A stretch of DNA of 64,000 bases from Lachnospiraceae bacterium. GTDB lineage: Bacteria > Bacillota > Clostridia > Lachnospirales > Lachnospiraceae. A model generated the notes under the pieces. It ran no database searches. It was not told the origin of the DNA and saw only the letters and a list, made by a program, of their open reading frames with translations. The stretch is from contig JAFPWO010000023.1 of the NCBI GenBank assembly GCA_017394885.1, forward strand, positions 62,001 through 126,000, given 5' to 3'. Below, piece by piece: positions 1 through 64,000 of the stretch (position 1 is the stretch's first letter; the number at the start of each line of letters is the position of its first letter). Made by a program: the position numbers and the translations under genes.

Positions 1-1
1 G

Positions 2-1006
2 GAGGAAGAAAAGTTCCTCTGTGATTACTGCGGCGGGACCTTCGATTTTGATGCGGTAAAGAATGCGGATGTCAATGCGGACACCGAGTTCGACTGGGGA
101 GATTATCATGCGAATGTCAGCCATGAAGAGCTGGACGGAACGGTTTCCTATGTCTGCCAGTCCTGCGGCGCGGAAGTCGTGACGGATGCGACGACGGCCG
201 CCAGCCAGTGCCCCTACTGCGGCAACAATATCGTCATGGAGCACAACGTCGGCGGGCTGATCAAGCCGAACGGCATCATTCCTTTCCGGATCGACAAGAA
301 AAAGCTGAGCCAGATCGTAGCGGATTACTGCAAGGACCGGCCGCTCCTGCCGAAGAATTTCATCACCCAGAAGAAGATCCAGGAGGTGCAGGGACTGTAC
401 GTCCCGTTCTGGCTGTATAACTGCCATGCGGACGGCAGGATGGGCTTTGAGGGGACCCGCATGCGGGTCTGGACCGACGGCCGCTTCGACTATACGGAAA
501 CCCGGTATTATTATATCGACTGCACCGGAGATATGGATTTCTCGCGGATCCCGGCCGACGGCAGCATCCGCATGAACAATGCCCTGATGGATTCCGTGGA
601 ACCGTTTGACTTCTCCGACCTGCAGCCCTTCGCCAAGGGGTACTTAAGCGGTTTTATCGCCGACCGTTTCGACGATGACGCCGACGCCTGCCTGCCGCGG
701 GCTACGGACCGGGTGCGGACGAGCGTTTCCCGGGCCTTCCGCAGCGCGGTCAGCCAGTACGATTCCATCACGGAGTCGAAGCGCAATATCGATCTGCAGG
801 ATACGTCCGTAGAATACGTGCTGCTGCCGATCTACCTGATCACGGTCAAGTACGGGGGCGAGGTATATCAGTACGCGGTCAACGGGCAGACCGGGAAGAT
901 CGTGGGCGAGCTCCCCATCGACAAGAGCCGGGTCACCAAGCGTTTCCTGGGCGTGGCGGCCGGCGTAGGCGCCGCGGTCCTCGCGCTGCTGACCTTTGTG
1001 TTTTAG
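2..1006 (+). CDS. Zinc-ribbon membrane-anchored protein, 5' truncated
   Basis: The frame is open from the first complete codon in the window, so the true start lies upstream. Three CxxC knuckles are visible (CDYCGG near the left edge, CQSCG around base 155, CPYCGN around base 210), which suggests zinc ribbons of the rubredoxin or TFIIB type. The middle holds a long soluble domain rich in aromatic residues. The end is one hydrophobic helix (FLGVAAGVGAAVLALLTFVF) that would act as a tail anchor. It ends on TAG 10 bases before the TPM-domain gene, so the two are probably co-transcribed. Such zinc-ribbon proteins are often found beside TPM and SPFH genes in Bacillota. The molecular role is not known to me; helicase-like names sometimes given to this family are not supported here, since I see no helicase motif. 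Confidence 0.8.
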   Translation, partial: EEEKFLCDYCGGTFDFDAVKNADVNADTEFDWGDYHANVSHEELDGTVSYVCQSCGAEVVTDATTAASQCPYCGNNIVMEHNVGGLIKPNGIIPFRIDKKKLSQIVADYCKDRPLLPKNFITQKKIQEVQGLYVPFWLYNCHADGRMGFEGTRMRVWTDGRFDYTETRYYYIDCTGDMDFSRIPADGSIRMNNALMDSVEPFDFSDLQPFAKGYLSGFIADRFDDDADACLPRATDRVRTSVSRAFRSAVSQYDSITESKRNIDLQDTSVEYVLLPIYLITVKYGGEVYQYAVNGQTGKIVGELPIDKSRVTKRFLGVAAGVGAAVLALLTFVF

Positions 1007-1016
1007 GAGGTGTGCG

Positions 1017-1874
1017 ATGAAGAAGAGAATTCTTGCTTTCCTGTTTGCCTCCCTGATGGTCTTCCTGCTGGCGTGCCCGGCAGTGCACGCGGATAATACG
1101 GACAGCGCCAGTGAGCTCAGCTACGATCCGAACTATTACAACGACGGGATCCGGGTCATTGACCAGGCGGCCAGATTTTCCCCGTATACGATCGATGACC
1201 TCCGGCAGCGGATCGCGGCGATCCAGTCCAAGTATCAGACGGACGTGGTGATCCTGACGGTCCCGAGCCTGGATACCGAGGAACTGCGCCACTATCATTA
1301 CCGGGACATCCGGAGCTTTGCGGAAGATTATTACGACTATTTGGGCTACGGCCTCGGGCCCGATCACGACGGCCTGATCCTGGTCATCAACATGGCGCTG
1401 TACGGTGATGAGAACCGGGAGTACTGCATCGTGACCAGCGGCAAGGAGATCGACCGCTTCCAGAAGCATATGAATATGATGTACGACCGCATCTATTCAA
1501 AGCTTTCGAATCTGGACTATGACGGCGCGGCCGATACCTTCCTGTCCCTGATCGAGACGAAGTATAAATACGGCTTTTATCCGCCGACCTTCGGGAAGAT
1601 CCTGATCAGCCTGGCCATCGGATGCCTGGCCGGCGCGATGGTGGTCGGCGTCATGAAGTCCAAGATGAATACCGTGAAGGTCGCGACGCAGGCGCACGAC
1701 TATGTGGTGCCGGGCAGCTTCCAGCTGAGGAATTATCAGGAGATCCTGCTCCATACCGCCATCACACGGACCGAGCGGCCGCAGATGAACGACCGCGGCG
1801 GAGGCGGCGGGGGCGGCATCTCCATCGGCAGCTCGGGCGTTTCCCACGGCGGAGGCGGCGGCCACGGATTCTGA
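1017..1874 (+). CDS. TPM-domain (YgcG-type) membrane protein with glycine-rich tail
   Basis: The 285-residue product has a signal peptide (residues 1-25, ending PAVHA), a TPM domain at about 45-185 (VIDQAARFSPYTIDDLRQRI, then the VVILTVPSL strand), one membrane helix at about 193-213 and a Gly/Ser/His-rich end. TPM domains sit outside the membrane and are linked to photosystem repair in plants and to unknown envelope roles in bacteria. I chose ATG 1017 because AGGAGG lies at 1005-1010; the longer frame from TTG 996 would run through that ribosome site. The low-complexity Gly tail is normal for this family. It follows the zinc-ribbon gene by 10 bases and precedes the SPFH gene. Confidence 0.88.
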   Translation: MKKRILAFLFASLMVFLLACPAVHADNTDSASELSYDPNYYNDGIRVIDQAARFSPYTIDDLRQRIAAIQSKYQTDVVILTVPSLDTEELRHYHYRDIRSFAEDYYDYLGYGLGPDHDGLILVINMALYGDENREYCIVTSGKEIDRFQKHMNMMYDRIYSKLSNLDYDGAADTFLSLIETKYKYGFYPPTFGKILISLAIGCLAGAMVVGVMKSKMNTVKVATQAHDYVVPGSFQLRNYQEILLHTAITRTERPQMNDRGGGGGGGISIGSSGVSHGGGGGHGF

Positions 1875-1958
1875 GCGGGAGGCGCAGCCGAAAAACCGCT
1901 TAACGAACTATTGTGAATCTTTAAATTCAAATAAAAACAAAACAAAGGAGAATACAAA

Positions 1959-3248
1959 ATGGGTCTTATTGCAGCAGCACTCGGTTCTGTCGGCGGCGTA
2001 CTGGCGGACCAGTGGAAGGAGTTTTTCTATTGTGAAGCGCTGGATAAGGATACGCTTATGGTCAAGGGGCAGAAGCAGACAGGCGGCCGCTCCACCAATA
2101 CCAAAGGCAGCGATAATATCATTTCCAACGGTTCTGTCGTAGCCGTGGCGGACGGGCAGTGCATGATTATCGTCGAACAGGGCGAGATCGTGGAATTTTG
2201 CGCGGAACCCGGCCAGTTCGTCTGGGACAGCTCCACCGAGCCGAGCCTGTTTACCGGCAAGCTGGGCGAATCGCTCAAGGAAACCTTTAAGGCGGTCGGC
2301 CGCCGTTTCGGTTTCGGCGGCGGCACCGGCAAGGACCAGAGAGTCTATTATTTCAACACCAAGGAACTGATCGACAACAAGTTCGGCACGCCGAATCCCA
2401 TCCCGTTCCGTATCGTGGACGCCCGCGCCAATGTGGATATGGAACTGTCCGTGCGCTGCGCCGGTGTGTATTCTTACCGGATCGCGGACCCGCTGCTGTT
2501 CTATACCAAGGTCGTCGGCAACGTTGCCAGCGAGTATAAGAGAGATGAGATCGACACGCAGTTAAAGAGCGAGTTTATCAGCGCGCTGCAGCCGGCATTC
2601 GCGAAACTGAGCGCCATGCAGCTTCGCCCGAGTGAGATCATTGCGCACAATACCGAACTGGAAGAAGCCATGAACGAAGTGCTCTCCACCAAGTGGGGCG
2701 AGCTGCGCGGCTTAAAGGTCGTGAGCGTGGCGCTGGCAACGGTGACCCTTCCGGAAGAGGATCAGGAACGCCTGAAGATGCTGCAGACCGCGGCCACCTT
2801 AAGCAATCCGAACCTCGGCGCCGGCTATATGACGGCTTCCGTCGGCAGTGCGCTCAATACCGCGGCTGCCAATGAAAACGGCGCGATGGCCGGCCTGATG
2901 GGCGTCGGCATGGGCATGAACATGGGCGGCGCGCAGATCGCGAACATGTACGCGATGGGTGCGCAGCAGCCGGCGGCGGCTCCGGCCGGAGCGGGCTGGA
3001 CCTGCCCGAAGTGCGGGGCAACGAACCAGACCGGGAACTTCTGCGGCAACTGCGGCACGCCGAAGCCTACGGAGAATGCAGGCTGGACCTGCCCGAAGTG
3101 CGGCGCGACCGGCCAGACCGGAAACTTCTGCGGCAACTGCGGCACGCCGAAGCCGGCGGAAGATGCAGGCTGGACCTGCCCGAAGTGCGGGGCAGCCGGC
3201 CAGAAGGGCAACTTCTGCAGCGTCTGCGGTGAGAAGAAGCCGGAATAA
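1959..3248 (+). CDS. SPFH-domain protein with three C-terminal zinc ribbons
   Basis: 429 residues. Residues about 30-280 match the SPFH / YdjI 'virion core protein' type: an N-terminal strand-rich part (DTLMVKGQKQTGG, AEPGQFVWDSSTEPSLFTG), then the band-7-like core (NPIPFRIVDARANVDMELSV) and a helical stretch (LKSEFISALQPAFAKLSAMQL). A Gly/Ala/Met-rich linker leads to three copies of a 29-residue zinc ribbon (CPKCG...FCGNCG) at the C terminus. There is no signal peptide. The start ATG has AAAGGAG 8 bases upstream. SPFH proteins form membrane-associated oligomers. The ribbons echo those in the neighbouring gene, so the cluster may build one complex; that is inference. Confidence 0.88.
   Translation: MGLIAAALGSVGGVLADQWKEFFYCEALDKDTLMVKGQKQTGGRSTNTKGSDNIISNGSVVAVADGQCMIIVEQGEIVEFCAEPGQFVWDSSTEPSLFTGKLGESLKETFKAVGRRFGFGGGTGKDQRVYYFNTKELIDNKFGTPNPIPFRIVDARANVDMELSVRCAGVYSYRIADPLLFYTKVVGNVASEYKRDEIDTQLKSEFISALQPAFAKLSAMQLRPSEIIAHNTELEEAMNEVLSTKWGELRGLKVVSVALATVTLPEEDQERLKMLQTAATLSNPNLGAGYMTASVGSALNTAAANENGAMAGLMGVGMGMNMGGAQIANMYAMGAQQPAAAPAGAGWTCPKCGATNQTGNFCGNCGTPKPTENAGWTCPKCGATGQTGNFCGNCGTPKPAEDAGWTCPKCGAAGQKGNFCSVCGEKKPE
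2991..3245 (+). repeat. Tandem 87-bp coding repeat (zinc ribbons)
   Basis: Three consecutive units begin at 2991, 3078 and 3165. The first two are 87 bp each and the last is shorter. Each codes for a 29-residue zinc ribbon with two CxxC pairs. The first two units are nearly identical in DNA, which points to recent duplication within the SPFH gene. Confidence 0.85.
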
Positions 3249-3257
3249 GGGGTCGGT

Positions 3258-3902
3258 ATGGGCCTGTTTGATAAAAAATACTGCGCGATCTGCGGAGAAA
3301 AGATCGGCTTTCTCGGAAATAAGAAGCTGGAAGACGGCGATATGTGCGGCAAATGCCAGCGGAAGCTGTCTCCCTGGTTCAGCGAGCGCCGTCACAGTAC
3401 CGTAGCGGAGATCAAGGAACAGCTGGCCTATCGCGAAGCCAATGAGGAGAAGGTGGCGGCCTTTGCCGTCACCCGCTCCTTCGGGCAGCACACGCAAATC
3501 CTGGCGGACGAGATCCATCACCAGCTGATCGTGACGGACTCTTCGAACTGGCGTGAGCGCAATCCCGACGTGCTCTCTTACGATCAGGTGACGGGCTGCG
3601 ATACGAATATCCGGGAAAAGAAAGAAGAATTGATGACGAAGGATGCCGACGGCAAGGAGAAGAGCTATACGCCGCCCCGGTACTCCTATGAGTACGATTT
3701 CTGCATGACGCTGTATCTGCGCAGTCCGTACTTTGATCATGTTTTCTTTGAGCTGATCAGCAATGTCAAAGAAGAACCGCCGGCTCTGGGCTTTTTAGTT
3801 CCGAACTGGCACAGCGACGCCTATAAGAAAGCGGAAGCGGAACTGAAGGAAGCGGAAGAGTTTATCCGCGGCCTGAACGCACCGGCCGAAAATCCGCAAT
3901 AA
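3258..3902 (+). CDS. DUF4428-type zinc-binding protein
   Basis: 214 residues. The N terminus (CAICGEKIGFLGNKKLEDGDMCGKC, shown only in part here as CAIC and CGKC) is the DUF4428 zinc-binding module: two Cys pairs about 20 residues apart. It is followed by a helix (STVAEIKEQLAYREANEEKV) and a beta-rich domain with conserved aromatic residues, including a strand that resembles a PH-like fold (QILADEIHHQLIVTD). No membrane segment or signal peptide is seen. It lies 9 bases after the SPFH gene and ends before a hairpin, so it is the last gene of the zinc-ribbon/TPM/SPFH operon. Function unknown. Confidence 0.75.
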   Translation: MGLFDKKYCAICGEKIGFLGNKKLEDGDMCGKCQRKLSPWFSERRHSTVAEIKEQLAYREANEEKVAAFAVTRSFGQHTQILADEIHHQLIVTDSSNWRERNPDVLSYDQVTGCDTNIREKKEELMTKDADGKEKSYTPPRYSYEYDFCMTLYLRSPYFDHVFFELISNVKEEPPALGFLVPNWHSDAYKKAEAELKEAEEFIRGLNAPAENPQ

Positions 3903-3919
3903 GAAATGCTGACCGGCAT

Positions 3920-3954
3920 GTGCCAGTGGGGATCGTCTCCACTGGCACTTGTTT
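3920..3954 (+). terminator. Rho-independent terminator after the SPFH operon
   Basis: A 10-bp perfect stem, GTGCCAGTGG with CCACTGGCAC, and a 9-base loop, followed by a T-rich stretch. It separates the DUF4428 gene from the hydrolase gene. Confidence 0.7.
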
Positions 3955-3978
3955 ATCTGAGAGCATGAGGAGAGCATC

Positions 3979-5994
3979 ATGAAACAGGGAGTGAAAAAAT
4001 CGTGGATCCTGCTGGCAGCCTGTCTGGCGCTGATCTTTGTCTGCATGGGGACCGCGAACCGCATCCAGACCGGCGGCGGATCGATCACGGTCACGCAGGG
4101 GCGGATCGATGACATCAGCTATAAGCTGTACACGCCTTCCACGGCGACCGAAGCCAATAAAGCCCCGGGGGTCCTGCTGCTGCACGGCTATCAGAACGAC
4201 CATGAGACCTGCGCGGCGTATGCGATCGAGCTGGCGCGCCGCGGCGTGGTGGTCATGGCGATCGACGAATTCGGCCACGGCGCCACGGAGTCGGGCATGA
4301 TCCAGCGCGGCTATACGAATCACACGGTAAAAGTAAATTACGGCGAGGACAGTATCGAAGCGGGGACTTATAAGACCATCGGCGGCCCGCTGCGCTACCG
4401 GCTGCTGCTGAACTTCTCGAACCTGAGCTTTTTTGAGGAACACTATTCGAAAGGCACGGACGGGAGCAAGGTTTCGGACAGCTCCATGGGCGGCGTGGCT
4501 GCCTATGCGGTGCTGGCAACGATGGACAACGTGGATCCCACGCGCCTTGCCGTGAGCGGCCACTCCATGGGCACCTGGGCTTCGTGGAGCGTATCGGCGG
4601 TCTATGCCGGAGTCACGGATGAACAGGGGCGGGATATCACGCCCAAGGCGACCGTGCTGCAGTGCGGCGAGCTTTTTACGGATGATATTTACGATCTCTC
4701 CCCGATCTTCGGCAATAAGATCTATTTCAACAATGTCCTGCTGCTGCAGGCCAAATGGGACGAGTTCAACTATTTCCGCGATTACAGGAATACGGTGAGC
4801 GACGAGCTGCTTTCCTCCCCGCTTCGGCTGTCCTTCCTCGGGACAGAAGGGCAGGCCGCGTGGAATACGACCTACGGGAGCTTTGCGGACGGCACGGCCA
4901 GGCGCATGGAGCTTCTGTATACGAATCACCGCCTGACGACGCATCACGCCGGCGGCCTGGCGACGGCGCTGGAATGGTTTGACGAGGCGATCGATCTTCC
5001 GACCGAGATCCCCTATACCGATCAGGTGGCCATGACCAAGGAATGGCTGGTGCTCGCGGCGGCCTTCCTGGCCATTCTATCGATGATGCCGCTGTGTAAT
5101 ATTTTGCTTGAGACGCCGCTTTTTAAGGAGGTCGCGCAGCCGCTGCCGCCGAAAGCCGGTATCAAAAAGAAAGGCGCCTGGCTCCGCGGCGCGCTGGTCA
5201 CGATCCTGATCGCCGGCCTTACCTATCCGTTCATGACGCAGCTCGGGCAAGGCCTGCTCCCGCTGCCGGAAACCACGCTTTTCCGCATGACCATCGGCAA
5301 CGGCTTCGTCGGCTGGTACAGCCTGCTGATCATCATCATGATCCTCTTTACGGTCTTCGGGCGCCGGAAAGCCCGGAAGGCCGGCACGCCGCTGACCTGG
5401 CAGGATGCGGGCCTGGGCAGCGCGGATAAGCCGGAGAAATTCTCCTGGAAACTGCTGGGCAAGGGGGCGCTGCTCGCACTCTGCATGGTCGGCTTTATGT
5501 ACGTCCTGGTCGTGGTCTGCGAGAAGCTCTTCCAGCTGGATTTCCGCTTTATCTGGCCGTTCTTCAAGAGCTTCAGCCTGGTGCGCTTCGGACAGTTCTG
5601 CGTGTACATCCTGTTCTTTGCAGCCTTCTATATTCTGAATAACAGCAAGATCTTCGCGGGGCTTCGTTCGGAAGGAACGTATGAGAAGGGCTTTAAGGGC
5701 TTTATGAAATGCTGGTGGCGCTACGCCCTCGTCATGGTGGGCGGTACGCTGCTGATCATCCTGATCGAATATATCCCGTTCTTCGCGGGGCTCGGCCCCG
5801 GGGCGGATCTTTTATTCGGCTCCACCTTCGGCGGTCCGTTTATGTCGCTGCTTATCGTTTTTGCCCCGCAGGTCCTGATCTTCAGCCTGATCGGGACGCA
5901 TCTGTACCGCCGCACCGGCAATGTGTTTACCGGAGCAATGACGATCGCGTTTTTAGCCTGCTGGATCGTGACCGGCGGCTCGGCGATGCTGTAG
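3979..5994 (+). CDS. Alpha/beta hydrolase fused to a multi-spanning membrane domain
   Basis: 671 residues. A signal anchor (about 8-27) leads to an alpha/beta hydrolase domain at about 40-340: VLLLHGY oxyanion region at 65-71 and the nucleophile elbow GHSMG with Ser196. After that come about eight hydrophobic helices (from about 350 to the end), separated by short basic loops. The hydrolase part would face outside and the rest would sit in the membrane. Peptidase S9-like or acyl-esterase activity is plausible; the substrate is unknown. GAGGAG precedes the ATG. Its last 42 bases overlap the convergent YwaF-like gene. The fusion of a hydrolase with this C-terminal membrane domain is the unusual point. 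Confidence 0.82.
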   Translation: MKQGVKKSWILLAACLALIFVCMGTANRIQTGGGSITVTQGRIDDISYKLYTPSTATEANKAPGVLLLHGYQNDHETCAAYAIELARRGVVVMAIDEFGHGATESGMIQRGYTNHTVKVNYGEDSIEAGTYKTIGGPLRYRLLLNFSNLSFFEEHYSKGTDGSKVSDSSMGGVAAYAVLATMDNVDPTRLAVSGHSMGTWASWSVSAVYAGVTDEQGRDITPKATVLQCGELFTDDIYDLSPIFGNKIYFNNVLLLQAKWDEFNYFRDYRNTVSDELLSSPLRLSFLGTEGQAAWNTTYGSFADGTARRMELLYTNHRLTTHHAGGLATALEWFDEAIDLPTEIPYTDQVAMTKEWLVLAAAFLAILSMMPLCNILLETPLFKEVAQPLPPKAGIKKKGAWLRGALVTILIAGLTYPFMTQLGQGLLPLPETTLFRMTIGNGFVGWYSLLIIIMILFTVFGRRKARKAGTPLTWQDAGLGSADKPEKFSWKLLGKGALLALCMVGFMYVLVVVCEKLFQLDFRFIWPFFKSFSLVRFGQFCVYILFFAAFYILNNSKIFAGLRSEGTYEKGFKGFMKCWWRYALVMVGGTLLIILIEYIPFFAGLGPGADLLFGSTFGGPFMSLLIVFAPQVLIFSLIGTHLYRRTGNVFTGAMTIAFLACWIVTGGSAML

Positions 5995-6771
5995 CGCCAG
6001 TATCAGGCGAATCCCGTAAACGAGGGCGGTCACGGCGGCCACGGTTCCCAGAAAGGCGAACAGATACCCGCCGTAGCCGCCTTTTTCATAAGCGCCGAGG
6101 AACGGGGAACTGATGCTCGGGCTGAGCATGAACCAGTAATCGGTCCCGGTGGCCCGGTCGAAGAAATACATCAAAACGGCCCCTGCGCTTAAGAAAAGAA
6201 CCGAGTTTTTCAGGTCGCGCAGCGCAAGCTTTACCGGCTCCCGGGCCTCGGAGATCGTGATCAGGAGGGCTGCGCCGTAGAGGGAGATCAGCCCGTGCCC
6301 CATAAAGCCGGAGATGCTTAAATAATTCCAGAAGGGATAATAGAGCCAGTCCGGGAAGATGAGCGCGGCCCAGGCGCCGAGAATACCCGGATGGAAGACG
6401 GCGGCGCCGAGAAAGGCGTGGAGTTTTTCCCCGAAGGAGCCGGGCTTCGCCCCGCCGGTCAAGGCATGGAGCGGGACAAGGATATACATCAGGCTGCAGA
6501 CATGTAGCGGCAGCGTGTATTTGGTAAACCATCCGACGATCGCGGTGATGCCGTATTCGCACAGCCCGAAGAAAAAGATGAAAAAGCCCAGGATGCGGTC
6601 CGCCCTCAGGCGGGCCGTATCCTTTTCCGCGCGGCCTGCGCCGAGCTTTTTATAGAACACCGCATACAGAACGGAGCCCAGAAAAAACACGGCCAGATAG
6701 ATCAGGTGCATGGGACAGAACGGGTCGTTTCCCACACCGGCCGGCAGATTTTCTTCGTGAAGCCAGAACAT
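5953..6771 (-). CDS. YwaF-like (TIGR02206) integral membrane protein
   Basis: 272 residues with about seven hydrophobic helices. The pattern (HLIYLAVFFLGSVLYAVFYKK at the start, LPLHVCSLMYILVPLHAL, then YPFWNYLSISGFMGHGLISLYG) is that of the YwaF/TIGR02206 family, whose function is unknown. The start has GGAGGA just upstream on the minus strand. The end overlaps the hydrolase gene by 42 bases in convergent orientation. No partner gene is adjacent. Confidence 0.8.
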   Translation of the reverse strand: MFWLHEENLPAGVGNDPFCPMHLIYLAVFFLGSVLYAVFYKKLGAGRAEKDTARLRADRILGFFIFFFGLCEYGITAIVGWFTKYTLPLHVCSLMYILVPLHALTGGAKPGSFGEKLHAFLGAAVFHPGILGAWAALIFPDWLYYPFWNYLSISGFMGHGLISLYGAALLITISEAREPVKLALRDLKNSVLFLSAGAVLMYFFDRATGTDYWFMLSPSISSPFLGAYEKGGYGGYLFAFLGTVAAVTALVYGIRLILALQHRRAAGHDPAG

Positions 6772-7075
6772 GTTCCTCCTTGTCTGCCCCGCCCTGCTGC
6801 GGGATAGGGATGTTCCTGAAGGGGACGGAATGAGGGCGGTTTCCGCTCTGTTACCCAGTCTACTATGCGGCAGGCAAAATGTCTATCCTTCTGTGTTTTT
6901 TTGCACAGCAGAGCATAAAAAAGGGGGCTGTTTCCCGCCAAAAAAGTGAATATCCGCATAATTCGGGCGGATAGCAAGGTAAAAATTGTATATATTTTCT
7001 TGACAAATAGAAAACAGACCTTTAAAATCTACAAAGATGTCAAAAAACCATTGAAATAGGAAAGAGGTAAGAAAA
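6772..7075. other. Intergenic region between divergent genes
   Basis: A 304-base stretch between the YwaF-like gene (minus) and gapdh (plus). It is AT-rich in its second half, where the gapdh promoter lies. I see no ORF, RNA gene or clear minus-strand promoter in the rest. Confidence 0.6.
7000..7028 (+). promoter_or_regulatory. Sigma-A promoter of gapdh
   Basis: TTGACA at 7000-7005, a 17-base spacer, and TAAAAT at 7023-7028. This is one of the best matches in the window and suits strong constitutive expression of a glycolytic gene. The ribosome site GAAAGAGG lies just before ATG 7076. Confidence 0.85.
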
Positions 7076-8095
7076 ATGGTAAGAGTTGCAATCAACGGTT
7101 TCGGACGAATCGGCCGCATGGCGTTCCGTCAGATGTTCGATATGAAGGGCTACAAGATCGTGGCCATCAATGACCTGACGGATCCGAAGATGCTGGCGCA
7201 TCTGCTGAAATACGATTCCACCCAGAAAATGTATATGCACCGCCGCAGCATCACGTCCGGTGAGGACTGCATCACGGTAGAAGGCAAGACCATCCCCGTG
7301 TTCAAAGAAGCCGACGCTTCCAAGCTGCCGTGGAAGAAGCTGAAAGTAGACGTCGTGCTGGAATGCACCGGTATCTACACTTCCAAGGCCAAGGCTTCCG
7401 CCCATATCACGGCCGGCGCCCGCAAGGTCGTCATTTCCGCTCCGGCCGGCAATGACCTGCCGACTATCGTTTACAACGTAAACCACGAGACCCTGAAGGC
7501 GACGGATACCGTTATTTCCGCGGCGTCCTGCACCACCAACTGCCTGGCCCCGATGACCAAGGCCTTAAACGACACGTTCCCGATCCAAAGCGGTATCATG
7601 TGCACGGTCCATGCCTACACCGGCGACCAGATGCTGCTGGACGGCCCGCACAAGAAGGGCGACCTTCGCCGTGCCCGCAGTGCGGCCGTGAATATCGTTC
7701 CGAGCTCCACCGGCGCCGCCAAGGCGATCGGCCTGGTCATTCCGGAACTCTCCGGCAAGCTGATCGGCGCTTCCCAGCGCGTACCCGTTGTGGACGGTTC
7801 CCTGACCCAGCTCTTTGCGGTCGTGACCGGTCATCCGACGGTGGAAGCCATCAATGCGGCCATGAAGGAAGCGGCGGATCACGTGTCCTTCGATTATACC
7901 GAGGACGAAGTGGTCTCCAGCGACGTCGTGGGCATCACGGCGGCTGCGCTGTTCGACGCCACCCAGACCATGGTCATCCCGATCAACGATGAGCTCTCCG
8001 AAGTCCAGATCATCTCCTGGTATGACAATGAGTATTCCTACACCAGCCAGATGGTCCGTACGATCAAGTACTTCGCGGAACTGAAGGAAGACTGA
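7076..8095 (+). CDS. gap: Type I glyceraldehyde-3-phosphate dehydrogenase
   Basis: 339 residues. Converts glyceraldehyde-3-phosphate, NAD+ and phosphate to 1,3-bisphosphoglycerate in glycolysis. The N terminus has the Rossmann motif NGFGRIGR (residues 7-14). The catalytic Cys152 lies in SCTTNCLAP. The [29 protein letters not shown] and WYDNEYSY motifs are all present. Length is normal. It is monocistronic: its own strong promoter lies upstream and a strong terminator follows. In many Bacillota gap is followed by pgk; here pgk is fused to tpi at another locus, 13 kb away. Confidence 0.98.
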
Positions 8096-8119
8096 GCAAA
8101 AGCCTGAAAAGGCAGAAAT

Positions 8120-8163
8120 AAAAGGATCTGTGAAAGAAGCTTTCTTCACGGATCCTTTTTTCT
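8120..8163 (+). terminator. Rho-independent terminator of gapdh
   Basis: Long hairpin with arms AAAGGATCTGTGAA and its near-complement TTCACGGATCCTTT, followed by a T run. Confidence 0.85.
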
Positions 8164-8202
8164 TCTGCCTTGCGCCCCGGGAGGAGACGGGCCACCGAAG
8201 CA

Positions 8203-8232
8203 TTGGACTTTTCTCCCGAAACGTGCTATGAT
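8203..8232 (+). promoter_or_regulatory. Promoter of the ABC exporter genes
   Basis: TTGGAC at 8203-8208, an 18-base spacer, and TATGAT at 8227-8232. The TGC just before the -10 box makes it an extended -10 element. Confidence 0.65.
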
Positions 8233-8258
8233 CGCCCGCGGAAAGGAATGATTCTGCT

Positions 8259-9152
8259 ATGGAACCTGTATTGCAAACTTATGGACTGACCAAGCGGTTC
8301 GGCGGGAGGACTGCCGTTGATCACGTGAGCATGCGGATCGACCGCGGGGATATTTACGGCTTTATCGGCCGAAATGGTGCCGGTAAGACCACGCTGATGC
8401 GGATGGTGCTGACGCAGGCGCTGCCGTCGGAAGGCCGCTTTGAACTGTTCGGACAAAAGCCCGCGTCGGATCTGCAGCGGCGGATCGGCTCGTTGGTGGA
8501 GACGCCGGGGCTGTACAATAACTGCTCCGCGAAGGAAAACCTGCTGCGCTTTGCCATTCTGGCAGATGCCAAAGCCCGCGACACGGATGAGATCCTGAAC
8601 ATGGTGGGGCTGGCGGGCACCGGCAGCAAGCGCGTGGGCCATTTTTCCCTGGGGATGAAGCAGCGCCTGGGCATAGGCATCGCGCTGCTGGGCCATCCGG
8701 AGTTTATCGTGCTGGACGAGCCCATCAACGGACTGGATCCGGCGGGCATCCAGGAGGTGCGGAACCTGATCCTGCAGCTGAACCGGGAGCAGGGGATCAC
8801 CTTCCTGATCTCCAGCCATCTGTTGGACGAGCTGGGCAAGATCGCCACGCGCTACGGGATCATCAGCAACGGCCGCCTGGTGGAGGAACTGACGGTAGAA
8901 GATCTTCGGGAACGCTGCGGCAGCAAGCTGCGCTTTGTCGTGGACGATCCGGAAAAGGCGCTTTTGGTGCTGGGCAGGGCGATGGACCCGGCATGTATAG
9001 AGCGGCGCGGACAGGAACTGCTGGTGCAGGAAGGCATACAGACCGCGGCCGCCATCAACCGGCAGCTTGTGGAGGCCGGCGTGGCGGTCAGCGCCATCGG
9101 CCGGGAATCCGGCAGCTGGGAGGACTACTTTATCGAAGGGATGGGACGCTGA
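8259..9152 (+). CDS. ABC exporter ATP-binding protein (bacitracin/BcrA type)
   Basis: 297 residues. Walker A GRNGAGKT at 38-45, signature SLGMKQRLG, Walker B FIVLDEPINGLDP, and switch histidine in SSHLLDELG. The single ATPase domain with a long C-terminal part (about 215-297) is typical of the BcrA/NatA exporters used for peptide antibiotics or lantibiotic immunity. The permease gene starts 1 base after the stop codon, so the pair is one unit. No sensor kinase is adjacent, so the substrate and inducer are not evident. Confidence 0.92.
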   Translation: MEPVLQTYGLTKRFGGRTAVDHVSMRIDRGDIYGFIGRNGAGKTTLMRMVLTQALPSEGRFELFGQKPASDLQRRIGSLVETPGLYNNCSAKENLLRFAILADAKARDTDEILNMVGLAGTGSKRVGHFSLGMKQRLGIGIALLGHPEFIVLDEPINGLDPAGIQEVRNLILQLNREQGITFLISSHLLDELGKIATRYGIISNGRLVEELTVEDLRERCGSKLRFVVDDPEKALLVLGRAMDPACIERRGQELLVQEGIQTAAAINRQLVEAGVAVSAIGRESGSWEDYFIEGMGR

Positions 9153-9153
9153 G

Positions 9154-9951
9154 ATGGGAAATCTGCTTCGTTTTGAATTTCGGAAACTGTTTCGCCAGAC
9201 CAGCTTTTATGTCTGCCTGGCGGTGACGGCGCTCCTGGCCTTTCTATCGGTTTATGCTATGTATTCCGTGTCGCAGGTGGTGATGGAAGACTTTTCCGCC
9301 GCCGCGGATCTTTCGCCCTCGGAGCTGGCCATGCTGGCCGGATTCACGCAGGCGAGCGGCCGGGGCCAGCTGATCACAGCCTTGTCCTCGGACAGCGTCA
9401 CGCTGCTTCTGGGTATTTTTGTCGCGCTGTTCATCTGCTCGGATTATACGATGAAGACCGCCAAGAACATCATCGGCCGGGGGTATTCGCGTGCCGGATG
9501 GCTCAGCGCGAAGCTGGCGGCGTCCGCCTGCGGATGCCTGCTTTTCTGCGGCGTGGCTATGGCAACATCGTACGCGGCCGGGACCGCTTTCTGGAAAGCC
9601 GGAGAGATCAACAGCCGGGATCTGATGCTGCTCCTGATGCAGGTACTGGTCATGTTCGGCTATACGGCGCTGTTCGTGTTCTGGAGCGTCCTGCTCCGCA
9701 GCAGCGGCGGCGCGATCGCCCTGAACCTGATTATCCCGATGCTTCTGGGCCTTATCCTGACGGTGATCGATTATCTGGTCTTCAAAAACGGCGACACGCT
9801 GTCCAAATACTGGCTGGCCAGCGCGATGACGACAGCCTCCGACATCACGGTGAAAAGCGAAGACCTGTGGCGCGCCGGGCTGCTCGGCGCGGCGTATGCG
9901 GCGGTGTTCACCGGGCTGAGCTATCTGGTGGTCAGCAGGCGGGACGTCTGA
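9154..9951 (+). CDS. ABC-2 type permease paired with the exporter ATPase
   Basis: 265 residues. An N-terminal LLRFEFRKLFRQTSFYVCL stretch precedes about six membrane helices, the normal layout of ABC-2 permeases of the BcrB type. I chose ATG 9154, one base after the ATPase stop; a longer frame from GTG 9067 would overlap the ATPase by 86 bases without a ribosome site. Translation is probably coupled to the ATPase. The gene ends before a strong terminator. Confidence 0.85.
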   Translation: MGNLLRFEFRKLFRQTSFYVCLAVTALLAFLSVYAMYSVSQVVMEDFSAAADLSPSELAMLAGFTQASGRGQLITALSSDSVTLLLGIFVALFICSDYTMKTAKNIIGRGYSRAGWLSAKLAASACGCLLFCGVAMATSYAAGTAFWKAGEINSRDLMLLLMQVLVMFGYTALFVFWSVLLRSSGGAIALNLIIPMLLGLILTVIDYLVFKNGDTLSKYWLASAMTTASDITVKSEDLWRAGLLGAAYAAVFTGLSYLVVSRRDV

Positions 9952-9974
9952 AGACGGTATAAAGAAAGAAGAAG

Positions 9975-10020
9975 CTGTGAAAAACGGTATTCCCGGGCGG
10001 GCGTTTTTCACAGTTTTTTT
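9975..10020 (+). terminator. Rho-independent terminator of the ABC exporter operon
   Basis: A 12-bp stem, CTGTGAAAAACG with CGTTTTTCACAG, followed by seven T residues. Confidence 0.88.
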
Positions 10021-10061
10021 ATGCGGGAAAAGCCCGGGCCGCCGATGCGTGCGGAAATCAG

Positions 10062-10090
10062 TTGCGGTTTTCGCAAAAGCAGAATATGAT
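10062..10090 (+). promoter_or_regulatory. Promoter and possible operator of the amylosucrase-like gene
   Basis: TTGCGG at 10062-10067, 17-base spacer, TATGAT at 10085-10090. The -35 box is also the left arm of an inverted repeat, TTGCG-N5-CGCAA (10062-10076). A symmetrical site at this position would suit a repressor of the LacI class, but no regulator gene is adjacent. Confidence 0.6.
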
Positions 10091-10141
10091 AGATACGGAA
10101 GAACCGTCAGGACCCGTGATCGGAAACGAAGGAGAAAATGA

Positions 10142-11986
10142 ATGGAACAGCATCTGGCCGGGGAATTTGCACGGCGGCTTGCCCGCTGTGAGGATGAACT
10201 GAAATGGCTGTATCTGGAACTGTACCGCGGTGATGAAGAAGCGTACCGCTACTTCATCGCCATGCTTCAGCGCGCCTATGAGGAGCGTGACGAGGCGTTG
10301 CGCGCCCTGGACCGGCAGCGGGAGGCGTCCCCGGAATGGTATAAGAGCCGGGACTTTGTCGGCATGCTGCTGTATGTGGGAGCTTTTGCGAAAACGCTCC
10401 GGGGTGTGGAGGAAAAGCTGGATTATCTGGAAGACTGCGGCGTGAATTACCTGCATCTGATGCCGCTGCTGGAAAGTCCGGAAGGCCGCAGCGACGGCGG
10501 CTATGCCGTGTCGGACTTCCGGAAGGTCCAGCCGGAACTGGGGACCATGGAAGACCTGTCGGCGCTGGCCGCCAACTGCCACAGCCGCGGGATGTCGCTC
10601 TGCCTGGATTTCGTCATGAACCACTCGAGCGAGGACCACGAATGGGCCCGGCGCGCCAGAGCCGGAGAAAAAGAATACCAGGACCGCTATTTCTTCTATG
10701 ATGACTGGGAGATCCCCCGCCGCTTTGAGGAGACGGTCCCGCAGGTCTTCCCGACGACGGCTCCGGGGAATTTCAGCTGGTGCGAAGAAGCCGGCAAAGT
10801 CGTCATGACGACTTTCTATCCTTACCAATGGGACCTGAATTACGCGAACCCCGCCGTGTTCAACGACATGACGGACAATATGCTTTATCTGTGCAACCGC
10901 GGTGTGGACGTCATCCGCCTGGATGCGGTCCCGTATATCTGGAAGGAGCTTGGGACGAACTGCCGGAACCTTCCGCAGGTCCACACGCTGGTGCGCCTGA
11001 TGCGCCTCGCCTGCGAGATCGTCTGTCCGGGCACGCTCCTTCTGGGAGAGGTGGTCATGGAGCCTTCCCGCGTGGTGCCTTATTTCGGGACCGTGGAAAA
11101 GCCCGAATGCCATCTGCTCTATAACGTCACGACCATGGCCAGTATCTGGCATACCGCGGCGACGCAGAACGTACGGCTCCTGCAGCATCAGCTGGGGCAG
11201 GTCTTTGCCCTGCCGGGCGATTACACCTTCCTCAATTATCTGCGCTGCCACGATGATATCGGCTGGGGGCTGGATTACGATTATCTGGAAAACTTCGGAC
11301 AGCAGCAGATCCCGCACAAGCGTTTCCTGAACGATTATCTGACCGGGAAATGGCCGGGCAGCCCCGCGCGCGGCGAGCTCTACAATGACGATCCGGCCCT
11401 GGGCGATGCGCGCCTGTGCGGCACCACGGCGTCGCTTTGCGGGGTGGAATCGGCCCGCTATGAAAAGAACGATGAAAAGCTGGCCTGGGCGCTTAGGCTG
11501 GATGAGATGCTGCACGCACTGATCTTTACCTTCAGCGGCATCCCGGTCCTCTACAGCGGCGACGAGATCCTGCAGGAAAACGATTACGCCTACCACGATG
11601 ATCTGCTGAAGGCGGCCGACAGCCGCTTCCTGCACCGCGGGGATATGGACTGGGAGAAGGCGGAGAAAAGGAAAGACCCGGATACTCCGGAGGGCGATTT
11701 CTTCCGCCGTCTGAAGCGCCTCGAAGCCCTGCGGCGCGCGCACCGCGTCTTTGACGGTAAAGCCGACGTCTGGGTGATGGATACGGGCAATGAAGGCGTT
11801 CTGGGGATCGGCCGCTACCAAAGCGGCGAAAAACTGGCGGCGCTCTTTAACTTTACCGCTGCGCCGCAGACGGTGTGTCTGAAGGAAGACGGCGAATTTC
11901 ATGATATGTTAAGCGGCGAAGCACAGGATAAGGCGGCGGTGGATATCCCTTCGGGCGGCTTTCGCTGGCTGATCTGCGAATTTTAA
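10142..11986 (+). CDS. Amylosucrase-family GH13 enzyme, probably acting on sucrose or sucrose 6-phosphate
   Basis: 614 residues with no signal peptide, so cytosolic. The amylosucrase-type helical N-terminal domain (1-90) is followed by the GH13 barrel: DFVMNHSSEDHEW, nucleophile Asp261 in VIRLDAVPYIWK, acid/base Glu303 in LLGEVVM, and the third acidic residue Asp372 in CHDDIGW. The C-terminal beta domain ends at FRWLICEF. The wording of these motifs is closest to amylosucrases (GH13 subfamily 4), which make alpha-glucan and fructose from sucrose. The downstream PTS would deliver sucrose 6-phosphate instead, so the real substrate is uncertain. A HAD phosphatase follows after 16 bases and a fructokinase lies 5 kb downstream. 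Confidence 0.85.
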   Translation: MEQHLAGEFARRLARCEDELKWLYLELYRGDEEAYRYFIAMLQRAYEERDEALRALDRQREASPEWYKSRDFVGMLLYVGAFAKTLRGVEEKLDYLEDCGVNYLHLMPLLESPEGRSDGGYAVSDFRKVQPELGTMEDLSALAANCHSRGMSLCLDFVMNHSSEDHEWARRARAGEKEYQDRYFFYDDWEIPRRFEETVPQVFPTTAPGNFSWCEEAGKVVMTTFYPYQWDLNYANPAVFNDMTDNMLYLCNRGVDVIRLDAVPYIWKELGTNCRNLPQVHTLVRLMRLACEIVCPGTLLLGEVVMEPSRVVPYFGTVEKPECHLLYNVTTMASIWHTAATQNVRLLQHQLGQVFALPGDYTFLNYLRCHDDIGWGLDYDYLENFGQQQIPHKRFLNDYLTGKWPGSPARGELYNDDPALGDARLCGTTASLCGVESARYEKNDEKLAWALRLDEMLHALIFTFSGIPVLYSGDEILQENDYAYHDDLLKAADSRFLHRGDMDWEKAEKRKDPDTPEGDFFRRLKRLEALRRAHRVFDGKADVWVMDTGNEGVLGIGRYQSGEKLAALFNFTAAPQTVCLKEDGEFHDMLSGEAQDKAAVDIPSGGFRWLICEF

Positions 11987-12002
11987 GAGAGGACGACGAA
12001 CG

Positions 12003-12830
12003 ATGGAACGAAAGCTCATTTTTCTGGATATCGACGGGACACTGACCCTGCCCGGCAGCAATGTGCCGCCGGACAGTGCCGTCAGGGCGATCCGCAAAGC
12101 CCGGGAAAGAGGGCATAAGGTCTTTCTCTGTACCGGCCGGAACCCGGGCATGCTGGCGCCCCTTCTTGTCTATGGTTTTGACGGGTATGTGGGCAGCGGC
12201 GGGGGTTATGTGGTCTGTGAAGACAAGGTCCTCTACGACTGCCCCATGACGAAGGAGCAGCAGGAGGCGGGAATGCGGCTTCTCAAGGAAGCCGGCGTCT
12301 TCCGCACCGTGGAGGCCAGGGATGAAGCCTACGGCGACAGCGGGATGGCGGAATTCCTGAACCGCACCAGCGGCGGAAACAGCGAGCTGGTCCGCTGGCG
12401 GAAAGCTCTGGAAGAGGATCTGAACATCCGCCCGATGGAGGAGTTCGACGGCCGCCCCATTTATAAGATCGTCTATATGTGCGAGAAAGAAGAACAGCTG
12501 GAGCCGGCGCGCCGCGTCCTGGACGATCAGTTTTATTTCCTGGTGCAGGACCTGGCCGCGGCCAACTGCCTGAACGGGGAAATGATCAACCGCCGCTTCA
12601 GCAAAGGCAGCGGCGTGGAGCGGATCGCGGCCGAGCTCGGCGCGGATCTTTCCGATACCATCGGGTTCGGGGACAGTATGAACGACCTCGAAATGATAAA
12701 AACGGTCGGTTTCTCCGTCTGTATGGGAAACGGCAGCCCCGCGCTGAAGGAAATCTGCGACAAGGTCTGCCCGCCCGTGGATGAGGACGGCCTGGAGCAG
12801 GCTTTCCGGGAGCTGGGCCTGTGCGGCTGA
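12003..12830 (+). CDS. HAD-superfamily (Cof-type) sugar phosphatase
   Basis: 275 residues. Motif I FLDIDGTLTLPG (7-18) holds the nucleophile and acid/base Asp residues, motif II is the FLCTGRN stretch, and motif IV is GFGDSMNDLEM. The C2-type cap between motifs II and III places it in the Cof/YidA group, whose members act on sugar phosphates. It follows the GH13 gene by 16 bases and would be co-transcribed. If the PTS makes sucrose 6-phosphate, this enzyme could dephosphorylate it for the amylosucrase-like enzyme; that is only inference. No strong terminator follows, but the PTS genes have their own promoter. Confidence 0.88.
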   Translation: MERKLIFLDIDGTLTLPGSNVPPDSAVRAIRKARERGHKVFLCTGRNPGMLAPLLVYGFDGYVGSGGGYVVCEDKVLYDCPMTKEQQEAGMRLLKEAGVFRTVEARDEAYGDSGMAEFLNRTSGGNSELVRWRKALEEDLNIRPMEEFDGRPIYKIVYMCEKEEQLEPARRVLDDQFYFLVQDLAAANCLNGEMINRRFSKGSGVERIAAELGADLSDTIGFGDSMNDLEMIKTVGFSVCMGNGSPALKEICDKVCPPVDEDGLEQAFRELGLCG

Positions 12831-12904
12831 GACCCCGGCCTGCTGAAAGAGGCCGTCCGCAGAAAAAAGGATAAGGAGGAAATCCCTGCGATCTGTTTTT
12901 TCTG

Positions 12905-12933
12905 TTTACAAAAGAATGAAGTTTCAGTACAAT
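12905..12933 (+). promoter_or_regulatory. Promoter of the sucrose PTS operon
   Basis: TTTACA at 12905-12910, 17-base spacer, TACAAT at 12928-12933. No anti-terminator (RAT) hairpin or convincing cre box was found between it and ATG 12987. Confidence 0.78.
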
Positions 12934-12986
12934 AAATACATAAGTGAATTGTTTCGACATTCAATATAGGAAAAAGGAGATTATTT

Positions 12987-14873
12987 ATGGCCCTCGATTA
13001 CCGTAAGTGCGCGGAGGAGATCTTTTCCCATCTGGGCGGAAAAGATAACATCATCAGCGCGGCGCATTGCGCAACCCGTCTTCGTCTGGTTATTGCGGAC
13101 AACAGCAAACTGGACACCAAGGCGCTGGAAGAGGTGGAAGGCGTAAAAGGCCTGTTCGATTCCAACGGCCAGCTGCAGCTGATCATCGGAACAGGAACCG
13201 TAAACAAGGTTTATGATGAGTTCCTCGCGGTCACCGGCCTCACGGCCGCTACCAAGGACGACGTCAAAGCCGCTGCCGCTTCCAAGATGCCGGTCTGGAA
13301 AAAGATCCTCAAGACCCCCGGCGACGTTTTCGTCCCGATCCTTCCGGCGATCGTGGCCTCCGGCCTGATGATGGGTATCGTGGAAGCGATCCCGAAATTC
13401 ATCCCGGAATTCGGCAAGACCGACTGGTTTTCCTTCCTTGATCTGGTCGCGAACACCGCTTTTGCCCTGCTGCCCGTGCTGGTCGCGGTCTCCGCGGCCC
13501 GCGTCTTCGGCGGCAATATTTTCCTGGGCGCGGTCATCGGCCTGATGATGGTCCACCCGTCGCTGATCAACGCGTGGAACGTCGGCAACTATGCGGCCGG
13601 TGAGATCCCGTTCTGGAAGCTGGGACCGTTTACGGTCAACCAGGTCGGTTATCAGGGCCATGTCATCCCGGTCATCCTGGCGGTACTGCTGATGTGTACC
13701 GTTGAAAAATGGCTGCATAAGCACGTACCGGAGATGATAGACCTTTTTGTCACCCCGCTGGTCACGGTCCTGGTCACCGCCTTTGTGACCTTCACGATAA
13801 TCGGCCCGGTGTTCTCCGTATTTGAAAACTGGGTACTGGCCGGCGCGCAGTGGCTGATCTCTGTCGGCCATGGTATCGGCGCCGCGATCATGGGCGCGAT
13901 CTATCCGTTCACGGTCGTCATGGGCCTGCACCATATGTACAATGTCATTGAAGCCGGCATGATCTCGTCGACCGGCGTCAACACCTGGATGCCGATCGCT
14001 TCCGCGGCCAACTTCGCGCAGTTCGGCGCCTGCTTGGCCGTGGCTCTCAAGTGCCGCAATCAAAAGACGAAATCCGTGGCCCTTCCGGCTTCCCTGTCCG
14101 CTTCCCTGGGCATCACCGAGCCGGCCATCTTCGGTATCAACTTCCGCTTTATGAAGCCGTTCGTAGCCGGTATGATCGGCGGCGCCTGCGGCTCGCTTTT
14201 TGCCTCCTGGATGACGGCGACCAACGCGGCCGGCGAGACGGTCCGCTTCGGTGCGACGACCTACGGCGTAACGGGTATCCCCGGCATCCCGGCCATCAAC
14301 AACATCCCGATGTATATCGTCGAGCTGCTGATCGCGTCCGGCATTGCTTTTACGATCGCCTGGATCATCTGGAAGGAAGAGGAGCCGAAGAAGGCGCCTA
14401 TCCCGGATCTGTCCGCGGCGGTGCCGGAGGAAGCCGTTCCGGCTCCTTCCGTAGTCCGCTGCGCGGCCGGCGAGCTGCTCCAGCCCTGCAAGGGCAGAGT
14501 CATCCCCATGGAGGAGATCCCGGATGAGACCTTTGCGGCCGGGATCCTCGGCGAAGGGATCGGCGTAGTGCCGGAGGAAGGCATCGTCGTGGCGCCGTTT
14601 GACGGTACGGTCACCAGTGTTTTTGACACAAAGCACGCCATCACGCTGGAAAAGGACGGCATGGAAGTGCTGATCCACGTCGGCGTCAATACCGTCAACA
14701 TGCAGGGCGAAGGCTTTACGTCCTTTGTGGAAGAAGGCGCGGAAGTCAAAGCCGGGCAGAGACTTCTTGGATTTGACCGGGAGGCGATCAAAGCCGCCGG
14801 CTACAGCGATGTGGTTGTTATGCTTCTGACCAACTCGGACGACCTGGAAGGCGTCGAGTGCGGTTTACTGTAA
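12987..14873 (+). CDS. scrA: Sucrose-type PTS enzyme IIBCA
   Basis: 628 residues in the order IIB-IIC-IIA. IIB (1-85) has the phosphocysteine Cys28 in HCATRLRL. IIC (about 105-460) has about ten helices and the motifs GLHHMYNVIEA, NTWMPIA and SASLGITEPAIFGIN, which resemble sucrose/trehalose permeases. IIA (about 480-628) has the active His564 in VLIHVGVNTV. It takes up a disaccharide and phosphorylates it with phosphate from HPr. Sucrose is favoured over trehalose or beta-glucosides because the locus also holds an amylosucrase-like enzyme and a fructokinase. AAGGAG lies before the ATG. Confidence 0.88.
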   Translation: MALDYRKCAEEIFSHLGGKDNIISAAHCATRLRLVIADNSKLDTKALEEVEGVKGLFDSNGQLQLIIGTGTVNKVYDEFLAVTGLTAATKDDVKAAAASKMPVWKKILKTPGDVFVPILPAIVASGLMMGIVEAIPKFIPEFGKTDWFSFLDLVANTAFALLPVLVAVSAARVFGGNIFLGAVIGLMMVHPSLINAWNVGNYAAGEIPFWKLGPFTVNQVGYQGHVIPVILAVLLMCTVEKWLHKHVPEMIDLFVTPLVTVLVTAFVTFTIIGPVFSVFENWVLAGAQWLISVGHGIGAAIMGAIYPFTVVMGLHHMYNVIEAGMISSTGVNTWMPIASAANFAQFGACLAVALKCRNQKTKSVALPASLSASLGITEPAIFGINFRFMKPFVAGMIGGACGSLFASWMTATNAAGETVRFGATTYGVTGIPGIPAINNIPMYIVELLIASGIAFTIAWIIWKEEEPKKAPIPDLSAAVPEEAVPAPSVVRCAAGELLQPCKGRVIPMEEIPDETFAAGILGEGIGVVPEEGIVVAPFDGTVTSVFDTKHAITLEKDGMEVLIHVGVNTVNMQGEGFTSFVEEGAEVKAGQRLLGFDREAIKAAGYSDVVVMLLTNSDDLEGVECGLL

Positions 14874-14895
14874 ATATCATAACGGAGGAATGAAA

Positions 14896-15156
14896 ATGAA
14901 ATCTTTTGAGTACACCATTACGGATCCTGTGGGCATCCATGCCCGTCCTGCCGGACTGCTGGTCAAGGAGATCAAGAATTTTGCCGGAAATGCCGTGACC
15001 ATCGTCAAGGGCGACAAATCCGTCAATGCCTTAAAGCTGATGGCGCTGATGCAGATGGGGATCAAACAGGGCGATACGATCACCGTCCAGGTGGAGGGCC
15101 CCAATGAAGACAGCGTTGCCGCTGCCATCGAAAACTTCCTGAAGGCGAATCTGTAA
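14896..15156 (+). CDS. ptsH: HPr phosphocarrier protein without Ser46
   Basis: 86-87 residues. His15 in GIHARPAG accepts phosphate from enzyme I and passes it to the EIIBCA. GGAGG at 14884-14888 favours ATG 14896 over ATG 14890, which is too close. In Bacillota HPr, Ser46 lies in a KSIMG-type motif and is phosphorylated by HPr kinase for catabolite control. Here the aligned stretch reads NALKLMAL and the position is Lys47, with no Ser at or next to it. So the protein should work in sugar transport but should not serve as a Ser-phosphorylated corepressor. It lies 22 bases after the PTS gene and 65 before ptsI. Confidence 0.93.
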   Translation: MKSFEYTITDPVGIHARPAGLLVKEIKNFAGNAVTIVKGDKSVNALKLMALMQMGIKQGDTITVQVEGPNEDSVAAAIENFLKANL

Positions 15157-15166
15157 AAAAGACCGG

Positions 15167-15199
15167 AATACGGCTGCTTCCGCGGCAGCCGTATTTCTC
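15167..15199 (+). terminator. Hairpin between HPr and enzyme I genes, possible attenuator
   Basis: Perfect 11-bp stem, AATACGGCTGC with GCAGCCGTATT, then a weak T-rich tail (TTCTCT). The short tail suggests partial termination or mRNA protection, giving more HPr than enzyme I. Confidence 0.5.
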
Positions 15200-15221
15200 T
15201 ATGAGAAAGGAGTACTCCGTT

Positions 15222-16901
15222 ATGATTATCATTCAGGGAAAAGGGGTGTCCGCGGGCGTAGCGGGCGGTCCCCTGTACTTTTACCGGCGCGCGGAAAATA
15301 CGCTGCGCCGCTATGAACCGGAAGACAGAGAGGCTGAGTGGGAGCGCTTCAAGGCGGCACAGGCCAAAGCGGTGGAGCAACTGGGCGATCTGGCGGAAAA
15401 GGCCAGGATCGAGGCCGGCGATGACGCTGCCATGCTCTTTGAGACCCATCAGATGATGTGTGAGGATCTGGACCTTGAGGAAGCTGTGGAGAGCTTCATC
15501 AAAGAAAGCGGGATCAATGCGGAAGCGGCCGTGGCCGATGCCTGCGCCATGCAGGCGGAGGCCTTCGCGGCGATGGACGACGATTATTTCAGAGCCCGCG
15601 CGGCGGACGTGAAGGATATTTCCGGCCGCCTTGTCGGCATCCTGGCCGGCGTGGTCCAGGGCGGCATCGATTCGGACGTACCGGTGATCCTGGCTTCGGA
15701 CGACCTCGCGCCGAGCGAGACGATCCAGCTGGATAAGAGCAAGATCCTGGGCTTCGTGACCTCCGGCGGTTCCGGCTCCAGCCACACGGCTATCCTGGCC
15801 CGCACCATGGGCATCCCGGCCATCATCGGCGTGGGAGAGCAGCTGAAAGAAGAATACGAGGGCCGTCCGGTCATTGCCGACGGCAGCATCGGAAACGTCG
15901 TGGTGGACCCGGATGAGGAGACCGCGGCGAAGCTGATGAAAAAGCGCGAGGAGATCCTGAAGCGCCAGGAGATGCTCAAGGCATTAAAGGGCCAGCCCAA
16001 TGTGACGAAAGACGGCCAGAGTATCCGGATCTACTGCAATATCGGCAATCCGGAGGACGTGCCGCCCGTCCTGGAAAATGACGGCGGCGGGATCGGCCTG
16101 TTCCGCAGTGAGTTCCTGTACCTCAACTGCGATGATTTCCCTACCGAGGACTATCAGTTCGAAGCTTACAAGAAGGTGCTTTCCGACATGGGCGGAAAGG
16201 AAGTCGTCATCCGCACCATGGACATCGGCGCGGACAAACAGATCGGCTATTTCGACCTGCCGAAGGAAGAAAACCCCGCGCTCGGCAACCGGGCGCTGCG
16301 GATCTGCCTGAACCGGCCGGAGATCTTCCATACGCAGCTGCGGGCCCTGTTCCGCGCTTCCGCCTACGGGCGCCTGAGCATCATGTTCCCGATGGTGACC
16401 TCCGTCTGGGAAGTCCGGGAAGCGAAGGCGGCCTGCGAGCAGGTGAAGAAGGAACTGACGGAAGAAGGGACCCCCTTCTCCGATGAAGTGGATCTGGGCA
16501 TCATGATCGAGACGCCGGCTGCGGCTGTGATCAGCGACCGCCTGGCGAAGGAAGTGGATTTCTTCAGCATCGGTACGAATGACCTGACGCAGTACACCCT
16601 GGCCTGCGACCGCCAGAACAACAACCTCGGGCGTTTCTTCAATGCCCACCATCCGGCTGTCCTGCGGCTGATCAAACTGGTGGCGGAGAATGCGCATAAA
16701 AATGGTATCTGGTGCGGGATCTGCGGCGAGCTGGGCGCCGACCTGGAGCTGACGGAGACCTTCCTGTCCATGGGGCTGGATGAGCTGTCCGTATCGCCCC
16801 GTGCGGTGCTGCCGCTCAGGCAGAAAGTCCGCGAGACCGAAGTTGCCGCCTGCCGCGAGCGCCTGATGGGCGAGCTGATGGGAGACAGGACGGAAGACTG
16901 A
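15222..16901 (+). CDS. ptsI: PTS enzyme I (phosphoenolpyruvate-protein phosphotransferase)
   Basis: 559 residues. It moves phosphate from PEP to HPr. The phosphohistidine is His188 in GGSGSSHTAILAR; the PEP-binding barrel shows GIGLFRSEFLY, FPMVTSVWEVREAK, GIMIETPAA, FFSIGTNDLTQYTLACDR and the CGICGELGAD Cys motif. I chose ATG 15222 because AGGAG lies 9 bases before it; the earlier ATG 15201 has no site. It is the third gene of the PTS operon. Having HPr and enzyme I inside a sugar-specific operon is not rare, but the odd HPr makes this a dedicated set in appearance. Confidence 0.97.
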   Translation: MIIIQGKGVSAGVAGGPLYFYRRAENTLRRYEPEDREAEWERFKAAQAKAVEQLGDLAEKARIEAGDDAAMLFETHQMMCEDLDLEEAVESFIKESGINAEAAVADACAMQAEAFAAMDDDYFRARAADVKDISGRLVGILAGVVQGGIDSDVPVILASDDLAPSETIQLDKSKILGFVTSGGSGSSHTAILARTMGIPAIIGVGEQLKEEYEGRPVIADGSIGNVVVDPDEETAAKLMKKREEILKRQEMLKALKGQPNVTKDGQSIRIYCNIGNPEDVPPVLENDGGGIGLFRSEFLYLNCDDFPTEDYQFEAYKKVLSDMGGKEVVIRTMDIGADKQIGYFDLPKEENPALGNRALRICLNRPEIFHTQLRALFRASAYGRLSIMFPMVTSVWEVREAKAACEQVKKELTEEGTPFSDEVDLGIMIETPAAAVISDRLAKEVDFFSIGTNDLTQYTLACDRQNNNLGRFFNAHHPAVLRLIKLVAENAHKNGIWCGICGELGADLELTETFLSMGLDELSVSPRAVLPLRQKVRETEVAACRERLMGELMGDRTED

Positions 16902-16916
16902 TTATAAGGAAGGCTG

Positions 16917-16943
16917 AGCTGCCGCCCCGGCGGCAGCTTTTTT
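16917..16943 (+). terminator. Terminator after ptsI
   Basis: Stem AGCTGCCG with CGGCAGCT, short GC loop, then six T residues. Read-through into the next two genes is possible because no clear promoter follows. Confidence 0.8.
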
Positions 16944-16957
16944 GAAGGAGAGATGCG

Positions 16958-17425
16958 TTGAAGATCTGTGTTTTTTCGGATTCTCACGGAAACCCGGATA
17001 AGATGAAGGAAGCCATAGGCAGGGAGAAGCCGAACCTGGTGTTTTTCCTGGGTGACGGCGAGCGGGATATAGCCGCCCTGAGGCGGGACTGCCCGCAGCT
17101 GCCTCTCCAGGCGGTCCGGGGAAACTGCGACCTGCATTCGGAACTGCCGGCTGCCCTCACCTGCGTCGCCGGCGGAGTACGCTTTTTTCTGACGCACGGC
17201 CACCGCTTCGGCGTCAAAACCGACCGGTGGTTCGATGCGCTGAAGGAGGAAGCCCGGCGCAGTCACGCGCAGGCCGCCTTATTCGGGCACACGCATGAAG
17301 CGTTCCTTCAGCAGGACGGGAGCCTGCTTCTCATGAATCCGGGAAGCATACGGGGATATGCCGCCAGCTACGGCGTCATCGAGATCCGGGACGGCTCTTT
17401 GCTGCCCCGCATCGTATATCTCTGA
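16958..17425 (+). CDS. YfcE/MJ0936-type metallophosphoesterase
   Basis: 155 residues. All calcineurin-like metal motifs are present: DSHGN (8-12), GDGERD, RGNCD, THGHRFG and FGHTHEAF. Proteins of this size act as Mn-dependent phosphodiesterases on small substrates. The start is TTG 16958: GAAGGAG ends 7 bases before it, and the nearby ATG at 16953 meets a stop after two codons. It lies between ptsI and the fructokinase, and its stop is 13 bases before the fructokinase ATG, so it is probably co-transcribed with that gene. A link to sugar phosphate turnover is possible but unproven. Confidence 0.88.
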   Translation: MKICVFSDSHGNPDKMKEAIGREKPNLVFFLGDGERDIAALRRDCPQLPLQAVRGNCDLHSELPAALTCVAGGVRFFLTHGHRFGVKTDRWFDALKEEARRSHAQAALFGHTHEAFLQQDGSLLLMNPGSIRGYAASYGVIEIRDGSLLPRIVYL

Positions 17426-17438
17426 GAGGGAGAAAACT

Positions 17439-18407
17439 ATGGAACAGCGAAAAACAGATGTTGCCGCGATCGGAGAACTGCTGATCGATTTTGTACAGAG
17501 CGGGACCGGCGCCCAGGGAAATCCCCTGTTCGAGGCCAATCCGGGCGGCGCGCCGGCCAATGTGCTGGCCATGCTCAGCAAGCTGGGAAGGCGCTGCGCC
17601 TTCCTGGGGAAGGTCGGACGGGATGCGTTCGGCGATCAGCTGGAACAGACGCTGAAGGAACTGGGCGTGGATACGGCAGGCCTGCGGCGCGACGCGCTGG
17701 TCCCGACGACGCTGGCGTTCGTGCATACGCTGCCGGGCGGCGACCGGGAATTCAGCTTTTACCGGAAGCCGGGGGCGGATCTGATGCTGCGTCCGGAAGA
17801 ACTGGACGAGGATGTTATCGGAAACTGCCGGATCTTTCATTTCGGGACTCTTTCCCTGACGGACGAGCCCTGCCGGAGCGCCACGGAAAAAGCCGTGGAA
17901 CTGGCCCGGGCGGCCGGCGCGCTGATCTCCTTTGATCCGAATCTGCGCTTGCCTCTGTGGGACAGTGAGGACGAAGCCCGCCGGCGGATGCGCTGGGGGT
18001 TAAAGCAGGCGGATATCGTCAAGATCTCGGATAACGAGGTCAGCTTTTTGACCGGCACAGAGGATTACCCGGCCGGGGCGAAGCAGCTGTGCCGGGAAAA
18101 CCCGGATATCCGGCTCCTGAATCTCACCATGGGTGCGGAAGGCAGCTGGTCGTTTTATAAAGGAGAGTGCGTCTTTGAGCCGGCCTTCCATCTGGGCGGT
18201 GTGATCGAAACCACCGGCGCCGGCGATACCTTCGGGGCCCTAGTGCTGCACTTTATTCTGGCGCACGGGCTGGACAATCTGAGCGTGGATGATCTGCATA
18301 CCATGCTGCGCACGGCCAACGCCGCTGCCTATCTGGTGACGACGAAGAAAGGCGTGATCCCGTCGCTGCCGGACGCAAAGCAGATCGAGGAACTCCTGAA
18401 AACCTGA
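17439..18407 (+). CDS. scrK: Fructokinase (PfkB family)
   Basis: 322 residues. N-terminal AAIGELLIDF, sugar-binding NPGGAPANVLAMLSKLG, FLGKVGRDAFG, and the PfkB signature GVIETTGAGDTFGALV with the catalytic Asp. The layout matches fructokinases of sucrose operons, which phosphorylate the fructose left after sucrose cleavage. ATG 17439 has GAGAGGGAG upstream; the longer frame from ATG 17358 would overlap the phosphoesterase gene. A bidirectional terminator follows the stop. Confidence 0.9.
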   Translation: MEQRKTDVAAIGELLIDFVQSGTGAQGNPLFEANPGGAPANVLAMLSKLGRRCAFLGKVGRDAFGDQLEQTLKELGVDTAGLRRDALVPTTLAFVHTLPGGDREFSFYRKPGADLMLRPEELDEDVIGNCRIFHFGTLSLTDEPCRSATEKAVELARAAGALISFDPNLRLPLWDSEDEARRRMRWGLKQADIVKISDNEVSFLTGTEDYPAGAKQLCRENPDIRLLNLTMGAEGSWSFYKGECVFEPAFHLGGVIETTGAGDTFGALVLHFILAHGLDNLSVDDLHTMLRTANAAAYLVTTKKGVIPSLPDAKQIEELLKT

Positions 18408-18425
18408 ACGGCATTGCCGGCACAT

Positions 18426-18460
18426 AAAACGACCCCGGACACATCGTCCGGGGTCGTTTT
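18426..18460. terminator. Bidirectional terminator between scrK and the glycerate kinase gene
   Basis: A 14-15 bp stem, AAAACGACCCCGGAC with GTCCGGGGTCGTTTT, with T runs on both strands. It ends both convergent genes. Confidence 0.88.
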
Positions 18461-18475
18461 GGCGTTGGGTATCTG

Positions 18476-19708
18476 TCAGCGGATCAGCGCCACGGCCACG
18501 TCGTTCACGTTGGTGCCGGTGGGACCGGTGATGATCAGGCCGCCGATCTTCTGCAGGGCATGGTAGGCGTCATTGTCCTGCAGCACGGCGTCGATGGAGA
18601 GCCCCTGTGCTTTCAGCTCTTCGCAGCTGTCGCCGTCGCAGTAGCCGCCCGCCGCGTCGGTCGGGCCGTCGGTCCCGTCACTGCCGACGGAGAAGACACA
18701 GGCATTTTTCATGCCGGCGATCCCGGCCGCGGCCGCGAGGGCCAGCTCCTGATTCCGCCCGCCCTTGCCGTGGCCGGTGAGCTTCACCACCGTTTCGCCG
18801 CCGGCGATAAAGGCCAGCGGTTTGCCGTCTGCCGCATGCGTCTTCAGAACGGAGGCCAGGAAGCTCCCGGCTTCCCTGGCCTGGCAGCAGAGCTGATCGG
18901 TCAGCAGGACCGGTTCATAGCCGAGCTGCGTGCAGACTTTGGCAGCCGCAGTGCAGAGCTCGCGCACGCTCCCGTTGATCTGGGTATGGACGTTGTCCAG
19001 GCTCTTGGGGGTCTCGATCTTCAGCAGCTGCTTCGCCGCTTCGGACATTTTCAGGCCGTATTTTTCCGCGATGCGCCGGGCGTCCGTATTGGTGGAACTG
19101 TCCGGACAGGCCGGGCCGGACGCGATCATATCCAGCGGGTCGCCGAGAATATCGGACAGGATCACGGTTTCCACCTGCGCCGGGGAGCAGAAGAGGGCAA
19201 AACGACCGCCTTTGACCTGGGAGAGGCGCTTGCGGATCGTATTGATCTCGACGATGTCCGCGCCGCAGGCGAGCAGCTGGCCCGTGATATGCTGCAGTTC
19301 CTCGGCTTCCACGAGCGGCTTTTCAAAAAGGGCGCTGCCGCCGCCGGAGAGCAGGAAGAGCACGGTGTCTTCGGCTTTCAGGCCGTCGACGAGGTCCAGC
19401 GCGGCCTGCGTCCCCTTAAAGGAGTTTTCATCCGGCACGGGATGGCCGGCTTCATAGCAGTCGAAATTCGCGATCGGCCCCATCACGTGGTCGTATTTGG
19501 TCACGACCACGCCTTTTTCGATACGGCTGCCCAGGCAGTCGGAAGCGGCCTTGGCCATCTGCCAGGCTGCCTTTCCGGCTGCGACAAGAAGGACCCGGCC
19601 GGGGAAATCTTTCCCCTGCAGCGCTCTTCTTACCGCGGCGTCCGGCTGGACCGCGGCGATGGCTTCGCGCACGACGGCGTCGGCGTGGGAGCGTAAGACT
19701 TGATTCAT
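18476..19708 (-). CDS. Glycerate 2-kinase (DUF4147/MOFRL family)
   Basis: 410 residues. The product transfers phosphate from ATP to glycerate and gives 2-phosphoglycerate. VLLVAAGKAAWQMAKAA (residues about 40-56), LFLLSGGGSALFEKP, INTIRKRLSQVKGGR and the MOFRL-domain motifs FIAGGETVVKLTGHGKGGRNQELALA and GSDGTDGPTDAAGG are all seen, the usual marks of GckA/TtuD. AGGAAA precedes the ATG. It lies 62 bases downstream of the GntP permease gene in the same direction, with a hairpin between. The pair suggests uptake of glycerate or a related acid and entry into lower glycolysis. Confidence 0.92.
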   Translation of the reverse strand: MNQVLRSHADAVVREAIAAVQPDAAVRRALQGKDFPGRVLLVAAGKAAWQMAKAASDCLGSRIEKGVVVTKYDHVMGPIANFDCYEAGHPVPDENSFKGTQAALDLVDGLKAEDTVLFLLSGGGSALFEKPLVEAEELQHITGQLLACGADIVEINTIRKRLSQVKGGRFALFCSPAQVETVILSDILGDPLDMIASGPACPDSSTNTDARRIAEKYGLKMSEAAKQLLKIETPKSLDNVHTQINGSVRELCTAAAKVCTQLGYEPVLLTDQLCCQAREAGSFLASVLKTHAADGKPLAFIAGGETVVKLTGHGKGGRNQELALAAAAGIAGMKNACVFSVGSDGTDGPTDAAGGYCDGDSCEELKAQGLSIDAVLQDNDAYHALQKIGGLIITGPTGTNVNDVAVALIR

Positions 19709-19737
19709 GGTATTTCCTTTCCTGGTTCACAATAAAA

Positions 19738-19768
19738 GAGGCGCGCCGCCGTCCGGCAGCGCGCCGTT
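19738..19768 (-). terminator. Hairpin between gntP-like and glycerate kinase genes
   Basis: On the minus strand GGCGCGC, a 12-base loop and GCGCGCC are followed by a short T-containing tail. It may trim expression of the kinase relative to the permease. Confidence 0.5.
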
Positions 19769-19770
19769 TT

Positions 19771-21129
19771 TCAGAAGATCAGGCTGAGAGCAAAGATCTC
19801 GACCATGGCGGCCAGACCGATCACCAGTGTCATCATCGTCTGCGTCTTGTAGCCTTCCTCCGGTTTCATTTCACCGAAGTTGGTGACCACCCAGAAATAA
19901 CTGTCGTTGGCGTGGGACACCGTCATAGCGCCGGCGCCGATGGCCATGACCACGAGGGCGATTTCCACCGGCTTGACAAAGCCGAGAACATTGAGGAGCG
20001 GCGCCACGATGCCGGCCGTGGTGGTGATCGCCACCGTGGAAGAACCCTGCGCACTCTTCAGGATAGCTGCCAGCAGGAACGGGAAGAAGATGCCGATCGC
20101 CTGCAGCACGTTCGCGTTGTCGGAGATGAAGTTGACCATGTCGGAAGAAGCAATAACCTTGCCCAGCACACCGCCGGCGGCCGTTACGAACAGGATCGGG
20201 CCAACCGTCTTTAAGGTCTCGTTGGTCAGTTCGTAGAAATCTTTCTGCTTGCCGGAGGCGAAAAGCGCCACGATCGCGAGAATGGTACCCGCAGCCAGCG
20301 CCATGATGGGCGTGCCCAGGAACAGGGACAGGTCGTTGAGGCCGCCTTCCCATTTTGCCATTTTCGCAACAGAAGACAGCGTCATCAGCAGGATCGGAAC
20401 GATGAGCGGAGCGGTGGCCATGAACCCGTTCGGGAGCTTGCCGTATTCGGCTTTCAGTTCTTCGTAAGTCTTGACAACTTCGCCGTTGTCTTCCAGTTCG
20501 TCCGCGCTCTTGATCTTTTTGCCGATCATTTTCGCGTAGATGAGGCCGGCGATCAGCGGCAGGATGGAGCAGAGAACGCCGATGCCGATGACCAGCAGCA
20601 GATTGTCGCCGACGCCTAACTTCTGCGCCGCTGCGATCGGGCCGGGCGTCGGCGGGATGAACACGTGGGCAATGTAAAGGCCGCAGGAGAGGCAGACGGT
20701 CATCGTGACGCTGGAGACGTGGGTACGCTTGACCAGGGCTTTGCGGATCGGGTTCAGGATGACGAAACCGCTGTCACAGAAGACCGGGATGGAAACGACC
20801 CAGCCCATGAGTTCGATCGCGAGGCCGGGGTTCTTTTCACCGACCAGTTTGATGACCATATCGGCCAGCTTCAGCGCCGCGCCGGTCTTTTCCAGCACGG
20901 AACCGATGAAGGCACCCAGAATGATCACGATACCGATCGAGGTAAAGGTGCCGGAGAAGCCGGCGCCGATAACGTCGGGGATCTCGGTCAGAGGGATGCC
21001 GGCCAGAATGGCCAGCAGCAGGGAAATGCCCATGATCGCCAGGAAGGGATGGACCTTCAGCTTGGAGATGAGCAGGATCATCGCGACGATAGCCACAACA
21101 AAGGCGATGATAAGTGCAATGCCCGTCAT
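19771..21129 (-). CDS. GntP-family gluconate/glycerate permease
   Basis: 452 residues with about twelve helices. The family marks are FSGTFTSIGIVIILGAFIGSVLEKTGAA, ELMGWVVSIPVFCDSGFVIL, and the end region AIGAGAMTVSHANDSYFWVV. GntP carriers import sugar acids by proton symport. The next gene codes for glycerate kinase, so glycerate is the likely cargo. AGGAGGAAC lies just before the ATG. Confidence 0.93.
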   Translation of the reverse strand: MTGIALIIAFVVAIVAMILLISKLKVHPFLAIMGISLLLAILAGIPLTEIPDVIGAGFSGTFTSIGIVIILGAFIGSVLEKTGAALKLADMVIKLVGEKNPGLAIELMGWVVSIPVFCDSGFVILNPIRKALVKRTHVSSVTMTVCLSCGLYIAHVFIPPTPGPIAAAQKLGVGDNLLLVIGIGVLCSILPLIAGLIYAKMIGKKIKSADELEDNGEVVKTYEELKAEYGKLPNGFMATAPLIVPILLMTLSSVAKMAKWEGGLNDLSLFLGTPIMALAAGTILAIVALFASGKQKDFYELTNETLKTVGPILFVTAAGGVLGKVIASSDMVNFISDNANVLQAIGIFFPFLLAAILKSAQGSSTVAITTTAGIVAPLLNVLGFVKPVEIALVVMAIGAGAMTVSHANDSYFWVVTNFGEMKPEEGYKTQTMMTLVIGLAAMVEIFALSLIF

Positions 21130-21185
21130 AAATAGTTCCTCCTTATGCGTTTGATTCAGTTGTCAGCCTTTTTTATTCTTTTTTT

Positions 21186-21214
21186 ATTTTCTCATTCTTC
21201 GGGAAAACTGTCAA
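21186..21214 (-). promoter_or_regulatory. Probable promoter of the gntP-like operon
   Basis: On the minus strand TTGACA (21209-21214), 17-base spacer, GAAAAT (21186-21191). The -10 box is poor; an A/T-rich run follows it. The 334-base stretch 21130-21463 holds this and the pgk promoter and nothing else I can name. Confidence 0.5.
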
Positions 21215-21344
21215 GGGGGATGTGCCTAAATTGCCGCACCGTTCTCTTTTTCTTTAGAAGGCGGGCTGTCGGCAGGCGGGACGGAAAAAGGACGGTTTCT
21301 TCCGCCTTTTCCATGATTATTCGGGGATTTTGTCGCTCTTCAGG

Positions 21345-21373
21345 TTGATATCTTGCCGGGAAAGACGTATAGT
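21345..21373 (+). promoter_or_regulatory. Promoter of the pgk-tpi fusion gene
   Basis: TTGATA at 21345-21350, 17-base spacer, TATAGT at 21368-21373. The leader to ATG 21464 is about 84 bases and shows no clear regulatory structure. Confidence 0.72.
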
Positions 21374-21463
21374 ATAGATGATCGGTATGGATGCGGAAAG
21401 CGGCGGAAGAAGCCGAAGCCCGCCGGAAAAGTATCGATTCCATTTATCGTGGGGAGGATAAAA

Positions 21464-23437
21464 ATGCTGAACAAAAAAACCGAAGATGATATCAAAATTA
21501 AGGGCAGACGGATCCTGGTCCGCTGCGACTTCAATGTTCCGTTAAAAGAGGGCGTCATTACCGACGATACCCGTATCCGGGCGGCGCTGCCCACCATCAA
21601 AAAGCTGACGGAAGAGGGCGGAAAGGTCATCCTCTGCTCCCATCTGGGGAAAGTGAAGAACGGCCCGAATCCCGGAGAGTCTCTCGCGCCGGTCGCGAAA
21701 AGGCTGGAAGAGCTGCTGGGCAGGAAGGTCGTCTTTGTGGACGATGATAACGTGACCGGAGAAGCGGCCACGGCGGCGGTCTCGGCCATGAAGGACGGCG
21801 ATATCGTCCTGCTGCAGAACACCCGCTTCCGCGGCGCGGAAGAGACCAAGAACGGGGAAGCTTTCAGCAGGGAACTGGCGGAACTGGCGGACAATTACGT
21901 CTGTGACGCCTTCGGTTCCGCGCACCGGGCCCATGCGTCCGTGGTCGGCGTGACAAAGTATATTACGGAGAAAGGCGGTGACAACGCCGTCGGCTATCTG
22001 ATGGAGAAGGAGATCGCTTTCCTCGGCAATGCCGTGGAAAATCCGACCCGTCCGTTCCTGGCGGTCCTCGGCGGCGCGAAAGTCGCGGATAAGCTGAACG
22101 TGATCTCGAACCTTTTGGAAAAGTGCGATACGCTGATCATCGGCGGCGGCATGGCCTATACCTTCCTGAAGGCGCAGGGCTATGAAGTCGGGACGTCCCT
22201 CGTTGATGAGGAGAAGATCGGATACTGCAAAGAAATGCTGGAGAAGGCTGCGAAGCTGGGCAAGACCCTGCTGCTGCCGGTCGACGCGAAAGTCGCGAAG
22301 GCATTCCCGGATCCGATCGACGCGCCGGTCGAGGTGAACGCCGTTTCCACGAAGCGGATGCCGAAGACCAAGATGGGCCTGGATATCGGCCCGAAGAGCA
22401 TTGAGCTGTTCAGCAAGGCGATCGCCGGGGCGAAGACCATCGTCTGGAACGGCCCGATGGGCGTGTTCGAGAATCCGATCCTGGCCGAGGGGACCAAGGC
22501 GATTGCGCAGGCGATGGCGGATGCCGATGCCGTGACGATCATAGGCGGCGGCGATTCGGCGGCGGCCGTCAATCAGATGGGCTTTGCCGATAAGATGAGC
22601 CATATCTCCACCGGCGGCGGCGCCTCCCTGGAATTCCTGGAAGGCAAGGAATTGCCGGGCGTCGCGGCGGCTGACGACGCGGAGGAAGCGCCGAGAAGAA
22701 GACTGGTCGCCGGCAACTGGAAAATGAATAAAACGCCGGGCGAGACCCGCGCGTTCTTAAAGGAGCTGGCGCCGCTGGTCGCGGATGCGGACTGCGACGT
22801 GGTGCTCTGCGTGCCCGCGATCGATGTGATCCCCGCCGTGGAAGCCACGGAAGGGACGAATATCGAGATCGGCGCGGAGAACATGTACTTCGAAGAAAAA
22901 GGCGCCTTTACCGGGGAGATCGCCCCGAACATGCTGGCGGACGCCGGCGCGAAATACGTGGTGCTGGGCCATTCCGAGCGCCGCGAGTATTTCGCCGAGA
23001 CCAATGAAGGCGTCAACAAGAAGACCTTAAAGGCCATCGAGCACGGCCTGATCCCGATCGTCTGCTGCGGCGAGACCCTCATGCAGCGTGAGCAGGGCAT
23101 CACCCTCGACTGGATCCGCCAGCAGGTCAAGATCGCCTTCCTGAATGTGAAGAAGGAAGATATTCCGAAGACCGTGATCGCGTACGAGCCGATCTGGGCG
23201 ATCGGCACCGGCAAGGTCGCGACGACCGAACAGGCGCAGGAGGTCTGCGGCGCGATCCGCCGGTTGATGGCGGAACTGTACGATGAAGAGACCGCGCAGA
23301 AGCAGCGCATCCTTTACGGCGGATCGGTCGCGCCGGCCAATGCGAAGGAACTGTTTGAACAGCCCGATATCGACGGCGGCCTGGTCGGCGGCGCGAGCTT
23401 AAAGCCCGACTTTGCGAAGGTAGTCATGCCGGAATAA
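21464..23437 (+). CDS. Bifunctional phosphoglycerate kinase / triosephosphate isomerase fusion
   Basis: 657 residues in one uninterrupted frame. Residues 1 to about 400 are phosphoglycerate kinase: [71 protein letters not shown] and the final [19 protein letters not shown] linker of about a dozen residues (rich in Ala, Asp, Glu) leads to triosephosphate isomerase at about 412-657: AGNWKMNK, catalytic His in [11 protein letters not shown], catalytic Glu in [15 protein letters not shown], and YGGSVAP. Both halves keep their catalytic residues. GGGGAGG precedes ATG 21464; the longer frame from TTG 21353 starts within the promoter. Such a fusion is known in Thermotoga; most Bacillota have two genes. 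Confidence 0.96.
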
Positions 23438-23447
23438 TCCCACACTT

Positions 23448-23486
23448 TTCCCGGGACGGGGGCCTTGCTCCGTCCCGGTATTCTTT
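23448..23486 (+). terminator. Terminator of the pgk-tpi gene
   Basis: Stem CCGGGACGG with CCGTCCCGG, followed by TATTCTTTT. It ends directly before ATG 23488 of the MATE gene. Confidence 0.7.
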
Positions 23487-23487
23487 T

Positions 23488-24882
23488 ATGAAGAACGAAT
23501 CTGCCACAACAAAGACCGATACGCGGGAAGCCGCGGACAAACGATATCGGGATCTGACGGAAACGCCGGTCCCGCGTCTTATCCTGCGCCTTTCCGTCCC
23601 GACGATCATCAGCATGCTGGTGACCGCGATCTACAACGCGGCCGATACGTTTTTCGTGGGGCGGATCTCCACGGAGGCGACGGCGGCGGTCGGCCTTTCT
23701 TTTTCGGCCATGGCCGTGATCCAGGCTTTCGGCTTTTTCTGCGGCCAGGGCTCGGGTAATTATCTCTCCCGCATGCTCGGCGCGGGCAAACGGAAGGAAG
23801 CGGAAGAGATGGCCTCCACGGGGCTCGCGCTCGCCATCCTGATCGGAATCTCGCTAACGGTGCTGGCGCTCGCGAATATCCGGCCGTTCGCCGCTTTTTT
23901 AGGCGCGGACGAAGCCATGATGGAGGACACGGTCAGCTATCTGCGGATCATCGTGATCGGCGCGCCGTTCATGACCGGCCAGTTCGTGATCAATAACCAG
24001 CTGCGCTATCAGGGCAGCGCCATGTACGCGATGATCGGCCTGCTGTGCGGGGCTATTCTCAATATCGGCCTCGATCCCTTGCTTATCTTTGTATTCGATA
24101 TGGGGATCGCCGGGGCGGCGCTCGCGACCATCTGCGGGCAGATCATCAGTTTCTTCGTCCTTTTTATCGGCAGCCGGCAGGGCAGCAATATCCGGCTGAA
24201 ATTCAGTAATATCCACCTGAACGGATACTATATCCTTCAGGTCATCAACGGCGGCGCGCCGGCATTGTTTCGGCAGGGGCTCGCCGCAGTCGCGACCGTG
24301 CTTTTAAACCGCGCGGCCGGCGTCTACGGGGACGCGGCGATCGCGGGCATGAGCGTGGCCAACCGCGTGACCATGTTCGTCTCCAGCGCGCTGATCGGCT
24401 TCGGGCAGGGCTATCAGCCGGTCTGCTCCTTTAACTACGGCGCCGGAAAGAAGGAACGGGTCCGGGAAGGGTACTTCTTCTGCCTGCGCTGGGGCACGCT
24501 GTTCCTGGCGGTCATGGCCGCGTTCTGCCTGCTCTTTGCCCCGCAGATCATCGGCTTCTTCCGGAACGATCCGGCGGTGATCGCGGTCGGGAAGGTCGCG
24601 CTGCGCTGCCAGGCGGCGGCGCTCCCGCTCCTGGCGGGGATCGTCATCTCCAATATGATGCTGCAGTCGATCGGCAAGGGCGTGAAGGCTTCCGTTACCG
24701 CCTCCGCCCGCAGCGGCCTCTTCTTTATCCCGCTCATTCTGATCCTGCCGGAGCTGTTCGGCCTGACCGGCGTGGAGATCTCCCAGGCCTGCGCGGACGT
24801 GCTGGCCGTAGCGGTCGCACTGCCGCTGGCCTTTTCGGAACTGAAAAAGATGAAAAACGGAAACGGGACAGCCGGGGTCTGA
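23488..24882 (+). CDS. MATE-family multidrug/Na+ exporter
   Basis: 464 residues, about twelve helices in two homologous halves. Marks: TPVPRLILRLSVPTIISMLV, NAADTFFVGRIS, FGFFCGQGSGNYLSRMLGAG, and in the second half FGQGYQPVCSFNYGAGKKERV. This is the Clostridia NorM/DinF-like group. The ATG directly follows a hairpin and T run and has no visible AGGAGG, so the start is less sure; translation may rely on read-through mRNA. The gene end overlaps a terminator. Confidence 0.9.
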   Translation: MKNESATTKTDTREAADKRYRDLTETPVPRLILRLSVPTIISMLVTAIYNAADTFFVGRISTEATAAVGLSFSAMAVIQAFGFFCGQGSGNYLSRMLGAGKRKEAEEMASTGLALAILIGISLTVLALANIRPFAAFLGADEAMMEDTVSYLRIIVIGAPFMTGQFVINNQLRYQGSAMYAMIGLLCGAILNIGLDPLLIFVFDMGIAGAALATICGQIISFFVLFIGSRQGSNIRLKFSNIHLNGYYILQVINGGAPALFRQGLAAVATVLLNRAAGVYGDAAIAGMSVANRVTMFVSSALIGFGQGYQPVCSFNYGAGKKERVREGYFFCLRWGTLFLAVMAAFCLLFAPQIIGFFRNDPAVIAVGKVALRCQAAALPLLAGIVISNMMLQSIGKGVKASVTASARSGLFFIPLILILPELFGLTGVEISQACADVLAVAVALPLAFSELKKMKNGNGTAGV

Positions 24883-24903
24883 CCCCAAACTGTCCCGTCT
24901 CTT
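24863..24903 (+). terminator. Terminator of the MATE gene
   Basis: Stem ACGGGACAG with CTGTCCCGT, then TCTCTT. Its left arm lies in the last codons of the gene. Confidence 0.7.
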
Positions 24904-24930
24904 GCAATAATACCGGGTTTATGCTACGCT
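24902..24930 (+). promoter_or_regulatory. Possible promoter of the MoxR-VWA-lar gene set
   Basis: TTGCAA at 24902-24907, 17-base spacer, TACGCT at 24925-24930. The -10 box is only fair. No later promoter is obvious before larE, so one transcript may cover five genes. Confidence 0.45.
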
Positions 24931-24981
24931 TTAAAATGCCGGACGCTGAGCCCGGAGTCTTTTTTTACGACAGGAGCTTTT

Positions 24982-25791
24982 ATGCAGAGCTTTCACAGTA
25001 CTTCCACTTATGTGGCCTCTCAGGAACTGATCAGTGCGGTCAATATCGCCATGACCCTGGAAAAGCCCCTTCTGATCAAGGGCGAGCCCGGCACGGGCAA
25101 GACCATGCTGGCGCAAGCCGTGGCGGACGCGCTCGGCCGGCGGCTGATCATCTGGAACATCAAATCCACCACCAAGGCCCAGGACGGCCTCTATGTTTAC
25201 GACGTGGTCCAGCGTCTCTACGACAGCCAGTTCGGCGGGAACGCGGTGGATAATATCGCGCAGTATATCAAGCTGGGAAAGCTCGGCGAGGCGTTTTCCG
25301 CCGAGGACCCGGTCATCCTGCTGATCGATGAGATCGACAAGGCAGATCTGGAATTCCCGAACGACCTGCTCTGGGAGCTGGACAAAATGGAATTTTATAT
25401 TCCCGAGACCCGGCAGACGATCCGCGCGAAACAGCGGCCGGTCGTGATCATCACCTCGAACGCCGAAAAGGAGCTGCCGGGGGCGTTTCTGCGCCGCTGC
25501 ATTTTCCACTATATCGAGTTCCCGGATCAGGAGCAGATGGAGAAGATCCTGCGCGTCCATTTTGACAAGCTGGACGATAAGCTTGTAAAGCAGGCGATGG
25601 AAGCCTTCTATTTCATCCGTTCGATCGACGGCATCGAAAAGAAGCCCTCCACCTCGGAACTGGTAGACTGGGTGCGGGCGCTGCAGGTCAGCGGGATCCC
25701 GGTCAGCCGGATCACCAAAGAGATCCCCTTTGCGGGCGTGCTGCTCAAAAAGGATAAGGACATCGCGACGCTCGGACGCCGCCTGAAGTAA
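24982..25791 (+). CDS. MoxR-type AAA+ ATPase
   Basis: 269 residues. Walker A GEPGTGKT (34-41), Walker B VILLIDEIDKAD, sensor 1 IITSNAEKELPGAFLRRC with the arginine finger region. MoxR proteins act as chaperones that insert metal cofactors or assemble complexes together with a von Willebrand factor A partner. The stop codon overlaps the start of the VWA gene by one base (TAATG), so the two products are made together. ACAGGAG lies before the ATG. The lar genes for a nickel cofactor follow, but a shared role is only a guess. Confidence 0.92.
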   Translation: MQSFHSTSTYVASQELISAVNIAMTLEKPLLIKGEPGTGKTMLAQAVADALGRRLIIWNIKSTTKAQDGLYVYDVVQRLYDSQFGGNAVDNIAQYIKLGKLGEAFSAEDPVILLIDEIDKADLEFPNDLLWELDKMEFYIPETRQTIRAKQRPVVIITSNAEKELPGAFLRRCIFHYIEFPDQEQMEKILRVHFDKLDDKLVKQAMEAFYFIRSIDGIEKKPSTSELVDWVRALQVSGIPVSRITKEIPFAGVLLKKDKDIATLGRRLK

Positions 25792-26990
25792 TGTTTATCG
25801 GGTTTTTCTATCTGCTGAAGGCACGGGGCTTCGGGGTCTCGCTGACCGAATGGGTGACGCTCCTGGAGGCTCTGATGGCCGGGCTGCACCGCTCGTCGCT
25901 CACGGGCTTTTACGAGCTGTGCCGGGCGGTGCTGGTCAAATCCGAAGCGGATTACGACAAATTCGACCGCGTCTTTCTGGAGTATTTCAAAGATGTTCCC
26001 TATCAGGAGGATGAACTGCCGGAGGAACTGATGCGCTGGCTCGAGCAGCCGCAGGAGGTCCTCGAAGCCTTCCGCGCCTTCCTGCAGGAGCAGGGCTATG
26101 AGCCGAAGGAGATCGAAGAGATCCTGAAGATGTTCGAGGAGCGCTTAAAGGAGCAGACCGAAGAGCATCACGGCGGCTCCTACTGGATCGGGACCGGCGG
26201 CTTTTCCAACTTCGGCCACAGCGGCCACGCTCCGCAGGGGATCCGGGTCGGCGGCGTCTCGCGCTACCGCCATGCGTTCCAGGTGGCCGGAGAGCGGCGC
26301 TTCCGCGATTTCCGCACGGACAACGTGCTGGACACCCGGCAGTTTCAGATGGCCTTCCGTCTGCTGCGCCAGTATTCGGACCAGATCCCGGATCTGGAGC
26401 CGGAATTCGACGTGGACGGGACCATCCATGCCACGGCCGACAACGGCGGCCTGCTGAAAGTAAAATATAAAAAGCCGCGGACCAATACGGTCAAGCTCCT
26501 GATGCTGATGGACTCCGGCGGCTCCATGGACTATTACTCGAGACTCTGCTCCCAGCTGTTTCAGGCTGCGGAGAATTCCAATCATTTCAAGGAACTGCAC
26601 ATCTATTATTTCCACAACTGCGTGTACGGAAACCTGTATCAGGACCCGCGCCTTTCCTGGTCGACCCGGATCCCGACCGACTGGGTCCTGAAAAACTACG
26701 GCAGCGAGTACAAGCTGATCATGGTCGGCGACGCCCTGATGGACATGTATGAACTGAAGGGAAACGGCTACGGATACTATTACGACCGGAAGCAGCGCAG
26801 CGGCTGGGAAAACCTGCAGCAGCTCCGAAAGCATTTTGACCACAGTGTCTGGCTCAATCCCGAGGGACCGCCCGGCTACGGCGGCTACTGGGGACAGAGC
26901 TATTATCATATCGCGAAGTTATTCCCCATGTATCCCCTGACCCTGGACGGGTTAAAGGACGCCATGCATGCGCTGCTGGTGCAGCGGTAG
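25791..26990 (+). CDS. CoxE-like von Willebrand factor A protein
   Basis: 399 residues, cytosolic. A helical first half (about 1-120) leads to a Gly/Ser/His linker and then the VWA domain from about 235. The metal-site motif reads DSGGSM instead of the usual DxSxS, so the middle Ser is replaced by Gly, as seen in CoxE-like relatives. The C-terminal part is rich in Tyr and Gly. It overlaps the MoxR gene by one base and ends 13 bases before larB. Partner of the MoxR ATPase. Confidence 0.88.
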   Translation: MFIGFFYLLKARGFGVSLTEWVTLLEALMAGLHRSSLTGFYELCRAVLVKSEADYDKFDRVFLEYFKDVPYQEDELPEELMRWLEQPQEVLEAFRAFLQEQGYEPKEIEEILKMFEERLKEQTEEHHGGSYWIGTGGFSNFGHSGHAPQGIRVGGVSRYRHAFQVAGERRFRDFRTDNVLDTRQFQMAFRLLRQYSDQIPDLEPEFDVDGTIHATADNGGLLKVKYKKPRTNTVKLLMLMDSGGSMDYYSRLCSQLFQAAENSNHFKELHIYYFHNCVYGNLYQDPRLSWSTRIPTDWVLKNYGSEYKLIMVGDALMDMYELKGNGYGYYYDRKQRSGWENLQQLRKHFDHSVWLNPEGPPGYGGYWGQSYYHIAKLFPMYPLTLDGLKDAMHALLVQR

Positions 26991-27003
26991 AAGAGGTTTC
27001 TTT

Positions 27004-27759
27004 ATGAAAAGTGAAGCAAAAGAGATTCTGGAGGCGGTTCGGGAGGGCCGTCTTTCGGTCGGGGACGCCCTGGTGTAGCTCAAGCAGCAGCCCTTTGAGG
27101 AACTGGGGTATGCGAAGGTCGATCTGCACCGCAAGCTCCGGCAGGGTGTGCCGGAGGTCATTTACGGCGCCGGGAAAACGCCGGAGCAGATCATCGGGAT
27201 CCTGAATGTGATGAAGGAGAACGGCCAGAGCCGGGTCCTGATCACCCGTTTAAGCGGGGACGCCGCGGCAACAATCGCCTCGGTCCATGAACTGGATTAC
27301 CATGCGGACGCCCGTGTGGGGATCATGGGGGGACTGCCGGAGCCGAACGGGATCGGGCGGATCGTCGTGGCAACCGGCGGGACCAGTGACATTCCGGTAG
27401 CGGAAGAAGCGGCCCTGACAGCGGAGGCACTGGGCAATGAAGTCGTCCGGCTTTACGATGTGGGCGTGGCGGGGCTTCACCGCCTGCTTTCGCATCTGGA
27501 AGAGATCATGAGCGCATCGGTGATCATCGCGATCGCCGGGATGGAAGGCGCGCTGGCCAGCGCCATCGGCGGCCTTGCGGACTGCCCGGTCATTGCCGTA
27601 CCGACCAGTGTGGGGTACGGCGCTTCGTTCCACGGCCTTTCCGCCCTGCTTTCCATGCTGAATTCCTGCGCGAGCGGGGTATCGGTGGTGAATATCGACA
27701 ACGGCTTCGGTGCCGGATATATGGCCAGCCTCATCAACCATATGGAGGTCAAAGAATGA
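27004..27759 (+). pseudogene. larB: larB (nicotinic acid adenine dinucleotide carboxylase/hydrolase) with an in-frame amber codon
   Basis: LarB starts the nickel-pincer nucleotide cofactor pathway. The frame from ATG 27004 codes for a normal LarB N terminus (KEILEAVREGRLSVGDALV), meets TAG at 27076-27078 (codon 25), and goes on in the same frame to 27759 with all family motifs: [62 protein letters not shown] and [12 protein letters not shown]. Only one codon is wrong. TAG ends at least four other genes here, so general recoding is unlikely. A restart at GTG 27148 would give a 203-residue protein lacking about 48 residues. A true nonsense mutation, a sequencing error or suppression are all possible. 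The stop overlaps larC by four bases. Confidence 0.85.
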
Positions 27760-28937
27760 AAACACTGTATCTGGAGTGTAAAATGGGCGCCGCCGGCGAT
27801 ATGCTTACAGCGGCTCTTCTGGAATTATTGCCGGACCCGGACGCTTTTCTGAAAAAACTGAACGGGCTCGGGATCCCCGGGGTCGAATACCGCAGAGAAA
27901 AGACCGCAAAGTGCGGCGTGGCCGGGACGCATATTTCTGTACTGGTACACGGAGAAGAAGAGGGGCATCATCAGGTAGAAGGGCATCACCGCCATCACCA
28001 CAGCAGTCCGGACAGGATCGAAGAGATCGTAAAGAGTCTGGCACTTCCGGAAAAGGTACGCAGAGACGTGCTTGCGGTATACGGGAAGATCGCGCAGGCG
28101 GAGAGCCGGGTGCACGGCGTCCCGGTGAGTGATATCCATTTCCATGAGGTTGGGACGATGGATGCGGTGGCGGATGTGACGGCCGTCTGCCTGCTGATGA
28201 ATGAACTGGCGCCGGATGAAGTGGTGGCTTCTCCGATCCACGTCGGCAGCGGCCTGGTACAGTGCGCCCACGGGATCCTTCCGGTGCCGGCGCCGGCCAC
28301 GGCGCTGCTTCTTGAAGGGATCCCGACCTATGGCGGGACGATCGAGGCGGAGCTTTGCACGCCGACCGGCGCGGCGCTCCTTGCCTACTTTACCGGCTGC
28401 TTCGGCCCGATGCCGCTGATGAAGGCGGAAAAGATCGGGTACGGCTTCGGAAAGAAAGATTTCCCTGCCGCCAACTGTGTACGGGCCTTCTTCGGGGAAT
28501 CCGGGGAGGAAAAGACAGATGAGGTTCTGGAGCTTTCCTGCAATGTGGACGATATGACAGCGGAAGAGATCGGCTTTGCGGTGGAACGGCTGTTTGAAGG
28601 CGGCGCGCGGGAAGTCTATACGGTTCCGATCGGCATGAAAAAATCCCGGCCGGGGACGCTGATCCGCGTCATGTGCCGGGAGGAAGAAAAAGAAAAGATG
28701 CTGCGGCTTCTGTTCTGCCATACGACAACGATCGGCGTGCGGGAGATGAAGACGAAACGTTATGTACTGGACCGCCGCATCGAAAGTAGGGAGACGCCCT
28801 ACGGAACGGTGCGCTGCAAGATCTCAGACGGGTACGGAGTGGTCCGCGTCAAGCCGGAATATGAAGACCTGGCCCGCATCGCCCGCGAAAAGAATCTGAA
28901 TCTGGACGGGGTCAAAGCTCTGCTGGAGGAAGTGTGA
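27756..28937 (+). CDS. larC: LarC, nickel insertion into the pincer cofactor
   Basis: 393 residues. LarC uses CTP to insert nickel into the nucleotide precursor. The start [20 protein letters not shown], the His-rich loop (about 68-85, many HH pairs), [43 protein letters not shown] and [14 protein letters not shown] are all typical. In lactobacilli larC is read through a programmed frameshift; here it is one complete frame. ATG 27756 overlaps the larB stop (ATGA) and GGAGG lies within larB. The stop is one base before the larE ATG. Confidence 0.95.
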
Positions 28938-28938
28938 G

Positions 28939-29748
28939 ATGATGTCCGCTGCCGAAAAAGAAAAACGGCTGAGATCCCTTCTGAAGGAAAAGGAGAAGCT
29001 CGCCGTCGCGTTTTCTTCCGGCGTGGATTCCACCTATCTGCTGAAGCTGGCACGAGAGGAGCTGGGCGGAGACATTCTGGCGCTGACAGCGCGTTCCGCC
29101 GCGTTTCCGAAGCAGGAATGGGAGGAGGCGGAAGCGTTCTGCCGGGAAGAAGGGATCCGCCTGATCCCGCTGGATTTTGACATCCTTTCTGTTTCCGCCT
29201 TCCGTGAGAACGGGAAAGACCGCTGTTATTTCTGCAAAAAGGCGCTGTTTGGTGCTTTTCTGGAGACGGCGGCCCGCGAAGGAATCGGGACGCTGGCAGA
29301 GGGTTCGAATACGGATGACGAAGGCGACTACCGGCCGGGTATGCGGGCCGTTTCGGAATTAGGGATATGGAGCCCGCTGCGGGAAGCGAGGATGTCCAAG
29401 GCGGAGATCCGGGAGCGCTCCCGTACGCTCGGCCTTTCCACCTGGGACAAGCCCTCGTATGCGTGTCTGGCCTTGCGCTTTGCCTACGGCGAGACCGTTA
29501 CGGAAGAGAAGCTGTCCCGGGTGGAAGAAGCCGAAGCCTTCCTGCGGGGGCTGGGACTTCGCCAGCTTCGCGTGCGGGTCCACGGGGATCTCGCACGGAT
29601 CGAAGCGGAGCCGGAAAAAATTGCGGACCTGGCAAAGCCCGGAACCGCCGCGCTGATCACGGACAAATTCCGGGCTCTGGGCTTTTTGTATGTCACGCTG
29701 GATCTGGCCGGATACGAGTCGGGCAGCATGAACCGCGGACTAAACTAA
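28939..29748 (+). CDS. larE: LarE, sulfur-donating pincer cofactor synthase (single-Cys type)
   Basis: 269 residues. LarE adds sulfur to the pyridinium precursor. PP-loop SSGVDST at 26-32, DRCYFCKKALF, EGSNTDDEGDYRPGM and KPSYACLALRFAYGE, where Cys176 matches the sacrificial cysteine of Lactiplantibacillus LarE. No further Cys occurs after it, so this is the single-Cys form that gives up its own sulfur, not the 4Fe-4S three-Cys form. It is the last gene of larB-larC-larE. It ends 4 bases before the convergent trpB-like gene, and I see no terminator between. Confidence 0.94.
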   Translation: MMSAAEKEKRLRSLLKEKEKLAVAFSSGVDSTYLLKLAREELGGDILALTARSAAFPKQEWEEAEAFCREEGIRLIPLDFDILSVSAFRENGKDRCYFCKKALFGAFLETAAREGIGTLAEGSNTDDEGDYRPGMRAVSELGIWSPLREARMSKAEIRERSRTLGLSTWDKPSYACLALRFAYGETVTEEKLSRVEEAEAFLRGLGLRQLRVRVHGDLARIEAEPEKIADLAKPGTAALITDKFRALGFLYVTLDLAGYESGSMNRGLN

Positions 29749-29752
29749 GAAC

Positions 29753-31129
29753 TTATACTGCCGGCAGGCTCCGGAAGCCCTGCTCGAGATCGGCGTCGGA
29801 CGGAATGAAATCGATCATGGTCCCGTTGTGGAACTGTTCGTAGGCTTTCATGTCGAAATAGCCGGTACCGGTGAGACCGAAGAGGATGGTTTTCTCCTCG
29901 CCGGTCTCTTTGCATTTTAAGGCCTCGTCGATGGCGGCCTTGATGGCGTGCGAGCTTTCCGGCGCGGGAAGCGTGCCCTCCACGCGGGCGAAGAGCTCGG
30001 CCGCGGAAAAGACCGAGGTCTGCTCCAGGGCGACGGCGTCCAGCAGGCCGTCCGCGCGCAGCTGCGAAAGCACGGGGCTCATGCCGTGATAGCGGAGGCC
30101 GCCGGCGTGGTTCGGAGAAGGAATGAAATCACTGCCGAGGGTATACATCTTCGCCAGCGGGCAAACATGCCCCGTATCGCAGAAATCGTAGGCAAAGCGG
30201 CCGCGGGTAAGGCTCGGGCAGCTGGCCGGCTCCGCGGCGATGAAGCGGTAGTCGGCCTCGCCGCGCAGCTTTTCTCCCATGAAGGGGGAGATCAGGCCGC
30301 CCAGATTGGAACCGCCGCCCGCGCAGCCGATGATCACATCCGGTTTGATCCCGAACTTATCCATGGCCGCCTTGGCTTCCAGGCCGATGATGGACTGATG
30401 CAGCAGGACCTGGTTGAGCACGCTGCCCAGCACATAGCGGTATCCTTCGTGAGAGACCGCGTCCTCCACGGCTTCGGAGATCGCGCAGCCGAGGGATCCG
30501 CCGGTCCCGGGGTGGGCTTTGAGGATCTCCCGCCCGACGTGCGTCGTTTCGGAAGGGGAAGGGGTCACGTCCGCGCCGTAGGTGCGCATGACCTCCCGCC
30601 GGAACGGCTTCTGCTCATAGGAGATCTTTACCATATAGACCCGGCAGTCCAGCCCCATATAGGCGCAGGCCATGGCCAGCGCCGTGCCCCACTGCCCGGC
30701 TCCGGTCTCGGTCGTCACGCCGATGAGCCCCTGCTTTTTCGCGTAGTAAGCCTGCGCGATCGCGGAATTGAGCTTATGGGAGCCGCTGGTATTATTGCCT
30801 TCAAACTTGTAGTAGATCTTGGCCGGCGTTTCCAGGGCTTTTTCCAGAAAGTAGGCCCGCACCAGGGGCGAGGGACGGTACATTTTATAGAAATCCAGGA
30901 TGTCCTTCGGGATCGGGATGTCCCGGCTGGTATCGTCCAGTTCCTGCCGGACCAGGTCCCTGCAGAATACGGCCTCCAGTTCTTCGGCGCTCATGGGAGC
31001 CCCGGTGGCCGGATTTAAAAGCGGCGCCGGCTTGTTCTTCATATCAGCCCGCAGGTTGTACCAGGCTGTCGGCAGTTCGTTTTCTTCGAGGTAGATCTTG
31101 TAGGGAATTTCTCTGGACTGTGCTGTCAT
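29753..31129 (-). CDS. TrpB-like pyridoxal phosphate enzyme (TrpB2 group)
   Basis: 458 residues. Tryptophan synthase beta makes tryptophan from indole and serine. The longer TrpB2 N terminus (about 50 residues before RPSPLVRAYFLEKAL), the PLP lysine in NTSGSHKLNSAIAQAYYAKK, TETGAGQWGTALA, and the phosphate-binding GCAGGGSNLGGL are present. No trpA or other trp gene is nearby; TrpB2 enzymes often stand alone and salvage indole. I chose ATG 31129; the longer frame runs into the T-box leader. Expression is set by a tryptophan-type T-box upstream. Confidence 0.93.
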   Translation of the reverse strand: MTAQSREIPYKIYLEENELPTAWYNLRADMKNKPAPLLNPATGAPMSAEELEAVFCRDLVRQELDDTSRDIPIPKDILDFYKMYRPSPLVRAYFLEKALETPAKIYYKFEGNNTSGSHKLNSAIAQAYYAKKQGLIGVTTETGAGQWGTALAMACAYMGLDCRVYMVKISYEQKPFRREVMRTYGADVTPSPSETTHVGREILKAHPGTGGSLGCAISEAVEDAVSHEGYRYVLGSVLNQVLLHQSIIGLEAKAAMDKFGIKPDVIIGCAGGGSNLGGLISPFMGEKLRGEADYRFIAAEPASCPSLTRGRFAYDFCDTGHVCPLAKMYTLGSDFIPSPNHAGGLRYHGMSPVLSQLRADGLLDAVALEQTSVFSAAELFARVEGTLPAPESSHAIKAAIDEALKCKETGEEKTILFGLTGTGYFDMKAYEQFHNGTMIDFIPSDADLEQGFRSLPAV

Positions 31130-31159
31130 GGCTTTTCTCCTTTCTGATGAGGCGGGCAA

Positions 31160-31420
31160 TAAAAAATGCCCCCGCAAACTGCTGGGACAGGAATACCTGC
31201 GGTGCCACCCGGCTTGACGCATACGCGCCCACTCAGTGCATGCTGACACATGCCGGCCTTTGATCTCGGAGAGCCTGCTCCGTCTCCCATACTGACCTTG
31301 CGGCGTTCTGTTCGCCCTCAGAAGTCCATTCGTCTCCGGATTCCGTACAGCCTTTCCACCGGCGGCTGCTCTCTGGAACGGATAAGGCGGAGATTACTCA
31401 CTCTTCTTCAACGGTTTTAC
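31160..31420 (-). promoter_or_regulatory. T-box riboswitch, tryptophan specifier
   Basis: Leader RNA of the trpB-like gene on the minus strand. Stem I shows AGAGAGC and GGTGGAAAGGC elements. The specifier loop reads GAATGGAC, with TGG (tryptophan) at 31328-31326. The conserved T-box GGGTGGCACCGCAGG lies at about 31210-31196. The terminator pairs GGCACCGCA with TGCGGGGGC and is followed by six T residues (31166-31161), so it competes with the antiterminator. Uncharged tRNA-Trp would relieve termination. Confidence 0.93.
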
Positions 31421-31422
31421 GC

Positions 31423-31451
31423 AGTATAACGTGAATAATGGGCGATGTCAA
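31423..31451 (-). promoter_or_regulatory. Promoter of the T-box / trpB-like transcript
   Basis: Minus strand: TTGACA (31451-31446), 17-base spacer, TATACT (31428-31423). Transcription would start near 31416, at the foot of T-box stem I. The remaining bases to 31612 hold nothing I can name. Confidence 0.82.
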
Positions 31452-31612
31452 GCAAAATTTTCGGGATATATGCAAAAAACTGTAAATATTACGGATGGCT
31501 TTCGCTTACGCTGCCGATCACGGCGGGCGGCAGCCCTTGCATCCCGGCCCTGTTTCCGCTAGAATGAAACCGGCCGGGAAAGAAGCCGGCCGGAAGGAGC
31601 AAAGAGCAGGCC

Positions 31613-32098
31613 ATGATCGTTCATCCGATTCCGCCTTTTTACAGAAAAGACTCCCGGATCCTGATCCTGGGGAGCTTCCCCTCTGTCAAGACCCGGGAGA
31701 TGGGCTTTTTCTACGGACATCCGCAGAACCGCTATTGGAAAGTGCTGGCCGCTTTGTTTGAGGAGGCGGTGCCGCAGACAGTGGAAGAATGGAAGGGTTT
31801 CCTTCTTCGGCATCATATCGCGGCCTGGGACGTGCTCTATGCCTGTGAGATCACCGGCTCCTCCGACGCGAGCATCCGAAGCGCGGTCCCGACCGACCTG
31901 CGGCCGATCCTGGACGCCGCCGATATCCGGCAAATCTTCGTCAACGGAAAGACCGCGGAGAAAATGTACAAACGCTTTCAGGAGCCGCAGCTTGCGCGGC
32001 CCTGCCTCTGCCTGCCGTCTACCAGCCCGGCCAACGCAGCCTGGAGCCTCGAAAAGCTGACCGAAGCCTGGCGGCAGATCTTACCCTTCCTCCTTTGA
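31613..32098 (+). CDS. DNA-deoxyinosine / uracil glycosylase (UDG family 6)
   Basis: 161 residues. The motif LILGSFPSVKT (20-30) followed by FFYGHPQNRYW and the late LPSTSPANA are marks of the hypoxanthine-DNA glycosylase family. It removes deaminated bases, mainly hypoxanthine, from DNA. AAGGAG lies upstream. The last 18 bases overlap the convergent mscS gene. No repair partner is adjacent. Confidence 0.9.
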   Translation: MIVHPIPPFYRKDSRILILGSFPSVKTREMGFFYGHPQNRYWKVLAALFEEAVPQTVEEWKGFLLRHHIAAWDVLYACEITGSSDASIRSAVPTDLRPILDAADIRQIFVNGKTAEKMYKRFQEPQLARPCLCLPSTSPANAAWSLEKLTEAWRQILPFLL

Positions 32099-33067
32099 TT
32101 CTTTTCCCTGCCAGACCACGACCTGCGGGAAGGGGATCTCGATGCCGCCCGCGTCCAGAGCGAGCTTGAGTTCCCGGTTCAGCATCCGCCGCGCGTTGTA
32201 GATATTGGCTTCTTCCACATCCGCCACGACCTTCAGATCCACGGAAGAATCGTTCAGGGTCTCCACGCCCATGTAGCGGGGTACCTTCGGATACAGGTTC
32301 GGATAGCGCTCCGGCAGGGTCGCCAGCATATCGGTGATAACCTTCTCGGCCTTCACCAGATCCGCGCTGTAGGCGATGCTGACGATCGAGACCGCGACCG
32401 AGGAGACCTCGGAGAGATTGGTCAGGACGCGGATATCCGAATTGTTGATGATCCGGATATTGCCGCCGGTATCGGCGATCTGCGTCGAGACGATCCCGAT
32501 GCTCTTGACCTCGCCGCGGAAGCCGTCCACACTGATAATATCCCCCACGTAAAAGCGTCCTTCAAACAGAATAAAGAGCCCCGCGAAGATATCCTCGATC
32601 AGGGACTGCGCGCCGAAGCCGATGATGAGGGCCAAGATCCCCAGGCTGGCGATGACGGTCAGCACGTCCGCGCCGAGCATATTGAGACCGTAGATGATCG
32701 CGAAGATCACGATCCCGTAGCGGATCACATTCGCGAGCAGGCCTTTGATGGTATCGCCGTGCCGGGTCTTGAACTGGATCTTCTCAAGGATCCACCTGAT
32801 GACCCGGTAGACGGCCCAGCAGGCGGCGATCATGAAGATCAGGGCGAAGACCCGCAGAAAATCAAAGCCGCCTTCCTGCCGCTGCACCGGAATATACTGT
32901 CCGAAATAGCTCTCATCGAAGAGCTTGACGGCTTCCTGCTGAGCGGGGGACAGGAAGAATAAAAGCTTCGGTGCATTCAGAAACAGCAGGATCAGCAGGA
33001 TGATGACGATCCCGATGATGCGGGCGGTATTCTTGTTGGCCTGTTTTTTGTCTTTGTCTGCTTTCAT
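32081..33067 (-). CDS. MscS-type mechanosensitive channel
   Basis: 328 residues. Three or more helices at about 14-33, 72-92, 108-128 and the pore helix region (VLTVIASLGILALIIGFGAQSLIEDIFAGLFI, here summarised by GFGAQSLIEDI), followed by the beta domain FYVGDIISVDGFRGEVKSIGI and NSDIRVLTNLS. Opens on membrane tension. GGAAAC lies before the ATG. The gene starts 18 bases after the stop of the repeat protein, so both probably share one transcript. Confidence 0.92.
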   Translation of the reverse strand: MKADKDKKQANKNTARIIGIVIILLILLFLNAPKLLFFLSPAQQEAVKLFDESYFGQYIPVQRQEGGFDFLRVFALIFMIAACWAVYRVIRWILEKIQFKTRHGDTIKGLLANVIRYGIVIFAIIYGLNMLGADVLTVIASLGILALIIGFGAQSLIEDIFAGLFILFEGRFYVGDIISVDGFRGEVKSIGIVSTQIADTGGNIRIINNSDIRVLTNLSEVSSVAVSIVSIAYSADLVKAEKVITDMLATLPERYPNLYPKVPRYMGVETLNDSSVDLKVVADVEEANIYNARRMLNRELKLALDAGGIEIPFPQVVVWQGKESKEEG

Positions 33068-33085
33068 GGCGGTTTCCTTTCTGCG

Positions 33086-35827
33086 TTACGGAACGGTTAT
33101 GGTTTTATCGGCACTTCTGGCAAAGTATTCATTGCTGTCGTCATAGTACATGAAGGAAAGGTGGCAGCTTACGGTGACGGCTTCGGCATAGCAGTAAATG
33201 GTTCCGGAAGTTCCTCCTGAGCTGTAATCCCAGTACGTACTTTCCGTCAGCCAGTTCCCGGAGGTCTCCACGAAGAAATCGCCGGAGTACTTGCCTTTTT
33301 TCAGCGCGCTGACAAAGTCGCTGTTCAGCGTAAAGGTAAAGGTGAGGCTGGTGGCATTAAAGCTGAAAGTCATGGCAGCCGTACTGCAGCGGGAGCAGGT
33401 AAGAGGGGTATCCTCATCCCACACTCCCAGTTTGAAATTGTGCCCGAGTGCGGCGGTCTCACTGTCCGTGTAGCTGTCGCTGCAGCGGGAGCAGGTATGG
33501 GTCGTATAGCCCTGGGCGGTACAGGTCGGAGACGTCACTGTGGATGAATAATCGTGGCCGAGCGCATCTTTGTAAGAGTCTTTATAGCTGTCGCTGCAGC
33601 GGGAGCAGGTGTGGGTCGTATAGCCCCGGGCCGTGCAGGTCGGCGCCGTGACCGTAGCACTGTAGCTGTGGCCGAGCGCGTCAACGGAGCGGGTCGCCTG
33701 GTGGCTGCAGCGGGAACAGGTCCGGGACTGCGTCCCGGCGGCGGTACAGGTCGCGGCTTTGGTGGTGGTCCAGGAGCCGTAGCTGTGCCCGAGGGCGGCG
33801 GTCTCACTGTCCGTATAGCTGTCGCTGCAGCGGGAGCAGGTATGGGTCGTATACCCCTTGGCGGTGCAGGTCGGCGCCGTGACCGTGGCACTGTAGCTGT
33901 GGCCGAGCGCGTCGACGGAACGGGTCGTCTTGCTGCCGCAGCGGGAACAGGTCCGGGACTGCGTCCCGGCAGCGGTGCAGGTGGCCGCCTTCGTGGTGGT
34001 CCAGGAACCGTAGCTGTGGCCCAGCGCCTCCGTGGTCTTCTTTGTACGGGACATTTCGGTATGGCAGTCTCTGCAGTAAACGACTTCTTCATAGGAGCCG
34101 GCGGCGGTGCAGGTGGCGGCCTTTTCTTTTTCTTTCACTGCGGCGGCCGCGGTATGCGAGGTCTTCGGCACGCTGACTGTCCGGCGGGAAAGCTCGGTAT
34201 GGCAGATGCTGCAGTAGACGACTTCATCATAGGAGCCGGCGGCGGTGCAGGTGGCGGCCGTCTCTTTTTCTTTCACTGCCGCGGCGGCAGTATGCGAGGT
34301 CTTCGGAACACTGACCGTGCTGCGGGAAAGCTCCGTATGGCAGCGGCTGCAGTAGGTGACCTCATCGTAGGAGCCGGCGGCAGTGCAGGTGGCGGCCTTT
34401 TCCTTTTCTCTCACCGCGGCGGCTGCGGTATGCCCCAGGGCAGGGAGCACCGTATGGCTGCGGGATAGCTCCTCCCCGCAGTCGGCGCAGCGGGTCACCG
34501 TATCATAGCCGCCCTCCCGGGTGCAGTCCGGCTCCCGCCGGTCTTCCTCGGAAGAAGCGCCGCGGGTATGCCCTTTAGCCTCCAGGATCACGGTTTCGCG
34601 AGAGATCTCTTCCCCGCAGATCTCGCAGTAGACCACAGCCTCATACGAGCCCTCTTCGGTGCAGGAGGGCTCGATCTCGCTTTCGGCAACGGCTTCTCCG
34701 CCGGTATGCGGGAGCATTTCAACGGTGACCAGCTCGCGGGAAAGCTCTTCTCCGCAGACCTTGCAGTAAATCACTTCTTCGTACGAGCCTTCTTCGGTGC
34801 AGGAAGGCTCGATCTCATTTTCGACTTCGGGGTCCCCTTCGATATGCCCGAGCGCTTCGGTGACCAGATGCTCGCGGGAGAGTTCCTCCCCGCAGTCGGC
34901 ACAGTAGATCACCGAATCGTACGATCCGCCTTCCAGGCACAGCGCGCCGACAGCGTTCTCATAAACAGGCTCGCTTTCGGTATGGCCGGTCGCTTTTATG
35001 AGTACGGTCTCACGGGAAAGTTCTTCCCCGCAGACAGAGCAGTAAACCACGTTTTCGAAGGAACCGTCTTCGGTGCAGGAGGGCTCGCTGATATTCTCCG
35101 CGACGGCGGCCGCGGCCCGGTGGCCGCCCAGATCCGCCAGTGTGACGGCTCTTCGGGAAAGCTCTTCCCCGCAGAGTAAGCAGCAGATGACTTCCTCCGC
35201 GGACCCCGCCGTCACGCAGCCGGCCGGGACCTCGTGTTCATAGACCGGATCGGCGGCCACATGCCCGCCGAAGCCGATGACTTCCGGGATCACGAGCCCG
35301 CATTCGGTACACTGATATTCCACGATCCCCTCGATCTGGCAGGTAGCCTCCCGGCGGATCACAGGATGATCTCTGTCATACTGATGCGGCGCGTCCGGCT
35401 CCGCCCGCCAGAGCGCGGCCAGTTCGGCGAAGGAATAATCCTGCGGCGTTTTCATAAAAGGGGTATGAAGGGAAGCACTGCGGCGGGATAAAGCCTCGGT
35501 GACAGAGCTTTCCGGCAGCGCGGCGCGCTGTCCGATGATATTGATCAGCATGAAGATGGCAAACACGGCGGCGCCGGCCCGCAGCGCGGAAACAAGCAGT
35601 TCACGCAGCCAGAAGAAGCGGCGGCGTTTTTTCTTTTTCCCGCTGCCTTCCGCGCCTTCTTCTTCCTCGCCGGGAGGGACTTCTCCCTGGAAGATATTCT
35701 CTTCCCGGACCGTAACAGCCGATTCCCGGAAAAAAGTCACATCAGGAAGCTCCGGAGTATACTCGGATGAAAAAGTATATTCCGGCAGCGTATTATATTC
35801 ACGGTCAGGCTGCGGATTCCGGCTCAT
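33086..35827 (-). CDS. Large membrane-anchored protein with about 15 Cys-pair repeats
   Basis: 913 residues. Residues 1-63 are acidic, 64-70 basic (KKKKRRR), one helix at about 78-98 anchors it, and the rest should face outside. From about 150 to 810 it holds about 15 units of roughly 40 residues: a C(T)xxG turn, a strand, then CxxC, ending in GH. The first half reads CTEEGSYEEVIYCKVCGEELSRE-like and the second CTAxGYTTHTCSRCSDSYTD-like. Cys spacing suits zinc knuckles or disulfides. The last 100 residues form a beta domain without Cys pairs. ATG 35827 has GGGAGG 6 bases upstream; the frame extends 10 codons further without a site. Similar repeats occur in surface proteins of gut Clostridia; function unknown. 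Confidence 0.85.
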   Translation of the reverse strand: MSRNPQPDREYNTLPEYTFSSEYTPELPDVTFFRESAVTVREENIFQGEVPPGEEEEGAEGSGKKKKRRRFFWLRELLVSALRAGAAVFAIFMLINIIGQRAALPESSVTEALSRRSASLHTPFMKTPQDYSFAELAALWRAEPDAPHQYDRDHPVIRREATCQIEGIVEYQCTECGLVIPEVIGFGGHVAADPVYEHEVPAGCVTAGSAEEVICCLLCGEELSRRAVTLADLGGHRAAAAVAENISEPSCTEDGSFENVVYCSVCGEELSRETVLIKATGHTESEPVYENAVGALCLEGGSYDSVIYCADCGEELSREHLVTEALGHIEGDPEVENEIEPSCTEEGSYEEVIYCKVCGEELSRELVTVEMLPHTGGEAVAESEIEPSCTEEGSYEAVVYCEICGEEISRETVILEAKGHTRGASSEEDRREPDCTREGGYDTVTRCADCGEELSRSHTVLPALGHTAAAAVREKEKAATCTAAGSYDEVTYCSRCHTELSRSTVSVPKTSHTAAAAVKEKETAATCTAAGSYDEVVYCSICHTELSRRTVSVPKTSHTAAAAVKEKEKAATCTAAGSYEEVVYCRDCHTEMSRTKKTTEALGHSYGSWTTTKAATCTAAGTQSRTCSRCGSKTTRSVDALGHSYSATVTAPTCTAKGYTTHTCSRCSDSYTDSETAALGHSYGSWTTTKAATCTAAGTQSRTCSRCSHQATRSVDALGHSYSATVTAPTCTARGYTTHTCSRCSDSYKDSYKDALGHDYSSTVTSPTCTAQGYTTHTCSRCSDSYTDSETAALGHNFKLGVWDEDTPLTCSRCSTAAMTFSFNATSLTFTFTLNSDFVSALKKGKYSGDFFVETSGNWLTESTYWDYSSGGTSGTIYCYAEAVTVSCHLSFMYYDDSNEYFARSADKTITVP
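33420..35350 (-). repeat. Degenerate tandem coding repeats (about 110-150 bp units)
   Basis: DNA repeats under the Cys-pair protein. Units near the 3' end of the gene (33420-34120) alternate between two types that are almost identical copies of each other, and units at about 34120-34440 form a second near-identical trio. Those nearer the 5' end are more diverged, so the array appears to have grown at its 3' side. Confidence 0.8.
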
Positions 35828-35871
35828 CGGGCACCTCCCGCGGAAAGGCAACGACAAGAATGCTTTGCTTT

Positions 35872-35901
35872 ATTATAATCAGTCTGAGAAATATTTGTCA
35901 A
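35872..35901 (-). promoter_or_regulatory. Promoter of the repeat protein / mscS transcript
   Basis: Minus strand: TTGACA (35901-35896), 18-base spacer, perfect TATAAT (35877-35872). Confidence 0.8.
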
Positions 35902-35976
35902 TCAAGACCGTACCAGACTTTCATTTTCAAGAAATGCAGAAGCATATATTTTACAGAAAAAGGCCTGCGGTTTGCG

Positions 35977-37302
35977 TTACGGCGTGATTCCGGCGTGTTT
36001 GCTTCTTTGTTTTTCGGCGAAGGAGAGCAGAAGACGCCAGAGCGGGATCAGATACAGATAGCAGGCAAAAAGGACGGAAGATTCCGGTGCTCCGGCAGAG
36101 GCAAGAGGAATAGCGCCTGCAATGGACCAGGGAACGAGCGGTGCGATCACCACAGCGCTGTCCTCGATATCGAGTGCCTGCCGCGGGCCGTTGCCGGGAG
36201 ACAGGTCTTCGCAGAGAAGCCGGGTCAGGATAATGCTGAGCGATTGGTTGCAGGCGATCACGGCAGTAAGGAGTGCAGCTGTCATCGTGGCACAATAGGA
36301 AGTCGTCCTGGCAGAAAACTTCTCAATGAGACGGCGGATTCCGTCAAGAAGGCCGATCTTCTGCAGCAGCCTGGAATAGGACGAAGAGATCATGACGATC
36401 GCACCGCCGCGCAGCATGGACACCAGACCGCCGCCGTCCAGCATTGCAGCGACGGTGGCATCTGCTGCATGGAACCCGGTCACCGTGGCAAGCAGGGTCT
36501 CTCCGAGAGCCTTTTGCTGCAGAAACAGGCTGATGGGCAAGGAAGCCAGAATGCTGACAAGCATAGCCCGTTTGGCTCCGAGTCGCAGCAGAGAAAGAAT
36601 AATGATCAGGCCGGCAGGCAGAAGCGCGATCCAGTGAATACGGAATTCTGCAGAAAAGATCGCGCGCACATCCAGATCGACTGATCCTGCGGACGGACTG
36701 AAGCGCCCGAGCAGCCAGTAGATCAGGCAGGCGGCAAGAAAAGGGATGAGCGCAGTGCGCAGCATGTTTTTAATATTGTCATACAGGGAAGTCTTTGTCA
36801 GCTCAGAGACAAGAACCGCGCTGGAAGAAACCGGGGAACAGCGGTCACCGAAGTAAACGCCGGAAAGGACAGCGCCACCCACAAAAACGATATTCGCTCC
36901 CATGGCTCCGGCGATCGTTCCGCAGACCACGCCCATGGTCGCCCCGGTCGCAAAGGAAGAACCGGTCAGCAGGGATACAAGACAGTTAAGGAGGAAGGTC
37001 ATCAGAAGCAGAAGAGACGGATTGATCAGACCCGAAGCATAGCTGACCAGCGTCGCGATAGTCCCGGCGGAGCGCCATAACGCAGTCAGAATACCGATCA
37101 GCACGAAGATGATCAGTACATTCTTCACGGTCTTTATGCCTTCGATGCAGAGAGTAAAAATCTCACGGAAAGAAAGTCCTTTAACCCGTGCGTACAGGAT
37201 AAAGATCACCAGTCCGAAGAGCAGTGCATAAAGAACGGGCCATCCCAGCAGGAGACAGCAAAGCAGCGCGCTGCAGAACAGAAGAATGACGACAAGATCC
37301 AC
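35977..37302 (-). CDS. NhaC-family Na+/H+ antiporter
   Basis: 441 residues, about eleven helices. Marks include LIGILTALWRSAGTIATLVSYA, SLLTGSSFATGATMGVVCG, GGAVLSGVYFGDRCSPVSSSAVL and the late TTSYCATMTAALLTAVIACNQSLS. Exchanges cytosolic Na+ for H+. I chose GTG 37302: GGGGAGG lies 5 bases upstream, and the predicted transcript starts near 37352. The in-frame ATG at 37350 would sit at the very end of that mRNA. The frame is open much further up to 37893, but that part runs antisense to the GH13 gene. Confidence 0.88.
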   Translation of the reverse strand: MDLVVILLFCSALLCCLLLGWPVLYALLFGLVIFILYARVKGLSFREIFTLCIEGIKTVKNVLIIFVLIGILTALWRSAGTIATLVSYASGLINPSLLLLMTFLLNCLVSLLTGSSFATGATMGVVCGTIAGAMGANIVFVGGAVLSGVYFGDRCSPVSSSAVLVSELTKTSLYDNIKNMLRTALIPFLAACLIYWLLGRFSPSAGSVDLDVRAIFSAEFRIHWIALLPAGLIIILSLLRLGAKRAMLVSILASLPISLFLQQKALGETLLATVTGFHAADATVAAMLDGGGLVSMLRGGAIVMISSSYSRLLQKIGLLDGIRRLIEKFSARTTSYCATMTAALLTAVIACNQSLSIILTRLLCEDLSPGNGPRQALDIEDSAVVIAPLVPWSIAGAIPLASAGAPESSVLFACYLYLIPLWRLLLSFAEKQRSKHAGITP

Positions 37303-37358
37303 GAAAACCTCCCCGGAAAACCAGGCTGCAGCGGAACTGCAGAGAATCATTTGATCCC

Positions 37359-37386
37359 ATTGTATCTGTTTTGCCGGAAAAAACAA
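37359..37386 (-). promoter_or_regulatory. Promoter of the NhaC gene
   Basis: Minus strand: TTGTTT (37386-37381), 16-base spacer, TACAAT (37364-37359). Supports the downstream GTG start. Confidence 0.6.
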
Positions 37387-37400
37387 GTATTGGCGGTGAA

Positions 37401-37429
37401 TTGACATTTTCTTCCATCTACGGTAGGAT
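37401..37429 (+). promoter_or_regulatory. Promoter of the second GH13 gene
   Basis: TTGACA at 37401-37406, 17-base spacer, TAGGAT at 37424-37429. It diverges from the NhaC promoter, 14 bases apart. Confidence 0.75.
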
Positions 37430-37479
37430 TCAGAGTAAGAAAAGGATGGAGCAAGGCCTTCGGCCGGATGGGGGAGACT

Positions 37480-39039
37480 ATGCCAAAGTGGCTGAATGAT
37501 GCGGTATTCTATGAGATCTATCCGCAGTCTTTTTATGATACCAACGGAGACGGGATCGGTGATATACCGGGGATCATCGAAAAGCTGGACTATATCCGGG
37601 ACCTGGGCTGCAACGCCCTCTGGATCAATCCCTGCTTCGATTCGCCCTTTAAGGATGCGGGCTACGATGTGCGCGACTACAAAAAGGTAGCGGCGCGCTA
37701 CGGCACCAATGAGGATCTGGTCCGGCTTTTTCGCACGGCTCACGAAAAGGACATGCATGTGCTGCTGGATCTGGTGCCCGGCCACACTTCCGAAGAGCAT
37801 GAATGGTTCAAAGCCAGCGGGAAAGCGGAGAGAAATGAGTATTCGGACCGATACATATGGACGGATTACTGGATCAAAGGGATCGGCGGGCATCCGTATA
37901 TTGCCGGCGAGTGTGAGCGGAACGGCGCGTATATGCTGAACTTCTTCAAGTGCCAGCCCGCCCTGAACTACGGCTTCCTGAACCCGACGCAGGAATGGCA
38001 GATCTCATATCAGGATCCGGCGGCGGTCGCCACGCAGGACGCAATCATGGATATTATGCGGTTCTGGCTGGATAGAGGCTGCGACGGCTTCCGCGTGGAC
38101 ATGGCGGATTCGCTGGTCAAGGACGATGATGAAGAAAAGTCCGGGACCTGCTGCTTTTGGCGCAGGGTGCGGAAGATGCTGGATGCGTCATATCCGGAGG
38201 CAGCGCTGGTCGCGGAGTGGAGCAATCCCTGGCTGGCCTTGAAATCCGCGGGCTTCCACATGGATTTCTATCTGGACCACGGCGGTAACGGTTACAACAC
38301 GCTGCTGCGGGATTATGAGGTCAGTACACCGGACAATTCGTATTTCAAAAAGGACGGAGACGGGGATATCACACGTTTCCTGCGGGACTATCTGCCGCGG
38401 TACGAGGTCGGAAAGGGGCACGGCTATGTCAGCCTGATCACCGGGAATCACGATACGCCGCGGGCAGCTTATACGCTGGATGAAACCGAACTGAAGCTGG
38501 CCTATGCGACTCTCTTTACGCTGCCCGGGGTGCCGTTCCTCTACTACGGAGACGAGATCGGGATGCGGTATCTGGCGGATCTGCCGACCAAAGAAGGGGG
38601 ATATACCCGTACCGGCAGCCGGACGCCCATGCAGTGGGACGATTCGAAAAACTGCGGTTTTTCCGCGGCTGAGGAGGATCAGCTGTATCTGCCGGTGGAT
38701 GAAGGCGGGCCTTCGGTAAAAGCCATGGCAGAACGCGGCGATTCGCTGTACCGGACGCTGCAGGCGGTGCTGGCCCTGCGCCGCCGGGAGAAGGATCTTC
38801 AGGCGGACGGAGACTTTGCCGTGCTGCTCGGAGAAAAAGACGCGCCGTTTGTTTATCGGAGAGGGGAGCTGCTCCTGGCCGTGAATCCGAAGGGAGAGCA
38901 GCAGGCGGCAGATCTTGCGGCGCTTCTGGAAAAGGGTGACGCCTGTCCGTGGCAGATGCTGTTTTCCATCGGCGAGGTTTCTCTGCGGGAAGGCAGACTG
39001 ACAATGTCGGCGCAGTCGTTTGCGGTGCTGAAGAGCTGA
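37480..39039 (+). CDS. GH13 alpha-glucosidase / trehalose-synthase-like enzyme
   Basis: 519 residues, cytosolic. WLNDAVFYEIYPQSFYDTNGDGIGD, DLVPGHTSEEHEWF, nucleophile Asp207 in GFRVDMADSLV, acid/base Glu246 in LVAEWSNPW, and Asp325 in ITGNHDTPR are present. The layout resembles the alpha-glucosidase, trehalose synthase and glycosidase groups of GH13, but I cannot choose between them. ATG 37480 has GGGGGAG 4 bases upstream; ATG 37468 lies before that site. The 2-hydroxyacid dehydrogenase gene starts 61 bases later. Confidence 0.87.
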   Translation: MPKWLNDAVFYEIYPQSFYDTNGDGIGDIPGIIEKLDYIRDLGCNALWINPCFDSPFKDAGYDVRDYKKVAARYGTNEDLVRLFRTAHEKDMHVLLDLVPGHTSEEHEWFKASGKAERNEYSDRYIWTDYWIKGIGGHPYIAGECERNGAYMLNFFKCQPALNYGFLNPTQEWQISYQDPAAVATQDAIMDIMRFWLDRGCDGFRVDMADSLVKDDDEEKSGTCCFWRRVRKMLDASYPEAALVAEWSNPWLALKSAGFHMDFYLDHGGNGYNTLLRDYEVSTPDNSYFKKDGDGDITRFLRDYLPRYEVGKGHGYVSLITGNHDTPRAAYTLDETELKLAYATLFTLPGVPFLYYGDEIGMRYLADLPTKEGGYTRTGSRTPMQWDDSKNCGFSAAEEDQLYLPVDEGGPSVKAMAERGDSLYRTLQAVLALRRREKDLQADGDFAVLLGEKDAPFVYRRGELLLAVNPKGEQQAADLAALLEKGDACPWQMLFSIGEVSLREGRLTMSAQSFAVLKS

Positions 39040-39100
39040 AAAACCGCAGAAAAACTCTTTTCGGTTACATATACAACCCGTCTACAATGAGGAGGAAATC

Positions 39101-40009
39101 ATGGTTAAAACGCTGGTGACCGGTTCCCTGCAGGCTTCGGAGGAAGATCTGGCGCGCCTGACGCAGCTGGGGCTGGATATTACCTATCACAAAGATGAAA
39201 GAGTGCCGGTCGAAAACGCGGCACAGTATGAGATCGTAGTCGGCAACAGTGTGTTTTATTATCAGGACTGCGCGCCGTTTACGAGCCTTAAGTTCATGCA
39301 GATGACCAGCGCGGGATACGACCGGATCCCGGTGGAGCGTCTCAAGGCGCAGGGCGTTATCCTCCGCAATGCGGACGGCGTCTACAGCCCGCCGATGGCG
39401 GAATGGACGCTGATGCGGATCCTTGAGCTGACCAAACACGCGAAGAGCACGCTGGAGGCGCAGCAGCAGGGCGTTTATAAAAAGGACTGGAAGTGGGGCG
39501 AACTGGTCGGGAAGAAGGCCCTGATCGTCGGATTCGGCGCGTACGGACGGGCTATCGCGAAGCGTCTGGCGGCTTTTGACGCTGCCATCACGATCGTGAA
39601 CCGCACGGTCCGCAGCTGCCCGGAAGCAGAGCATTTTTACGGCCTGGATCATTTGGAAGAAGAGATCCCGAAGGCTGACTATGTGATCCTCGCGATCGCA
39701 CTGAACGAGGAGACAAGGCATCTCTTTGACCGGGACATGCTGGCCAGGATCAAGCCCGGCGCTTTCCTGATCAACGCCGCACGCGGCGCGCTGATCGACG
39801 AAGCGGCGCTGATCGAGGCCTTATCCTCCGGACAACTGGCCGCCGCGGCGCTGGATGTGTACGAAAAAGAACCGCTTTCCGCGGACAGCCCGCTCTGGAA
39901 GCTGGACAATGTCCTGCTCTCGCAGCACAACAGCTTCGTGGGCGACGGAAACCATGCCCGTATGATGGACCTGGTGATCCGAAATCTGAAAGAGTACCTG
40001 AACCGGTAA
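39101..40009 (+). CDS. D-isomer-specific 2-hydroxyacid dehydrogenase
   Basis: 302 residues. NAD-binding GFGAYGRAIAKRL (about 143-155), catalytic Arg in INAARGALIDEAAL, Glu in DVYEKEPLS, and His in LLSQHNSF. Residues 1-95 and 285-302 form the substrate domain. Reduces a 2-keto acid or oxidises a D-2-hydroxy acid; the substrate is not predictable from sequence. AGGAGG lies 7 bases before the ATG. The gene may be read from the GH13 promoter, as no terminator separates them. Confidence 0.92.
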   Translation: MVKTLVTGSLQASEEDLARLTQLGLDITYHKDERVPVENAAQYEIVVGNSVFYYQDCAPFTSLKFMQMTSAGYDRIPVERLKAQGVILRNADGVYSPPMAEWTLMRILELTKHAKSTLEAQQQGVYKKDWKWGELVGKKALIVGFGAYGRAIAKRLAAFDAAITIVNRTVRSCPEAEHFYGLDHLEEEIPKADYVILAIALNEETRHLFDRDMLARIKPGAFLINAARGALIDEAALIEALSSGQLAAAALDVYEKEPLSADSPLWKLDNVLLSQHNSFVGDGNHARMMDLVIRNLKEYLNR

Positions 40010-40059
40010 ATGCACTCGGAAAAGTGCAGGCAGGGCCCTAAAAAAGTTGAAAATACTGC

Positions 40060-40087
40060 TTGCACTTTTCCGCAAACATGGTATAAT
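40060..40087 (+). promoter_or_regulatory. Promoter of tRNA-Ala
   Basis: TTGCAC at 40060-40065, 16-base spacer, perfect TATAAT at 40082-40087; the tRNA begins 32 bases after the -10 box. Confidence 0.8.
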
Positions 40088-40119
40088 GCATTTTGCTTCG
40101 CAAAGAAGCCTTCATATCC

Positions 40120-40192
40120 GGGGTATTAGCTCAGCTGGGAGAGCGCCAGGTTCGCAATCTGGAGGTCAGGGGTTCGATCCCCCTATGCTCCA
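40120..40192 (+). tRNA. tRNA-Ala (anticodon CGC)
   Basis: 73 bases that fold into a full cloverleaf. The acceptor GGGGTAT pairs with ATGCTCC and has the G3-U70 pair that marks alanine tRNAs. The D arm is GCTC...GAGC, the anticodon stem is CCAGG/TCTGG with loop TTCGCAA (anticodon at 40153-40155), and the T arm has GGTTCGATCC. CCA is not encoded. It reads GCG codons. Confidence 0.96.
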
Positions 40193-40195
40193 CTC

Positions 40196-40224
40196 AAAAA
40201 ACCGCGTAGTTACGCGGTTTTTTG
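40196..40224 (+). terminator. Terminator of tRNA-Ala
   Basis: Stem AAACCGCGTA with TACGCGGTTT and a long T run directly behind the tRNA. Confidence 0.88.
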
Positions 40225-40418
40225 TTGTTTTTGAAAGAGTTACCTGCGGTTACGTCAGGATTCAGAGATTAACAGCAGGAAATATGTCATATGACTCTGT
40301 TTCTTTTTGCCGGCCGCAAAGTGCCGAAGCATTGAAGTCATTCTCGAAATATGGTATTTTCTACATAAGTTTCTGTAAGCACATATCCATGTACGGTGGG
40401 AAAAGAACGAAAGGGTAA
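40225..40418. other. Intergenic region before the AlbA-type regulator gene
   Basis: AT-richer than its neighbours. No ORF with a ribosome site, RNA gene or convincing promoter seen. Confidence 0.4.
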
Positions 40419-41942
40419 ATGGCTGCTATAACGAATGCTCAAATCAGTCCTCAGGCAGATGGAGCGGCAGAAAAGAGGCCTCGCATGATAGATTTCAACA
40501 ACCTTGGATCCTATAGGGAGAATAACCGGCTCGAAGCAAAAACGGCGCTGGGCGGTCTTCCCCAAAGCATCTGGGAGACCTATTCCGCCTTTGCCAACAC
40601 CCTTGGCGGAATCATTCTGCTCGGGGTGTCAGAAAAGCCGGATCATTCTTTTGAAGCTGTCGACCTGCCTGAACCGGGGAGCCTGATTCAGGCTTTCTGG
40701 GATATCGTCAATAACCCGAATAAGGTCAGCATAAACCTGCTTTCTGAAAAAGATGTCTATCCGTTTGAAGTTAACGGGAAGCATATCGTTGTCATGAATA
40801 TCCCCCGCGCCGATCGGAGTTACCGCCCGGTCTATCTGGACGGCAACCCGCTCAACACCTACAGAAGAAATGGTGAGGGAGATTATAAGTGCACCAGGGA
40901 AGAGTATCAGGCAATGGTGCGTGATGCTGCTGTGAAAACGCAGGATATGCAGGTGCTTACGGATATGGATCTGTCGGTCTTTAACAGTGACAGTATTCGC
41001 AGTTACCGCCAGCGCATGCGGCTTTCCCGCCCGGGACATGTGTGGGAAGAGCTGGATGATGAAGCCTTTCTTCAAAAGATCGACGCTGCCGGGATCGGAG
41101 AAGACGGAAAAATGCATCCGACCGCAGCCGGTTTACTGATGTTCGGCAATGAATCTGATATCGTGCGCGAATACAACAACTATTCTCTGGATTATCAGGA
41201 ACAGTACGATCGGCGAAAACGATGGACCGACAGGATCGTTTCCTCTTCAGGCGACTGGAGCGGGAATGTATATGACTTCTATTTCCGTGTTTACAACAAG
41301 CTCCGGCAGGACATTAAGACGCCGTTTAAGCTGGACGGCGTCACCTGTGTGGATGATACGCCGGTCCGTCAGGCCTTGCGGGAAGCGCTGGCGAACTGCC
41401 TTGTCAATGCAGACTATTACGGCCGGCAGGGCGTGGTGATCATCAAAAAGCCCCGGCTGATCACGCTCTCCAATCCCGGCGGCCTGCGGATCGGGCTGGC
41501 CACCGCCTTAAGCGGCGGGGTGTCCGATCCTCGGAACAGTGCCATGCTGCGGATGTTTAATCTTGTGGATATCGGGGAGCGGGCAGGCAGCGGCATCCCC
41601 AATATCTTCCGCGTATGGAAGGAACAGAAATGGAGCGAACCGGTCATTGCGGAAGAATTCGAACCGGACCGGATCACCGTCACATTGCCGTTGTCGGCGG
41701 TATCTGTCGCCGGCGGCGGTCAATCGGCGAAAGTCGTCGATAAATCGGCGGTAAAGGAGAAAGTGAAGAACAGTATTCTGCTGTATCTGACTGATCATCC
41801 CGATGGAAGAACGGCTGAAATCGCCGCTTTCCTGAGTATGAGCACCTCACGTGCGCGGGACTATATGAAAGAATTAGTGAATGATGGGTCTGTCGAGGTT
41901 TTCAGATCAAACAGGAAGCGGATCTACCGGCTGAAAAGATAA
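40419..41942 (+). CDS. AlbA_2 (Schlafen-type) ATP-binding regulator
   Basis: 507 residues. AlbA_2 domain at about 28-150 with RLEAKTALGGLPQSIWETYSAFANT and GGIILLGVSE, a middle linker, an HATPase_c_4-like region at about 310-400 (REALANCLVNADYYG, LSNPGGLRIGL, RNSAMLRMFNLVDIGERAGSGIP), and a C-terminal winged helix at about 435-505 (TAEIAAFLSMSTSRARDYMKELV). Often called a putative transcriptional regulator; such genes are common near tRNAs and in accessory DNA. Codon use here is AT-richer than in neighbours, a mild hint of transfer. No integrase is present. Confidence 0.9.
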   Translation: MAAITNAQISPQADGAAEKRPRMIDFNNLGSYRENNRLEAKTALGGLPQSIWETYSAFANTLGGIILLGVSEKPDHSFEAVDLPEPGSLIQAFWDIVNNPNKVSINLLSEKDVYPFEVNGKHIVVMNIPRADRSYRPVYLDGNPLNTYRRNGEGDYKCTREEYQAMVRDAAVKTQDMQVLTDMDLSVFNSDSIRSYRQRMRLSRPGHVWEELDDEAFLQKIDAAGIGEDGKMHPTAAGLLMFGNESDIVREYNNYSLDYQEQYDRRKRWTDRIVSSSGDWSGNVYDFYFRVYNKLRQDIKTPFKLDGVTCVDDTPVRQALREALANCLVNADYYGRQGVVIIKKPRLITLSNPGGLRIGLATALSGGVSDPRNSAMLRMFNLVDIGERAGSGIPNIFRVWKEQKWSEPVIAEEFEPDRITVTLPLSAVSVAGGGQSAKVVDKSAVKEKVKNSILLYLTDHPDGRTAEIAAFLSMSTSRARDYMKELVNDGSVEVFRSNRKRIYRLKR

Positions 41943-42071
41943 TCAGAGCTGTGAAGAAACCGGCCGCCCCGTGAAGGTGCGGCCGGTCTCCATGGCGGCG
42001 GATCCCATCAGCATTATGCGATCCGAGCGCGGAAAGCAGGGTATGATCTATTATACCGAAGTGGGGCGGAT

Positions 42072-42560
42072 TTACGACTTCTGAAATCCTCTTAACATAT
42101 CCGCGAGTTTTTTCGCGCTCTGCTCGCTTTCGGTGATGACCAGGATCGTGTCGTCGCCGGCGATCGTTCCGAGCACGCCTTCCCAGGGCAGACTGTCAAA
42201 GCCTGCGCAGACAGCATTTGCCATCCCGGTCAGCGTTTTGATCACGACCTGGTTCAGCACCTGGGCGACTGACACCACAGATGTCGCGAACAGGGTGTAA
42301 AATGCCGCCGATACCCGCTGATCCTCCGCCTCTTTCGGTTCGCTTCGATAGACGAAGTTTCCTTCACCCTGCACAGCTTTCATCAGCTTCAATTCCCTTA
42401 TGTCACGGGATACCGTGGCCTGTGTTACGTCAAATCCGATCTTCCTCAGCGCTTCCGCAAGGTCTTTCTGCGTGCCGATATCCTGTTCCCGTATCAGCTT
42501 CAGGATCGCTTCGTAGCGCACGGCTTTATTCTGATCGGCGGTCTCTTTTTTTCTGCCCAC
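42072..42560 (-). CDS. argR: Arginine repressor ArgR
   Basis: 162 residues. N-terminal winged helix (16-75) with TQKDLAEALRKIGFDVTQATVSRDIREL, and C-terminal hexamer/arginine domain (90-160) with LGTIAGDDTILVI. Start is GTG 42560 with AGGGGAA upstream. It lies 21 bases after the importer ATPase gene, so it is the last gene of the arginine-type uptake operon. Arginine-bound ArgR would bind the ARG boxes of the operon promoter and so limit its own synthesis. No arginine biosynthesis genes are in the window. Confidence 0.95.
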   Translation of the reverse strand: MGRKKETADQNKAVRYEAILKLIREQDIGTQKDLAEALRKIGFDVTQATVSRDIRELKLMKAVQGEGNFVYRSEPKEAEDQRVSAAFYTLFATSVVSVAQVLNQVVIKTLTGMANAVCAGFDSLPWEGVLGTIAGDDTILVITESEQSAKKLADMLRGFQKS

Positions 42561-42581
42561 TGCTGTTCCCCTTTTTTTCTT

Positions 42582-43343
42582 TCAGTATAGCACCTTGCTC
42601 AGGAAATCGCCAGTCCTGGGATTCTTCGGATGATTGAAAAGCTCATCCGGCGTACCGCTTTCCAGGATCTGCCCGTCGTCCATAAACAGCACGCGGTCGG
42701 ACATCTCTTTGGCAAAGCCCATTTCATGCGTCACGATCACGGACGTCATCCCGGAACGCACCAGCGACTTGATGACGTCCAGGACTTCTCCGACCATTTC
42801 CGGATCCAGTGCCGATGTCGGTTCATCGAAAAGCATTATGTCCGGATTCATGGCGAGCGCCCTGACGATCGCCAGCCGCTGTTTCTGGCCGCCGGAAAGC
42901 CGTGACGGGTGTTCATCCTGTTTGCTGAAAAGCCCGACCTTTTTCAGAAGATCATCCGCAGCCGCATCCGCTTCTTTCTGGGTCTTTTTTTTCAGCAGCA
43001 CCGGCGCCATGGTGATGTTCTGCCGGACCGTCATGTGGGGAAAAACGTTGAAATGCTGGAAGACCATCCCAAGCTTCTGCCGGTGCAGATCGATATTGAT
43101 CTTTTTGTCGGTGATCTCAACGCCTTCCACGAAGATATGTCCCGCATCCGGCGTCTCAAGAAGATTCAGGCAGCGCAGAAACGTGCTTTTTCCCCCGCCT
43201 GACGGTCCGATGATCGTGACCGCTTCGCCTTTAAAGATCGTTTCATCGATCCCCTTCAGTACGTCCAGCTTTTCTTTTCCGCCGAGAAGAAAGCTCTTTT
43301 TCAGACCTTCCGTCCTGATCATTTCTGTCTTTTTGTCAGTCAT
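42582..43343 (-). CDS. Amino-acid ABC importer ATPase (GlnQ/ArtP type)
   Basis: 253 residues. Walker [10 protein letters not shown] (46-54), Q-loop [11 protein letters not shown], signature [11 protein letters not shown], Walker [16 protein letters not shown], and switch VTHEMGFA. All are typical of polar amino-acid importers. The ATG overlaps the end of the permease gene by 8 bases. Arginine is the likely cargo because of the ARG boxes upstream and the linked argR gene. Confidence 0.95.
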
Positions 43344-44010
43344 TGGCCTTCAACCTCTTTTCCGCTGCGCCGAGAAGCTTGCTCAGGATAAACGTCAGCA
43401 TAAAATAGATCACGGCAACGATAGTCAGGCACTCGAAGGTCAGGAAGGTATTGCCCCGGACCTTCAGGTAGGAGGTCATGATGTCTCCGACAAAGAAGGT
43501 GGAGGCAAGGGAGGTATCTTTGACGATCATGATGAACTCGTTGCCGAGCGCGGGCAGGATGTTTTTGACCGCCTGCGGGAAAACGACTTTTTTCATGGCC
43601 TGGCCGTAGGAAAGCCCCAGTGTTCGGGCCGCTTCCATCTGCCCCCTGTCGACGGCTTCGATCCCGGAACGGAAGACCTCGGAAACGTAAGCCGCCGAAT
43701 TCAGGGCCAGCGCCACCGCCACGCTGACAAAATCGGATACGTTGATCCCGATGATCTTCGGCACCAGGAAGACGCCCACGTAAAGCTGCAGCAGCATCGG
43801 CGTCCCCCGGATGACTTCCACAAACGCGACCGCGATCCAGCTGAGCGGCCGGATCTTCGACTGTCTGGCAAAGTAGATGACCAGGCCGATGGCAGAGCCG
43901 AAAAGCACGGTGATGACGGCCAGGATCAGCGTGTAGCTGACGCCGGTCACCAGGAACACGTACCAGTATTTGTCCAGGATCTTTATGATATTGGTGAAAA
44001 AACCTGTCAT
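43336..44010 (-). CDS. Amino-acid ABC importer permease (HisM/GlnP type)
   Basis: 224 residues, five helices. The family loop [29 protein letters not shown] with its EAA motif binds the ATPase, and [19 protein letters not shown] is typical of HisM-type proteins. One permease gene suggests a homodimer. It lies 40 bases after the binding-protein gene. Confidence 0.94.
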
Positions 44011-44050
44011 TTTATTCCCTCTTCGGGGGCCGAGCTCCCGGTCATTACCC

Positions 44051-44917
44051 TTATTGGCTCACTTCCTCGGCCGTCTCGTCCATGGCTACTTCGGTGGCAG
44101 TGTCCAGTCCTGCCAGTATCTGGGCTTCCTCGTACCATTTCGGATAATATCCGGCTTCATTTGCCTTCTTCAGCGCCTGATTGGTCAGTTCGGTCAGCTC
44201 ATCGTTTCCTTTCTTCAGGAGGATCAGATTGTTTTCTTCGGCTTCATCCACTTCAAACTGAAAACCGCTTTTGATAAGGCCGGGTACATTGCTGATGATC
44301 ACGTTGCCGTTCCCTTCCGCGACGGCAAGGGCATCGATCTGGCCGTTCCGCAGGGCTTCGATCGCCGTGTCGATACTGCCGAATTCCTTGATGATGGCAT
44401 CTTCCGGAAGCTGGCTCTGGCAGCAGCTCAACTGGAGAGAAGCAGTCTGCGCGCCTACGGTTTTTCCGGAATAATCAGAAGCTTTTGTAAGTTTGCCTTC
44501 ATTCTCCGCACTGGTAATGATGATCTGCGCGGTCTCATTCTCGCCCGCATAATAATAGTCGGAAAGATTGAAGTTTTCCGCACGTTCGGGGAGATAGGAA
44601 AAGCCGGAGATGGACATATCCACGGCGCCGGCCTGGACGGCTGCCTGGCACGCATCAAAGCCCATCGGCTTGATCTCCAGTTTCAGTTCAAATTCTTCGG
44701 CAAGGTATTTCGCCAGGAAGACGTCAAAACCGACGTACTGATCCTGACCGGTTTTTGAGGTGTCCACAAATTCCATCGGCGCGAAATCCGGGGAGAGCGC
44801 CACCGTCAGAACCCCCGGCGTGATGGTTTTGACTTTCGCCTCTGCCTGGCCGCATCCGGAAACAGCCGCAGCAAGCAGTAAGGCAGTCAATCCAATGATC
44901 AATGCATTTTTTTTCAT
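44051..44917 (-). CDS. Amino-acid ABC importer lipoprotein (solute-binding)
   Basis: 288 residues. Signal peptide with lipobox VSGC (Cys22), then the periplasmic-binding-protein family 3 fold: VALSPDFAPMEFVD, YVGFDVFLAKYLAEE, KPMGFDACQAAVQAGAVDMSISGFSYLPER. Family 3 proteins bind polar amino acids such as arginine, lysine, histidine or glutamine. ATG 44917 has GGAGGGG upstream; the longer frame would start inside the operator. A cytosolic amino acid cannot be read from sequence, but ArgR control points to arginine. Confidence 0.94.
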   Translation of the reverse strand: MKKNALIIGLTALLLAAAVSGCGQAEAKVKTITPGVLTVALSPDFAPMEFVDTSKTGQDQYVGFDVFLAKYLAEEFELKLEIKPMGFDACQAAVQAGAVDMSISGFSYLPERAENFNLSDYYYAGENETAQIIITSAENEGKLTKASDYSGKTVGAQTASLQLSCCQSQLPEDAIIKEFGSIDTAIEALRNGQIDALAVAEGNGNVIISNVPGLIKSGFQFEVDEAEENNLILLKKGNDELTELTNQALKKANEAGYYPKWYEEAQILAGLDTATEVAMDETAEEVSQ

Positions 44918-44983
44918 AATGATCCCCTCCTTTTCCATCTCTGTCTCACTGTATTTCATGCCATTTGAAACATGGCTGCTTGC

Positions 44984-45012
44984 ATTATAATGCATAAAAA
45001 TACATTTTGCAA
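44984..45012 (-). promoter_or_regulatory. Promoter of the arginine-type importer operon
   Basis: Minus strand: TTGCAA (45012-45007), 17-base spacer, perfect TATAAT (44989-44984). Confidence 0.85.
44989..45006. promoter_or_regulatory. ARG box 1 (ArgR operator)
   Basis: 18-bp near-palindrome with half-sites AATGCAT and ATACATT around AAAA, close to the ARG box consensus. It fills the spacer between the -35 and -10 boxes, so bound ArgR must block RNA polymerase. Confidence 0.8.
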
Positions 45013-45019
45013 TAGGTGA

Positions 45020-45037
45020 ATTGCAAAAAATTACATT
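45020..45037. promoter_or_regulatory. ARG box 2 (weaker)
   Basis: ATTGCAA-AAAA-TTACATT, five of seven positions symmetrical. Its centre is 31 bp, about three helical turns, from that of box 1, which would allow one ArgR hexamer to bind both. Confidence 0.6.
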
Positions 45038-45071
45038 AATTATGATCCCTTTCGGAGAGCCGGATGATTCG

Positions 45072-45100
45072 TTGAAGCGGCTGCCGCAATATGTTATACT
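45072..45100 (+). promoter_or_regulatory. Promoter of the lipoprotein gene
   Basis: TTGAAG at 45072-45077, 17-base spacer, TATACT at 45095-45100. Confidence 0.7.
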
Positions 45101-45175
45101 GTATCCGACCTCTTCGGAGGTACCGATGCGCCGGAATCGCAGAACATAGAATATACAGATTCTGAGAGGCTTCTT

Positions 45176-45685
45176 ATGAAAAAGATGCGGCTTGCCATCT
45201 TGCTCGGTCTGCTTATCCTGAGTCTTTCAGGATGTGCAAAAACATATCGGGGAACAGGTGAACTCATTGCAAAAGCAAGAGAAGAGCTTCCGGTCCCGGA
45301 AGCAGAGACTGCCGATGTCCGGTATGCCGGGATGTGCGCGCAGGATGACCGCGCCGTCGCATGGTTTATTTACGGCGGCGGGGACCGGAAATACGGTTAC
45401 CTGCCGATGGAAATAAAAGTCAAAGGGCAGCGGTCGGCAAAATATAAATTTGTGAAAATCCTTCAGCCTGTCACGGGTGAATGCGAGGACATAGCGGCTG
45501 TCAACTGGAACCAGGGATGTGCTTTCCTTATCAATAATCCGGACTGCGCGGCGGTACGGATCACAGATGAAAACGGTACGTATGAAGAGAAAATCTCACA
45601 CGATGCGTATCCGTATGTGTTTTATCATTCTCCGCTTCCGTCAGCCTATGTTTTCCTGGATGCGGACGGAAATGAACTGCCGTGA
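45176..45685 (+). CDS. Small lipoprotein of unknown function
   Basis: 169 residues. Signal peptide with lipobox LSGC (Cys20), then a beta-rich domain with two further Cys pairs of candidates (around residues 59 and 102-125). No family recognised. It has its own promoter and starts 258 bases from the divergent importer operon. GAGAGG lies upstream of the ATG. The next gene starts 39 bases later. Confidence 0.8.
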   Translation: MKKMRLAILLGLLILSLSGCAKTYRGTGELIAKAREELPVPEAETADVRYAGMCAQDDRAVAWFIYGGGDRKYGYLPMEIKVKGQRSAKYKFVKILQPVTGECEDIAAVNWNQGCAFLINNPDCAAVRITDENGTYEEKISHDAYPYVFYHSPLPSAYVFLDADGNELP

Positions 45686-45724
45686 CCGCCGCGGCCTGTG
45701 AAATACCCATGAAAGGAGAACGCC

Positions 45725-46126
45725 ATGGCGAAATACGAACTTGCGCTGCAGACCGATTTTGATGAATTTGTTGAGGAGATCAAAGAGGGCGTCGTCCAAA
45801 GAAGCAGGACGATCTCTCTGGAAGAGGAAACGGAGCTCACGGCAGGAGACGCCCGGATCCACGTTGCTGCCTATGAGCGCTACGCCTATACGGGCCAAAA
45901 CCGCTCGAGCCTGAATCTCACTTTTGTCGGTCATGACGGGATCGTCCGCCTCATCGGGATCGCGACCGGCGGCAGCCAGGCCATGTTCTTTAAGGTCAAC
46001 ACCTGGAGCGAGCGGGCCTTCCTGGAAACGCTGGAATATGCGGCGAACGACTACATGCGGGACCATGATCTGAAGCCGCTGGACGAATATGACGAAGATG
46101 ATGAAAACGAGTATGAAGGGGAATAA
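45725..46126 (+). CDS. Small acidic protein, DUF6054-like
   Basis: 133 residues, no signal or membrane segment. KYELALQTDFDEFVEEIKEGVV at the start, then a beta sandwich (VAAYERYAYTGQNRSSLNLTFVG, IGIATGGSQAMFFKVNTWSE), with a very acidic tail (DEYDEDDENEYEGE). The middle part resembles what I remember of the DUF6054 family; function unknown. AAAGGAG lies before the ATG. The dipeptidase gene follows after 3 bases, so they are co-translated. Confidence 0.78.
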   Translation: MAKYELALQTDFDEFVEEIKEGVVQRSRTISLEEETELTAGDARIHVAAYERYAYTGQNRSSLNLTFVGHDGIVRLIGIATGGSQAMFFKVNTWSERAFLETLEYAANDYMRDHDLKPLDEYDEDDENEYEGE

Positions 46127-46129
46127 GCC

Positions 46130-47113
46130 ATGAATGCTCTTTATCCTTATATCGACCTGCACTGCGATACGCTGCTTCGGGCGTGGCTGCAGGGAAAGCC
46201 CACGCTGGTTGAACTGACCGATACCATGACGGATCTGAAGAAGCTGCGCGCCGGCGGATGCCTGGCGCAGTGCTTCGCGATTTTCCTGCGCTCGATCGAT
46301 TATATAGCAAAAGCGAATGACTATCCCGGCGATGAGATCTATATCTCCGATCTCCACCGGATCTTCGTGCAGACGGAGAAGGAGCACGGCGCCTTCTTTG
46401 CCCGCGTCGAAAGCGCGGAGGATCTGGAAGCGCTTCGCGCCTCCGGTAAAGTGGGCGGGATCCTCACGATGGAGGACGGCCGCGCCGTGCAGGGCCGCAT
46501 GGAGAATATCAAACGCTTTTACGACATGGGCGTCCGTATTCTGGCGCTTCTCTGGAATCATGCGAACTGCTTCGGCGCGCCGAATTCGCGGGATCCGGCG
46601 GTCATGAACACCGGGCTGACGGATTTCGGCAAAGAGGCTGTTCCGTACATGGAATATCTCGGGATGGGGATCGATGTGTCCCACCTTTCTGACGGCGGCT
46701 TCTGGGATGTCGCACAGCTGGCAAAGAAGCCGTTCTTCGCGACCCATTCCAACTGCCGGGCGCTGAATCCGCATCCGCGCAGCATGACCGATGAGATGAT
46801 CCGCGCGCTGGCCGACAAAGGCGGCGTGATGGGGATCAACTTCTGCCCCGAATTCCTGACAAAGGACATCACGCGCACCGATGCGAAGATCGACGGCATC
46901 GCCGCGCAGCTGCGTCACCGCATCAACGTGGGCGGCCTGGAATGCGCAGCCGTCGGAACGGATTTTGACGGGATCGAGGGAGAACTGGAGATCCCGGACG
47001 CCTCCCATATGCCGCGCCTGTTCGAAGAACTGGCGAAGAGGGGCTTTACCGCGGACGAGCTGGAGCATATCGCGTATCGCAATACAGAGCGGGTTTTGAA
47101 AGAAATCCTGTAA
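46130..47113 (+). CDS. Membrane dipeptidase (peptidase M19)
   Basis: 327 residues. Zinc ligands in DLHCDTLL (His11, Asp13), the ALLWNHANCFG and DVSHLSDGGFWD regions, HSNCRALNPHPRSMTDEMIRA, and GTDFDGI near the end. Members cleave dipeptides, including D-amino-acid ones. No signal peptide, so it should act in the cytosol despite the family name. Starts 3 bases after the acidic protein gene. Confidence 0.93.
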   Translation: MNALYPYIDLHCDTLLRAWLQGKPTLVELTDTMTDLKKLRAGGCLAQCFAIFLRSIDYIAKANDYPGDEIYISDLHRIFVQTEKEHGAFFARVESAEDLEALRASGKVGGILTMEDGRAVQGRMENIKRFYDMGVRILALLWNHANCFGAPNSRDPAVMNTGLTDFGKEAVPYMEYLGMGIDVSHLSDGGFWDVAQLAKKPFFATHSNCRALNPHPRSMTDEMIRALADKGGVMGINFCPEFLTKDITRTDAKIDGIAAQLRHRINVGGLECAAVGTDFDGIEGELEIPDASHMPRLFEELAKRGFTADELEHIAYRNTERVLKEIL

Positions 47114-47160
47114 AGGAAGACCCGGCCGGCCACGGCGGAGCGCAAAGAAAAGAGTGAGCT

Positions 47161-47997
47161 ATGAGAAGAGAAGAAACAGAAGCCGTTCGTACGCATTATA
47201 ACGCCGATCCGCAAAAAGAATGGGACCGTCTGCAGAAAAAACATCCGTACGAAAAGTATATCACGACCCACATGATGGACCGGTATATGAAGCCGGGCGA
47301 TACCATTCTTGATATCGGCGGCGGGCCGGGGCAGTATTCCGTGCACTATGCCAGACAGGGGCACGCCGTTACGCTGCTGGATCTGAGCGAGGAAAACGTA
47401 CGCTTCGCGAAGAAGAAAGCGCGGCAGTACGGCGTTAAAATTACGGCGCTGCCGGGAAATGCGCTGGACCTCTCCGGATTTGCGGACGGATCCTTTGACG
47501 CGGTGTTCCTGATGGGGCCGCTCTATCATCTGATGGAAGAGGAGAGCCGGCTGCAGGCGCTTCATGAAGCGGCGCGCGTCCTCAAACCGGGCGGATATCT
47601 GTTCAGCAGTTTTATCCTGATGTTCGGCGGCGTGATCTACGGGCTGCGCGAGCTGCGGGAATCGATCCTCTGGCCCGAAGAGCAGCCGCTTTACGATATC
47701 GCGGCGAGAGAGGAAAGCCTTGCTTTCCATGCCTTCACCTATGCGTACATGACCACGGTCCGGGATGCGAAAAAGCTCTTGGCTGCCGTCCCGGGTCTGC
47801 ATACGGAAACGGTTTTCGGACAGGAGGGGATTCTGGCTCCGTACAGGAACGTCCTGAGCGCAAGTCCCGCAAAGGTAAGGACGGCCTGGTATGCGTATGC
47901 GCTGCGCTTCTGTGAAAAAGAAGAGTATCTGACGCATGCGGAACACCTGATGATCGTGTCGAAAAAAGAATCGTTTTTTTCGGACACAGAGAGATGA
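47161..47997 (+). CDS. Class I SAM-dependent methyltransferase
   Basis: 278 residues. Motif I ILDIGGGPGQYSVHYA (49-64), acidic residue in VTLLDLSEENV, and DAVFLMGPLYHLMEE as motif IV. Methyltransf_11/25-type fold. Substrate unknown. AAAGAGTGAG precedes the ATG. Confidence 0.9.
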   Translation: MRREETEAVRTHYNADPQKEWDRLQKKHPYEKYITTHMMDRYMKPGDTILDIGGGPGQYSVHYARQGHAVTLLDLSEENVRFAKKKARQYGVKITALPGNALDLSGFADGSFDAVFLMGPLYHLMEEESRLQALHEAARVLKPGGYLFSSFILMFGGVIYGLRELRESILWPEEQPLYDIAAREESLAFHAFTYAYMTTVRDAKKLLAAVPGLHTETVFGQEGILAPYRNVLSASPAKVRTAWYAYALRFCEKEEYLTHAEHLMIVSKKESFFSDTER

Positions 47998-48046
47998 AAC
48001 AGATCTTTGAATATGGAGTTATTTCTGTGAGTAAAGGAGAAGCGGT

Positions 48047-48274
48047 ATGAAAAAGGTCCTTTTCATTCTTGGTCTGTCGCTGCTGGCCGCCGCCCTGATC
48101 AGCTTCGGAATCAGTCTGTGGTTCCACCATATGGGCGGTTCCGTTCTGGACGGAACCGCGTCTCTCTATGCCAGATTGTTCAGACGGCAGCAGTTCTTCC
48201 TATGGCTGGGGATCGGTTTATCGGTATCCGGGGCGGCCTTGTTCGGGATCAGCCTCCTGATGCAAAAACACTAG
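48047..48274 (+). CDS. Small membrane protein, two helices
   Basis: 75 residues. Helices at about 4-24 and 48-69 with a basic loop (ARLFRRQQ) between. TAAAGGAG 7 bases before the ATG supports expression. No family recognised. 49 bases after the methyltransferase gene; convergent with the M48 protease gene. Confidence 0.72.
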   Translation: MKKVLFILGLSLLAAALISFGISLWFHHMGGSVLDGTASLYARLFRRQQFFLWLGIGLSVSGAALFGISLLMQKH

Positions 48275-48290
48275 GAAGCCCGAAAAGATA

Positions 48291-49511
48291 TTATTCCGCA
48301 TTCTTCCGCAGCGCTTCGATCCTCTGCGCGGTGGTCGGGTGCGAATAGGTCAGGGCGACCAGGAGCGGAGAAGGCGCCACGTCCGAGAAGTTTTCCCGCG
48401 TCAGTTTTTTGAGGCCGGAGATCAGCGCTTCGCCGCAGCCTTCCTTCGCTGCGTGCGCATCCGCCCGGTATTCCGCCCGGCGGGAGAAAGCATTGGTCAC
48501 AAGCCCGAAGAGCGGCATAAACAGCGCGAATTCCACGCTCATGATCAGGATCAGGGCAAAGCCGTAATTGATCCGGTCAAAGCCGAAGACTTCAAATATC
48601 GCGGGCGTGCGGAGGGTCAGCCACGCGAGCAGCCCGATGATCAGCATCTGGATAAAGGTCAGGAACTGGTTCCGCAGGGTATCCTTATGCAGGCCGTGCC
48701 CCAGCTCGTGGGCAAAAACGGCGCAGATCTCATCATCCGTCATTTTTTCCAGAAGGGTATCGTAAAGCACGATCGTCTTCATCTTCCCGAAGCCCGCAAA
48801 GTAGGCGTTGGATTTGCTGGAACGGCGGGAGGCGTCCATGACGTTGATCGCGCGGACCTTATAGCCGTTCTTTTCGAGAAGGGCCGTGAGCCGCTCCCGC
48901 AGTTCTCCGTCCGGAAGCGGGGTAAACTTGTTGAAGATCTTGCTGAAGAACGGATACAGGAAGGTGAAAAAGAGGATGAAGGCCATCATGACGCCCGCGA
49001 ACACCAGAATGAGCCAGTCTCCGAACTGCCTGTGCAGGCCCATCAGCGCGCTGCCGATCCCGGTGATCAGGCCCAGCTGAAGGATAAACTGCTTGACCGT
49101 ATCGACCGCGAACGTTTTTTTCGTCGTCCGGTTGAACCCGTATTTTTCCTCGATCACCATGGTGTCGCGGTAGGCGAACGGCAGCGTGATAAGGGAAGCC
49201 AGCGTGTTTAAAAGGACGACGGCGAACATCTGATGCCAGTCATCCTCCGCAAACAGGCCCGCGAAGGCCGCGTAGGCGTTGAAGAGGAACAGCAGCAGAT
49301 CGGCCAGAAAAGAGACGGCCAGCTGTCCGTAGTTCAGCCGGCACTTCTCGGCGCTGTAAGCCTGCCGTCGGGCATAGCTTTCGGCGTCATAGACGTCTGC
49401 GACGCAGTCCGGAATCGGATTTTTCGCGGAGCTGAGCCGCAGCCGGTTCAGAAACAGTTCATACAAAAAGACCAGTGTGAGGGCGCCGATCACAGCGAGC
49501 CGGATTATCAT
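48291..49511 (-). CDS. M48-family zinc metalloprotease (Ste24/HtpX-like)
   Basis: 406 residues. HELGH zinc motif with His268 in AVFAHELGHGLHK, downstream Glu in SVEFALF-like helix region, and about seven helices, the layout of CAAX protease Ste24. GGAGGAG lies before the ATG. It is divergent from the radical SAM gene, with promoters back to back. It could process membrane proteins, perhaps the neighbour at 51.1 kb, but this is only inferred from position. Confidence 0.92.
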   Translation of the reverse strand: MIIRLAVIGALTLVFLYELFLNRLRLSSAKNPIPDCVADVYDAESYARRQAYSAEKCRLNYGQLAVSFLADLLLFLFNAYAAFAGLFAEDDWHQMFAVVLLNTLASLITLPFAYRDTMVIEEKYGFNRTTKKTFAVDTVKQFILQLGLITGIGSALMGLHRQFGDWLILVFAGVMMAFILFFTFLYPFFSKIFNKFTPLPDGELRERLTALLEKNGYKVRAINVMDASRRSSKSNAYFAGFGKMKTIVLYDTLLEKMTDDEICAVFAHELGHGLHKDTLRNQFLTFIQMLIIGLLAWLTLRTPAIFEVFGFDRINYGFALILIMSVEFALFMPLFGLVTNAFSRRAEYRADAHAAKEGCGEALISGLKKLTRENFSDVAPSPLLVALTYSHPTTAQRIEALRKNAE

Positions 49512-49598
49512 CGTTTTCTCCTCCTGCCATACCCTAAAGTTGCTGTGTCTGTTATAGCATATCTGCCGCGGGAAGCAAAGAGGCGGCCATACAAACGG

Positions 49599-49627
49599 TG
49601 GACACGGTCTGAGAATTCCTATATAAT
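49599..49627 (+). promoter_or_regulatory. Promoter of the radical SAM operon
   Basis: TGGACA at 49599-49604, 17-base spacer, perfect TATAAT at 49622-49627. Confidence 0.82.
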
Positions 49628-49664
49628 AGGATCAAATCCAAGTATACGATTCAGGGGGGCCACT

Positions 49665-51062
49665 ATGATTCCCATACCGAAACTGTTCCGAAAGACGAAA
49701 ACGGTCCGGCGGATCCAGGCGTATATGGACTCCACCTTCAACGAAGTCCTGCACACGACGCTGAATCCGGACGGGCCCGGCGCGATCCGCGTCCATCTGA
49801 TCCCGCCGAAGAAGGAAGAGAACGCGTTAAATCCGAGTATTGCGATCGTAAACGGTACCGATATCGTGCCGCTCAATTTCGCCTACGCCGTCATTTTGGC
49901 CGAGATGATCCGGGAAGCGAACCGCTACGACGGGAAGGAGATCGGGGAAGCGCAGGTGCAGGACATCCTGAACAATACGGCCGATACCGTGAAGCAGATC
50001 ATTCCGATCTTCTCCAAAAAGCGCATTCAGAATGACATCGTGCAGATCTATACGACGATGAAGCAGATCGCGTACCGCGAGGAAGTGACGACGGATATCC
50101 ACTACATGAGCATCGGCGAGTATGCGGAGTACATGAACGCGCCGCACCGCATGGACGTGATGGTGAGCGCGATGACGAAGAACGGGGCCTGGCACTGCAA
50201 TCAGAAGTGCGTGCACTGCTACGCCGCAGGGCAGGTCCATTCGGATGAGCCGGAGCTTTCAACCGAAGAGTGGAAGAAGATCCTTGATAAGTGCCGCGAG
50301 GCCGGCATTCCGCAGGTGACCTTTACCGGCGGCGAGCCGACCATGCGGGAGGACCTCTTCGAGCTGATCCGCTATGCGCGCTGGTTCATCTCGCGCCTCA
50401 ATACGAACGGGATCAGGCTGACCCCGGAGTACTGCAGAAAGCTGCACGAGGCGGAACTGGACAGCGTTCAGGTCACGTTTTATTCGAGTGATCCCGATGT
50501 GCACAACAAGCTGGTCGGGGCCGCCCGCTTTGCCGAAACGGCTGCGGGTATCGACAATGCGCTGGCGGAAGGGCTTTCCGTCAGCATCAATACCCCGCTG
50601 TGCACGCTGAACCAGGATTATGTGAAGACCCTGGAATATTTGCATGAGCGAGGCGTCATCTATGTCACCTGTTCCGGCCTGATCACGACCGGCAATGCGG
50701 CCGGGGAGGCTTCCGAACGGCTGCAGCTGACCGGGGAGGAGCTGGAGAAGGTCCTGCGGGATGCGGTCGCTTACTGCCATGCGAACGGCATGGAGATCGC
50801 CTTCACCTCGCCCGGCTGGATCCAGCAGGAAGTCTTCGAAGAACTGAACATCCCGTCCCCGTCCTGCGGCGCCTGCCTTTCGAACATGGCGGTCACGCCC
50901 GGCGGGAACGTTGTGCCCTGCCAGAGCTGGCTCTCCGACGCGCCGCTCGGAAACATGCTGACCGATGACTGGGCTTCGATCTGGAACAGTCCCGCCTGCC
51001 TGGAACGCAGGAATTACTCGTCCGATATGACGGGCGAGTGTCCGTTACGGAGGTACTGCTGA
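49665..51062 (+). CDS. Radical SAM/SPASM-type enzyme, candidate Cys-tail maturase
   Basis: 465 residues. An N-terminal region of about 170 residues that I do not recognise leads to the radical SAM core: C178-x3-C182-x2-C185 in CNQKCVHCYAAG, FTGGEPTMREDLFEL, and LNTNGIRLTP. The C-terminal part has a SPASM-like Cys set: CGACLSNMAVTPGGNVVPC, GNMLTDDWASIWNSP, then C-x5-C close to the end. SPASM enzymes bind extra 4Fe-4S clusters and usually modify peptides or proteins. ATG 49665 has GGGGGG upstream and its own promoter; the frame is open from 49233 but that part lies antisense to the M48 gene. Its TGA overlaps the next ATG by one base, which ties it to the Cys-tail protein. Confidence 0.9.
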   Translation: MIPIPKLFRKTKTVRRIQAYMDSTFNEVLHTTLNPDGPGAIRVHLIPPKKEENALNPSIAIVNGTDIVPLNFAYAVILAEMIREANRYDGKEIGEAQVQDILNNTADTVKQIIPIFSKKRIQNDIVQIYTTMKQIAYREEVTTDIHYMSIGEYAEYMNAPHRMDVMVSAMTKNGAWHCNQKCVHCYAAGQVHSDEPELSTEEWKKILDKCREAGIPQVTFTGGEPTMREDLFELIRYARWFISRLNTNGIRLTPEYCRKLHEAELDSVQVTFYSSDPDVHNKLVGAARFAETAAGIDNALAEGLSVSINTPLCTLNQDYVKTLEYLHERGVIYVTCSGLITTGNAAGEASERLQLTGEELEKVLRDAVAYCHANGMEIAFTSPGWIQQEVFEELNIPSPSCGACLSNMAVTPGGNVVPCQSWLSDAPLGNMLTDDWASIWNSPACLERRNYSSDMTGECPLRRYC

Positions 51063-52387
51063 TGAAGAACACGGCGAAGAAATCTGCGAAGCTTTTGCTG
51101 CTGACAGCGGTCTTGCTGCTGATCGGCCTGTTCCTGGCCGTGCCCGTGCAGGCCGCTGCGACCGATGAGATCCTGAACTTTACGATCACGGTGGAAGTAA
51201 ACGACGACGCCTCCCTCGAAATGACCTATCACATCGACTGGAAGGTCCTGTATGACGGCGGCGGCTCGGATAAGCTGACCTGGGTCAATCTCGGCGTTCC
51301 GAACAAGTATCACGAAAACATCACGCCGCTCAGCAAGACGATCAAGAATATCAAAGACAAGGGCAGTACCCTGGAGATCTATCTGGACCGCGGGTACGGC
51401 AAAAACGAAGTGGTCAGCTTTGAGTTTTCCATGACCCAGGACCACATGTATCAGATCGATAAGTGGGTCGAAGGGGAAACGGTCTATACCTTCACGCCGG
51501 CCTGGTTCGACGATTTCAGCGTCGACGAGCTCGTGATCCGCTGGAACGCGGATCAGGCAGGCGCCTGGCAGCCGGACTGCCTGCAGGAGGGCGGCTATCT
51601 GGTCTTTAAGGCGTCGCTCTCGCCGGGCGATCAGTATACCATGAGCGTTGTTTACCCGAACGACGCCTTCGGCTTTGATGTCAGCCGCCAGGCAGACGGC
51701 GGGGGCTATGAGCCGGTCACGCCGACCGAATGGAACGGCGGCGGAGGCGGAGGAGGAGATGGTTCTTCCAGCTTCTTGGATGTGATCGGCGGCCTGTTCG
51801 CCCTGATCTTCATCCTGGCGATCCTGGTCGGCCCGATCATCGCGGTCGTCAAGTTCTTCCAGTGGATCGTTGGCGGCACGGGCTTCGGCTCGGAAAAAAC
51901 GATGGAGAAGAAGATCACGCGCACCAAGATCGAGTACTACGCGAACTGTCCCAGCTGCGGCTCCGCACGCGAAGAAGGCAAGGATACCTGCCAGTACTGC
52001 GGCCGAAGCATGATCAAGAGCAAAGAAGTCGTGGAAGAGAGCCAGATCGAAAAGCCCGAAAAGTACACGAAAAACGGCACATACCGGTACGGCGATTCGC
52101 CGAATACGTACATCCACGTGAATGTGATCAATGTCCCGGTCAGCCGGCCGCGTTCGGGCGGACCCGGCCGTCCCAGCCATTCTTCCCGTCTGGGCGGCGG
52201 TTCGCATCATTCCTCCTGCGCTTCGTCCTGTGCCTGCGCCTCGTCCTGCGCCTGCGCTTCGTCCTGTGCCTGCGCCTGCGCCTGTGCCTCGTCCGGCCGT
52301 GCCGGCTGCTCGGTGAAGGACTTCTTTAAGAAGAGCATCCACGAAGGCCGCGTGAAGATCGAGAGCAAAAAGAAAGAAACAAACTGA
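51062..52387 (+). CDS. DUF2207-like membrane protein with cytosolic zinc ribbon and Cys-rich tail
   Basis: 441 residues. Signal peptide (1-33), outer beta domain at about 35-225 of the DUF2207 kind (ILNFTITVEVNDDASLEMTY), a Gly-rich linker, a helix at about 238-262, then a cytosolic zinc ribbon (CPSCG, Cys296 and 299, with CQYCG after 16 residues). The end (about 375-420) is a His/Ser/Ala/Cys tail with ten Cys, including three exact copies of ASSCAC, then ACACASSGRAGC. ATG 51062 overlaps the radical SAM stop (TGATG) and GGAGG lies within that gene. By this topology the tail is on the same side as the enzyme. The tail looks like a substrate for thioether or other Cys modification; not shown. 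Confidence 0.88.
   Translation: MKNTAKKSAKLLLLTAVLLLIGLFLAVPVQAAATDEILNFTITVEVNDDASLEMTYHIDWKVLYDGGGSDKLTWVNLGVPNKYHENITPLSKTIKNIKDKGSTLEIYLDRGYGKNEVVSFEFSMTQDHMYQIDKWVEGETVYTFTPAWFDDFSVDELVIRWNADQAGAWQPDCLQEGGYLVFKASLSPGDQYTMSVVYPNDAFGFDVSRQADGGGYEPVTPTEWNGGGGGGGDGSSSFLDVIGGLFALIFILAILVGPIIAVVKFFQWIVGGTGFGSEKTMEKKITRTKIEYYANCPSCGSAREEGKDTCQYCGRSMIKSKEVVEESQIEKPEKYTKNGTYRYGDSPNTYIHVNVINVPVSRPRSGGPGRPSHSSRLGGGSHHSSCASSCACASSCACASSCACACACASSGRAGCSVKDFFKKSIHEGRVKIESKKKETN
52220..52273 (+). repeat. Three 18-bp units coding for ASSCAC
   Basis: Direct repeats starting at 52220, 52238 and 52256; they differ only at third codon positions. They form the core of the Cys-rich tail. Confidence 0.9.
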
Positions 52388-52448
52388 CAGGAAATAAAAT
52401 GGTTTCCGCCGTGAAGAAATATGGTGATATGAACAGGGAGGTTTTGAA

Positions 52449-53657
52449 ATGATTGCTTGTTCTGACAGATTACGATATGTTCACTCCGATATCCGGGGGC
52501 CGCTGTATCAGGAAGCGCTGCGCATGGAAGCGGAAGGAACGCCGGTCCTGAAACTGAATACCGGGAATCCAGCCCGCTTTGGCTTTGCTTTGCCGGCGTC
52601 CGTACGCGGCGCGCTGATCGCGCATGTGGATGAAGCGGTGCCGTACTGCGACGTGAAGGGCATGAAGGCCGCTAGGGAGGAGATCTGCGCCTATCATATC
52701 GAAAAAGGGCTGCAGGGCGTCAGCCCGGACGATGTATTCATCGGCAACGGCGTGAGCGAAGTGGCTTCCATGCTGATGGAAGCGCTGATCGGGACAGGCG
52801 ATGAGATCCTTCTGCCGTCCCCCTGCTATTCCTTATGGAGCAATAACGCCTATCTCTGCGAGGGCGTCCCGGTCTTTTACCGCTGCGATCCCGCCAACCA
52901 CTGGAATCCCGATCTGGAGGATATGGAACGGAAGATCACGCCGAAGACCAAGGCCATCCTCGTGATCAATCCCAATAACCCGACCGGCGTGCTGTACGGG
53001 CGGGACACACTGCTGGCGATCGCGGAGCTGGCCAGAAAGCATGGGCTGGTCCTACTGGCGGATGAGATCTACGACCGCCTGGTCATGGATGACCTGGTCC
53101 ACGAATCGCTGGCCGCCCTGGCGCCGGACCTTCCCTGCATCACCTTCAACGGGCTGTCCAAGAGCCACATCATCTGCGGCTTCCGCTGCGGGTGGATGAT
53201 CTTCAGCGATCCGAACGGGGAACTGCAGGCAGTGAAAGACGGGGTCATGCGGCTCGCAGCCATGCGGCTTTGCGGCAATGCCCTGACCCAGCTGGTCATT
53301 CCGGCGGCGCTCAAAGACAGCGCGTCTACCCGGGCCATGATGGTGCCCGGCGGCCGCCTGTATGAGCAGCGGGAAGCCACGATCCGGGGACTGGATGCCA
53401 TCGACGGCGCATCCTACGAAAAGAACGACGCGGCATTCTACCTGTTCCCCGCGCTGGACGCGAATCGCTTCCGCTTTGAGAGTGCCGGCGATTTCTGTAT
53501 GAAGTTCCTCCATGAATGCCAGGTCCTGATGATCCCCGGCACGGGATTTGACTGGCAGGAAGATCTGCGCTTCCGCATCGTTATGCTGCCGGAACCGGCG
53601 CAGCTGAAAGAAGCCATGGAAAAACTGGGAGAATTCCTGCAGCATCACAGATGGTAG
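52449..53657 (+). CDS. Class I/II pyridoxal phosphate aminotransferase (AlaA-like)
   Basis: 402 residues. PLP lysine Lys238 in NGLSKSHIICGFRCGW, INPNNPTGVLYG, LADEIYDRLV, and the terminal FRIVMLPEP with the carboxylate-binding Arg. The layout resembles alanine-type aminotransferases (AlaA/YfbQ). GGGAGG lies 8 bases before the ATG. No biosynthetic neighbour sets the substrate. Convergent with the CmpB-like gene, 34 bases apart. Confidence 0.93.
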   Translation: MIACSDRLRYVHSDIRGPLYQEALRMEAEGTPVLKLNTGNPARFGFALPASVRGALIAHVDEAVPYCDVKGMKAAREEICAYHIEKGLQGVSPDDVFIGNGVSEVASMLMEALIGTGDEILLPSPCYSLWSNNAYLCEGVPVFYRCDPANHWNPDLEDMERKITPKTKAILVINPNNPTGVLYGRDTLLAIAELARKHGLVLLADEIYDRLVMDDLVHESLAALAPDLPCITFNGLSKSHIICGFRCGWMIFSDPNGELQAVKDGVMRLAAMRLCGNALTQLVIPAALKDSASTRAMMVPGGRLYEQREATIRGLDAIDGASYEKNDAAFYLFPALDANRFRFESAGDFCMKFLHECQVLMIPGTGFDWQEDLRFRIVMLPEPAQLKEAMEKLGEFLQHHRW

Positions 53658-53691
53658 GCCTTCTCCCCCGGAATCATGGCTGGTGATGTGG

Positions 53692-55230
53692 TCAGATATT
53701 TCCGCCTACCCCGGAGCCCGCGTTGAAGCCGAAGATCATGCAGCAGATCAGATCGGCAGCGAAAGCCAGGCACAGGACGGCGCATATGATCCACTGCGTC
53801 TTTTTCGAGGCGTGGCTGAGAGAGCGGCTGATGGCCGGGCCGACCAGATAGACGCCGGCCATGCCTCCGATGCCGAAGGCCAGCAGGCCCGCGAGACAGA
53901 TCCGGCCGTTGATATTCATGAACATGGTTTTGTAATCCCAGTAAGAGGAATTAAAAAGATAATCCAGCAGAAAACTGGTCAGGTATTCCAGCACCGCGCA
54001 GAGCAGCACGGCGATGAAGAATGTCCTGACCGGTTTTTTCTTGAAGCGGTCCAGCAGCAGGATGATGGAGACGCCGCCCACGCCGTAGATCGGCAGCCAG
54101 GGACCGTACATGGTTCCGCGGTTGACGAACATGTGATCCTCCACGAGGTGCAGCCCCACCTCCCAGAGATACCCGACCAGGCAGAAGGCGAAAAACATCA
54201 CGATGATCTCCCGGATATTGTACGGGAAACGCCGCTTTTCTTCCGGATGTGCCGGCTTCATATTGATATCGGCCAGGCGGTAGGCAGGGAGGAAATCATC
54301 TTCCCGCTCCCCGGCCACAAAGGCCGGCAGGGCGAAGGCGTCTTCGATCAGCAGCCCCTTTTCATCCGCCGCGTTTTTTCGAAGCCGGAAGTAAAACTCC
54401 GCGACGAGCTGCGTCTGCAGGGGAACCGCCGTCAGCAGGCCGACGACGGGGATGATCCGCAGCAGCCACATGTAAAGATAGGACAGCTCCGCGCAGAACA
54501 TTTTCCACTTGTATCCCCGGGTCATCTCGGCCGAAAGCTTTTTGGCGTCTTTCCAGCGGACCGCAGGGTTCTCAGCCAGGATATAAGGCACCATCCGGTA
54601 CTGATAGGCTTTGTAGATGCCGCCGATAATCGTAAAGCCCCATAAAAGAAGCGTTCCGTGGTACAGCAGGGACACCCGGATCAGATTTCCCAGATTATTC
54701 TTGTGAAAAGGAGAAAGGATGCGGCGGAAGCGCACCGCCTTCTGCTGGCGGTTTTCCATCGCAAAGCGGCACTGGCCGATCACGATCACGTTTTCGAACA
54801 GAAAATGGACCGCTGCCGTCAGCAGGACGGCCAGAAATATATTGACCAGGACTTCGCCCGGATTTCTTTCGTAATAAGCCTGATTGAGCGCTAAAAGCCG
54901 CACGATCCAGGTGACGCTGCGCGAAAGGCTGTCGATCATGCTCAGGACCGTTTCGGAGCGCAGGAAGGGGAAGGTCTCCGCCAGCGAAGAGTTTGCCAGG
55001 TAGTCTTTCAGATAATCGATGTTGTGCGGCAGCAGATCTTTTTCGCCCCCGGTCAGCGAGTCGACCGAGTTTACCACGGATGCCTGCGAGCTGTTGGATG
55101 CGCCTAAAAAGGCAAAGAGGAAGCAGACGGTGACCAGGATCAGCCACGGCTTCGCTCCTTTGCAAAAAACGGTATTCCAACTGGTCTTGCGGATCTCCTT
55201 CAGGTTCCAGCCTGTTGTTTGGTCTGTCAC
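53692..55230 (-). CDS. DUF975-like / CmpB-type membrane protein fusion
   Basis: 512 residues. The first about 330 residues form a helical membrane part with internal DUF975-like features (WNTVFCKGAKPWLILVTVCFLFAF, GYKWKMFCAELSYLYMWLLRIIPV). The last about 150 residues match the CmpB 'putative ABC permease' family: GYLWEVGLHLVEDHMFVNRGTMYGPWLPIYGVGG and SYWDYKTMFMNINGRICL. Start is GTG 55230 with AGGAGG 5 bases upstream; the frame is open further but without a site. Function unknown. A shorter CmpB protein lies at 59.6 kb. Confidence 0.82.
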   Translation of the reverse strand: MTDQTTGWNLKEIRKTSWNTVFCKGAKPWLILVTVCFLFAFLGASNSSQASVVNSVDSLTGGEKDLLPHNIDYLKDYLANSSLAETFPFLRSETVLSMIDSLSRSVTWIVRLLALNQAYYERNPGEVLVNIFLAVLLTAAVHFLFENVIVIGQCRFAMENRQQKAVRFRRILSPFHKNNLGNLIRVSLLYHGTLLLWGFTIIGGIYKAYQYRMVPYILAENPAVRWKDAKKLSAEMTRGYKWKMFCAELSYLYMWLLRIIPVVGLLTAVPLQTQLVAEFYFRLRKNAADEKGLLIEDAFALPAFVAGEREDDFLPAYRLADINMKPAHPEEKRRFPYNIREIIVMFFAFCLVGYLWEVGLHLVEDHMFVNRGTMYGPWLPIYGVGGVSIILLLDRFKKKPVRTFFIAVLLCAVLEYLTSFLLDYLFNSSYWDYKTMFMNINGRICLAGLLAFGIGGMAGVYLVGPAISRSLSHASKKTQWIICAVLCLAFAADLICCMIFGFNAGSGVGGNI

Positions 55231-55251
55231 AGCGGCCTCCTTTGTATTCCC

Positions 55252-55298
55252 AAAAAGATTCCCCGGCCGGAGAGGATGGTTCTCCGACCGGGGATTTT
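55252..55298 (-). terminator. Terminator of the first cyclodeaminase-family gene
   Basis: Minus strand: long stem with arms ATCCCCGGTCGGAGA and TCTCCGGCCGGGGAAT, then five T residues. Confidence 0.85.
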
Positions 55299-55322
55299 CA
55301 CAGATTCTGTGATTCCGTTTGA

Positions 55323-56453
55323 TTATTTGCCGAGAGCCGGGGTCTCCCAGAGGTTCAGCGTCTGGCCGATGCCGAGCTCTTTCGCTTTCTGCCAGCACAT
55401 CCAGCCCCATGCTACGTCATAGGTCGCCTGGCCGCCCTGTGCGAACAGGACGATCTGATCTTTGTTCTTTCTCGGAGCCTTCTTGCCCGCATACACTTCG
55501 CCGAGGTCGATGACGTCTTCTCTCTTTACGATGCCGTCATGGACATAGTCGAAGGTGCGCTCGCCCATGCCGTTGATCTTCGCAGCCAGCGGATAGCCCA
55601 TTTCCTGGCCCCAGGCTTCATACATCTTGAAGTTGTCGCAGACGATGCTGCATTCCTTGATGAAGTCGATGTCGATATCCACGGTCGCCGGCAGGGAAAC
55701 CATGCAGCCGGGCTTCAGCCATTCTTTCTCAATGCGGGGGTCAACCTTGCCGGAGGTGGCGGCATTGATGATGTCGGCATCCTTTACGCATTCTTCGATG
55801 CTGTTGCAGATGATGACTTCTTTCACGTGCGGATACTTCTCCGGACGTTCTTCAATCAGCTTCTTCATATCCTCGGCGGCCTTCGGGAAGATATCGTAGA
55901 TCTTGACGGTGTCGATCGTCGGGCAGGCCAGCAGGATGGAAGGCAGGGAGTTGCGGTTGATGGCGCCGGCCGCGATCATGGCAGCGATCTTCGGATTTTC
56001 GGGAGCCAGGACCTTGGCGCCTACGCCCGGGATAGCGCCGGTACGCATCGCGCTCAGCAGGTTGGCGGATTCCAGCGCAACGGGGGCGCCGGTGTCCGGA
56101 TCATTCAGCATGACCATCAGGATGGAGCGGGGAAGTCCCTTTTCCTTATTGTCGAGGTTGGAGCCGTACCATTTTTCACCGGCGATATGGAACTTGCCGC
56201 CGATGTAGCATTCCATGGTCATGAAGCGGCGGTCCGGGCCGTTGTGCGGCATGCCGGGATGGACCGGGTTGTCCGGGAAGCTGATCATCTGGCCGTGGGA
56301 GTTGTGGTTCTGGCCGCCCATGACATAGTCGCCTTCGCCCATGACCTTATACACTTCGATCATGGTCTCCAGACACGTTTCCATGTCATTGACGCCGGCC
56401 TTGATCATGTCCTGTTCATTCAGATACAGGAAATCGATGCGGGTATCACTCAT
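55323..56453 (-). CDS. Ornithine cyclodeaminase / mu-crystallin family protein, copy A
   Basis: 376 residues. RIDFLYLNEQDMIKAGV at the start, the substrate lysine region AGEKWYGSN, SANLLSAMRTGAIPGVGAKVLAPE, and the NAD-binding second half. This group is often named 'tyramine oxidase subunit B', but the family includes cyclodeaminases, imine reductases and alanine dehydrogenases. All key regions are intact. It has its own promoter (TTGACA/TAAAAT) and a strong terminator. It is the most diverged of three tandem copies. Confidence 0.88.
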   Translation of the reverse strand: MSDTRIDFLYLNEQDMIKAGVNDMETCLETMIEVYKVMGEGDYVMGGQNHNSHGQMISFPDNPVHPGMPHNGPDRRFMTMECYIGGKFHIAGEKWYGSNLDNKEKGLPRSILMVMLNDPDTGAPVALESANLLSAMRTGAIPGVGAKVLAPENPKIAAMIAAGAINRNSLPSILLACPTIDTVKIYDIFPKAAEDMKKLIEERPEKYPHVKEVIICNSIEECVKDADIINAATSGKVDPRIEKEWLKPGCMVSLPATVDIDIDFIKECSIVCDNFKMYEAWGQEMGYPLAAKINGMGERTFDYVHDGIVKREDVIDLGEVYAGKKAPRKNKDQIVLFAQGGQATYDVAWGWMCWQKAKELGIGQTLNLWETPALGK

Positions 56454-56525
56454 AGTTGGTTACCTTCTTTCTTTGATTTTTTGAACCCAATATAAGATGC
56501 ATAAGAGCTCTTTGAACTATAATAA

Positions 56526-56554
56526 ATTTTAAAGAAAAAGCCGGGCTTTGTCAA
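56526..56554 (-). promoter_or_regulatory. Promoter of copy A
   Basis: Minus strand: TTGACA (56554-56549), 17-base spacer, TAAAAT (56531-56526), the same boxes as gapdh. Confidence 0.83.
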
Positions 56555-56628
56555 GCAGTATGCAGACACTTGATGTGATTTCAAGCAAAATGAAAGGAGC
56601 GTGAGACACAATTCCTTCATTTGTTTCA

Positions 56629-57759
56629 TTATTTGCCCAGAGCGGGACTCTCCCAGAGGTTCAGCGTCTGGCCGATGCCGAGTTCTCTGGCCCGCTGCCA
56701 GCACATCCAGCCCCATGCCACGTCGTAAGTCGGCTGCCCGGCCTGGGCGAACAGGACGATCTGATCTTTGTGTTTCCTCGGGACCCGCCTGCCGGCATAG
56801 ATCTCGCCGAGTTCGATCACGTCTTCCCTCTTCAGAATGCCGTCGTGGACATAGTCATAAGCGATGCTGCCCATGGCACTCATTTTTGCGGAGAGAGGGT
56901 AGCCGGTCTCCATGGCAAAGGCTTCATACATCTTGTAGTTGTCGCAGACGATACTGCATTCCTTAATGAATTCGGTATCGATGTCGATGGTCGCGGGCAG
57001 AGAAACCAGGCAGCCGGGCCTGAGCCATTCTTTCTCGATCCGGGGATTGACCTTGCCGGAAGTCGCGGCGTTGATAACATCGGCATCTTTTACGCATTCC
57101 TCAATGCTGTCACAGAGAATAATTTCCCTGACGTGCGGATATCTTTCCGGCTGCTCTTCGATCAGCTGCTTCATTTCTTCAGCTGCCTTCGGGAAAATAT
57201 CATAGATCTTTACGGTCTCGATCGTCGGGCAGGCCAGAAGAATGGACGGGAGCGCATTGCGGCTGATGGCACCGGCCGCGATCATACCGACTGTCTTCGG
57301 GTTTTCCGGGGCCAGGACCTTGGCGCCGACGCCCGGGATCGCGCCGGTACGCATCGCGCTTAAGAGATTGGCGGATTCCAGCGCGACCGGAGCGCCGGTA
57401 TCCGGGTCGTTCAGCATGACCATCAGGATGGAGCGCGGAAGGCCTTTTTCCTTGTTTTCGATGTTGGAACCGTACCATTTTTCACCGGCGATATGGAACT
57501 TGCCGCCGAGATAGCATTCCATGGCCATGAAACGGCGGTCCGGGCCGTTGTGCGGCATGCCGGGGTGGACCGGATGATCCGGAAAGGCGATCATCTGACC
57601 GTGGGAATTGTGGTTCTGGCCGCCCATGATATAGTCGCCTTCACCCATGACCTTATAGACCTCGATCATGGTCTCCAGGCATTTTTCCATGTCATTGACG
57701 CCGGCCCTGATCATGTCCTGCTCATTCAGATACAGGAAATCAATACGGGTATCGCTCAT
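56629..57759 (-). CDS. Ornithine cyclodeaminase / mu-crystallin family protein, copy B
   Basis: 376 residues, same length as copy A and with the same motifs (AGEKWYGSN, SAMRTGAIPGVGAKVLA). The N-terminal half is almost identical to copy C in DNA, including silent sites, while the C-terminal half differs from it (for example SAKMSAMGSIAYDYVHDG). It starts 46 bases after copy C, so both share a transcript. Substrate unknown; enzyme activity is inferred from the family. Confidence 0.88.
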   Translation of the reverse strand: MSDTRIDFLYLNEQDMIRAGVNDMEKCLETMIEVYKVMGEGDYIMGGQNHNSHGQMIAFPDHPVHPGMPHNGPDRRFMAMECYLGGKFHIAGEKWYGSNIENKEKGLPRSILMVMLNDPDTGAPVALESANLLSAMRTGAIPGVGAKVLAPENPKTVGMIAAGAISRNALPSILLACPTIETVKIYDIFPKAAEEMKQLIEEQPERYPHVREIILCDSIEECVKDADVINAATSGKVNPRIEKEWLRPGCLVSLPATIDIDTEFIKECSIVCDNYKMYEAFAMETGYPLSAKMSAMGSIAYDYVHDGILKREDVIELGEIYAGRRVPRKHKDQIVLFAQAGQPTYDVAWGWMCWQRARELGIGQTLNLWESPALGK

Positions 57760-57805
57760 GCTTGCTTACCTTCTTTCTTGTGGATTTGAGGATGACCTGT
57801 TTTTG

Positions 57806-58936
57806 TCATTTGCCGAGAGCCGGGGTCTCCCAGAGGTTCAGCGTCTGGCCGATGCCGAGCTCTTTGGCCCGCTGCCAGCACATCCAGCCCCATGCCACGT
57901 CGTAGGTCGGCTGCCCGGCCTGAGGGAACAGAACGATCTGATCCCGGTACTTTCTGGGAACCTTTCTGCCGGCATAGATCTCGCCGAGTTCCGTAATATC
58001 TTCCCTTTTCAGAATGCCGTCATGGACACAGTCATACGTGCGGCGGCCGATGGTATTCATCTTCTCGGCGAGCGGATAGCCTGTTTCCTGGGCAAATGCT
58101 TCGTACATTTTGAAGTTGTCACAGACGATGCTGCATTCTTTCAAAAAGTCGATGCCGACATCGATGGCAGACTGTGTGGAAACCAGGCAGCCGGGCTTGA
58201 GCCATTCTTTTTCGAGACGGGGAGGAACTTTTCCGGAACTGGCAGAATTGACGATATCCGCGTCCTTCACGCATTCCTCAAGGCTGTCGCAGAGAATGAT
58301 TTCTCTGACGTGCGGATACCTTTCCGGATGTTCTTCGATCAGCTTTTTCATCTCTTCGGAAGCCGCCGGAAAAACGTCGCAGATCTTTACGGTCTCCAAT
58401 GTCGGACAGGCCAGAAGGATGGATCGAAGAGAGTTTCGGCTGATGGCGCCGGCCGCGATCATACCGACCGTCTTCGTGTCTTCCGGGGCCAGGACTTTAG
58501 CGCCGACGCCCGGGATCGCGCCGGTACGCATCGCGCTTAAGAGGTTGGCGGATTCCAGCGCGACCGGGGCGCCGGTGTCCGGGTCGTTCAGCATGACCAT
58601 CAGGATGGAGCGAGGAAGGCCTTTCTCCTTGTTTTCGATGTTGGAACCGTACCATTTTTCGCCGGCGATATGGAACTTGCCGCCGAGATAGCATTCCATC
58701 GTCATAAAGCGGCGGTCCGGGCCGTTGTGCGGCATGCCGGGGTGGACCGGATTGTCCGGGAAACTGATCATCTGACCGTGGGAATTGTGGTTCTGGCCGC
58801 CCATGATATAGTCGCCTTCGCCCATGAGCCGGTATACCTCGATCATGGTCTCCAGGCATTTTTCCATGTCATTTACGCCGGCCTTGATCATGTCCTGCTC
58901 ATTCAGATACAGGAAATCAATGCGGGTGTCACTCAT
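57806..58936 (-). CDS. Ornithine cyclodeaminase / mu-crystallin family protein, copy C
   Basis: 376 residues. First gene of the array in transcription order. N-terminal half as in copy B; the region aligned with SLPATVDID in the others reads STQSAIDVG, and the hinge SSGKVPPRLEKEW also differs, so the substrate or cofactor fit may have changed. ATG 58936 aligns with the MSDTRIDF start of the other copies; the frame is open 24 codons further upstream. Confidence 0.88.
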   Translation of the reverse strand: MSDTRIDFLYLNEQDMIKAGVNDMEKCLETMIEVYRLMGEGDYIMGGQNHNSHGQMISFPDNPVHPGMPHNGPDRRFMTMECYLGGKFHIAGEKWYGSNIENKEKGLPRSILMVMLNDPDTGAPVALESANLLSAMRTGAIPGVGAKVLAPEDTKTVGMIAAGAISRNSLRSILLACPTLETVKICDVFPAASEEMKKLIEEHPERYPHVREIILCDSLEECVKDADIVNSASSGKVPPRLEKEWLKPGCLVSTQSAIDVGIDFLKECSIVCDNFKMYEAFAQETGYPLAEKMNTIGRRTYDCVHDGILKREDITELGEIYAGRKVPRKYRDQIVLFPQAGQPTYDVAWGWMCWQRAKELGIGQTLNLWETPALGK

Positions 58937-59016
58937 TTTTGTTACCTGCTTTCCTGGGAAAAAAAGGGGTTTACGGACGCCTCGGAAAGCCGGAACAGGC
59001 TTTCCCATCTGCGGTA

Positions 59017-59045
59017 AGCTAAAAACCTATCCCCCGATTTGTCAA
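59017..59045 (-). promoter_or_regulatory. Possible promoter of copies C and B
   Basis: Minus strand: TTGACA (59045-59040), 17-base spacer, TTAGCT (59022-59017). The -10 box is poor, but CTGCTTGACAAA around the -35 box is the same as at copy A. Confidence 0.45.
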
Positions 59046-59102
59046 GCAGTTCCGGATTTTTGGTATGATTCTGAGAAATATTAACCGGTATAACAACACT
59101 GC

Positions 59103-59615
59103 TCAGTGCAGCTGTTCCTGTATTTTTTCGAAGGCCAGGCGGGGATAGTCATCCTCTTCCACATACACGGTGCCGCAGTGATGGAACCCCAATTTTTTCA
59201 GCAGATTCTGCATGACGGTATTGTCGCCGTGCGTGTCGATCCGCAGATGTCCGCACCACGAGAAGGCCTGATCCAGGCAGAAAGTGCCGATCCCTTTTTC
59301 GGAGCCGTCGCCGGCCAGCCGGTGGACCACGCCGTAAGGCGCATCGCTGCTCCAGCCTCCCTCCGTAATGTCACGGTAGAGCGGCTCGATATCCTTCCCC
59401 TGATCGAAATAGAAAGTGCCGATGACGCAGCCGTCATCGTTTACGCAGACATAGCTTTTTCTTTCCCGGACGTCCCGGCGGATCCGTTCCTCTGGCGGCC
59501 AGTTGGTCGGCCCCCACTGGTTGGGATTGCCGTGTGCGGCCATAAAAGCCCTGGCAAAGGCGTAGATCTGCATGATGCGGGGAATATCTTCTTCTGTTGA
59601 TTTTCGGATTATCAT
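59103..59615 (-). CDS. GNAT-family N-acetyltransferase
   Basis: 170 residues. IRKSTEEDIPRIMQIYAFARAFM at the start, WGPTNWPPEERIRRDV, the acetyl-CoA segment GDGSEKGIGTFCLDQAF and the late KKLGFHHCGTVYVEEDDYPRLAFEK. Substrate unknown. GGAGG lies before the ATG, within the end of the CmpB-like gene, which it overlaps by 4 bases. Confidence 0.92.
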   Translation of the reverse strand: MIIRKSTEEDIPRIMQIYAFARAFMAAHGNPNQWGPTNWPPEERIRRDVRERKSYVCVNDDGCVIGTFYFDQGKDIEPLYRDITEGGWSSDAPYGVVHRLAGDGSEKGIGTFCLDQAFSWCGHLRIDTHGDNTVMQNLLKKLGFHHCGTVYVEEDDYPRLAFEKIQEQLH

Positions 59616-60199
59616 AGTACCTCCGCGTAGTTGCTTCCGCAGACCATATGGTAAATAAGGTCGGCCAGAAAGACGGCAATGATCAGATAGGAAACGAGGC
59701 GGTAGCCGCGCGGGAAGCGCCGGCGGAAAAACCCGGTCAGGCGCTTCATGGCGGGATGGATCAGGTACAACCCCACCATGCCCATGACCCCGAAGCGCAG
59801 GGTGGAGCGCAGAGCGATGCGGCCGTCAAAGTTCGGCCCGTAATCGCTGTAATCCCATAAACGGATATGATAGATCACTTCCGTCAGATAGCTGGAAAAC
59901 AGCTCCAGCGCGGTCGTGAGCAGGCAGATCGCCAGAAAGCAGAGAAGCGGCGTGATGCTGACGGGCCCGACCGAAACGCGCCGGTGCTTTAGCGGACCGA
60001 CCGTCAGCAGAAGCAGCATGCCGCCGATGCCGTAGATGGGCAGATAAGGCCCGAAGCAGAAGCCGCGGTTCACAAATCCGTAGCCCAGCTCGAAATAAAA
60101 AACGCAGACCTCATACAGCCAGCCCACAAATGCGAAGGCCAGAAAGTACAAGAACCAGGTATTCCAGAGGGCGGGCAGCTGACGGAGTTTTTCTTTCAT
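59612..60199 (-). CDS. CmpB-type ('putative ABC permease') membrane protein
   Basis: 195 residues, about five helices. VGWLYEVCVFYFELGYGFVNRGFCFGPYLPIYGIGG and IRLWDYSDYGPNFDGRIAL are family marks, shared with the C-terminal part of the 53.7-kb protein. No ATPase partner is adjacent, so transport is doubtful. It is read with rocB upstream (27 bases) and the GNAT gene downstream (4-base overlap). Confidence 0.88.
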   Translation of the reverse strand: MKEKLRQLPALWNTWFLYFLAFAFVGWLYEVCVFYFELGYGFVNRGFCFGPYLPIYGIGGMLLLLTVGPLKHRRVSVGPVSITPLLCFLAICLLTTALELFSSYLTEVIYHIRLWDYSDYGPNFDGRIALRSTLRFGVMGMVGLYLIHPAMKRLTGFFRRRFPRGYRLVSYLIIAVFLADLIYHMVCGSNYAEVL

Positions 60200-60226
60200 A
60201 GTGTCACAAAAAGTGCGGCGTACCGC

Positions 60227-61873
60227 TTACCGATTCCACATATATTCGATCAGGGCCTTCGTGGTTTCCGGAAGCACATGGAACAGGCTGTGCTTATTGA
60301 CCCGTTCGGCGTAGGTGTGATAGTCCCTGCCAATGGGCCCGTAGATGATGCTGGGGATGGCGATCTTTTCCATCGTGTCGAAGCGGATGCGGTAGGCGTC
60401 ACCCCACAGCGGCATGTTCTCCGAGAGCTTTTCATAGTCGAACGGCGCCGTCACCGCGCTGTAGCTGAGGTCCGAGATGCCCATAAAGAAATCCTCTTTC
60501 CGGATAGGGCGGCCATAGGCTTCCTCCGACAGCTTTGCCACAAAGTTCAGGGCGGCGCTGCCGTACCCTTCCTTGCCTTTTACATGGTCGGCGTGCACGG
60601 GAGGGTAGTACGGCGGGGCAAAGCCGATGATCGTAACAGGGACCTGAATGTTCGAGAAATTGAGAACCGCTTCCATCAGGTCCGCGGTCGCGTCCGGGAA
60701 ACTGGTCTTCCCGCGGCTTACCGCATCGACGGCGCGGGCGTACGCCCCGGCATAGAACGCATCAAACGCGGCCACATCCCGCCCGCGCAGCACAGCGCAC
60801 AGCTCGTGAAAGCTCATGACGTAAGGGTCATAATGGATATGATCCTGACGCGTATCTTTGTTCATCGTCTTATAGATCTGATATTCCCGGTCCATTTTTT
60901 CCACCTGCGCGGCAAAGGCCTCGGTGCAGATGCGCTTTAATTTCCGCTCGACGTCTTCCGGCGTCGCGGAGAAGCTGAGGGCCGTAAAATAGCCGCAGGC
61001 ACGATGCGGGATGGAGACGTCATAGCCGTGCTTCCGGTCGCGCAGATTCGCCCAGGTGGGGGGAACGCAGGCCTCATCCTGATACACATCGGAAAATTCC
61101 AGCGATCCGTTGGTGCGCAGATAAATATCCGCAAGCACGCTGAGCGCGGAAAAACCCTCATAGAAATGACCGGCGTGGTTTTTGCGGCCCTGCACGAGGA
61201 TCACCGGCATGAGCTTGCCGACCGAGCCGATCGAGAGCGTTAAGGCGCCGTCCGCCTCGCGGGTGGGTTCGGGATCGATAAGCAGTTTATAATTCAGACC
61301 GTATTTTTCCTGAAGCTGCAGGAAGATCTCTGCCGCGCCGCGCATCCCCGCGGAATAGGACTCCTCATCCGGGACAGGAACAAAAAGGAGGCATCCGTCC
61401 AGGCTGGCCGATTCGGCCTGCCGGGCGAACTGCTCAAAAAGCGCGGCATGCATGCATAGGCCGCCCTTCATATCGGCGGCGCCGCGGCCCCACAGCCACT
61501 CGCCGGATTCCAGATCGCGGCGCTGTTCCGCATCCAGGGGGAAGTCCCGCAGCAGCTTTTCCAGGGTGGGATCATCCGGCCGGAAGGCATATTCCTCCGC
61601 GGGACCGTATTCCTCGGCGGAGACGACGTCAAAGTGTCCGCTGAGCACAACGGTATCCGGCTTTTTCCCGCGCAGCAGGGCATAGGGGATGCTGCGGCCG
61701 TACGGATCGCCGGGGATCGGATACAGGCCGGTATCTTCCGGGTATTTCTGAAAATAGGGCAGGGAGCGGAAAAAACCGGCAAACCATTCTGCCGGTTCGT
61801 TTTCCGCCTCCGAGCAGGTAAAGCTTTTCATGGCCATGAGCCGGGTGAGCAGCTCAGCAATGCGCTTTTCCAT
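60227..61873 (-). CDS. rocB: M20-family peptidase, RocB-type
   Basis: 548 residues. Metal and catalytic motifs: LSGHFDVVSAEEYG, WGRGAADMKGGLCMH, PVPDEESYSAGMRGA. Length and order match RocB, named from the arginine utilisation locus of Bacillus, though its reaction is not well defined. GAAAGGAAG lies before the ATG. First gene of a minus-strand unit with the CmpB-like and GNAT genes. Confidence 0.9.
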   Translation of the reverse strand: MEKRIAELLTRLMAMKSFTCSEAENEPAEWFAGFFRSLPYFQKYPEDTGLYPIPGDPYGRSIPYALLRGKKPDTVVLSGHFDVVSAEEYGPAEEYAFRPDDPTLEKLLRDFPLDAEQRRDLESGEWLWGRGAADMKGGLCMHAALFEQFARQAESASLDGCLLFVPVPDEESYSAGMRGAAEIFLQLQEKYGLNYKLLIDPEPTREADGALTLSIGSVGKLMPVILVQGRKNHAGHFYEGFSALSVLADIYLRTNGSLEFSDVYQDEACVPPTWANLRDRKHGYDVSIPHRACGYFTALSFSATPEDVERKLKRICTEAFAAQVEKMDREYQIYKTMNKDTRQDHIHYDPYVMSFHELCAVLRGRDVAAFDAFYAGAYARAVDAVSRGKTSFPDATADLMEAVLNFSNIQVPVTIIGFAPPYYPPVHADHVKGKEGYGSAALNFVAKLSEEAYGRPIRKEDFFMGISDLSYSAVTAPFDYEKLSENMPLWGDAYRIRFDTMEKIAIPSIIYGPIGRDYHTYAERVNKHSLFHVLPETTKALIEYMWNR

Positions 61874-62026
61874 AACGCTTCCTTTCCGCTTATGATGACC
61901 GTGCGTACGTTTCTGCCCTCACAGTACCACTTTTTCGGCATTCCTTCAAGATGGAAGGCCGTCCGGCATTTTTTTGCGGCAAAAGCGGCCGGGATGTGCT
62001 ATGATGATTCAGGGAGGCATTGCCGT

Positions 62027-62734
62027 ATGAGGATCGTACCCGGAAATGATGAAAAATATAACATGGATCGGGTGGAAGCGCTCCCGGACAGCCCCTTAAG
62101 GGGAGAAACGGTCCTGTTCCTCGGGTCCTCCGTGACCCGCGGCGCGCGGTCGTATCATGACGGGATCCCGGAATACTTCGGAAAGCGCTTCGGCGTGAAC
62201 GTGATAAAAGAAGCGGTCAGCGGGACCACGCTCTGCGATGACGATGAAGTTTCCTATATTCACCGGCTGCTGCACAAGGTGGATCCGTCCGCGCCGGTCC
62301 GGCTTTTTTTCTGCCAGCTTTCAACCAATGACGCCGCGCAGAACAAGCCGCTGGGGGAGATCGCCGAAAGCCGGGATATGGCCGCGTTGGATACGCACAC
62401 CGTCACCGGCGCCATCGAATTCATTCTTGCTTATGCGGCGCAGACCTGGAACTGCCCGGTCTGTTTCTTTACGAGCGATCACTTTGGGAGCGATGCGTAT
62501 GACGCCATGGTGAAGCGGCTTTATGAACTGCAGGAGAAGTGGGGCTTCGGGCTGCTGGATCTGTGGAATGGTGAAGCGTTCAATACGGTGCCGGAAGAAA
62601 AATATGAATTGTACATGTATGATCCGCTGCATCCGACGAAAGCCGGCTACCGGATGTGGTGGTGCCCGGAGCTGGAGCGGCAGTTCCTCGCGTATCTGGG
62701 TGAGCGGAGCAGACGAAAGGATGAAGAAATATGA
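62027..62734 (+). CDS. SGNH/GDSL-type hydrolase
   Basis: 235 residues. Block I FLGSSVTRGARS with nucleophile Ser35 (the usual GDS reads GSS), block III-like LFFCQLSTNDAAQN, and block V DPLHPTKAGYRMWW with the catalytic Asp and His. No signal peptide, so a cytosolic esterase. GGGAGG lies 9 bases before ATG 62027, and TGCTATGAT at 61998-62006 is an extended -10 box. The longer frame starts antisense to rocB. Its stop overlaps the next gene by 4 bases. Confidence 0.88.
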   Translation: MRIVPGNDEKYNMDRVEALPDSPLRGETVLFLGSSVTRGARSYHDGIPEYFGKRFGVNVIKEAVSGTTLCDDDEVSYIHRLLHKVDPSAPVRLFFCQLSTNDAAQNKPLGEIAESRDMAALDTHTVTGAIEFILAYAAQTWNCPVCFFTSDHFGSDAYDAMVKRLYELQEKWGFGLLDLWNGEAFNTVPEEKYELYMYDPLHPTKAGYRMWWCPELERQFLAYLGERSRRKDEEI

Positions 62735-63699
62735 AAGAGATACCCGTACAGGAGATCTGCCCGGTGCGGATCGGACAGACGGAAAATAAAGAGGCCGCGA
62801 CGGGCTGTACGGTCTTTGTCAGCCGGGAGGGGATGATCGCCGGCCTGGACGTGCGCGGCGGCGGCCCGGCGTCCCGGGAGAGCGAGCTCTTAAAGCCGCT
62901 CGCGGCGGCGCATCAGATCCATGCTATCGTGCTCGCCGGCGGAAGTGCGTTCGGGCTCGGCGCGGCCGGCGGCGTGATGCGGTATCTGGAGGAGCGCGGC
63001 GTCGGGTACGACGTCGGCGTGACCAAAGTGCCGCTCGTGGTACAGTCGGATCTTTTCGATCTGACGGTAGGCGATCCTTTCACCAGGCCGGATGAGGCCA
63101 TGGGTTATGAAGCGGCCCGGCTCGCCTGGGAAGCGCCGAATTACCGGGACGGGAATTTCGGGGCCGGATGCGGCGCGACCGTGGGGAAGCTCGCCGGGAT
63201 GGAGACCTGCATGAAAACAGGGATCGGAAGCTTTGCCGTGCAGCTCGGAGAACTGAAGATCGGCGCCGTGGCGGCGCTGAATGCGCTCGGGGATGTGTTT
63301 GACTGGAAAACGGGCCGGCAAATCGCGGGCCTGCTGACCGCAGACCGGAAAGCTTTCGCGGATACTGCGGCACTGATGCGGCAGAACACGGAGATCGTGG
63401 AGAACCGCTTCACCGGCAATACGACGCTGGGCGTGGTCCTGACTAACGCAGCCTTTACCAAAGCCCAGCTCTGCAAGATCGCCTCGATGGCGCAGGACGG
63501 CCTTGCCCGGTCTGTCCGGCCGGTGCATACCTCCGCGGACGGCGACAGCATCTATGCCGTATCCGCCGGGACGGTGCAGGCGGATACGGATCTGGCCGGC
63601 GTGCTGGCTGCGGAAGTCATCAGCGAAGCGATTTCCCGGGCGGTACGGGCGGCAGAAAGCGCTTACGGCTTTCCGGCTGCGGCGGACCTGACGTTCTGA
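62731..63699 (+). CDS. P1/DmpA-type self-processing peptidase
   Basis: 322 residues. GGSAFGLGAAGGVMRYLEERG, GNFGAGCGATVGK, and the processing site before Thr231 in GNTTLGVVLTNA, which would become the N-terminal nucleophile after self-cleavage (many relatives have Ser). Members release N-terminal or beta-amino acids from small peptides. ATGA overlap with the SGNH gene. Confidence 0.92.
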   Translation: MKEIPVQEICPVRIGQTENKEAATGCTVFVSREGMIAGLDVRGGGPASRESELLKPLAAAHQIHAIVLAGGSAFGLGAAGGVMRYLEERGVGYDVGVTKVPLVVQSDLFDLTVGDPFTRPDEAMGYEAARLAWEAPNYRDGNFGAGCGATVGKLAGMETCMKTGIGSFAVQLGELKIGAVAALNALGDVFDWKTGRQIAGLLTADRKAFADTAALMRQNTEIVENRFTGNTTLGVVLTNAAFTKAQLCKIASMAQDGLARSVRPVHTSADGDSIYAVSAGTVQADTDLAGVLAAEVISEAISRAVRAAESAYGFPAAADLTF

Positions 63700-63721
63700 T
63701 TTTTCGGAGAAGGAGAAACTT

Positions 63722-64000
63722 ATGGCGCACTTTTCTGTTCGGGAACTAAAAGACTACTGCGAAAAACTGATGATGTCATACGGTGTCGATGCGGACTGCG
63801 CGGAGACGGTCGCGGCGATGCTGATGGACGCCGAACTCACCGGCGTCGGCACCCACGGGGTCAGCCGGCTTCCCATCTATCTGGAACGGATAAAAAGAGG
63901 GCTGGTTTCCTGTCATAATGAGGCGAAGATCCTTCGGGAAAGTCCTTCTGCCGCCGCGATCGACGCGGGAAACAGCTTAGGCGCGGTCGGCGCGAAGTTC
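63722..64000 (+). CDS. Ldh2-family (malate/L-lactate/ureidoglycolate) dehydrogenase, 3' truncated
   Basis: The first 93 residues are in the window. DAELTGVGTHGVSRLPIYLERIKRG is the family signature, with the catalytic His in THGV, and AAIDAGNSLGAVGAKF follows. Members use NAD(P)H to reduce 2-keto acids. GGAGAAGGAG lies before the ATG, 22 bases after the peptidase gene, so it is probably the third gene of that unit. Confidence 0.92.
   Translation, partial: MAHFSVRELKDYCEKLMMSYGVDADCAETVAAMLMDAELTGVGTHGVSRLPIYLERIKRGLVSCHNEAKILRESPSAAAIDAGNSLGAVGAKF

Follow-up and report, generated by a model that had tools for sequence, protein, structure and literature searches.

The window, a stretch of 64,000 nucleotides from a Lachnospiraceae contig, contains two overlapping genes for a radical SAM/SPASM enzyme (P0001) and a membrane protein with a cysteine-rich tail (P0002). 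Their features are as follows.

49665..51062, + strand: P0001, radical SAM/SPASM enzyme, 465 amino acids (Pfam Radical_SAM and SPASM; AF2 model)
49740..50084, + strand: RRE-like N-terminal domain of P0001, about residues 26-140, modeled as strands followed by three helices
50196..50219, + strand: CNQKCVHC radical SAM [4Fe-4S] motif (C178/C182/C185), invariant in all three subtypes described below
50865..51041, + strand: reduced SPASM domain (C401/C404/C419/C445/C459), from Pfam SPASM
51062..52387, + strand: P0002, Cys-tail membrane protein, 441 amino acids, with TGATG translational coupling to the enzyme
51062..51157, + strand: predicted signal peptide region, hydrophobic helix 2-25, also seen in the alignment
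51158..51679, + strand: ectodomain, predicted beta sandwich (pLDDT mostly >90; residues 35-200 confident)
51773..51871, + strand: single predicted transmembrane helix, residues 238-270, from the model, hydropathy, and positive-inside charge in 54 proteins
51947..52003, + strand: zinc-ribbon sequence motif CPSC...CQYC (C296/C299/C310/C313), clade-specific
52208..52312, + strand: ten-Cys Ser/Ala/His tail, predicted to be disordered (pLDDT <50 for residues 363-424)
52265..52318, + strand: near-invariant tail core CACACACASSGRAGCSVK, in 66 of 67 relatives and the window
52313..52381, + strand: C-terminal predicted helix V/A-K-[DNE]-[FL]-[FY]... (model helix 418-440, pLDDT ~40-60)

The stop codon of P0001 and the start codon of P0002 overlap in the sequence TGATG, with GGAGG directly 5' of the P0002 ATG; the coordinates and the overlap are as given in the preliminary description. 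The same description reported a signal peptide and one later helix, which correspond to model helices 2-25 and 238-270, and a tail of exactly ten cysteines (386-416) with three exact ASSCAC units, both present in P0002. A gene for an M48 membrane protease (48291-49511) adjoins the pair on the other strand.

P0001 matches Radical_SAM (PF04055, E 3.6e-24) and SPASM (PF13186, E 8e-8) in Pfam, both above cut-off, and falls under every curated equivalog cut-off among the NCBIfam models listed. By sequence, it is classed in the radical SAM/SPASM superfamily, in the reduced-SPASM branch, because the CX2CX5CX3C block of seven-Cys SPASM domains is absent. This block is missing from the window-type enzyme and present in subtypes 2 and 3, so the auxiliary clusters of P0001 may differ from those of SkfB or CteB. 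The AF2 model (pLDDT 85, pTM 0.86) has as fold neighbors SuiB (Z 24.1, 359 residues), SkfB (Z 23.5), and anSME (Z 23.4), with CteB next and EpeE much lower (Z ~15.8). The best solved relative by sequence profile in the PDB is SkfB (E 2.3e-19), a sactionine synthase, and the closest solved relatives of the enzyme are peptide maturases. The structural alignments begin at model residue 29 for SuiB and residue 41 for SkfB and thus reach into the N-terminal RRE-like part of P0001. A Pfam search of P0001 for PqqD/RRE gave no match, and the domain is called RRE-like from the order of its predicted fold elements; H30, T32, P35, G39, R42, H44, N63, and G64 within it are invariant in the alignment. A plasmid search with the enzyme returned no match. 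A defense system was considered and rejected, the enzyme giving only superfamily-level matches to viperin and P0002 giving none.

Searches with P0002 gave nothing in Pfam at E<=1 and nothing meaningful in NCBIfam, which on sequence places it outside every curated family searched. In its modeled fold, the ectodomain matches ribophorin I and the M1 aminopeptidase N-domain (VIA-align to 6ezn_A, 169 residues at Z 16.0, rmsd 3.0, and 8% identity; to 3ftu, Z 12.2), a likeness of fold only that carries no claim of shared function. A PDB sequence search with the membrane protein family found only weak matches to protocadherins (E 0.003 and 0.54), which are a generic beta-sandwich resemblance. Across 54 proteins, the mean charge is K+R 1.0 and D+E 4.2 before the transmembrane helix and K+R 3.0 and D+E 1.6 after it. 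These flanking charges place the tail in the cytosol; together with the signal peptide and the single helix, they make the cytosolic location claimed in the preliminary description highly probable as a prediction. The zinc ribbon noted there is present in P0002 and missing in Gemmiger/Oscillospiraceae and Bacilli relatives. In an alignment of 39 proteins, the linker and zinc ribbon come and go, and invariance is limited to the tail core and a few positions of the ectodomain.

The tail core has the pattern CACACACAxxGRAGC[ST]xK in the window and in 66 of 67 relatives, the exception (L071) having one Ala/Thr change. What is conserved in the tails is this (CA)4-xx-GRAGC core and not the three ASSCAC units noted earlier. 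The linker, zinc ribbon, and ectodomain diverge to ~30% identity; the core is near-invariant with synonymous DNA variation. The stretch CACACACA has 46 different 24-base DNA spellings among the 67 genes, which indicates conservation at the protein level and not a DNA repeat; codon variation therefore rules out a DNA-repeat artefact. Within the core, Ala is as invariant as Cys. K419 of the C-terminal helix is also invariant (alignment A2), and this predicted helix is a possible recognition segment.

When 84,980 species genomes were scanned with the enzyme, 75 loci were recovered; they belong to Lachnospiraceae, Oscillospiraceae, Gemmiger, Faecalibacterium, and two Bacilli-labeled genomes. Tail genes were sought at the 73 loci analyzed by a motif-anchored search, and one lies immediately 3' of the enzyme in 67 of them, which are all the loci with enough contig; at the other six the contig ends within ~1.25 kb of the enzyme. 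The one-base overlap of start and stop is retained in most Lachnospiraceae loci. In a census of 145 related genomes, with the enzyme called at E<=1e-40, the membrane protein is found in 18 of 18 enzyme genomes, and the additional membrane-protein matches (G088 and G093) are short and weak. In 391 genomes sampled from the class, the tail-only profile (E<=0.001) and the enzyme query (E<=1e-40) mark the identical 11 genomes, from eight genera; if relatedness is ignored, two such sets would coincide by chance with a probability of ~1e-21 by genome and ~1e-14 by genus. Co-occurrence is therefore perfect both in this census and in the 67 loci with room for a partner, and a check for the case that would speak against a functional pair, in which most tails lack a radical SAM gene beside them, did not find it. 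One genome (G382, locus L146) has two tandem membrane paralogues, both tailed, upstream of a single enzyme. In G458 (L152), transposase-like reading frames separate two halves of the partner gene.

More distant relatives retain the pair in altered form. A distant enzyme clade (L140, L141, and L152; 44-45% identical) has the tail CACACACACACAGGGRVGCSERGYQ. A search for the tail in 398 genomes of the phylum found G535 (E 8e-4), in which a different, larger membrane protein ending in SCACACACACASSGGCT is followed by a radical SAM/SPASM enzyme. Profile alignments of this type with the window type give E 1.9e-47 for the enzymes and a weak E 7.7e-6 for the ectodomains. The same arrangement is found in G653, G619, and G540, and these four genomes form subtype 2. 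An exact-pattern DNA search for (CA)4 matched 17 of the same 398 genomes and includes subtype 3 (G842, G882, G679, G775, G576, G614, G900, and G704), in which a related enzyme lies directly 5' of the tail gene and the tail is GCACVSCACACVSCACACACAGG[GR]GAGC. Compared with the window type, subtype 3 has an enzyme profile at E 1.8e-78 and a related ectodomain at E 4.7e-25. Some of its proteins continue for tens to hundreds of low-complexity residues after the tail, which is then not at the very C-terminus. An enzyme adjoins the in-frame motif tail in 13 of 13 cases from the 17 matched genomes; outside this count are G631 and G673, which have no real tails, and G649 and G728, in which only non-tail places were read. 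Subtypes 2 and 3 thus have divergent enzymes and membrane proteins and retain a (CA)n-xx-G..GC tail beside the enzyme. Tails that have lost the R-A and K-D-F-Y parts still retain the G-C after the repeat.

Little else is shared among the loci. Clustering of neighboring reading frames of at least 90 amino acids found no third gene conserved across clades, only local synteny, and, within the same size range, no small Cys-rich gene conserved across loci. No conserved protease, transporter, or exporter was found near the loci in this clustering, the scope of which is linked genes. A LemA-like reading frame lies shortly 3' in six of the eight subtype 3 loci, two of them confirmed by Pfam, and no LemA was found in the window's own genome.

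The tail is very probably the substrate of the enzyme, because it is kept across all subtypes, never stands without the enzyme where this can be checked, and accompanies an enzyme of RiPP-maturase architecture. The preliminary description had made the same proposal, and co-occurrence, the constancy of the tail against the changing rest of the protein, the RRE-like domain, and the peptide-maturase relatives all favor it. In the proposed mechanism, the N-terminal RRE-like domain would bind the inner end of the membrane protein, and the enzyme would modify the Cys-Ala tail by forming thioether cross-links from Cys sulfur to the backbone carbon of nearby Ala, Ser, or Gly. The type I membrane protein would stay in place, with its signal peptide, the ribophorin-like ectodomain outside, one helix, and the tail inside. 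Since the protein would remain in the membrane as type I, the product would be a hardened, Cys-derived cytosolic appendage, which may bind metal or respond to redox state and report what the ectodomain senses. Taken whole, a two-gene module in which the enzyme modifies the cytosolic Cys-Ala tail of a resident membrane protein is a reasonably probable account of the locus. Thioether formation in particular, which is argued by analogy, has a little better than an even chance; it is the most likely chemistry because SkfB, closest by sequence among solved relatives, accepts Ala, and because Cys and Ala alternate in the core. The use of Ala as a thioether acceptor by SkfB has been described (PMC8326336). 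The metal or redox role is a tentative suggestion, somewhat on the doubtful side of even, drawn from the Cys content, the topology, and, in subtype 3 only, the linkage to LemA.

The first alternative keeps the enzyme acting on the tail with a different product, namely formylglycine-type Cys oxidation, carbon-carbon cross-links, or D-Ala epimerization, the chemistries of anSME, SuiB, and EpeE, respectively. P0001 matches anSME (Z 23.4) and SuiB (Z 24.1) in fold as well as it matches SkfB, and the Ala residues of the core are as invariant as the Cys, all of which would suit such a product. However, SkfB leads the sequence search, EpeE is far lower in the fold comparison (Z ~15.8), the many Cys are better suited to thioethers, and the core does not contain CxPxR, the anSME-type motif. 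A product of this kind is therefore unlikely, though it deserves consideration.

The tail could also be a cleavable precursor, modified and then freed by a protease as a Cys-rich peptide, in effect a RiPP with a membrane-bound leader. The enzyme, the putative RRE, and the core do resemble a RiPP cluster, and the M48 membrane protease gene adjoins the pair in the window (48291-49511). Against this, neither a protease nor an exporter is conserved across the loci, the tail is predicted to face the cytosol, the core does not vary in the manner of fast-evolving antibiotic cores, and in type 1 a C-terminal segment follows the core; release of a peptide is accordingly improbable. Of the same low probability is an unmodified metal or Fe-S appendage, with the membrane protein as a scaffold and the enzyme directed at a different molecule or at a different residue, for instance one within GRAGC or the ectodomain. 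CxCxCxC is similar to metallothionein-type ligands, the CxCxC repeats of the unmodified tail could bind metal, and the G-C after the repeat is kept despite the loss of the R-A and K-D-F-Y parts; however, the RRE-like domain and the peptide-maturase relatives favor a peptide substrate, and only the tail is common to all three subtypes at high identity. Chance or passenger linkage of a low-complexity tail to an unrelated radical SAM gene has a negligible probability: low-complexity Cys-Ala coding can arise randomly, and four pattern matches (L167, L169, L177, and L180) are indeed short or otherwise non-tail reading frames, but the tail-profile and enzyme censuses of 391 genomes, with their perfect co-occurrence, contradict it, and the two gene orders, the three subtypes, and the conserved overlap also speak against it.

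The proposed modification of the tail of a resident membrane protein can be compared with several known systems. The enzyme resembles SkfB, AlbA, RumMC, and CteB in combining radical SAM and SPASM domains with an N-terminal domain that in P0001 is putatively RRE-like. Sactipeptide maturases act on small leader-core peptides, which undergo cleavage and export, whereas the candidate substrate here belongs to a type I membrane protein of 441 amino acids that stays resident. Because there is no small leader-core precursor, the pair falls outside the definition of sactipeptide and ranthipeptide systems; by analogy, the enzyme may work as RiPP maturases do, with a segment of a resident protein as its target. 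Counting against the thioether reading, the alternating Cys and Ala of the tail do not fall into separate donor and acceptor halves as sactipeptide hairpins do. The SCIFF and ACGX systems likewise pair a SPASM enzyme with a Cys-rich target, but their targets are small peptides; the enzyme is under each listed cut-off of the SCIFF and ACGX NCBIfam models (the type 2 enzyme scores 63.7 against rSAM_ACGX, cut-off 400), and P0002 matches no target model. QhpD forms thioethers by radical SAM chemistry inside a functional protein, the gamma subunit of QHNDH (PMC8326336). By description, QhpD resembles the proposed system in having as thioether target a functional protein instead of an antibiotic peptide; the gamma subunit is soluble with Cys-Asp/Glu links, while P0002 is a membrane protein. 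LemA genes are known to pair with DUF2207 genes (PMC12631010), and the likeness to these modules is the LemA gene downstream in subtype 3 operons. At E<=1, Pfam PF09972/DUF2207 matches neither P0002 nor the membrane proteins of subtypes 2 and 3.

The closest described parallel is that of TIGR04222 membrane proteins with MNIO enzymes (PMC12452194). These proteins have an unstructured Cys/Ser/Gly-rich C-terminal segment that is the proposed substrate of an adjoining MNIO (DUF692) enzyme, so that in both systems a membrane protein with a Cys-rich tail stands beside a peptide-modifying metalloenzyme. However, TIGR04222 proteins have several transmembrane segments with tails predicted to be periplasmic or on the outer side, the MNIO is missing in about one third of TIGR04222 genomes, and more than a quarter of the proteins have no C-proximal Cys (PMC12452194); here the enzyme is a radical SAM protein, the predicted topology is type I, the core is near-invariant, and the link is perfect in the census. 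P0002 has no NCBIfam match to TIGR04222 at E<=1, and no DUF692 (MNIO) gene occurs among the scanned reading frames of the neighboring genes, where the partner is radical SAM. The preliminary description's statement that no described system of this form was known requires amendment for the TIGR04222/MNIO parallel. A literature search, which covered neither preprints nor most subscription papers, found no description of the tail sequence or of radical SAM enzymes with Cys-tailed membrane proteins. As a full picture, a permanent cytosolic appendage, rich in thioethers and linking a beta-sandwich sensor outside the cell with metal or redox state inside it, in at least three diverged subtypes within one phylum, is put forward at slightly under an even chance.

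To our knowledge, nearly all described radical SAM peptide chemistry concerns small peptides that are secreted or form cofactors. Here, sequence evidence links a radical SAM enzyme to the constant tail of a membrane protein that remains in the cell, in Lachnospiraceae, Oscillospiraceae, Gemmiger, and Faecalibacterium of the gut and rumen and in more distant relatives. The pair points to an undescribed system that remodels a resident membrane protein and not a secreted peptide. If this tail does undergo modification, the pair would represent a new route by which a metal- or redox-active element is made within a membrane receptor, and, considered together with the MNIO-TIGR04222 systems, it would suggest a repeated origin for the enzymatic modification of Cys-rich tails in membrane proteins.

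The radical SAM/SPASM enzyme gene and the adjoining gene for the tail protein, a membrane protein with a Cys-Ala tail, have these neighbours in the window:

48291-49511, minus strand: gene for a CAAX-protease-like M48 membrane metallopeptidase, oriented divergently to that of the enzyme
53692-55410, minus strand: membrane protein with a DUF975-like part (match below the cut-off) and an ABC_trans_CmpB domain
55323-59008, minus strand: three tandem paralogues matching Pfam PF02423 (ornithine cyclodeaminase/mu-crystallin family)

The paralogues are each about 375 aa, with PF02423 E-values of about 1e-52 to 1e-55. No M48-type neighbour stood out at other enzyme loci in the neighbourhood comparison, which clustered ORFs of 90 aa or more.

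Diverged pairs in other genomes of the phylum have neighbours of their own. The subtype 2 loci (L163-L165) have in common two more conserved ORFs downstream of the enzyme, of about 270-310 and 265-283 aa, both with signal-like sequences at the start. Subtype 3 operons (L197-L204) continue with a variable-length ORF (about 180-250 aa where the reading is clear) and a LemA-like protein; two of these LemA-like proteins were scanned and match Pfam PF04011 at E 6e-17 and 1e-16. Some subtype 3 proteins carry long low-complexity extensions after the tail.

At L152 (genome G458; 4660-8950), the tail-protein gene is in two halves with transposase-like ORFs in between, and the enzyme beside it is apparently intact. 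At L146 (4782-6709), one enzyme is preceded by two tail proteins in tandem, the second having one Cys replaced by Tyr (CACACAYACACA).
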